In this document: piece by piece, positions 1 to 37,472 of the stretch
Layout of the letters: every line of letters begins with the position of its first letter
How positions within the stretch are numbered: the first letter of the stretch is position 1
Source: Bryobacterales bacterium
GTDB taxonomy: Bacteria > Acidobacteriota > Terriglobia > Bryobacterales > Bryobacteraceae
Reading direction: 5' to 3'
Length of the DNA stretch: 37,472 bases
Assembly: GCA_003167275.1 (NCBI GenBank)
Contig: PMTT01000161.1
Span: forward strand, 1 to 37,472
Program-made: the position numbers and the translations under genes
Notes under the pieces: generated by a model
Database searches by the model: none
Told to the model about the DNA's origin: nothing
What the model saw: the letters and a program-made list of their open reading frames with translations, nothing else

Positions 1-782
1 CCGAAATCCGTGATGGTCTTGGCATTGCGGCCGTCGGCGTCGGAGACCACCAGCTCCATCTTCATGGGGGTGGTCTGATTGTCCGCCAGCAACGCTTTGT
101 ACCGGGCCATGTCCTCCGGCGTCTTGGGATAATTCGCGCGCCACACGATCTTCTTGCCATCGCGCGAGAAGGTGGGGCCGCCATCGTACCCGATCGCGGA
201 CGTGATCTTCGTCTTGTGGGAGCCGTCGGCGCGCATGGTCCACAGATCCAGATCGCCCCCGGCTAACGAGGTGTAGACCAGCATGCCGGTCTTCCAGTTG
301 ACGGTGGTTTCCGCGTCGTAGCCCGGCGTGTCGGTGAGCCGCTTCTCAATCTTCCCGGTGTCGGTCGCCAGGAAGATGTCGTAACCCGCATAGACCGGCC
401 ACACATAGCCTCTACTGCGATCCGGCGGCGTCGGGCAGGCGTCCCCCGCCAGGTGGGTGGAGGAGTAGACGATGTGCTTGTTGTCCCCCAGGAAGTACCC
501 GCAGGTGGTCTGGCCCTTGCCGGTGGAGACCAGGTGCTGGTCCGAGCCGTCGGCGTTCATGATGAAGATCTGGTCGCACCCGTAGGGCGGACGCGTGGTC
601 ATGAAGATGAGCCGCCTACCGTCCGGCGACCAATAGGCCTCCGCATTCTGACCGCCGTGCGTGAGCTGGCGGATGTCATTGAAATTGAACGTCTGCGCCG
701 CGGCAGGGTTTGCCAATAAAGTCGCGACTAGCGCTGTAATCACGGCCGCAGCCGCCCCGACCGCCAATGTTAGTTTCTTCAT
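1..782 (-). CDS. TolB/WD40-like beta-propeller (PD40) exported protein, C-terminus truncated by the window edge
   Basis: Reverse-strand translation from ATG at 782 begins MKKLTLAVGAAAAVITALVATLLANPAAAQTFNFNDIRQLTHGGQNAEAYWSPDGRRLIFMTTR. It has a signal peptide, then PD40-style SPDGRRL / MNADGS / FSRDGKKIVW repeats. Confidence 0.75.
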   Translation of the reverse strand, partial: MKKLTLAVGAAAAVITALVATLLANPAAAQTFNFNDIRQLTHGGQNAEAYWSPDGRRLIFMTTRPPYGCDQIFIMNADGSDQHLVSTGKGQTTCGYFLGDNKHIVYSSTHLAGDACPTPPDRSRGYVWPVYAGYDIFLATDTGKIEKRLTDTPGYDAETTVNWKTGMLVYTSLAGGDLDLWTMRADGSHKTKITSAIGYDGGPTFSRDGKKIVWRANYPKTPEDMARYKALLADNQTTPMKMELVVSDADGRNAKTITDF

Positions 783-811
783 AGCCTGAACCTGCCAGTA
801 TACTGTGGAGC

Positions 812-1978
812 GTGCCCCGGATTTCGATATTCCTTTTCGCCCTTCCGCTTCTTGCGGCGGCGCCGCCCGCCCGCTTCACCGAGCACACCATCGCCACCGA
901 CCTCAGAGGCGGCTACCAAGTCGTTGTTGCCGACCTCAACCATGACGGCAAGCCCGACCTGATCGCCCTCGCGAGCGGCATGACCGAGCTGGTCTGGTAC
1001 GAGAATCCCGGCTGGCAGCGGCACATCCTCGCCTCGGGACTAGCGCACATGATCAACTGCACCACCATCGAAATGCCGGGCGACCCCATCCCGCAAATCG
1101 TGCTGGCCACCGAATTCGCCAACCAGGCCAAGAACAGTCTCGGAGTGGTCTCCGTGCTACGCCACCAGGGCGACCCGAGGGAACCGTGGACGGTCACCGA
1201 AATCGACCGACTCACGACCTCGCACCGCCTGCGCACCGCCGATCTAGATGGCAGTGGGAAGCGCGTGGTCCTCAACCAGCCGCTCACCGGCGCCAAGGCC
1301 GAGGCTCCCGACTACCGCGACCAGACGCCGCTCGTCTTCTACCGGCCGGGCGAATGGAAGCGCCAGCTTATCAGCACGGAGGATAGCGGCGTGGTGCACG
1401 GCATTTTCGTGCTGGATTGGGACGGCGACGGGCGCGACGCCATCCTCACGGCCAGCTTCACCGGCATCCATCTCCTGCGATTCGGCAAGGACGGCCGCTG
1501 GAGCCGCACGGAGATTGCCAAAGGCGACCCAGCCCCCTGGCCCAAATCGGGGTCGAGCGATATTGCCGTGGGGCGTCTCGGGAAGTCGCGATTCCTAGCC
1601 GCGATCGAGCCGTGGCATGGCAACCAGGTGGCGGTCTACCGGCAGCAGGGCGGGCGCTGGGAGCGCCAGGTGATCGACACCACGCTGGTGGATGGCCACA
1701 CCATCGCCGTGGCCGACCTCAACCATGATGAGATCATCGCCGGTTACCGCGGCCGGGGCCGCAGCGTGTACCTCTACTATGCTGACGACGCCGCTGGCGA
1801 TCACTGGACCCGCCAGATACTCGACGATGGCGGCATGGGCGCCGCCGCGTGCGCGGTAGCCGACCTCAGCGCCGATGGCCGCCCCGACATTGTCTGTATC
1901 GGCTCCGCCACTACCAATCTGAAGTGGTATGAGAACTTAGGGAGCGACGTTCCAAAGGGGGCGAAGCAAGGCCTCTAA
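812..1978 (+). CDS. FG-GAP/VCBS-repeat exported protein
   Basis: ORF with GTG start, signal peptide, and repeated VADLNHDGKPDLIAL / VLDWDGDGRDAILTA / VADLSADGRPDIVCIG motifs. Confidence 0.8.
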   Translation: MPRISIFLFALPLLAAAPPARFTEHTIATDLRGGYQVVVADLNHDGKPDLIALASGMTELVWYENPGWQRHILASGLAHMINCTTIEMPGDPIPQIVLATEFANQAKNSLGVVSVLRHQGDPREPWTVTEIDRLTTSHRLRTADLDGSGKRVVLNQPLTGAKAEAPDYRDQTPLVFYRPGEWKRQLISTEDSGVVHGIFVLDWDGDGRDAILTASFTGIHLLRFGKDGRWSRTEIAKGDPAPWPKSGSSDIAVGRLGKSRFLAAIEPWHGNQVAVYRQQGGRWERQVIDTTLVDGHTIAVADLNHDEIIAGYRGRGRSVYLYYADDAAGDHWTRQILDDGGMGAAACAVADLSADGRPDIVCIGSATTNLKWYENLGSDVPKGAKQGL

Positions 1979-2002
1979 CGTCTTCAGGGTGCCCCTGGAC
2001 TA

Positions 2003-2419
2003 CTATACGAAAGGATTCTCCGCCCGGACGCCAAAGTATGCCTGCCCGGGATTCAGGTCTTCCGACCAGATGCGGGTGCATCCGGCGCGTTCGGCAGATG
2101 CCACCATCATTCCGTCGTAGAAGTGAAGTCCGTACGTGGCTCGGACCTCTACTGCACGCCGGACCATGGCCCAATCCGGAGTGATGACGGCTATCGGTGA
2201 TAACGCGTCGAGGGCTCGCTTTACCGCAGCGGAATCCGCGGGTGGAGACTTCTTGTGCAGCAGAACTGCCGCGAACTCGGCCAATGTCTGCGTGGAGACT
2301 AGACACCCTCCGCCCAGTCCTTTCCGCACAAGGTCCCTCGCGATCCGTTGCTTCCGCGGATCGGTCGGGTCGTACGCGTAGACCAATACGTTAGAGTCGA
2401 GCAGATCAGTCGCGATCAT
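2003..2419 (-). CDS. PIN-domain toxin (VapC-like)
   Basis: MIATDLLDSNVLVYAYDPTDPRKQ...; acidic PIN residues; overlaps the upstream antitoxin ORF. Confidence 0.8.
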   Translation of the reverse strand: MIATDLLDSNVLVYAYDPTDPRKQRIARDLVRKGLGGGCLVSTQTLAEFAAVLLHKKSPPADSAAVKRALDALSPIAVITPDWAMVRRAVEVRATYGLHFYDGMMVASAERAGCTRIWSEDLNPGQAYFGVRAENPFV

Positions 2420-2645
2420 AGAGGTCTGCACGCTTCCAGTCGTGTTTGCCGACCTGGAACTGCAACTCTTCGAAGCTCTGCTCCAGAATCTCGCGCTCCC
2501 TTTTCTTACGCCCGAACACGTCCTCGTCGGCGGAAAGTTTCTCCAGATAATCTCGGATCAAACCCGTGAGCGTCGTGTCGCGCTCTACGGCGAGCTTCCG
2601 GACTTTCCGCACAAGATCGTCGTTGAGCGACAGGGTGACGTTCAT
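2406..2645 (-). CDS. VapB-like antitoxin (ribbon-helix-helix type)
   Basis: MNVTLSLNDDLVRKVRKLAVERDTTLTGLIRDYLEKLSADED..., 79 aa, overlaps the start of the PIN toxin. Confidence 0.75.
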   Translation of the reverse strand: MNVTLSLNDDLVRKVRKLAVERDTTLTGLIRDYLEKLSADEDVFGRKKREREILEQSFEELQFQVGKHDWKRADLYDRD

Positions 2646-2650
2646 ACCCA

Positions 2651-2675
2651 CATAATAAGGGAAAACCTTATTATG
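2651..2675. promoter_or_regulatory. Palindromic candidate operator upstream of the vapBC-like pair
   Basis: cataataagg-GAAAA-ccttattatg, a perfect 10-bp inverted repeat 5 bp upstream of the antitoxin ATG. Confidence 0.65.
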
Positions 2676-2794
2676 GGTCAAGTTGGTTTGGCCTTGGATA
2701 GGGAAAGGAGTTAGCCGCCGATGAACGCAGGTGAACGCGGAACGCGGGATAAGGACTCCCAAAGGGACCAAGGCCCTAGACAAGGTTGTTGACA

Positions 2795-2832
2795 TGAAAA
2801 ACGGGTCGCACGATGATGCCACCGTGCGACCC
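2795..2832 (-). terminator. Intrinsic terminator downstream of the decaheme cytochrome gene
   Basis: Minus strand GGGTCGCAC-(12 nt)-GTGCGACCC followed by GTTTTTC; perfect 9-bp stem, 25 bp after the stop at 2858. Confidence 0.75.
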
Positions 2833-2857
2833 AAATGTTGAAGTTGATGCTCGGAAG

Positions 2858-4882
2858 TTAGAAGATCCTCTGGTGTACGCGATCCACCGAGAACTCCTCG
2901 CCGGCGCTATGGCAGGCTGCGCAGCTCTCGCCCAGGACCGTCGTGTTGGCAAGGGCGTGGGAAGCGGTGGCCACGTCGTCGTGGCAACCCTGGCAGGCGG
3001 CGGAGATCGGAGCGGTGGTCTTGGTGAAGCCGCCGGGGCTGGCTACCATCGCCTTGGCGCCGACATTCTCTACCAGGTAGGTGCCGGTCATGTGGCACGT
3101 GGTGCAGTCGCGGAGGTCGCCCGGGAACCGGACGTCCTGGTAATTGGTGGTCCCCAGCACGTACGGGTTGGCCAGGGCATCGCCGCGGTGGATGCTGTGG
3201 ATTTGGACGGGCATGTCCACGCTCTGGCCTGAAGTGCCATCCGTCAGGGCAGGATTGTGGCAGATGGTGCATTCCTGGGTGGCAGCGCGGGTACCGCCGT
3301 GGACGAATTCCATATTATTGTGGCAGGACTGGCACTTCGCAACGTCCACCACTGTGCGCCTCGGCGCCGTGGCGCTTTTGTCGACCGAGAAGTAGAACTC
3401 CACCGGCTTGGCGGCGTCCACCGCCGTCGTCGATTGCTGCGTGTTCGGCATCAGTGTGACGGTATTGGCGGCTTCGATGGAGATCGTATAGGAACCCGTC
3501 CCAGCGGCCGGGATCTTGTTGGTCATGGTGTAGACGTACACGCCATTGTTGCCCTGCAGCGTGGCGGGGGGCGTTTCGGAAACGCGGATTGCGCCCGGCC
3601 CAGTGTTGTAGTCGGTGTTCGGGCCGCCCAGAACGATGCGGATGGAGCTGATTTTGCTGATATCGACCGGCGCGCCGGCCTTGTTCTGCACGCTGAACGT
3701 GACCACGGGTTGGCTACCCGGCACAGCGTTGGTGACCTTCATCACCGCGGTAACCAGTCCGGGGAGCGACGTCGAGTTCATGGGGATCAAGTGGGCGCCG
3801 GAGACCGAAGCATCGAAATCGTGGATGGCGTCCGGAGTATGGCAGCCCTTGCACTGGTTGTCATCGGGCTCCGGCAGGTTGACGTGGTTCACGCCGGTGG
3901 CGAAATTCACGTCGTCATGGCAGGAACCGCATACCGCGCGGCTGGGATTGGTCTTATAGTTGGCGGCTTGCGTGGCGGCCGCGGAATGGCAGGTAGTGCA
4001 ATTCCGGACGTCCTGCGGGAAGACGACTGTGGAGAAATCCGACCATGCACCGCGATGCCAAACGCGATACGGAGTCCCGGCTATGACGCTGGGCAGGCTC
4101 GATCCCATATGGATCTTGTGGACCATAACCTTCATATCCATGGTGAGCCCGGTATCCGGGTTGATGGTCTGGGGCGTGTGGCACATGATGCAGAGTTCCA
4201 CTTCCAGGCGGGATCCGCCGTGGCCGATCAGCGGGTCATGGCACTGGTTGCATGCCGCGGTGGTCACCACCGAGCGTGTCACCTTCACAGGGGTACCATT
4301 CGGAACGAAGTTGAAGACGTCGTTGGAGGTCTCGCTCCATTCGTCGAAGGTGCCGAACTCGGCGAGATTGCGCTGCGCGGAGACGCCGATCGAGTGGGTC
4401 GCCGTGGAATCGAAGGTGGTGGGGGCCTTGGTTTTGAACGTGTAGGTATAGTCACCCACCGCATTGGTGGTGAACGTGCCACCGGAATCGTTGGCGGCCT
4501 GGACCTGCGAGGGGTTGCTATTCAACGTAGCAGCGGCGACGGAGGTGGTGTAGGACACGTACTGGGACTGACCGGCCGGGATGTACGCGGCGATGAAACT
4601 GAGGGAGACCGGACCCTTGGTGGCCACGCCCAACCGGTCCAGAGGGATGTTGTCAGAATCCACAATCGTGGCACGGACAGTGATGGTGCCGTCTTTCGCT
4701 ATGGCGGCGCTTTGGATTTTCACCACAACACCGGTCTTCCCGAGGGAAGTAGTACTGCCATTGAGCCTGGCAGTGGCCGCAAAGTCCACGGTTGGTTTGA
4801 CCCGGTGGTCGTCGGCGGATGCGATGTTGAATAAAACTACAGGGGCTAGGGCAAGTAGAGCACTAGCCAGGTACTTTCTCAT
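2858..4882 (-). CDS. OmcA/MtrC-family decaheme c-type cytochrome
   Basis: 674 aa with signal peptide and ten CxxCH motifs (CNQCH, CIMCH, CTTCH, CGSCH, CKGCH, CQSCH, CTICH, CTTCH, CQGCH, CAACH), spaced as two pentaheme groups separated by a beta-rich stretch. Confidence 0.88.
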   Translation of the reverse strand: MRKYLASALLALAPVVLFNIASADDHRVKPTVDFAATARLNGSTTSLGKTGVVVKIQSAAIAKDGTITVRATIVDSDNIPLDRLGVATKGPVSLSFIAAYIPAGQSQYVSYTTSVAAATLNSNPSQVQAANDSGGTFTTNAVGDYTYTFKTKAPTTFDSTATHSIGVSAQRNLAEFGTFDEWSETSNDVFNFVPNGTPVKVTRSVVTTAACNQCHDPLIGHGGSRLEVELCIMCHTPQTINPDTGLTMDMKVMVHKIHMGSSLPSVIAGTPYRVWHRGAWSDFSTVVFPQDVRNCTTCHSAAATQAANYKTNPSRAVCGSCHDDVNFATGVNHVNLPEPDDNQCKGCHTPDAIHDFDASVSGAHLIPMNSTSLPGLVTAVMKVTNAVPGSQPVVTFSVQNKAGAPVDISKISSIRIVLGGPNTDYNTGPGAIRVSETPPATLQGNNGVYVYTMTNKIPAAGTGSYTISIEAANTVTLMPNTQQSTTAVDAAKPVEFYFSVDKSATAPRRTVVDVAKCQSCHNNMEFVHGGTRAATQECTICHNPALTDGTSGQSVDMPVQIHSIHRGDALANPYVLGTTNYQDVRFPGDLRDCTTCHMTGTYLVENVGAKAMVASPGGFTKTTAPISAACQGCHDDVATASHALANTTVLGESCAACHSAGEEFSVDRVHQRIF

Positions 4883-5143
4883 GGATCGGTTCTCCTAATC
4901 AAATCAAGACTACAAGATCCTAAAATATAGAATATTACAGCAGGTTGCCATCCACAATGGTCCGGGCATGGGAGTGGAAGTGGTAAAACGCGGCAGGAAT
5001 TGAGGTATTCCTTTACATTATGTGGTGGAAACGGACTAGTGGGGCGAGGAAGACGCTCGATATACCCGCAATCGGGGGTGGGCCTTTGGGCGGGTGAGTT
5101 GGGCGGTTTCGCGCAGTTGTGGGTGGAAAAGTGGGGGATCAAG

Positions 5144-5174
5144 CCGTGGGGCAGGTCGGTGACCTGCCCCACGG
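5144..5174. repeat. Palindromic repeat (REP-like)
   Basis: ccgtggggcaggtc-ggt-gacctgccccacgg, a perfect 14-bp inverted repeat just downstream of the beta-barrel gene stop. Confidence 0.8.
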
Positions 5175-5182
5175 GTTTCTCC

Positions 5183-7387
5183 TTAGAACGACCACAAGAC
5201 GCTGGTGTAGCCTGTGTGCGCGTGATAGTCCTGGTCGTATCCCAGAATGTGGAATTTTTCCCCATACCCATAGAACTGGTATCCCGCGTTCCAGCGGAAT
5301 TTGGGCGTGATCCTGATCGAAAGCCGCGCCAGTGGCGATTGGTAGGTCAGCGGAAAGGTCTGCACCGAAGTGAGCAGCACTTGGAGGGGATCGGTCACCG
5401 TGGCAGGCACCGCCGTGGCGCGGCCGTCGCCCGTATCCTTTGTGATGCTGTATCCCAGGTACAGATCCGCGCGCTTCCCGATGCCCCAGCGGATTCCTAA
5501 ATTGGCCCCGTGAATGTTGCTTACAAACTCCGAGGAGTCCCCCCTCTGCAAGGTGGACCGCCCCCCCACCGGCCCGGCGAAGAAGGCCAGGCCGTCCATG
5601 GTGTCCAGGTGCAGCTTGGTGTAGCTGGCATCGATCGAGAACCAGTCCTTGGGAGCCCACGACGCGTTGGCGCTGTACTGCCGGGAATGCGAGCTGAAGG
5701 TCGAAAACGAGAGCGGCGGATTCAAATCGTACACCTGCCGGTAGGTCGTCGAAAGCTGCAGCCGCTTCAAACGGTACTCCACACGGCCGTTGATCGCGTG
5801 ATAGTTCTTGTCGCTGATGGGCGTCAGCGGATGGTAGGCCCGTGCCACTTCGCCGCCCAGGTTGATAGTCAGCGCGGCCACCGGCTTGATGCGGACTCCC
5901 GCCGTCCCCGAGTTGACGTGATTCGACACGTCGAACTGGAAGGCGCCAAATGAATTGGCAAAAGCCGGGACCGCGGAGCCATCGATCGTGCGAATATGCC
6001 GGTCGGAATAGTGGTATCCGCCGTAAAAGCCAATCCATTTCTTCACCCGGTAATTCACATCCGTGGAGTTGGTCAGGGTGAGGATCCCCAGGTATTGGAA
6101 ATAGATAGTGGTGCCCAGGTTGGTGCTGGGGTTGACCTCGGAGTAACTGGAATTGCCGTCGATGCGGTTGCTCGAGATGGAGCTGTTATTGACCACGGTC
6201 AGGCGCTCGGTGGGGAACAGGCTGAGACTGAAGTCTCCTGCCAGGTCGGGCCGGTTCGCCTGGCCGCCGACCACGATCTGCCGGCTTCCGGCTCCCCCGA
6301 ACTGGCTGATGCCCATGACCGATTCGTCCAGGGCGAAATCGCTGCGGCCGCTGGTATAGGTCACGCGCGCGTTCACCCCCCAGCGCTTCCGCCGCGTGAA
6401 GAGATTGCCCAGCCATCCCGAATTAGAGCCATGGATCGGGTTCGAGCGTTGGAACTGCTGCACCACGGTCTGGTCGATTGGCGTTCCGGCAGCGAAGACT
6501 CCCGCCGAAGTGAACGGCGTGTCGTCTTTGAAAAAATCCCAGCGGCGCAGCACCGTGAGCTTGAACCCGGCGAAGTCGGCGTCCGCCCCCAGCCGGTATT
6601 CGTTCCATTGGCGGCGGACATTGCTGAATACGGGGTAGGCCGAGCCGGCGGCGTCGAACTCCAGCGCGGTGGAGAGCGCCGGACCGTCCTCGGTGTCGCG
6701 GCTATATCCCAGGTTGAACCGGATCTTGGATTGGGGCAGCAGCACCAGGTTGTGGTCCTGGAGGCGGCGGGTGGTATCCATGAGGTGCTCTCCGCCAGCG
6801 ACCGTCAGCCCCGGATTGTAATAGGCGTTCAGCCTCCAGGTCATGTCGTAGCGGTAGAGGTTGTTCTTCTGGATGCGCAGCACGGCGGCCTGGTAGTTGT
6901 CGTTACCCAACCCGATCGTGTTGAGCAGAATCTCATCGAACCAGCGGCCGTGACCGTCCTTCGAATTGATGGTGAAGTTGCTTCCCAGCAGGCGGAGGCC
7001 GTTGCCGATGTTATCCACGCTGCGGTACATCCCTTCATCGCCGCCCACGGACTTGAAGCGGTATCCGAATTCGAACGACTGGGTCACGTTGTAGTCGCCC
7101 ATCGAATCGCCGCGAGGGGAGCCTGTCGTATCCGGGGTCGGCCCCACTACCTGCTGGGCGGCCAGAGTGCCCGCCGTTACCAGGAGTGCAGCGAGGAGTG
7201 CGACCTTTGTGGGGCAGGATGGTATCCTGCGCGCCGGTTGGCAACCGGCGCAAGGAGGCCATGCGCACACGTCAAAAGGCGGGTTACCAACCCGCCGCAG
7301 GTTGCCAACCTGCCCCACAAAGCGGCAGATCCGCCCCACCCGGGCGCGTGGCAATACAGGTCGGCTCTTCAAGAATGTGTTCAGCAT
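5183..7387 (-). CDS. Outer-membrane beta-barrel (MtrB/PioB-like porin) associated with decaheme cytochromes
   Basis: About 734 aa from ATG at 7387 (MLNTFLKSRP...). Alternating aromatic/hydrophobic beta-strand pattern, C-terminal ...HTGYTSVLWSF ending in F; lies between two decaheme cytochrome genes. Confidence 0.7.
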   Translation of the reverse strand: MLNTFLKSRPVLPRARVGRICRFVGQVGNLRRVGNPPFDVCAWPPCAGCQPARRIPSCPTKVALLAALLVTAGTLAAQQVVGPTPDTTGSPRGDSMGDYNVTQSFEFGYRFKSVGGDEGMYRSVDNIGNGLRLLGSNFTINSKDGHGRWFDEILLNTIGLGNDNYQAAVLRIQKNNLYRYDMTWRLNAYYNPGLTVAGGEHLMDTTRRLQDHNLVLLPQSKIRFNLGYSRDTEDGPALSTALEFDAAGSAYPVFSNVRRQWNEYRLGADADFAGFKLTVLRRWDFFKDDTPFTSAGVFAAGTPIDQTVVQQFQRSNPIHGSNSGWLGNLFTRRKRWGVNARVTYTSGRSDFALDESVMGISQFGGAGSRQIVVGGQANRPDLAGDFSLSLFPTERLTVVNNSSISSNRIDGNSSYSEVNPSTNLGTTIYFQYLGILTLTNSTDVNYRVKKWIGFYGGYHYSDRHIRTIDGSAVPAFANSFGAFQFDVSNHVNSGTAGVRIKPVAALTINLGGEVARAYHPLTPISDKNYHAINGRVEYRLKRLQLSTTYRQVYDLNPPLSFSTFSSHSRQYSANASWAPKDWFSIDASYTKLHLDTMDGLAFFAGPVGGRSTLQRGDSSEFVSNIHGANLGIRWGIGKRADLYLGYSITKDTGDGRATAVPATVTDPLQVLLTSVQTFPLTYQSPLARLSIRITPKFRWNAGYQFYGYGEKFHILGYDQDYHAHTGYTSVLWSF
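7206..7321. repeat. 116-bp composite palindromic element with 13-bp inverted ends, inside the beta-barrel ORF
   Basis: Ends TTTGTGGGGCAGG / CCTGCCCCACAAA; internal palindromes gccggttggcaaccggc, ggcgggttaccaacccgcc and gcaggttgccaacctgc. Confidence 0.8.
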
Positions 7388-7392
7388 CGTGG

Positions 7393-8355
7393 TTATCTCA
7401 GGAAAAACTGGTCGGAGTTCGATCCGTGTATGCGCACGTGGCAGGTGGTGCATCTTTGATACTTGGGATCCAGCAGATTGTGCCGCGACGTCTGCAGATC
7501 CACGCCCAAGCGGCGGGTTCCCTCCGCTCCGCCGTTGTGGCACTCCAGGCAAACCGTGAACACCACTGGCCTCCGCAGCAACTTGGCGTTCATCGAACCG
7601 TGCGGATTGTGGCAGGCCTCGCAGCCCTCCACCTGCACCGAAGGATGCTCGTAGACGAACGGCCCGCGCTTATCCACGTGGCACTTCAGGCAGGGCTCTT
7701 CGTTCCCCAGCGCCTGCTCCACCATTCGGGGACGCTGGCCCATGCTCCACGTGGCCGCGAATGCTCCGTGCGGGTTGTGGCAATCGGAACATTGCATGAA
7801 GCCCTCGTTCACGCGGTGCTTGGAGGGCATGTCGAATTGCGCGCGAATGGTGGCGTGGCAGGTGTAACAGAGCTCGTTCTGCTTTTTGGCCAAAAGATAT
7901 TTGGGCGTCGGCGAATGGTGAATCGAGTGGCAGCTCGTGCAGGCCACGTCATTCAGGGTGTGCTCGGACCGCCGGATGTTGGCCCGCGCCAGATCGCGCG
8001 CATGGCAACCCAGGCAGTCTTCCAGCACCTGTTTCGGCTCCATGAGCGAGAATGCATGCGGGATGCTGGCCTTTCCGCCTCGCGCCGCTACATGCGCCTG
8101 GGCGGGCCCGTGGCAGCCTTCGCAGCCGGTGCGCTCCGCGGTTTCCTTTCCGGAAGCAATGCTCTTATAATGCGGATTCTTGTAGAAGTTGAGCCACACG
8201 TTCGGGTGGCAGGTCTTGCAGACTTCGCTTCCCGTGTAGCCGTTGGTGGCCGCGGGAGGCGAGGTCGCCTGTGGTACGGCGTTCTGGGGTTGCGCGTGCG
8301 CAACGCTGGTCAGCAGAATCAGGAGTGGAAGGGCTTGAACGCCCGCGCGTGCCAT
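7393..8355 (-). CDS. DmsE/MtrA-family periplasmic decaheme c-type cytochrome
   Basis: MARAGVQALPLLILLTSVAHAQ signal peptide; ten CxxCH motifs (CKTCH, CEGCH, CLGCH, CTSCH, CYTCH, CSDCH, CLKCH, CEACH, CLECH, CTTCH); GYTGSEVCKTCHP and CHNPHG motifs. Confidence 0.88.
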   Translation of the reverse strand: MARAGVQALPLLILLTSVAHAQPQNAVPQATSPPAATNGYTGSEVCKTCHPNVWLNFYKNPHYKSIASGKETAERTGCEGCHGPAQAHVAARGGKASIPHAFSLMEPKQVLEDCLGCHARDLARANIRRSEHTLNDVACTSCHSIHHSPTPKYLLAKKQNELCYTCHATIRAQFDMPSKHRVNEGFMQCSDCHNPHGAFAATWSMGQRPRMVEQALGNEEPCLKCHVDKRGPFVYEHPSVQVEGCEACHNPHGSMNAKLLRRPVVFTVCLECHNGGAEGTRRLGVDLQTSRHNLLDPKYQRCTTCHVRIHGSNSDQFFLR

Positions 8356-8395
8356 ACTCAAAATGATACTGGAGCGCAGGACGGACTGAATCGAA

Positions 8396-9757
8396 ATGGC
8401 GAGAGAATTTACGTTGGTTCCTCAGGCGGTTGCGCGCGTCGACACGCATTTGCGGCGAATTGTCACGGATCTTCCGGTTCCCGAGTCGCTCCCGCTCCTC
8501 GAAAAACTTTACGAATTTGAACCGCGCGCCATGCGAGGCCAACCGCCCGTGGTGTGGGACCGCGCGGAGGGGTTCCAGGTGTATGACGCCTGGGGGAACC
8601 AGTGGATCGACTGGTCATCCGGCGTGCTGATCGCCAACGCCGGGCACGGTCGCCGGGAGATCGCCGAGGCCATCGCCGCTCAGGCCCGGTCCCAGATGCT
8701 GATGAGTTTCTCGTTCGCCAACCAGCCGCGTGCGCGGTTGGTGGAGAAGCTCGTTTCGATCCTGCCCGATCCGCTGAAGAAGGTGTTTCTCTTCAGCGTC
8801 GGATCGGAGGCCGTGGAATGCGCTATCAAGCTCTGCCGCTCCTGGGGAGTGAAAAACGGGGGCCGTTCCAAGCATGTGATCGTCACCTACAACAACGCTT
8901 TTCACGGCCGCACGATGGGCGCCCAGCAGGCCGGCGGCATCCCGGAGCTGAAGTCCTGGATCGTGAATCTGGATCCCGGCTTCGTGCAGGTGCCCTTTCC
9001 GGATGGCTTTCGCACGCCCAACACGTCCTTCGAGACGTTCGAGAACGGCTTGCGGGAGCGGGGCATCGAACCGCAGAATGTGGCGGGCGTGATGCTGGAG
9101 ACCTATCAGGGTGGAAGCGCCGCCTTCGCGCCGGTGCCCTATATGCAGGCGCTGCGCCAGTGGTGCACCGGGCACAAGGCGCTGTTGGTGTGCGATGAGA
9201 TCCAGGCCGGCTTCGGCCGCACCGGCACCCTGTGGGGCTTCGAACAGTACGGGATAGTTCCCGATCTGGCGGTATTCGGCAAGGGTATTTCCGGTTCGCT
9301 GCCGCTTTCGGCGGTGGCCGGCCGGGCCGATGTGCTGGACGCGTATCCGCCTCTGAGCATGACTTCCAGCCATGCCGGCAATCCGGTCTGCTGCGCCGCC
9401 GCCCTGGCATCCATCGACTTGGTGCTCCAGGAGAACCTGGCCGACCGCGCGCGAGTCACCGGCGCTCTTCTGCACCAGAAACTCAGCGCCATGGCGTCGC
9501 GCTTCCCGCAGATCGGCAAGGTGGCGGGCAAAGGCCTGGTGGCGGGCCTCTCCTGCGTCAAGCCCGGCACGACGGAACCTAACTCCGACCTGGCATTTGA
9601 CGTAGTCCAGCGGGCCATGGAGAAGGGCGTGCTCATGTTCGCGCCTGTGGGTTTCGGAATGGCCACGGTCAAGATTTCTCCTCCGCTGGTCATCACGGAA
9701 GAAGCGATTACGGAGAGTGTTGGGGTGCTGGAGGAGGCTTTCGGTGAGTCTGTTTGA
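8396..9757 (+). CDS. Class III PLP-dependent aminotransferase (GABA/ornithine/acetylornithine type)
   Basis: AFHGRTMGAQ, LLVCDEIQAGFGRTGTLWGFEQYGIVPDLAVFGKGISGSLPLSAV (PLP-lysine region). Confidence 0.87.
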   Translation: MAREFTLVPQAVARVDTHLRRIVTDLPVPESLPLLEKLYEFEPRAMRGQPPVVWDRAEGFQVYDAWGNQWIDWSSGVLIANAGHGRREIAEAIAAQARSQMLMSFSFANQPRARLVEKLVSILPDPLKKVFLFSVGSEAVECAIKLCRSWGVKNGGRSKHVIVTYNNAFHGRTMGAQQAGGIPELKSWIVNLDPGFVQVPFPDGFRTPNTSFETFENGLRERGIEPQNVAGVMLETYQGGSAAFAPVPYMQALRQWCTGHKALLVCDEIQAGFGRTGTLWGFEQYGIVPDLAVFGKGISGSLPLSAVAGRADVLDAYPPLSMTSSHAGNPVCCAAALASIDLVLQENLADRARVTGALLHQKLSAMASRFPQIGKVAGKGLVAGLSCVKPGTTEPNSDLAFDVVQRAMEKGVLMFAPVGFGMATVKISPPLVITEEAITESVGVLEEAFGESV

Positions 9758-10956
9758 GGGGCGGCCGTGGCGCAGACACGAGTGTCCGCGCCACGAGGCC
9801 CCAGGTGCTCATTGTCGGCGGAGGGATGATCGTCTTCGCTCAGATTCTGCCGTCCCTGTTCCATTTGCAGCGGCTGTCGCGCATCGGTGAAATCTCCGTC
9901 TGCGCTACGTCCTACGAAACCGTCCGACGCCTGGCCGACGAGCCTGCGTGGGCCCGCGCCTTCCCGGGCCAATCCTTTCGCTTGTATCCCGCCGATCCCG
10001 CCCCAGATCCCCAGCCCACCCTCTATCGCGAAATCATCGCCAGCCTGCCGCCACGCCAGATTGTGGTGGTCGCCGTCCCCGACCAACTTCACTACGAAGT
10101 GATCCTGGAGGCCCTTCGCCACCAGCAGCACGTCTGCGCCGTGAAGCCCCTGGTGTTGAAGCACAGCCAGGCCGAGGAGATCGCCCGGGAAGCCCGCAGC
10201 CGCGGTCTCCTGGTGGCCGTGGAGTACCACAAGCGCTTCGACGACCGCAGCCTGATGGCCCGCCGCGGCTACCGCGAAGGCCATTTCGGCGAATTCCGCC
10301 TGGGAAGCGCCTGCCTGCTCGAAAAGTGGTACTACCGCGCCTCCAACTTCCAAAACTGGATGACCGCGGAAAACTCCGATGCCTTCACCTACATCGGCTG
10401 TCACTATGTCGACCTGGTCCATTTCATCACCGGACTGCTGCCCGTCTCGGTCAGCGTGTATGGCATCCTGGACCGCTTCCCCAACTACAACCAGGGCTAC
10501 CTGTGGACCGACGCCCGGGTGATCTGGAACAACGGCGCCTGCCTGAACGTCCAGAATGCCCTCGGCTTCCCCGACGACGCCCCCGGCACCAATACCCAGG
10601 GAATGACCCTCTACTGTCAGGGCGACTTCGAAGGCGGCCTGATCTCGCATTCCGATCAATACCGCGGCCTCAAGTACTGCTATACCAACCCGGTAACCTA
10701 CCAGGAACCAAGCCCCGACTATTTCCAATACGTGGACCTGGGCGGCCCGGGCCTGGTGCCCATAGGCTACGGCTATCGCTCGATCGAGGCGATTGTCAAC
10801 GCGGCCATCCGGGTGAATCTGGAAGGCCCAGCCGCGTTAGAGGAGATCGACCGCGCCGGCATCATCGCTACGCCCGCCAACAGCAGTTACAACGAGCGTG
10901 TGATCGAAGCCGCCCGGGAGTCCATCCTCAACGGCGGCCGTGAAGTCAAGTGCTAG
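9754..10956 (+). CDS. Gfo/Idh/MocA-family oxidoreductase
   Basis: VLIVGGGMI nucleotide-binding N-terminus, VCAVKPLVLKHSQAEEIAREARSRGLLVAVEYHKRFDD. TTG at 9754 overlaps the previous stop; a GTG near 9805 is an alternative start. Confidence 0.8.
   Translation: MRGGRGADTSVRATRPQVLIVGGGMIVFAQILPSLFHLQRLSRIGEISVCATSYETVRRLADEPAWARAFPGQSFRLYPADPAPDPQPTLYREIIASLPPRQIVVVAVPDQLHYEVILEALRHQQHVCAVKPLVLKHSQAEEIAREARSRGLLVAVEYHKRFDDRSLMARRGYREGHFGEFRLGSACLLEKWYYRASNFQNWMTAENSDAFTYIGCHYVDLVHFITGLLPVSVSVYGILDRFPNYNQGYLWTDARVIWNNGACLNVQNALGFPDDAPGTNTQGMTLYCQGDFEGGLISHSDQYRGLKYCYTNPVTYQEPSPDYFQYVDLGGPGLVPIGYGYRSIEAIVNAAIRVNLEGPAALEEIDRAGIIATPANSSYNERVIEAARESILNGGREVKC
9767..9794. repeat. Short palindromic repeat at the 5' end of the oxidoreductase ORF
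   Basis: gtggcgcagacac-ga-gtgtccgcgccac; 12 of 13 arm bases pair. Confidence 0.65.
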
Positions 10957-11005
10957 AAAACCGGGGACTGACGGAACGTTTCCCGATTCTGACACCTGAC
11001 TCCTC

Positions 11006-12388
11006 CTAATGATGGAACTGTCCGCTATCCAGCTTCGCATTCAGCCCCGGTTGGGACGCGAACCAGTCCAGATGACGGCGTATATCCTTAACGAGCATAT
11101 CCGCCAGATCGCAGGTGAAGCCGTTACGTACCACAACCCGTTGAATGACGGTCTCCTGACGGTTGGCCGGCAGGCGGTAGGCAGGCACCTGCCATCCTCG
11201 ATCCCGCAACCGGTCCGCCAGATCGTACAACGACCAATGCTGGTTCTCCTTCAGTTTCCACGCGAAGACCGGAAGATCCCGGCCGGTGCTGACTAACTCG
11301 AAGGGTCCCAGTGCGGCAATCTGCTCCGCCAGGTGGACGGCTACATTCTGGCAAGCCTGATGAATCGCCCGATAACCCGACTTACCGAGGCGAATCAGGT
11401 TGTAATACTGGGCGATTACCTGGCTGGCAGGCCGGGAGAAGTTGATCGCCAGTGTGGGCATGGTGCCGCCCAGGTAGTCGACATGGAAGATCAGTTCGGG
11501 GTGTAAGTCGGAAGCCTCGCGCCAGATGATCCACCCCACACCCGGGAATACCAATCCGTACTTGTGGCCCGACGCATTAATCGATTTGACTCGGGGCAGC
11601 CGGAAATCCCACCGAGTATTGGGATGCAGAAACGGAGCGACGAAGCCTCCACTGGCGCCATCCACATGAATCGGGATGTCGAGTCCGGTCTTTTCCTGCA
11701 AACGGTCGAGGGCGGCGCTCAGCGCCTCCACGTCTTCATAGTCGCCGGTATAGGTACTGCCCATCACAGCGATCACGCCGATGGTATTCTCGTCGCACAG
11801 GGCCGCGGCGCGCTCCGGATCCATGACAAATCCGTTGCCTTCCAGCGTCACGCACCGCTCCTCGACGTCCCAATAGCGGACGAACTTATGCCAGCAGACC
11901 TGCGTGTTCGTGCCCATGATAAGGTTGGGCCGGTCCGTTGGCTTGCCCGCCTTGCGCATCTTTTCCCGCCAACGCCACTTCAGCGCCAGACCTCCCAGCA
12001 TACAAGCCTCGCTCGAACCGATGGTGGACGACCCCAGCGTGCCCTCGGGATCGGGTGAATTCCAAAGCTGGGCGAGCATGTGGACGCACCGCATCTCCAG
12101 TTCCGCCGTCTGCGGGTATTCGTCCTTGTCGATCATGTTCTTGTCGAACGTCTCGGACATCAGCTTGTGCGCTTCCGGCTCCATCCAGGTACCGCAAAAG
12201 GTGGCCAGGTTGAAGCGCGAGCTGCCATCCAGGATCAGTTCGTCGTGGATGAGGTGATAGGCGGTACCGGGCGGCATGCCCTCGTCTGGGATGGCGTGCC
12301 TGGGCGCCGGCCCTAGCAGCCACTGCCGGGCGTACATCGGTCTCATGACTTGTAATGCTTCATGTTTCGGATGGGTTGGATCGTGCAT
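11006..12388 (-). CDS. gadB: Glutamate decarboxylase (PLP-dependent)
   Basis: GTAYHLIHDELILDGSSRFNLATFCGTWMEPEA, GSSTIGSSEACMLGGLALKWRWR, HVDGASGGFVAPF, SINASGHKYGLVFPGVGWIIWR. Confidence 0.92.
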   Translation of the reverse strand: MHDPTHPKHEALQVMRPMYARQWLLGPAPRHAIPDEGMPPGTAYHLIHDELILDGSSRFNLATFCGTWMEPEAHKLMSETFDKNMIDKDEYPQTAELEMRCVHMLAQLWNSPDPEGTLGSSTIGSSEACMLGGLALKWRWREKMRKAGKPTDRPNLIMGTNTQVCWHKFVRYWDVEERCVTLEGNGFVMDPERAAALCDENTIGVIAVMGSTYTGDYEDVEALSAALDRLQEKTGLDIPIHVDGASGGFVAPFLHPNTRWDFRLPRVKSINASGHKYGLVFPGVGWIIWREASDLHPELIFHVDYLGGTMPTLAINFSRPASQVIAQYYNLIRLGKSGYRAIHQACQNVAVHLAEQIAALGPFELVSTGRDLPVFAWKLKENQHWSLYDLADRLRDRGWQVPAYRLPANRQETVIQRVVVRNGFTCDLADMLVKDIRRHLDWFASQPGLNAKLDSGQFHH

Positions 12389-12438
12389 AACTGGACCGAA
12401 TGTACCATGTTATGACCGACTGCCCCACCAAGCCACCA

Positions 12439-12524
12439 AACCGAGCCGCGACCGTGAGGGAGCGTTGCCCCAAGGCGGAAGCATCAGCCACGCCAAAACA
12501 CTCCCTTACGGTCGTGGCTCGGTT
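12439..12524. repeat. 86-bp inverted-repeat element (MITE/REP-like)
   Basis: Arms aaccgagccgcgaccgtgagggag (12439-12462) and ctcccttacggtcgtggctcggtt (12501-12524), 22/24 complementary. The right arm recurs at 37438-37459. Confidence 0.75.
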
Positions 12525-12645
12525 GCGGCTGTTGCTGATTCAGCATGAGTTACCGAGCCGCGACCGGGGTACCCCTGTTAGGGGTCCGGGGCGGTGTTGA
12601 CTGGTGAGGAATCTCCAAAATAGTTAAGCACCCACATGCGGCCTG

Positions 12646-13068
12646 CTACTTGACGACGAGCACGTTGCAGCGTACGGTGCTGGTCAGGTTGTGGGCCGTG
12701 CCACCCCAAAGATGCTCGTAGATCCGGGAATGTCCCGTGAAGCCGATCACCAGCAGATCGATCGCATTCTCCTGGACGAAATCGCCGATCATCTTGACGG
12801 CATGCCCCGGCACAATCACGGTCTCGATGTCCACGGAATGCATCGCCGCACGCGCCCGGCAATGTTCGGCAAGCTGCCCGAAGTAGCTGTCGGCCTGGTC
12901 CTTCGCCTCGCGAAGCTCGTCGATCACCTCCGCATGACGCGGGATCTCTTCTTCCACGCAGATCATGCGCAGGCGCCCGCCCAGCCTGGCCGCCAGTTGG
13001 ACCGCCACGTCGAAGGCCATCCGCGCGCTGTCGGAGCCGTCATGTGCAATTAGAATCTGATCGAACAT
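12646..13068 (-). CDS. Universal stress protein (UspA family)
   Basis: MFDQILIAHDGSDSARMAFDVAVQLAARLGGRLRMICVEEE...DLLVIGFTGHSRIYEHLWGGTAHNLTSTVRCNVLVVK. Confidence 0.9.
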   Translation of the reverse strand: MFDQILIAHDGSDSARMAFDVAVQLAARLGGRLRMICVEEEIPRHAEVIDELREAKDQADSYFGQLAEHCRARAAMHSVDIETVIVPGHAVKMIGDFVQENAIDLLVIGFTGHSRIYEHLWGGTAHNLTSTVRCNVLVVK

Positions 13069-13069
13069 A

Positions 13070-14284
13070 TCAATCCTTGGCCCCCGCACCGGCGCCTTCC
13101 AGCAAGGCAGGAGTAGACCGGATCACCGTCTCAGTCTTGGGCAGGAGGTGCCTGGGCATGAACCAGGCGTTGGCGATGGCTGTAGGCACCACCGCGCTGG
13201 CAATCACGGTCGCGACCAGGTAAGAATACTGCGCTTCACTGATGATCTGGTGATTGAGACCGAACAGAGCCGAGATGGTTCCAAACGTTAGTCCAGTCGA
13301 CATCATGAGCGAGTAATACAGTCCCTGGTGCCCGGTGTGATTGAAGGCCCGCACGGTGGGAACTAACGGGACCATTTTGCCCACCATCTTGGCGGCGAGG
13401 AGCGCGAGAAAGGCGAGTGGCATGGCGATCAGCGCCGGCACGGAGACCAGCGATCCCGCACGGATGAAATAGAAAGGCGTGAGCAGTCCAAAGGTCAAGG
13501 TGCGCAGACGCCTGACCAGGATGTGATCCTTTCCGACGGTTCCCGCCAACACCATGCCGATGATGTAGGCAGGTAGTACGGCCTCGCTGCCGGCCCACGC
13601 GGCCAGTCCGCCCATCCCGAACAACAGGAAGAGAATGTACTTGGTTTCGAGCTCCGAGACGCGCCCACCGTATCTTTCAAAGAACCACGGAGTGACGAAC
13701 GGCAGCGCCGCAAAAACGACGACGCTCGAGCCCACAAAGATTAGCGTCCGCATCGTAAATGGCGCGAAGATGAGCCCCAGCGCGATCACGGTCCCGAGAT
13801 CGTTCACGAAGCAGGCGGCGAGGATGCCTTTGCCAAAGTCCGTGCGATTGAGACCGAATTCCAGCATGACGGCGTAGACCACCGCGACTGAGGTAGTAGA
13901 CAGGGCAACTCCGGCCAGCCAACTTGAAGGGATGGACCACTTCAGCACATAGTGTGCGACCGCCGCAGCCCCCAGGAACGGTCCGAAGAAGCCGACCAGG
14001 CCAACACCCATGGCCTCCTTCCATTTCGTCCGGAATATCGCCGGATCGAGCTCCGCACCGGCCAGAAACGTGAGCACGATGGCGCCGGTGCCGGCCAGGA
14101 AGCTGACCCATGCGGACTTTGCGCCCAGCACCTCGGTTCCGATCAGTGCGCCGATGATGAGCTGTGCGACCGTACCGACGACGATTTCCGATAGTGCCGT
14201 CGATATCCTGAACCAGATTGACAGCATGGTGGCTACCAAGGCAAGCACCAGCCACAGCGCTGCGGAAAACCAGACCTGTTCCAT
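13070..14284 (-). CDS. CPA-type cation:proton antiporter
   Basis: 404 aa, about 12 hydrophobic segments; ISTALSEIVVGTVAQLIIGALIG, LTFLAGAELDPAIFR, LSTTSVAVVYAVMLEFG, CFVNDLGTVIALG. Its stop is 1 bp from the usp start. Confidence 0.85.
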   Translation of the reverse strand: MEQVWFSAALWLVLALVATMLSIWFRISTALSEIVVGTVAQLIIGALIGTEVLGAKSAWVSFLAGTGAIVLTFLAGAELDPAIFRTKWKEAMGVGLVGFFGPFLGAAAVAHYVLKWSIPSSWLAGVALSTTSVAVVYAVMLEFGLNRTDFGKGILAACFVNDLGTVIALGLIFAPFTMRTLIFVGSSVVVFAALPFVTPWFFERYGGRVSELETKYILFLLFGMGGLAAWAGSEAVLPAYIIGMVLAGTVGKDHILVRRLRTLTFGLLTPFYFIRAGSLVSVPALIAMPLAFLALLAAKMVGKMVPLVPTVRAFNHTGHQGLYYSLMMSTGLTFGTISALFGLNHQIISEAQYSYLVATVIASAVVPTAIANAWFMPRHLLPKTETVIRSTPALLEGAGAGAKD

Positions 14285-14333
14285 CTCAGTCTCCGATGCT
14301 TAAACTATGCTGTCGAGGGATTCGGCGTGGAAG

Positions 14334-14359
14334 CCCCTACAGCAGACCTGCTATAGGAG
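14334..14359 (-). terminator. Expression-platform hairpin of the minus-strand fluoride riboswitch
   Basis: Minus strand CTCCTATAGCA-GGTC-TGCTGTAGGGG, 11 paired positions including G-U, overlapping the ACUCCUA pseudoknot strand. No strong U-tract follows, so the mechanism is uncertain. Confidence 0.55.
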
Positions 14360-14406
14360 TCATTGGCCGCTGGGAAGCGGCGGTTTGGCGAACTCCACCG
14401 CCTGAT
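14350..14406 (-). ncRNA. Fluoride riboswitch (crcB motif) upstream of the antiporter-usp genes
   Basis: Minus strand AGGCGGTGGAGTTCGCCAAACCGCCGCTTCCCAGCGGCCAATGACTCCTATAG matches the GGcGnUGGaGUUCGCC...AAcCGC...UGAUGACUCCUA pattern; stems GGCG/CGCC and GCCGC/GCGGC. Confidence 0.88.
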
Positions 14407-14576
14407 CAGAGAATACAGCAAAGAGCGGAACGCTGCAATAATATTCCAAGCAACCCCGGTTGCGGACGGAGCGGAGCCATCTGGCGTTCGTGCTGAGAAA
14501 CGGGAGCGCTCCTGACGCGCGACCAGCCGCGTTGCCCCAACCGGCGCCATGAGTTATAGTCGAGCTTCGAATGCGA

Positions 14577-14635
14577 ATAGGTGATGGAGCATCACCTCTA
14601 ACCGTTCCGGGCCGCCGGTTCTGATAGCTCCTACC
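14577..14635 (+). ncRNA. Fluoride riboswitch (crcB motif) upstream of enolase
   Basis: ATAGGTGATGGAGCATCACCTCTAACCGTTCCGGGCCGCCGGTTCTGATAGCTCCTAC. P1 AGGTGAT/ATCACCT closes loop GGAGC, which can pair with GCTCC (14627-14631) as the pseudoknot. Confidence 0.9.
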
Positions 14636-14659
14636 GTCTGGTAGGAGCTTTTCACTTTT
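14626..14659 (+). terminator. Riboswitch-controlled intrinsic terminator before enolase
   Basis: AGCTCCTACC-gtct-GGTAGGAGCT perfect 10-bp stem followed by tttcactttt. The 5' arm shares the aptamer pseudoknot strand. Confidence 0.88.
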
Positions 14660-14704
14660 GGGCAAAGTCCGCTTGTCATTCGCATCGCAAGACACAAGGA
14701 GTGA

Positions 14705-15988
<1,284 letters not shown>

Positions 15989-16023
15989 TCGCAGGTTTCC
16001 CACAACAACTGAGCAAAGCCGGC

Positions 16024-18132
16024 CTACCTGGCGGGATTGCCGCGCCGCTCCGCCGGAGCTCCGGCCCAGCGCTCCAGCACGTCGGCAAGCGCCGACATGC
16101 GCAGAGGTTTCGTGAGGTAGTCCGACATTCCGGCTTCCAGGCAAGCCGCCCGGTCTCCCTCCATCGCGCTCGCCGTCAGCGCCACCACGGGGACTTGTCG
16201 ATCCGCGGGCCAAAGCTGTTTCAAGCGCCGCGTCGTCTCCAACCCGTCGATGCCCGGCAGTTGCCAGTCCATCAATACGAGGTCGAACTCTTGCCGCTCC
16301 GCCACCTGGATCGCTTCTGCCCCATCCTCGCTCATGCTCACGGTGCATCCCAGCTTCTCCAGCATGCGCTGGACCAGCTTCCGATTCACGACATTATCCT
16401 CCACCACCAGCACGCGCGCGCCAGCCGGCGTTCCGGACGCTTCGGAGCAGGGCTTCTCGGGAGCCTCAGCCTTCCCCGTCCCGGAGACGATCGCGAGCGG
16501 CACGGAAAGGACAAAGGTCGATCCGACCCCGCGCTCCGAATTGACTTCGATACGCCCACCCATCAACGCGGCCAGCTTCTGGCAGATGACCAGACCGAGG
16601 CCCGATCCCCCGCTCCTGGCGCCACCGCCGTTCGCCTGGGTGAAAGGCTGGAACAACCGGGACAGGTCGGCCTGCGAAATCCCGATGCCGGTGTCCTCCG
16701 TTTCATACCGCACCATAGCGCGGCCCTGACCGATCGGCGTGATGGACAAGCGCAGCGTGACGCCTCCACGGTCGGTGAACTTGACGGCATTGCTCAACAT
16801 GTTCGCCATGATCTGCCGCAGGCGCAGGCCGTCGCCCATCACCCGGATGGGGGGACCGGACGGTTCTTCGAGGGTCAGCTTCAGTCCCTTTTCGACGATC
16901 CTGGCCCGGAAGAGGCGGACCACTTCGAGCAGTTCCACCGAGGGATCGAAAGGCTCGGCGCGCAGCAACATCTTGCCCGCTTCCACTCTGGCGAGATCCA
17001 GAATATCGTTGATGAGCTCCAGCAGTGCATGCCCGGATTGCCAGATGGTCTCGGCGTAATCGCGCTGTTCGACGGAAAGCGGCGTCCGTAGCATCAGCTC
17101 CGCCATCCCCAGCACTCCGTTCATGGGCGTCCGGATTTCGTGGCTCATATTGGCCAGGAATACCGATTTCGCACGGTTCGCGCTATCGGCCGTTACGCGA
17201 GCCTTGCGCAGGCGCATTTCCTCCCAGATCAGCAACCCCATCACGACCAGCAGCACCGCTAGTACGATCCGGAGTTGGCTTTCCTTCTTGCTCGACTCGA
17301 TGTACTGGTAGACCGTCGAGGCTTGCCCGGAAGTGGCCAAACCCCAGTTCAGGGTGAGGGAGGCAAACCGGCCGTCAAGCGTCATGTCGCCGATCTTGTC
17401 GCGCAGCACACCGGCTGCCTGAACGGCGCCCGGATCGGTGCGTTCCGCTCCTACTCCGAACCAGACATCCGAATTCGGCAAAGCAGTCAGCGCGATCCTC
17501 TGCTTTTCACACGCTTGAGGTTTGGCCATGAGGATACCGTCGCCCATGCCCTCGGCCACTAGGGCGGCGTCCACCTCGCCCCGGCAGGCGGCCTCCAGGG
17601 CCATCTGCTGATTGGTGAAGACCACGAATTGCGCACCCGGCACCAGCCGGTCGGCCAATTTGGTGGGGATGGTTCCCGATCCGCGTGACACACGGAGCCC
17701 GGCCAACCGCGTGGGAATGGGGGAGCCTTCACGCGTCACCGCCCAATAGGTCAGCTTGAGATACGGATCGGTGATATGGATCGTGCGCGCGCGTGCCGGC
17801 AGTCTGCCGATGATGGGCCACAGATCCACCTTTTTCGCGGCAAAGGCGGCATCGGGGCCCTCCGGCGCCAGGACCCACTGCAGCTTGATTCCCGACCGGT
17901 CGGCGGCCACGTTGATGGCCTCGATGATGGCGCCCTTCGGACCGCCGTTCTCATCCAGCAACTGCGCGGGAGGAGCATACTGATAACCCATGCGGAAGAC
18001 GCGATCGTGCGTACGGTCGCGGAAACGCCACCAGCCTGTGAGGCCGAGGCACACCATGACAGCGAGCACGACGGCGCGCGCCCACCATTTCGCCCCCCCG
18101 GATGGCGCCGGCCCCGGTGCGGAAAAATCCAT
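16024..18132 (-). CDS. Hybrid sensor histidine kinase with N-terminal periplasmic substrate-binding-like domain and C-terminal receiver
   Basis: [38 protein letters not shown]_bac_3-like region ([41 protein letters not shown]); His[34 protein letters not shown]; receiver [18 protein letters not shown]...[13 protein letters not shown]. Confidence 0.87.
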
Positions 18133-18207
18133 CCTTCGATCATAGAGACGGGGGTGGGATCGGTAAATGACCCGTTTGGTTAACTGCCAGGACGAACCGA
18201 AAGATAT

Positions 18208-18334
18208 CGTAGGGTATGCTTTAGCTTGCCCAGCCAAAAAACGGAACATCATTGAAGGGCTACCATTTGGGGATAATATGAAGATCTTGTCGGGATTTCC
18301 TCTTATGTCTGGGCAAGCTAAAGCATACCCTACG
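18208..18334. repeat. 127-bp element with 26-bp perfect terminal inverted repeats (MITE-like)
   Basis: cgtagggtatgctttagcttgcccag (18208-18233) and ctgggcaagctaaagcataccctacg (18309-18334); the core 25-mer recurs at 28745-28769. Confidence 0.85.
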
Positions 18335-20296
18335 CTGCTCGCTCTGGTCCTCTCGGCGGTTGCCCTGTCCGCGGCCGACCGCGACGCGGGCGAGTGGGTG
18401 ATTCGGAAGGGCGGGCGGGTGATGGTGAACGGCGGCCGCCAACCCATCGCCCGGCTCGCTGACCTGCCCCAGGGTGACGTGAGGATCACCGGAGTCGATC
18501 TCACCGGGACCGTCCTGGATCCCAAGGAACTCGAGCATCTGGCTGGCCTGTCCGAGGTCCACGAACTCTATCTCCCGGGCTCGGCCTTCACCCCGGGCGC
18601 GGGCAGCAAACTGGAGGGCAACGCTGAATTGAAGGTGATCGCGGGCATGACCAGCCTCGAGCGCCTCCAGTTTTCGCTGCACTTCCTTCCCTATTTCAAT
18701 GTCACCGACGACGGGTTCGCGAACTTCAGCGGCTTGACCAACCTTAAGGAATTGCGCTGTACGCAATGCCGGATCGCCCGGCAGGGCCTCGCACCATTCG
18801 TGAACCTGGAATCGCTGGACATGAGCTACTCGATGTTCGGCGATGCCGCGATGGCCAGCCTTGCGGGAATGAAGAATCTCCGGCGGCTGTACCTGCGCGA
18901 CACCAGCGTCACCGACGAGGGCCTGAAACAGATCCGCGGCCTCACCCGGCTCGAAGAGCTGGATCTCTACGGAGTCAAGGTGACCGATCGCGGCATGGCA
19001 TCGCTCGCCGACCTGAAGCAGCTTCGCAAGCTGATTCTGCTGGGGGCGCCCATCACCGATGAGAGCGTTCCGATCCTCGCCTCGATGACCCACTTGCGCG
19101 AGTTGAACCTCTATCGCAGCCACATCACGAACTCCGGCCTCGCGAAGTTGGCGGCGCTCCACGACCTCAGCACCGTGGACCTGCGTTACAGCCGGGTGAC
19201 GTCTACGGGCGTGGAAGCGCTGCGCGCGGCCGTTCCTACCTGCGAGATCGAATTCGCGGGAGTGCCGTCCGCATCCACCGGGGCTAAGGCGGCGCGTCCG
19301 AAAGGCTCCGGGGATAAGGCGCTCGGGGAGTGGGTCGCCTCGCTGGGCGGCAAGACCGTGTTCGTCCAGGGCCGATTGCGCGAGGTTTCGCTCGCCGCCA
19401 CGCACATCGGTGATGCTCAGGTGGCGCCCCTCGCCGCGGCGGGGTCGCTGGAGAAACTAAATCTGGAAGCGACCGAAGTGGGCGATCTCGGCCTGCAGTC
19501 CCTCGCGCGCCTGAAAAGCCTGAAAGAGCTGAATCTCGGCTACACCACGGTTTCCGGCGCCGGTCTCGATCCGTTGGCGGCCCTGCCGAACCTCCGCGTG
19601 TTGAAACTGGCCGGCACGCAAGTCAAGGGTTCGGGGCTGGCGCATTTGCGGGGCTTGAAGTTCCTGATGGAACTGGACCTCAGCGCGTGTCCCATTTCGA
19701 ACGAGGGCGTCGGGAGCATCGTCGCGCTCACGGGCCTGGAGCGCCTTTCGCTGAGCGGCTCCGATATCACCGACGCCGCCATCGAGGAGTTGGCCAACCT
19801 GCCGGTGCTGAAGGCGCTCGACCTCAACAGCACCGATATCGGCGACGCTGGGCTTCGCCAACTCGGCACAATGGTCAATCTGCGCGATCTGCGCCTCAGT
19901 TACGCCCGCTTCACCGACAAGGGCTTGAGCGCGTTGAAATCGCTGACCCGCTTGCAGCGTCTCGACCTGGTGCGCACGCGCACCGGGGCTCTCGGTATTG
20001 CCACCATCGCCACGTTGCGGAATCTGGAGGAGCTAAATCTGGACTACACGGCGGTGGATGCCAAGAGCTTCGCCTTGCTACACGGTATGCCGCAGTTACA
20101 AGAGCTTCATCTGGATTCCGCCGATATCGGCGACGAATCCATCGAGGTGCTCTCCTCCTTGCCTAATTTGCGCGAAGTGAATCTCTACCACACGCTGTTC
20201 ACGGAGGCCGGTGTGGCGCGGCTGAAGCAGGCGCTGCCGAAGTGCCGGGTGATTTGGGATCGGGACTCGGCGCGGCCATTGCGCAGGAAGACATGA
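18278..20296 (+). CDS. Exported leucine-rich-repeat protein
   Basis: Many LxxLxxLxLxxTxITDxGL repeats. Starts ATG 18278 ([34 protein letters not shown]) or ATG 18305, both inside the inverted-repeat element. Confidence 0.82.
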
Positions 20297-21342
20297 CGGG
20301 ACCAGGCAAATGTTGTGGGGCGGACCCCCTGGTCCGCGCGGGTCCCCCCGGACCCGCGTTTGGCACTGAACTCAACATCCGACCCGCGGCAAGAAGGCCG
20401 ACGAGGGCGTCGGCCGCGGACCAGGGGGTCCGCCTCACGAAGCTAAGGAACATTGTTATACCGTGCTGGTTGGCGACCTTCACTCTCGCCTCGGTTGCTC
20501 TGGCGGCGGACCCCGCGTGGATCGAACAGGCGGGAGGCTCGGTGACTCGCGATGCCGCCGGAAAGATCGTCGCCGTGGACCTGCGTTCGAGCTGGGTCAC
20601 CGATTCCGACATGCCACTCCTCGCCCGGATGACGGACCTTCAGCGGCTCGATCTCACGCTCACGCGCATCTCCGACCGCGGCCTGCGCGCGCTCAAGTCC
20701 GCGCCGGCGCTGGAGGATCTCAATCTGTGCTTCGCGGAGCAGATCACCGACGAAGGTGCCGCGGTGGTCAAAAACTGGCCGCATCTCAAGCGACTGAATC
20801 TGCGTGGGACCAAGATCACGGATTCGACCCTGGAGTTCCTTGCGGGCGTGCCGAGGCTCGAATGGCTGGACATCGGCTGGGCGCAGATCACCGATACCGG
20901 GTTGGAACACCTGTCCACGCTCACCAACCTGCGATGGCTGGCGATGGGCGGCAACAAGCTCACCGACACCGCGCTGCAGTTCCTCCGTACGATGCCGCAA
21001 ATCGAGTATCTCGACCTGGGTGGCGCGCAGCGCACCGATTCCGGACTGTGGTCACTCGCGATCACGCGCACGGGCCTGCGGGCGGTGGGGTCGGTGACGG
21101 AGTTGCGTGAGCTCTCGTTGGCGGGGACTGTGGTGAATGCGCAGGGATTGCAGGAACTGAAGGCACTTGCGAAGCTGGAGCGATTGAATTTACAGGGATG
21201 CCGGCAGTTGCGCGACGATGCGGTGGGCGTGCTAGCGAGCTTCAAACAGCTTCGGGTGCTGGATGTGAAAGATAGCGGCATGACGGTGCAGGGCGTAGAG
21301 CGGCTTCGGGCTGCGCTGCCGGAATGTAGGGTGCTTGCTTAG
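20293..21342 (+). CDS. Second exported leucine-rich-repeat protein, translationally coupled to the first
   Basis: ATGA overlap (20293-20296); signal core [20 protein letters not shown]; LRRs [37 protein letters not shown]. Confidence 0.8.
20319..20434. repeat. 116-bp element with 20-bp perfect terminal inverted repeats
   Basis: ggcggaccccctggtccgcg (20319-20338) and cgcggaccagggggtccgcc (20415-20434). Confidence 0.82.
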
Positions 21343-21416
21343 GAGATCCTCCAGATCCTTGAAATTCCTCGACGTCCCTAGCCTGTTTCATGGTAGTCTT
21401 GATAATCTGCGATCTA

Positions 21417-21446
21417 TTGACAACTTGTAAGCTAGTAGGTTATGAT
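21417..21446 (+). promoter_or_regulatory. Sigma70-like promoter for the mobile-mystery module
   Basis: TTGACA (21417-21422), 18-bp spacer, TATGAT (21441-21446), in a local AT-rich island. Confidence 0.6.
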
Positions 21447-21483
21447 CTATCAAATAGTATTAAAATAATAGGCTATAACCTAT
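21436..21483. promoter_or_regulatory. Candidate autoregulatory operator half-sites
   Basis: taggttat (21436-21443) and ataaccta (21475-21482) are exact inverted repeats, overlapping the -10 and the start codon; ataggctataacctat is near-palindromic. Confidence 0.5.
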
Positions 21484-21937
21484 GAAGAAGGCCCGCCTTG
21501 CCGCCCAATCCCGCGCTCACCTTGATGACCGCTTCAGGGAACTGGGACCGGTTGCGCTCTACACTCCACCCGTGCGCGGATGGATCAAAGCGGTCCGCGA
21601 GGCGCTCGGCATGACATCGGCGCAACTGGCGAGAAGGCTGGGGGTAAAGCAACCCTCCATCGTGGCTATTGAGCAATCTGAGGCGAAGGGAACCATCGAA
21701 CTGGCGACGCTGCGGCGCGTGGCCGAAGCGCTCGACAGTACTCTAATCTATGCGCTCGTGCCCAACAAACTCCTGGAGACCGCCGTCCGTGACCGCGCGC
21801 GGGCATTTGTGCGCAGGCGCCGGGCGCCTGTCGAGCATTCGATGTTGCTCGAGGACCAGAACGTGAAGGCGAAGGATTCTGAAGGGCGACTCGATGAGAT
21901 CATGCGCGAGACAAACCCCCGTCTGTTCTGGGACTAG
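21482..21937 (+). CDS. Mobile mystery protein A (XRE-type HTH regulator)
   Basis: GWIKAVREALGMTSAQLARRLGVKQPSIVAIEQSEAKGTIELATLRRVAEALDSTLIYALVP. Confidence 0.85.
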   Translation: MKKARLAAQSRAHLDDRFRELGPVALYTPPVRGWIKAVREALGMTSAQLARRLGVKQPSIVAIEQSEAKGTIELATLRRVAEALDSTLIYALVPNKLLETAVRDRARAFVRRRRAPVEHSMLLEDQNVKAKDSEGRLDEIMRETNPRLFWD

Positions 21938-21940
21938 CCC

Positions 21941-22525
21941 ATGAGCGGTCTTTTCCAGGAGCCGGACAATGCGACGCCCCTCACACCGGAGGAGAGGCGT
22001 GAGCTGATCCCCGCGCATATCGCCTACCGCAGCGAGTTGAACGAAGCCGAGCAGGAAAACATCGCACGGGCGCAGGACTGGGCCCTCGCCCGCCGCCGCG
22101 ATCTGCTGAGCGAGAAATTCATCAAGGACCTGCACCGGCGCATGCTCGGCGATGTGTGGCGCTGGGCCGGGAAATTCAGGACCAGCGAGCGCAATCTCGG
22201 GATCCCCTTCTACGAGATCCCCGCAGCCATACGCCAGTTGCTTGACGACACAAGGGCGTGGATCGAATACAAGAGCTATCCGCCTGATGAAATCGCCGTA
22301 CGCTTCCATCACCGCCTTGTGCAGATTCATCCGTTCCCGAACGGTAACGGACGCCACTCCCGCCTGTTGACAGATCTCTTGGTGATGAGCTTGGGTGGAG
22401 AGCGGTTTTCATGGGGAAGCGCCAATCTGCAAGATGCCGGCGGTGTGCGTCACCGCTATATTACGGCCTTGCAAGCCGCCGACAATCATGACGTCGGTCC
22501 GTTGCTGGCATTCGCCCGTTCATAG
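21941..22525 (+). CDS. Mobile mystery protein B (Fic-domain protein)
   Basis: Fic motif HPFPNGNGRHSR; WRWAGKFRTSERNLGIPFYEIPAAIRQLL; immediately downstream of protein A. Confidence 0.87.
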   Translation: MSGLFQEPDNATPLTPEERRELIPAHIAYRSELNEAEQENIARAQDWALARRRDLLSEKFIKDLHRRMLGDVWRWAGKFRTSERNLGIPFYEIPAAIRQLLDDTRAWIEYKSYPPDEIAVRFHHRLVQIHPFPNGNGRHSRLLTDLLVMSLGGERFSWGSANLQDAGGVRHRYITALQAADNHDVGPLLAFARS

Positions 22526-22572
22526 ATTCCCGCAGAGCCAGTTCAGGAGCACGGCGTTGGCCCTGTAACACG

Positions 22573-22651
22573 GGCATTCTTGCCTGTGTCGGTTTTTTTT
22601 GCGCCACTGCAGATCTCGTGCAGAAGAAAAAGCAACACAGGCAAGAATGCC
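22573..22651. repeat. 79-bp inverted-repeat element
   Basis: ggcattcttgcctgtgt (22573-22589) and acacaggcaagaatgcc (22635-22651), 17-bp perfect arms. Confidence 0.75.
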
Positions 22652-22674
22652 AGGCAAGAGTGCCCCGTGCCACA

Positions 22675-24012
22675 TCACGCAACGATCTCCCCCATCTTCT
22701 GGGACGCTGTGGGGAACTTTCCCAACCCGGCGCCCATGATCTCATCCGCCACCGTCAGGTACAGGTCGCCGACCGTCCCCATCACACGCGAGTGCACCCC
22801 AGTCTTAAGCTTGGGCAAATGTCCCGCCACGATCATCGCCAAGCCGCTGCACTTGTGCGGATTGGCCTCCGCATGTTCGTGGGCGTACAACAGGCAGCAA
22901 TGGTCCAGGACCGTGCCGTCGCCTTCCGGAATCGATTTCAGCTTTCCCAGCAGGTACGCAAACTCCTCCACGTGCCACCGGGTGATGTCGCGGAGAATCC
23001 GCTGGCCGTCCACGCCGTCGCCGTTGGGCGCTTTGCCATCGGCGTGCGTGTAATCGTGATGCCGCGCGGCAGTCAGCCCCAGCCAGGGGAAGCGCGCCAA
23101 ACCTTGGCCCTTCGTCAGCATGTAGGAAGCCACGCGCGTCTGCCGGGTCACCAGAGCCTGCGCAAGCAGATCGCTTTGCAGCTTCGCGATCTGCGGCCAA
23201 TCCTTCATATCGCCGTCATAGTCGGGCGGGTCGAGCCGACGGTACTGGGTGGGCAACCCCTCGATGCCGCGCTCCACATCGCGGATCGCTGAGAGATGTT
23301 CCTCCACGCGCGCCGCGTCATCCTTGGGAACTTCCTTTTGGAGCGCCAGCGCGTCCTGGCGCACCGCGTCGAGAATGCTGCGCTTGCGTTTCACCCAGCC
23401 TTCTTCGCGAGCTCCGAAGAGGTAATCGAACAGCTTGTTCGGCAGCATCTGCGGCGGTAGAGGGCGGTCGTACCCGGCCCAACTCATATTGCGCTGAATG
23501 CTCTCGCCGAACGACTCCTGCGATACGCCGATCTGAATCGAGCTGAAGCGTGACTGCCGGCCGATCCTGGCCGCGATGGCCTGGTCGATCGAGGGCCCAC
23601 CCGCGCCGTGGCCGGTGAACGGCGTGCAGGTGGTAACCCCGCTGATCGCTTTGTGGTGGCCGTTGCCGGGGCCGGAAACATTGGCCGCCTGGTTATCCAG
23701 ACCGCTGAGCACATGAATGTCGTTGCGGAAGGGCGCTAGCGGCGTAAGGCACGGCGAGAAGTGAAAATCGGACCCAGTCTCCGTGGGAATCCAGTACCGC
23801 TCCGGAATGCCGTTGCCGTTGAACCAGAAGACGAAGCGGCTCTCGATGGGCGTTCCGAGGGTCTCGGCCGCCGCGGCGTAGGCCGTCCCGTGCGAGTTGA
23901 ACATGCTGACCAGCGGCGGCAATCCGACCCGAATCGCACTGCCCGCCAGGGTAATGCCTTTCAGGAAACGCCTGCGCGACACTCTGGGGCGCTTAGTGAT
24001 TACGTGCGGCAC
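22675..24012 (-). CDS. DUF1552-family protein with Tat-like signal
   Basis: [80 protein letters not shown]. Confidence 0.82.
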
Positions 24013-26149
24013 TGGCCTGTCCTCCTTCGGCCGGGACTTCTCTGGCCCGCGACATCGCGGCCATCATGGCCACCATCATATCCTGAAAGCGAAAGCCCGA
24101 TTTTCGAAACTCTTCGAAGACTCCGCGAATCAGCGGCCGGTCGGCCGGCGTCTCCATGCGGCCCGCCACGTAGCGGAAATACTGCTTGACGATGCATTCC
24201 TGGCATTGCGGGCTGCCGGCCAACACAGCGCCCAGTTCCTTGGGCGAAGCGAACGCCGAGTTCGGAAGCCCGGCCACCTGTCCCTTCGTATCGAGGTCCA
24301 CTTCCACCGTCGAGATCTTTCGTTTAGGCTCTTTGCTCTCTCCGACCACCTCGCCGAACGTCAGCGTCAGCCGGTCGCGCCGCTGGCCGATCGCGTCGAA
24401 CTTCTCGAACCCGAAACCGATCGGGTCGATCAGGTCGTGGCAGCCCGCGCAAGTCCGGCTGGTGGTGTGCATCGAAAGCCGGTCCCGATTGCTCATGGGC
24501 TTCGCCTCGGTGACCGGCGGCAGATTGGTGTTCACACCCGGCGGCGGATCGGAGACGTGCTGGCACAGGAACTGTTCCCGCACAAACAGCCCGCGCGCGG
24601 TGGGTGAAGTGTCGTCGGGCTTAGCGGTCATGGCCAGAAACAGCGCCTGGCCGAGCAGTCCCGCGCGCTCCGACCCGGCGGGAAACGCAGTGCGCTCAAA
24701 GTCGGCCGCGGGCGGCTCCACTTTGTAGATCCGCGCCAGGTCGCCGTTCATGTAGCCGTATCCGGCGGTGAAGATCTGTGTGAAGTCGCGGCCGTTCCAG
24801 ACCAGGTCGGAGACGAAACGCCGCGCTTCTTCCGTCATGGCGAGAGCCGTGCCGGCGTTGAACTGCGGGAATGCGCGCCGTTCCTTGGCGGCGGTCAAAG
24901 CGCGGTCGAACCGCAGCCACTCCGCAACAAACTCGTCGAGTGCCTCTTTCGCTCGGGGATCTTCGAGCATGTGGCGCGCGATTTTCTCCACTCCCTGTGG
25001 CGTATCGAACTCGCCGCGAGCGGCGGCGGCCAGCAGCGCGTCGTCCGGCATGCTGTCCCAAAGCGCGTAGGAAAGCCGGCTGGCGGCGGCATAAGGGCGC
25101 CACTTCGGGTTGCCGGTGTCTTCCAGACGGAACAGGAAGTTGGGCGATTGCAGCATCACCTCGACGCCGAGTTGGGCTCCAGCGAGAAAATCCTGCTCCT
25201 TCCGAAACAGTGACTCGTAGCGTTGCAGCTCGGCAGCCTCCAGGGGTCGGCGGAATGCCTTCAGGCCAAAGCTCCGGATGAACTCGGTGCGGCAAGAGGC
25301 TGAAGGCTGGCACGCCAGGAGCGCGGCCACGCCGGTGTTGGCGCCCTTCGAACCGGCATTCCGGAAAGCCCGCTTCGCGAGTTTCTCCGCCGCGGCGCTG
25401 TAGGCATCTTCGAGCAGCGGCGAAAGGTTCTGAGCCGCGTACTGGTTCTTGAAACCGTTGACGAAGTCCTCGGGCGGAAACTGGCTGGCCGGCAGACTGT
25501 TGTCGCCCAACAGATCGCGCACGGTGTGGTTGTACTGGCTATGGGTCAACCGGCGAAGTGCCACGGACACCCGCTCCATGCCTGCCCCCGATGCCACTTC
25601 TTCCCGATAGCGCAACGCCGCCGCCAGTTCGTCGCCCCGGAGCAGCACGAGCCGGTCAATCCAAGCGCGCAATGCCGTCTCCTGCGGACTGCCCGGCGGA
25701 ATACGCTGCCCGCCGGCATGCGCCACGCGCGCAGTTGGCTTGCGAAGCAGTAGCGAATTTGCCGGATTGTGGGCATCGACCAACACGACCAGGGATTTCC
25801 CGAACGCGTCGATCCGGTTCGCGGCCGCGCCCGGCTCCGGGAATTGCAGGCGGGTAGCAGAGGCGACACCATCGGGATTGTGACAGTTGCGGCACCCCGC
25901 CTCCTCGAAGACGGGATAGACCGTCTTCGAAAAGGGATCCGTCTCCGCCGCAATCATCACGACCGCGAAGACGCCGAACACGCAGATGGGAAGCTTGGCC
26001 AAGCGTTTGTGTCCATTATATGTGTACCGGGGATGCGCTGGGTTGGTCCTGGTGCTGCTGGTGCTGGTGCTGGTGCTGGTGCTGGTGCTGGTGCTGGTGG
26101 GACAGGCGGTTCCGCCTGTCTCGCCCGCTTGCGGGCGATTTCTTCGCAA
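23993..26149 (-). CDS. DUF1587/DUF1592/DUF1595/DUF1588/DUF1585 protein with c-type heme motifs; start uncertain (TTG near 26002 is plausible)
   Basis: [99 protein letters not shown]. Overlaps the downstream DUF1552 start. Confidence 0.82.
26051..26100. repeat. Hexanucleotide tandem repeat (GGTGCT)n
   Basis: ggtgct gct followed by six uninterrupted ggtgct copies (26060-26095). Confidence 0.9.
26101..26137. repeat. Two adjacent palindromes (REP-like)
   Basis: gacaggcgg-tt-ccgcctgtc (26101-26120) and cgcccgc-tt-gcgggcg (26122-26137). Confidence 0.75.
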
Positions 26150-26230
26150 GTTCTCAGACTCAGGGAGCCGCTACACGCCAAATTCCCTCGGGCTCGCGTG
26201 GTGATACATTGGATATACGGAGTGTGCGAG

Positions 26231-26458
26231 ATGCTCAAGAAACTTACGAAGCACGGAAACAGCCTGGCGCTGGTGATCGATCGTCCGATCCTGGACCTTT
26301 TGAAGATCGATCCCGACACGCCGCTCGATGTCAGTACCGACGGCAAGCAACTGATCATCACGCCGGCGAGGCCCTCCGGCCGGAGGAAGAAGTTTGAGGC
26401 AGCTCAAGAATGGGCGCATAAGCGGTATGGAAAGGCTTTCCAGGAGTTGGCTAAATGA
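26231..26458 (+). CDS. AbrB/MazE-type antitoxin
   Basis: MLKKLTKHGNSLALVIDRPILDLLKIDPDTPLDVSTDGKQLIITPA. Confidence 0.82.
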   Translation: MLKKLTKHGNSLALVIDRPILDLLKIDPDTPLDVSTDGKQLIITPARPSGRRKKFEAAQEWAHKRYGKAFQELAK

Positions 26459-26482
26459 GGACCGCGGACGAACCTGGAACCG

Positions 26483-26872
26483 GTGTTCCTATCGCTTGAT
26501 GAAGTCTTGGAAATCCATGAGCAGCAGATCGAGCGGTACGGCGGATCTTCGGGGCTCCGGGATACTGCCGGGCTCGAATCCGCCGTAGCCACGCCGCAGG
26601 CGACCTTCGGCGGCGAATTCCTGCATGCCTCCATTCCGGCCATGGCGGCAGCGTACCTCTTTCATCTCTGCCAGAACCACGCGTTCATCGACGGCAACAA
26701 ACGCGTGGGCGCAAATGCTGCGATCACATTCCTCCTGATGAACGACTGGGAGCCCACATTCGATGAGCAGGAGCTCGTGGACCTTGTTCTGTCGGTTGCC
26801 TCTGGAGTACTGCGCAAACCGGCGTTGATCGAGATCTTCGAGTCTCGTTCAAAGCCCCGCGAAGACGCATGA
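26483..26872 (+). CDS. doc: Death-on-curing (Doc/Fic) family toxin
   Basis: FLSLDEVLEIHEQQIERYGGSSGLRD; motif HAFIDGNKRVGANAAITFLLMN. Start codon uncertain. Confidence 0.87.
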   Translation: MFLSLDEVLEIHEQQIERYGGSSGLRDTAGLESAVATPQATFGGEFLHASIPAMAAAYLFHLCQNHAFIDGNKRVGANAAITFLLMNDWEPTFDEQELVDLVLSVASGVLRKPALIEIFESRSKPREDA

Positions 26873-26925
26873 TATGCGCTTCCACCAGGCTCTACCTTGT
26901 CACCATCGTCTGGATTGCGAGAGCA

Positions 26926-27798
26926 TCAATTCTTCCGCATGGGAGGAGGCGCGGGAGGGCATCTGAAGGATAGGATGTCAGAAAGGCCTTTTTTCCAAAG
27001 TCGCTGCCGCCTGGCGTCCCAGTCTCTGGCGATCTTCTTGTCGGTTTTGTAACCTCGCCGGTCGCCGCATTGCACTTCGGCCCGCTCGTCGTAGAGCCAA
27101 CTCAGGAAGCCCATCGGTTCGCTGTAGTCGCCTTTTTCAAGAACGCGTTTCACCAGAGTAATTCCCTCCTCCATCCTCGAGAGATCTCTGGCACGGACTG
27201 CCGGGCAGGAGGGCGAATCGATCAAGGGCCGCTTTGGATGGTGGAGGTGAGATTTGATAAGACCAAGATCGCGCCAAACCCGATCCGCATCGATAGCGGC
27301 AACCGCACATAACAGGTCGGGGTCGTTACCACGCTGAGCAAGCGCCTTGCGGTAGTAGCTTTCGGATTCATCCAGTTGGCCATTCGCATACAGCGCCCAG
27401 GCCAGGTTCTTGGAAGCCTCAGGATGGGTCCCGTCGAGTTCCAGCACCTTCTGATATGCCTGACGGGCGAGTGCGCACAAGGGACCTCCCTGGCCGCACC
27501 AAAAGTCCGCTGTGGTTCCAATTGCCAAATAGGCATCGATGAATCCTGGATCGATTGATACGGCCCGTTGAAAGTGACAAAGAGCCTCTTCAGTGCTGCC
27601 CTTTTCGTTCGCGCGCACTCCCAGCGCAAGCTCCGCCGCTGCGGACGTGCGGGCGTCTGGTTGCGCCGCGACAGAGCGAAGGCACAAGCAGAGGACCACA
27701 ATCTTGGAATGGACTGATCGTATAGGTGCCACATCCTTTTGACTCTGTTTGACCAAACGAAGTTCCGCGCGGCGGCTGGAGTCGCAGCACAGGGGCAC
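26926..27798 (-). CDS. TPR-repeat protein
   Basis: ALGVRANEKGSTEEALCHFQRAVSIDPGFIDAYLAIG...AYQKVLELDGTHPEASKNLAWALYANGQLDESESYYRKAL. Confidence 0.7.
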   Translation of the reverse strand: MPLCCDSSRRAELRLVKQSQKDVAPIRSVHSKIVVLCLCLRSVAAQPDARTSAAAELALGVRANEKGSTEEALCHFQRAVSIDPGFIDAYLAIGTTADFWCGQGGPLCALARQAYQKVLELDGTHPEASKNLAWALYANGQLDESESYYRKALAQRGNDPDLLCAVAAIDADRVWRDLGLIKSHLHHPKRPLIDSPSCPAVRARDLSRMEEGITLVKRVLEKGDYSEPMGFLSWLYDERAEVQCGDRRGYKTDKKIARDWDARRQRLWKKGLSDILSFRCPPAPPPMRKN

Positions 27799-28036
27799 AG
27801 GGCTCGGGACCTTGATTCATCAGTGACGAGGGGGGGCCGTCCTGTATGACGATGCCACGCCGGCCTTTCATGGCGAGTCTGGCAGGCCCGCTTTGGCCAG
27901 TCACAGACTTTCGAACTTTATTTTGGACCCGTCATCCCCCGCAATATCATTCAGATACAGACATCCACCCCCCGCACTCACCCCTGGGACCCCCACCCCC
28001 TCACTGCTACCTTGGAATTAGCGCAGTCCCGCGCCA

Positions 28037-29011
28037 GTGAATCCTATGTCTCAGATGTTTACCGAAGAGCAAATGCACGCCGACTACCTCCAGTATGTGA
28101 ATTCTCGGCCGCGCCCCGTCCCGAGCAGGACCGTGTCGTCGATACACGGCTTCAAATCCGGCTTCGATGCCGAAGAACAGTTCGTCTACGGCGAGGACCG
28201 CCTCGATTTCTTCCTCCTGCAAAAGGAGTACTTCGACCGCTTCCAGCCAGCCTCTCCCGAAGAGCGTTTCCAGGTCGACAACCTCATCCGCAGCGAATGG
28301 AGCCTGCGCCGCCTCTTCCGCGCCGAGACCCATCTCTGGGAGTACCACTCCACGCTCTCCAACCGCTCCAACGGCGTTCCCCTGGGCGAAGGCTTCCATC
28401 GCGCCAGTGAGGTCTTCATGCGAATGCAGCGCCGCATCGGCGCCTCCGAGCGAGCTTACGAGAAGGCCTATGGCGAACTCGGCCGCCTCCAGGGCATGCG
28501 GACATCCGCCTCCAACCCGGCCCTCAACTTCGCCGGCCTCCAGCCGCAACTGAATCTGCAACCATGCGCTCCGCAGCCGCTCCCATTCGAGCCGCAAGCG
28601 AAACCCGCAGCGCCACAACCCGCGGCGCAACCACTCCAACCCGATCCGCTACCACCGCAGCCTCCACAACCCGAAGCGCAACCTGCACAAACCCATATCG
28701 CCGCTGCCCCATTGGAACCGCCGGCCACGGTCCCTGCCCGCGCTGTAGGGTATGCTTTAGCTTGCCCAGCCACAATCAAAATTCCCGCTGCCGCAGCCGC
28801 TTCCGCCTCCGCCTCTGGAGCCCATACCACCTCGGCAGCCCCGGTGAATCAGCCCGGAACCGCCGCCGCAAACCCGACCGTCCCGCCATATAGCACGCGC
28901 TTCAGCCCTCCGCGTCCTCCGCGCGACGCTGATCCGGTCGCGCCGGGTGTCACCGCAAGCCTTCCGTTGATTGGGAACCACAGTTCCCCAACTCCAAACG
29001 CCTTAGGGTAG
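28037..29011 (+). CDS. Hypothetical protein with Pro/Ala/Gln-rich C-terminal half
   Basis: Structured N-terminal half (YLQYVNSRPRPVPSRTVSSIHGFKSGFDAEEQFVYGEDRLDFFLLQKEYFDRF), then low-complexity PQ/PA tail. Confidence 0.6.
   Translation: MNPMSQMFTEEQMHADYLQYVNSRPRPVPSRTVSSIHGFKSGFDAEEQFVYGEDRLDFFLLQKEYFDRFQPASPEERFQVDNLIRSEWSLRRLFRAETHLWEYHSTLSNRSNGVPLGEGFHRASEVFMRMQRRIGASERAYEKAYGELGRLQGMRTSASNPALNFAGLQPQLNLQPCAPQPLPFEPQAKPAAPQPAAQPLQPDPLPPQPPQPEAQPAQTHIAAAPLEPPATVPARAVGYALACPATIKIPAAAAASASASGAHTTSAAPVNQPGTAAANPTVPPYSTRFSPPRPPRDADPVAPGVTASLPLIGNHSSPTPNALG
28745..28769 (+). repeat. Third copy of the 25-bp dispersed repeat gtagggtatgctttagcttgcccag, inside a CDS
   Basis: Identical to 18209-18233; translated in frame as VGYALACPA. 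Confidence 0.9.
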
Positions 29012-29084
29012 GATGCTGGACCAGGAGTCCGCCCCACCGGCAGTTCCACTGGCTATTGCGGCGGGATCGCGCCAGAATCTACGT

Positions 29085-30266
29085 ATGCGCTTCCACCAGC
29101 TTTTCCTAGCGTTACTTCCTGCACTCGCCCTAGCCCAAAGCCCCTCCGGCAAGATCGTGATCCAGACCAGCACGCTTCTCGACGGCAAGGGCGGCGTCTT
29201 GAAGAACCAGCAAATCGTCATCGAGGGCTCGCGCATTCAATCCGTGTCAGCAGGCAAAGAGAAGCCTACTTACGACCTCCGGGGCCTCACCGTGATGCCG
29301 GGGTGGATCGACACCCACGTCCACATGAACTGGCACATGGACGCCAATCACAAGTCGGTGAGCGGCGGGGATAAGCCTGAAGATGCCGCGCTCTACACCG
29401 CCGGAGACGCATGGCTCACGCTGGAAGGCGGCTTTACCACCGTGCAGAGCGTCGGGGCGGCGATCGATGGCGTGGTGCGCGATCGGATTAATCAGGGAGT
29501 CTTGCCCGGACCGCGCATTCTGACCTCCCTGCGCCAGATCAATGCCGGCAGCGGGAACCCGGAGGCGCTGCGGGCGCTCGTCCAGCGCACCAAATCCGAA
29601 GGCGCCGACGTGATCAAACTGTTCGCCACCACGGGACTCGGCGCGGGCGGGAACCAGAGCATGACGGATGAGCAGATTCAGGCTGTGTGCAGCGAAGCGA
29701 AGGCGGTTGGGCTGCGCGCGGTGGTGCACGCCATCGGCGATGCCGGCGCCAAGGCGGCGGTCCTGGCGGGTTGCACGTCGATCGAGCACGGCACTTTTCT
29801 GGAGGATTCCACGCTGGACCTGATGGCCGAGCGCGGCACTTACTTCGATCCGAACCTCCTGGTGCTGCACAACTACCTGGACAACCGCGCCAGCTACACG
29901 TTCAACGAACAGTCGCTCGCCACGTTGGAGAAGGGGATTGCACCGACCATCGACGTGCTGCGCCGCGCCCGTGCCCACAAGGTGAAGGTGGTCTTCGGCA
30001 CCGACGCGGTGGCCGGATCGCACGGACGCAACGCCGAGGAGTTCGTCTACCGCGTGAACGACGCGCACGACAAGCCAATGGACGCTCTGATCAGCGCCAC
30101 TTCGCTCTCGGCGGAGTCGCTGGGTCTGGGTAAGGAGTTTGGGACCGTGGCGCCGGGCTTCGAAGCGGACCTGGTGGCCACCCAAGGCAACCCCCTGGAA
30201 GACATCACGGCCGTGCGCCGGGTGGTCTTCGTGATGAAGGGCGGCAAAGTCTACCGGCGGCAGTAG
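29085..30266 (+). CDS. Exported amidohydrolase (imidazolonepropionase/prolidase-like)
   Basis: MRFHQLFLALLPALALAQ signal; LTVMPGWIDTHVHMNWH; VVHAIGDAGAKAAVLAGCTSIEHG; VVFGTDAVAGSHG. Confidence 0.88.
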   Translation: MRFHQLFLALLPALALAQSPSGKIVIQTSTLLDGKGGVLKNQQIVIEGSRIQSVSAGKEKPTYDLRGLTVMPGWIDTHVHMNWHMDANHKSVSGGDKPEDAALYTAGDAWLTLEGGFTTVQSVGAAIDGVVRDRINQGVLPGPRILTSLRQINAGSGNPEALRALVQRTKSEGADVIKLFATTGLGAGGNQSMTDEQIQAVCSEAKAVGLRAVVHAIGDAGAKAAVLAGCTSIEHGTFLEDSTLDLMAERGTYFDPNLLVLHNYLDNRASYTFNEQSLATLEKGIAPTIDVLRRARAHKVKVVFGTDAVAGSHGRNAEEFVYRVNDAHDKPMDALISATSLSAESLGLGKEFGTVAPGFEADLVATQGNPLEDITAVRRVVFVMKGGKVYRRQ

Positions 30267-30322
30267 CGTGCTGTGCGCGATCAAGTCAAGCAGACGCGGC
30301 GATTTACCTCTATGCTGAAAGG

Positions 30323-31063
30323 ATGGCGATAGGCGGACCGGTCCCAGAAGATAAGCCGGCGCACCGAAAGAGCCGGTTGGCGACGGGGCCGGAAACCAGC
30401 GAGTTTCTTCTGCACCTCAGCCACGATCTGCGGGCGTCGCTTCGCGCCATTCGCGTGAATGCTGAGATGCTCGTCAGAGAGTTGAAATCGGGCGAGACCG
30501 CCAACTGTGGACCACACCTGAACGTCATTGTGTCGGACACCGAAAGAATCGAGTCACTCGCGAACGGCCTGGCCAACTATGCCATCGCCTGTCAGATCGC
30601 CGAGGATTCTTTTGTGATCATTTCGGTGGAGACCTTGGTTCGCAAAGTGGTGGCCAGGCTGGCCCAGGAACTACGGGACAACAGCGCTGTGGTGACATAC
30701 GGGGCCTTGCCGCGGATTCGTTGCGAGCCGGACCGGATCGGACACCTTTTCGAAAATCTGATTCGCAACGCCCTGGTTCACCGCCATTCGGCGGCTCCAC
30801 GGATCCATATCGCCGCGGAGGGACAAGGCGACGGATGGCTGTTTAGCGTTCACGACAATGGCCCCGGTATCGAATCCGGATATCTGGAACGTGTTTTTGA
30901 GCCCTTCGAGCGTCTGCGCGGACAGCAAGCCGCGGGACCAGGTCTGGGCCTCGCGATTTGTTGGGAGATTGTGGCGCGGCACGGTGGCAGGATATGGGCC
31001 GAATCGGAGCCCGGACATGGCGCGACGTTCTTCTTCACGGTTCCTGGAGAGCCGCGGGCGTAA
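30323..31063 (+). CDS. Cytoplasmic sensor histidine kinase
   Basis: FLLHLSHDLRASLRAIRVNAEML; LIRNALVHR; FSVHDNGPGIESGYLERVFEPFERL; GPGLGLAICWEIVARHGGRIWAESEPGHGATFFFTVP. Confidence 0.85.
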   Translation: MAIGGPVPEDKPAHRKSRLATGPETSEFLLHLSHDLRASLRAIRVNAEMLVRELKSGETANCGPHLNVIVSDTERIESLANGLANYAIACQIAEDSFVIISVETLVRKVVARLAQELRDNSAVVTYGALPRIRCEPDRIGHLFENLIRNALVHRHSAAPRIHIAAEGQGDGWLFSVHDNGPGIESGYLERVFEPFERLRGQQAAGPGLGLAICWEIVARHGGRIWAESEPGHGATFFFTVPGEPRA

Positions 31064-31158
31064 CACTTTTCCCGGTGCTGTGTGCAATCCTCCGCTTCAT
31101 TTGACACGGCACAGGTTCGGCGCATACAATGTGAGTACGTGCAGGATTAAGGATTCCT

Positions 31159-31449
31159 ATGGCGCACATGATTCCCCAAGAACCGCGGACTAAGCGGATC
31201 AACCTCCGGGCAACGCCTTACCAGGAGAGATTGATTCGCGCCGGAGCCGTGCGGCGAGGCGAGAATCTGTCGGATTTCATTCTGGAAAGCGCCTGCACGA
31301 GAGCAGAGGAAGCAATCTCCGATCAAGTGCATTTCATCGCATCGGAGGCACAGTGGAAAGCCTTCACGAAGGCCCTCGATGCACCTCCGCGCGTCCTGCC
31401 TAAATTGAAGCGCCTTCTCTCGAAGCCCTCGCTTGCCGAAAGCCGGTGA
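31159..31449 (+). CDS. DUF1778/TacA-like antitoxin
   Basis: RTKRINLRATPYQERLIRAGAVRRGENLSDFILESACTRAEEAI. Confidence 0.82.
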   Translation: MAHMIPQEPRTKRINLRATPYQERLIRAGAVRRGENLSDFILESACTRAEEAISDQVHFIASEAQWKAFTKALDAPPRVLPKLKRLLSKPSLAESR

Positions 31450-31967
31450 TGGTTTTCGAGTTCGTCATCGAAAAGCTCGGGGCCGTCCACGATGCGAGGG
31501 AGTTCGACTGCGGCCTCGAGTCCATGACGACGTGGATCAAGCGCTACGCGCTCGCAAGCAAACAAAGCGACATCACGCAAACCTACGTACTCCATCGGCA
31601 ACAAGACAACCAAATCATCGGCTATTACGCCCTTTCAGCAGGAGATGTGAATCGGGAAGCGGCTCCCGAACGGATTGCGAAGGGAATGCCCAATTACCCC
31701 ATTGGCGTGATCGTGCTTACGCGGCTGGCAATCGATACCCGCTTTCATGGCCGGGGGCTTGCGGCAACGCTGCTACTGGATGCATTTACCCGCGTGGAGC
31801 GGGCCGCCAATATCGTAGGCGTCCGCGCCTTGTTCGTCCACGCTATCAATGATAGGGCGCGCGAGTTCTACTTGCACCAAGGCTTTACTCCATCACCGAT
31901 AGAGCCTCTGCACCTGATGCTTGCGATGAAGGATATACGAGCCACATTGAAGGCGCAGAAGACTTAA
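31446..31967 (+). CDS. GNAT-family toxin (TacT/AtaT-like)
   Basis: LGAVHDAREFDCGLESMTTWIKRYAL; RLAIDTRFHGRGLAATLLLDAF; overlaps the antitoxin stop (GTG 31446 or ATG 31449). Confidence 0.85.
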   Translation: MMVFEFVIEKLGAVHDAREFDCGLESMTTWIKRYALASKQSDITQTYVLHRQQDNQIIGYYALSAGDVNREAAPERIAKGMPNYPIGVIVLTRLAIDTRFHGRGLAATLLLDAFTRVERAANIVGVRALFVHAINDRAREFYLHQGFTPSPIEPLHLMLAMKDIRATLKAQKT

Positions 31968-32063
31968 ATGTCCCGCTCCGCAGCGGGCATGATCTTGAGT
32001 GGTCAGCTATCAGCCCTCTGAGGCGGATACCACAAGAGTCGAAGGCTGACTGCTGAGCCATCA

Positions 32064-32510
32064 TCATGCGCCCGCTAGTCCAGTCTCCACCAGCAGTTCC
32101 TTGAGCATGAAGCCGATCCTCAGGAACTCGTCAAAATCGGGTGGCTTGATGATGTAGCGGCCGATCCCGTACTGCTCGACCCGGGCCCGCTCTCGTGGCG
32201 ACCCGGAGGACGTTACAATCGCGACCGGCACTTGAGAAAATGCCCCGGTGGCGCGCATCGCCTGCAGTACTTCGACGCCATCGTTCTTCGGTAGGTTCAA
32301 GTCCAGCACGGCGAGATCGGGCGCGGAGGCGCCGGCATTCGTTTCCAGCCTGCTCAGGAAGGAAAGCGCTTCGGCTCCGTCCTCCAGCACGATCAGATCG
32401 CAATCGAGCTGCGCACTGGTGAGCGCTCGGCGCAACAGTTCCACGTCGGCTGCATTGTCTTCGATCAGCAGGATGCGCACTTTGCGGACGCCTGGTCGCT
32501 CATCAGTCAT
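32064..32510 (-). CDS. Single-domain response regulator
   Basis: VRILLIEDNAADVELLRRAL...PDLAVLDLNLPKNDGVEVLQAMRAT...VAIVTSSGSPRER. Confidence 0.88.
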   Translation of the reverse strand: MTDERPGVRKVRILLIEDNAADVELLRRALTSAQLDCDLIVLEDGAEALSFLSRLETNAGASAPDLAVLDLNLPKNDGVEVLQAMRATGAFSQVPVAIVTSSGSPRERARVEQYGIGRYIIKPPDFDEFLRIGFMLKELLVETGLAGA

Positions 32511-34803
32511 CGGTTTCCCCTTTGAAATGGGCTTGCTCGCCCGGCAGTGTGAAGAAGAAGGTGGCGCCGCGGCCCACCTCTGACTCGACCCAGATACGGC
32601 CGTGATATCGTTCGACTACGCGCTGGCAGATCGCCAGGCCGATTCCCGTCCCGGGAATCTTCTTGCCATGCAGGCGCTTGAAGATGCCGAATATTTTGGC
32701 GTGATATTGCGGATCGATTCCCATGCCATTGTCGGCCACGCGAAACCGAAACTGGCCGCCCTCCGCCTGGCAGGAGATACGGACTCGCGGTAGGCTATCG
32801 CCTCGATACTTGATCGCGTTGCCGATCAGGTTCTGAAAGAGCTGGACAAAATGGCCGCTGTAGCCCGAAATCACGGGCAGGTCGTCAGCGGCGATCTCCG
32901 CTCCGGTCTCCTCGGCCGAAACTTTGAGATTCTGCCGGACGCTGGCGAGCACGAGATTGAGATCGACTCTCTCAATGGGTTCGTCTGGCTCGCCTCCGAC
33001 TTCGCTGTATGCCAACAGGTCGGCAAGCAGGCTCCGCATCCGCATGGCCGCGTCCACGATCGTGCCAACGAACATTTTCATGTCGCCATCGGGCGGGGCG
33101 GGCATCGCCCGGACCAGAAGCTGGACGTAAGTGGTGATCATGCGTAACGGCTCCTGAAGGTCGTGGCTGGCGGCGAAGGCGAAGCCGGCGAGGTCTTCGT
33201 TGGAGCGCGCCAGGCGTTCGTTCGACTTTCGGAGGTCGGCATTGATGCGGACCACCTCGGCCTCCGCGTTCTTGAGAGCGGTCAGGTCGGCGACGTCGGC
33301 CACCCAACCACTGACTGCGCCGTTGGGGTCGTAGGTGGGGACGTACACGGCACGAATCCATCGTGGACCGATCGAAGCGAAGTTGACCTGCTCCTCGTAT
33401 TCCACCCGTTCACCGGCGAGGACCCGCTCGACGTGGGGCTTGATGGCGGCCAGCGCCTGGAGCCCGATGACATCCTCAATCGACCGGCCGGCGAAAGCTT
33501 GCGGGGTGGTCCCCAGCCACTCCGCGTAGCGGCGGCTGACCCAAATGTATTTCAGGTCCCGGCTGCAGTGCGTGACAGCGGGCGCCATGGTATCGGTGAC
33601 CAATTGCAGTTGCTCCCGCGCCGAGCGCAATTCCTGTTCCGCGAGCCGCCGTTCGGTAATATCGCGGAAGATGAGCACCACCCCAACCAGATTGCCGCGG
33701 TGGTCGCGGATGGGAGCGGCGCTGTCATCGATGGGAACCTCGGCGCCATCGCGGGCGACCAGCGCGGTGTGGTTCGCGAGACCGACGACCGTACCTTCGC
33801 GCAAGGCGCGCGTGACGGGGTTCTCCACCGGAAGGCGGGTCTGCTCGTTCACCAGGTGCAGGACCTCATCCACCGGGCGGCCCGCGATTTCACTCTCGGC
33901 ACAACGCATCAATTGGCAGGCCATCGGGTTCGCGAATACGACTTTTCCTACCGCATCGGTGGAGATCACCCCCTCGCCGATGCTGGCGAGAGTGGTTCTC
34001 AGCAAGTCGCGGGCGGACTGCGCCTCCGTGAGGGCGTTTTCGCGGGCCACCAGCGCCTGCCGGAGTTCCTGGTCGCGGAATTGAATCCCGGCCAGCATCG
34101 AGTTGAAGGCGTCCACCAGAACGCCCAATTCATCCCGCGACAGCTTTTGCGCGCGGATGCTATAGTCTCGCGTTTCGGAGACGGTCGCGGTGGTGCGCGC
34201 GAGCTCGGAAATCGGAGTGGCGATCAATTCCCGAAGATTCGACGAAAGCAGAAACGCCACGAAGCAGGAGGCCAGCAGAATCCCCAGGACGGTAGCGCCG
34301 TGGATCCTCATGCGCTCGTTGAGCTCGTCCAGATCGTACAGCAGCACGAATGTCCCAATCGGCCGGCGGGCCAGAACGATGGCTCGGGAGACGGTGATGT
34401 CGTGGGCGTTGAAGTGCACGCCGTCCGCATCTCCCGGCGGTGGGCAGTGGGCATCCACGTCCGGGCGCGAGTATTGGGCGAACGTCTGCCCGTCGGGTCG
34501 ATACACGCAAGCGGTGACGACGTGCGCCCGCGCCCGCAAGGCGGTGAGGGTTTGCAGGGCGGACTCCGGATCCTCGAACAGGAGGGCCGCCGTGGTGTTG
34601 TCCGTTGTAATCTGAGCGAGCGCGGTGAGGTCGCGTTCCAGGTGCTGGCGATAGAGGATCGAGTCGGAAGCCACCAGGGCGAGGCCTGAGGTGGCGAGCG
34701 AGGCGGCAGTGACCGACATGATGATCACCATCAGCTTGCGTTTGATGGGCATGTCCGCGAAGGCTCGCGGATGGGGCGGCTCTTGAGACGAGCTATTTTT
34801 CAA
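32503..34803 (-). CDS. Membrane sensor histidine kinase: periplasmic sensor (CHASE8-like), HAMP, PAS/PAC, HisKA, HATPase
   Basis: Two N-terminal TM segments around TDNTTAALLFEDPESALQTLTALRARAHVVTACVYRPDGQTFAQY; PAS LRTTLASIGEGVISTDAVGKVVFANP; FAASHDLQEPLRMITTYVQLL; GTGIGLAICQRVVERYHGRIWVESEVG. Confidence 0.85.
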   Translation of the reverse strand: MKNSSSQEPPHPRAFADMPIKRKLMVIIMSVTAASLATSGLALVASDSILYRQHLERDLTALAQITTDNTTAALLFEDPESALQTLTALRARAHVVTACVYRPDGQTFAQYSRPDVDAHCPPPGDADGVHFNAHDITVSRAIVLARRPIGTFVLLYDLDELNERMRIHGATVLGILLASCFVAFLLSSNLRELIATPISELARTTATVSETRDYSIRAQKLSRDELGVLVDAFNSMLAGIQFRDQELRQALVARENALTEAQSARDLLRTTLASIGEGVISTDAVGKVVFANPMACQLMRCAESEIAGRPVDEVLHLVNEQTRLPVENPVTRALREGTVVGLANHTALVARDGAEVPIDDSAAPIRDHRGNLVGVVLIFRDITERRLAEQELRSAREQLQLVTDTMAPAVTHCSRDLKYIWVSRRYAEWLGTTPQAFAGRSIEDVIGLQALAAIKPHVERVLAGERVEYEEQVNFASIGPRWIRAVYVPTYDPNGAVSGWVADVADLTALKNAEAEVVRINADLRKSNERLARSNEDLAGFAFAASHDLQEPLRMITTYVQLLVRAMPAPPDGDMKMFVGTIVDAAMRMRSLLADLLAYSEVGGEPDEPIERVDLNLVLASVRQNLKVSAEETGAEIAADDLPVISGYSGHFVQLFQNLIGNAIKYRGDSLPRVRISCQAEGGQFRFRVADNGMGIDPQYHAKIFGIFKRLHGKKIPGTGIGLAICQRVVERYHGRIWVESEVGRGATFFFTLPGEQAHFKGETDD

Positions 34804-35389
34804 CGGACCTCGCCACGCTCAGCAGTTTGGAGCTGATTCTAAGCCCGGCTTTAGCAGCCGCGGACTGGTTGATGTCGAACCGCACGCGGCGGTTTTCCAG
34901 CATGAACGCGATCATACCCCCTTCGCGCAGAAACCTGGCTCCCTCGCCCACGGTGAGCACGCCGGGCCCCATGCCCGCCAACACTTTCGGAAGGTCCTTT
35001 TCCGATCCGCCGGCAAAGACGATCTGGCACGAAGCCGGCGTCTGGCGAACGATTCTTTGAATCTCGATCTTGCGGCCGTTGACACTCTCTCCTTCCACCG
35101 TGCGGTCCAGGGCCCGGCCGAAAGGGTCGTCGCCCAGGACGCATATGGAGAACGGCCCGTCAGCGGCGGCGAAAGCGGCCGGCGGCCATTCAATGAACCT
35201 GGTGAAGTTCAACAGGAAGGCGGCTTTCACCTCATACTCAAGGGGCGGTTGAACATCGGCCGCGGATCCACCGATTGAGGTGAGTACCAGGAGCAGGCAC
35301 ACGGGGAGCGCAGGATTCGGCCGCTGATTAAGCCGGCCGAAAGACCATTTGGCATGCGCTGCTTCCATGCTTCCGCTTGTTCGGATCAT
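34793..35389 (-). CDS. YfiR family (DUF4154) periplasmic protein
   Basis: EYEVKAAFLLNFTRFIEWPPAAFAAADGPFSICVLGDDPFGRALD...VFAGGSEKDLPKVLAGMGPGVLTVGEGARFLREGGMIAFMLENRRVRFDINQSAAAKAGLRISSKLLSVAR. Confidence 0.9.
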   Translation of the reverse strand: MIRTSGSMEAAHAKWSFGRLNQRPNPALPVCLLLVLTSIGGSAADVQPPLEYEVKAAFLLNFTRFIEWPPAAFAAADGPFSICVLGDDPFGRALDRTVEGESVNGRKIEIQRIVRQTPASCQIVFAGGSEKDLPKVLAGMGPGVLTVGEGARFLREGGMIAFMLENRRVRFDINQSAAAKAGLRISSKLLSVARSVEK

Positions 35390-37398
35390 TTCATCCAGGT
35401 GATTTTCACGTAGCCGCTTCTCCGGATGCCGACCAGCGGGCCGGGATCGCCGGCGGCTTCCACATGCCAGGGCTGCATCAGGTTCCTTCCCACGAAAGAC
35501 AGCTCCAATTCCCGGCTCACCCGCCAGGCGAGCCGCGCATCGCCCGTGGAATACGCCGCCACCTGCTGTTCCGGCAAGGCGCTGACATATCGATAAACCA
35601 AGTCCAGTTGCAGCTTTTTCGACAGGTCGAAGGCTGATTGGATGGTGACCTGGTGCTGCGGGCTGGATCCTTCGATAATCGGCCCGGTGCCCACATCACC
35701 GCTGTTGGGGGCTTTTTCCAGGTTCATATGCAGGTAGGAGTATGACCCGCGCAGCCGCCAGAAGGTCGTGGGCCTCCACTCGGGCGCTATTTCCACTCCC
35801 TTAGTGTTCCCGAGGAGACCGTTGCGAAACTGGGCCGGCAGCAATAGATGGGTGGGAGCCGGCGTAGTCTCGAGGAACGTCGGCCCTGCAAACTCCTCGT
35901 CGAAAAGATCGTGATAGTGGTTGTAGTACGAGGCCACGTCGACGTACACCTTCGGTCCGATCAGCCGGCGATACCCCAGTTCATAGCCGTTGAGCTGTTC
36001 CGGGGCGAAATTCTTGTTGGCGTTGAATCGCGCGAAGTAGGGCACGCCGCCGGCCGTGGTAGTGATGTATCCCGTAAGGTTAAAGTCCTCTTCGGCGCGG
36101 GATGGGGTTCGCAGGGCGTGCGTATAGGAGGCCCAGAAGGTCTGTCCTTCCGAGGGCGTCCACAGCAGGCGCACGCTTGGCTCCAGGCCAAAACCAGTGA
36201 AATTGGTGTGCAGCAGCTTGGTGCCGAGCGTCAAGGACAGGCGGCGATCCACCAGGCCGATCTCGTCCTGAAAGAATCCGGTCAAGAGTTGGTCGGTGCG
36301 TTGGACGGGATCGAACGTGAGACCGGACACCACCTCCGGGGCATTGCCGGCGCTGAAGCGCGCTCCCAGGCCCCAGGTAAGCTGCTGGCGGGCGATCCAA
36401 CGGTGGCGCTGCAGGTAATCGATATCGAAGGTATCGCGGGTCTCGGCGAAATTCGCTTCATGGCGATTGGTCCGGTCGTAGTAGGCCTGGATTTGAATGT
36501 CGTTGCCGCCTCCGAGATCCCTGGTCCAGCGCGCCAGGAGGTTGCCACCGGAGAGGGCGGCATTGGCGTCTACGTTTTGGGAATACGGCGGAGTATAGCT
36601 GGTGGCCGTGACCCGCTCGCCGGCTGATTCGTCGTAGAGATCGCCCTGCACAGTGATGCTGTCGCGGGCATCCTTGTCCCAGTCGACGCGAAAGCCGGCC
36701 TGTGCGGCACGCCAATCGTCGAAGCTCTTGCCGTCCGGATGCTCCTCGGGACCTCTGGTGAAGCCCTTGCCATAGAATCGGTAGTTCAGATCTCGCCCGT
36801 TGCCTCCGCCGTAACGGAAGCTCCCAAACCCCTGCTCCTCGTTGCCGGTTCCGGCCGATGCCAGTGTTCCGTGCGTGTCCTTTGTATGCTTGGTGATGAT
36901 GCTGATTACGCCATTCACGGCGTTCGGTCCCCAGATGGTGCCGCCCGGCCCGCGGATCACCTCGATCCGGTCGATGTCGTCCATCACCGTGTCCTGGACC
37001 TCCCAATAGGTGCCGGCGAAAAAGGTGGTGTAGACGGTTCGCCCATCGATCAGCACCAGCACGGAGCGTGACAGGCGGCTTCCAAAACCGCGAATCCCGA
37101 TGGACCACTTGTTGCCATCGATGCGCGCCACCTCCACACCGGGCGCAAGTCGCAAGGCCTCCGGGATGCTGGTAGCGCCGGAACGGCGGATTTCGTCGCC
37201 TGTAATTACGTAGATCGCCGTAGGTGAGTGTGAAGCCTGCTCGGGAGTCTTGGACGGCGTAGTCACTTCGATTTTGGAGAGTTCTTCCAGGCTCAGAGAC
37301 TTGAGCGCGGAGGTGGTGTCGGGCTGCTGGGTATTGGACGCCGGGGCTTGGGCGCCCGCCACAGGCGTGAATAGAGCGAGCAGGAGCAACACGGCCAA
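35386..37398 (-). CDS. TonB-dependent outer-membrane receptor; true start may lie upstream of 37398
   Basis: LSLEELSKIEVTTPSKTPE; plug IYVITGDEIRRSGATSIPEALRLAPGVEVARIDGNKWSIGIRGFGSRLSRSVLVLIDGRTVYT; WGPNAVNGVISIITK. The track start at 37398 is a TTG. Confidence 0.88.
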   Translation of the reverse strand: MAVLLLLALFTPVAGAQAPASNTQQPDTTSALKSLSLEELSKIEVTTPSKTPEQASHSPTAIYVITGDEIRRSGATSIPEALRLAPGVEVARIDGNKWSIGIRGFGSRLSRSVLVLIDGRTVYTTFFAGTYWEVQDTVMDDIDRIEVIRGPGGTIWGPNAVNGVISIITKHTKDTHGTLASAGTGNEEQGFGSFRYGGGNGRDLNYRFYGKGFTRGPEEHPDGKSFDDWRAAQAGFRVDWDKDARDSITVQGDLYDESAGERVTATSYTPPYSQNVDANAALSGGNLLARWTRDLGGGNDIQIQAYYDRTNRHEANFAETRDTFDIDYLQRHRWIARQQLTWGLGARFSAGNAPEVVSGLTFDPVQRTDQLLTGFFQDEIGLVDRRLSLTLGTKLLHTNFTGFGLEPSVRLLWTPSEGQTFWASYTHALRTPSRAEEDFNLTGYITTTAGGVPYFARFNANKNFAPEQLNGYELGYRRLIGPKVYVDVASYYNHYHDLFDEEFAGPTFLETTPAPTHLLLPAQFRNGLLGNTKGVEIAPEWRPTTFWRLRGSYSYLHMNLEKAPNSGDVGTGPIIEGSSPQHQVTIQSAFDLSKKLQLDLVYRYVSALPEQQVAAYSTGDARLAWRVSRELELSFVGRNLMQPWHVEAAGDPGPLVGIRRSGYVKITWMK

Positions 37399-37437
37399 GT
37401 CCCTGACCGCGTGATGATTTGCGCTCGCCGGAAACCA

Positions 37438-37472
37438 CTCCCTTACGGTCGTGGCTCGGAACCGAGCCGCGC
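37438..37472. repeat. Second copy (window-truncated) of the ctcccttacggtcgtggctcgg repeat
   Basis: 37438-37459 is identical to 12501-12522, followed by aaccgagccgcgc. Confidence 0.8.

Follow-up and report, generated by a model that had tools for sequence, protein, structure and literature searches.

Repetitive extragenic palindromes (REPs), REP doublets (REPINs) and palindromes that are read as protein, like those of Rickettsia, are all known already. The canonical REP tag is the tetranucleotide GT[AG]G (PMC6006769). In the described systems the tag stands 5' of a hairpin, an inverted doublet of REPs folds into one hairpin, copy numbers are high, and the genes for REP-associated tyrosine transposases (RAYTs, or TnpA-REP) are flanked by the same REP that is dispersed elsewhere (PMC6006769, PMC3116915, PMC3733652). 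Rickettsia palindromic elements (RPEs) are mobile palindromic repeats of about 100-150 bp that lie in frame in unrelated protein genes (PMC10969869). The GTAG and CGTC REPs of Proteobacteria also contribute REP-encoded stretches to open reading frames, often near the N-terminus, though the N-terminal cases were mostly judged non-coding (PMC3733652).

We analyzed a window of 37,472 nucleotides from a member of the Bryobacteraceae (genome G000), the source being a fragmented 11.5-Mb MAG assembly. An intact gene of 734 codons is found at positions 5183-7387 on the minus strand, with its start codon, homologous to the start in relatives, at 7385-7387. Upstream of it is a DmsE/MtrA-type decaheme cytochrome c (7393-8361, minus strand; TIGR03508) and downstream an OmcA/MtrC-type decaheme cytochrome c (2858-4882, minus strand; TIGR03507), and because decaheme cytochromes flank the gene on both sides we assign the cluster to the mtrCAB type. 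The first-pass annotation of this DNA had called the central gene a beta-barrel gene. Operon context agrees with that reading, but a search for membership in the MtrB/PioB family returned no NCBIfam match up to E = 10, no Pfam match and no PDB-profile match. Since the putative barrel identity of this 734-amino-acid protein comes solely from its operon context, we name it only "MtrB-like". The putative barrel is conserved across the family yet has no Pfam, NCBIfam or PDB model, and may represent an undescribed family of barrels for extracellular electron transfer.

A palindromic element interrupts the 5' part of the mtrB-like gene. It had been described before as a 116-bp element with inverted ends whose kind was left unidentified; the palindrome is real and so are the inverted ends, but the element is 118 bp in length (7205-7322), and we now identify it as a REPIN. 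The inverted arms at 7205-7231 and 7296-7322 are 27 nt each and 89% complementary, with a perfect outer 14 bp. As had been reported, the element is free of stops and in frame on the minus strand, flanked there by MLNTFLKSRPVLPRARVGRICR and KVALLAALLVTAGTLAAQ. It follows the start codon and precedes the signal peptide's hydrophobic core (VALLAALLVTAGTLAA; 7157-7204, minus strand); cleavage of the signal peptide is predicted to leave a mature N-terminus near AQQVV. At least three internal palindromes had been claimed, and we found four hairpins, two in each half. Each half is a double-hairpin REP with a GTGG tag (GTGGGGC) at the hairpin foot, and the halves are inverted about a spacer. The first REP (7278-7318, minus strand) carries the hairpins GCAGGTTGGCAACCTGC (7297-7313) and GGCGGGTTGGTAACCCGCC (7278-7296), and the second (7209-7251, plus strand) carries GCAGGATGGTATCCTGC and GCGCCGGTTGGCAACCGGCGC, so that the order in the orientation of the gene is GTGGGGCAGGTTGGCAACCTGC-GGCGGGTTGGTAACCCGCC-spacer-GCGCCGGTTGCCAACCGGCGC-GCAGGATACCATCCTGCCCCAC. 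Folded as single-stranded DNA, the inverted pair forms one long hairpin (z = -8.1), and none of 200 shuffles did as well. When 15 REPs were aligned, 99% of the cells of hairpin 1 were paired, with strong covariation that was equaled in 0 of 500 shuffles. Immediately beyond the gene's 3' end is a single short palindrome (GTGGGGCAGGTCGGTGACCTGCCCCAC, 5146-5172), which does have the end sequence in common with the element (GTGGGGCAGG/CCTGCCCCAC), as noted earlier. The element, like nearly all full copies, has five of its six reading frames open. We rejected the idea that this reflects selection for coding, the probability at the given base composition being 0.10 for one copy.

Comparison with orthologues, which the first-pass annotation had proposed as a check, revealed a clean in-frame insertion. 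In the closest orthologue (G001, 83% identical protein) the homologous ATG lies a few bases past the dmsE stop and is followed by the leader MLKPIFLLVAAVGALDAQQ; the orthologues of other relatives have equally short leaders and an ordinary signal peptide, with no repeat. From the ATG to a conserved CAGCAG there are 51 nt in G001 versus 77 codons (231 nt) in the window gene. The excess of 180 nt (60 codons) is a multiple of three, and comprises the 118 nt of the REPIN core and about 60 nt outside it, mostly 5' of the core. This 5' part (about 50 nt, with approximate limits at 7323-7372, minus strand) is likewise absent from orthologues and gave no clear match among the repeats compared; it contains one GTGGGGCGGATCTGCCGC motif and is possibly a decayed REP. 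Both flanks of the insertion are syntenic with relatives. The eight codons that separate the element from the hydrophobic core (AAG GTC GCA CTC CTC GCT GCA CTC) include no ATG, GTG or TTG, and the n-region is therefore at least partly encoded by the element, whichever start is used. The earlier proposal that the precursor has a long n-region made of repeat DNA is thereby supported, the precursor being 60 codons longer than its closest orthologue. As judged from its sequence, the inserted stretch is strongly basic.

The element belongs to a dispersed family. The REP unit has 57 exact copies in its own genome, as against none for a reversed control pattern, indicating that it is no chance palindrome. 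Matches to the element in that genome number at least 99, with 40 of 154 first-look candidates scored. The core was present in 7 of the 61 genomes searched, all seven within the same family. Copies are mainly extragenic: 33 of 44 sites in the element's own genome are outside called genes, and 16 of the 44 are just 5' of start codons, a position that the first-pass annotation had suggested counting.

In the sister genera G002, G016 and G021, a RAYT (Y1 transposase) gene is bordered by the same REP. Inverted copies stand on both sides of the RAYT at G002:C37 (its longer query match includes one in-frame stop), and the REP is adjacent to the RAYT genes at G021:C155 and G016:C296. The G021 protein passes the NF047646 model (REP-associated tyrosine transposase) and matches TnpA-REP (PDB 4er8). 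The association surfaced only through the sister genera and a RAYT protein query. We found no intact cognate RAYT in the element's own genome, only fragments at contigs C39 and C427; the family may have ceased to move in this genome, or an assembly gap may hide the gene. The single Pfam Y1_Tnp match in that genome has no REPs nearby. By its tag, fold, high copy number and RAYT association, the element is a REPIN, a non-autonomous mobile DNA that a REP-associated tyrosine (HuH/Y1) transposase would move. Two other features of RAYTs were observed in this group. The broken RAYT at G000:C427 lies between inverted REPs of the GTGGGGCGGACC type and appears to be a decayed REPtron. Other RAYTs in the sister genera come with double hairpins of their own, tagged GTGGGGC, GTGGCGC or GTGGAGC; Bryobacteraceae RAYTs thus have diverse tagged double-hairpin REPs, each gene its own, and offer material for the study of RAYT-REP co-evolution.

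Copies of the REPIN are also read in frame in other, unrelated protein genes, as RPEs are. We count ten confident in-frame copies in two genera, admitting a copy if the stretch from the repeat to the protein's conserved part holds no start codon, or if coding sequence was scored on both sides. Six are placed just before a signal-peptide hydrophobic core, and the rest are in linkers, a loop and a tail. In the window's own genome an outer membrane efflux protein (OEP) reads MKLTKY-element-TLTLISISFLLIQALSAQ and an amidohydrolase-cyclophilin fusion reads element-QIVFLLALTLPLSAQ, both before the hydrophobic core; in these two genes as well there is no start codon between element and core, and orthologues start upstream. 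Four further proteins of this genome contain a copy: an ABC-F protein (in a variable-length linker, the protein exceeding its G001 counterpart there by 18 residues), a membrane/TPR protein (in a loop), a 4Fe-4S protein (in the C-terminal part) and a TonB_C protein (in a linker). Copies in G021 stand just before the hydrophobic core of a DUF4861, an FG-GAP/ASPIC and a GH97_N protein. Translation of these three could begin at a TTG within the element, and the start would then still come from the repeat. Several other copies near N-termini in G021 and G016 were rejected as coding, since a start codon lies downstream of them, before the conserved part. In G001, the orthologue of the amidohydrolase that bears the REPIN carries another palindromic repeat within the n-region of its signal peptide. 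In a REP-preceded gene at G000:C784 the signal peptide and the body are in different frames, one base apart, reflecting a frameshift or an assembly error.

Other palindromic families occur in the window. The CTTTAGCTTGCC family (18208-18379) is more abundant, with 65 copies of a 12-mer in 0.63 Mb, and it gives a leucine-rich-repeat gene (18305-20293, plus strand) its start codon and a 10-residue n-region directly before a 13-residue hydrophobic core. In another leucine-rich-repeat gene (20242-21339, plus strand), a second RAYT-type REPIN (GTGGGGCGGACCCCCTGGTCCGC, 20315-20438) precedes the hydrophobic core in frame, and no start codon separates the two; RAYTs flanked by a REP of this type are found in G002 and G031. 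Two more dispersed palindromic families are represented at 12439-12566 (CGAGCCGCGACCGTGAGG type), which adjoins two Y1 transposase genes in sister genera, and at 22573-22665 (GGCAAGAATGCC type). The called N-terminus (29 residues) of a gene at 23996-26149 on the minus strand includes a palindrome, GACAGGCGG...CCGCCTGTC (26040-26130), and a short tandem repeat, and is followed by a hydrophobic stretch.

To assess placement, we compared repeat positions with uniform expectation. The placement figures are approximate, because gene calling relied on a simple hexamer model and signal peptides were recognized by a simple hydrophobicity rule. The unselected sample was 0.6 Mb of sequence not chosen for the REPIN family, with the window excluded, and consisted partly of the remainders of copy-bearing contigs. 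Of its 105 repeat clusters (all families, at least 20 bp), 94 were intergenic versus 21 expected, 7 were in gene bodies versus 67, and 1 was in a signal-peptide n-region where coding is forced, versus 1.7. For the REPIN family itself, outside the window, 5 of 83 sites were in n-regions versus 1.33 expected (P = 0.012), and 4-8 sites were in gene bodies versus about 53 expected. Gene bodies are thus purged of repeats about tenfold, and n-regions tolerate them, a pattern that requires no targeting. Most likely nothing directs repeats to signal peptides: the unselected sample lends no support to such a preference, its single n-region case being no excess over uniform placement.

The findings allow other readings, which differ in what the repeat does and how it moves. 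If it belonged to a 5' leader, with translation starting downstream and the element serving as a non-coding or regulatory hairpin, the strong RNA fold of the region (z = -4.4) and the sites just 5' of starts would fit, and Di Nocera et al. regard most REPs at 5' ends as non-coding (PMC3733652). That reading is nonetheless quite unlikely, given that the mtrB-like gene offers no start between element and hydrophobic core, and that its orthologues start upstream of the insertion point, as do those of the efflux protein and the amidohydrolase. The first-pass annotation had held that repeat-free orthologues starting downstream would count against a translated element; those we found start upstream, at the homologous ATG by the dmsE stop. 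A translated n-region could in turn be functional and selected, a basic leader or an mRNA hairpin that tunes targeting or expression. Its recurrence before the hydrophobic cores of six unrelated proteins, the similar placement of two further palindromic families in the window and the basic character of the insert are consistent with such a role. The copies, however, are read in frames that differ between genes and therefore encode different peptides, orthologues manage without the insert, and n-regions hold no excess of repeats in the unselected sample, making selection for function very unlikely.

The remaining alternative concerns the mobilizer: a DDE transposase may move the element, which would then be a classical MITE and not a REPIN moved by a RAYT. 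In favor of this, the core in G021 lies between longer imperfect inverted arms (CTATAGAGGCTCGCAAAATACAGTGAC / TATTGAGACTCGCGAAATACGGTTAC). But copies in the window's genome end at GTGGGGC...GCCCCAC, the same REPs bound RAYT genes, and inspection by eye found no consistent target duplication, so that we regard a MITE as highly improbable.

The explanation that we favor as a whole, and think probable, is that a REPIN was inserted in frame in the signal peptide and that the n-region is a coding safe harbor. Following established knowledge of REPINs and of the Sec pathway, a RAYT would have placed the REPIN, in frame and free of stops, after the start codon but ahead of the hydrophobic core. The ribosome would read through it, and the precursor, with peptides such as VGNPPFDVCAWPPCAGCQPAR, would have a long and basic n-region encoded by the repeat. 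The Sec machinery would still recognize the intact hydrophobic core, and signal peptidase would cut away the whole leader, leaving the mature protein unchanged. From this we infer normal export and cleavage and a nearly neutral insertion, one that selection would tolerate because the leader is discarded and the mature protein is unaltered.

Whether n-regions in general are a coding safe harbor in repeat-rich acidobacteria, open to REPINs and to other mobile palindromic repeats, we consider evenly balanced. Several families would then insert in frame, supply charges or even start codons, and continually remake leaders without touching mature proteins. The proposal gives a concrete reason why some coding DNA can tolerate mobile repeats, namely that the segment is translated and then cut off. 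It also carries a warning for gene callers: in such genomes an exported protein may have its start codon within a repeat or ahead of one. The signal-peptide safe harbor appears not to have been described previously; a literature search, itself incomplete, located no paper joining REP or MITE insertions to signal peptides.

Set against the described systems, the gene cluster has the row of DmsE/MtrA-type decaheme cytochrome, putative barrel and OmcA/MtrC-type decaheme cytochrome that is typical of mtrCAB or porin-cytochrome conduits, but with a barrel that matches no Pfam, NCBIfam or PDB model. The element shares with REPINs and RAYTs the tag, the inverted doublet, the copy number and the flanking of RAYT genes. 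It differs in having two tandem hairpins per REP, in a genome without an intact cognate RAYT, and in copies that form in-frame parts of proteins, several of them within signal peptides. Whereas the N-terminal REPs of Proteobacteria were mostly judged non-coding, here there is no downstream start and coding is forced. With the RPEs we claim a likeness in behavior, not kinship. Our element is found in another phylum, consists of RAYT-associated REPs and recurs at one kind of site, immediately ahead of the signal-peptide core; with it, coding palindromes are known beyond Rickettsia, in a RAYT-associated family of the Acidobacteriota.
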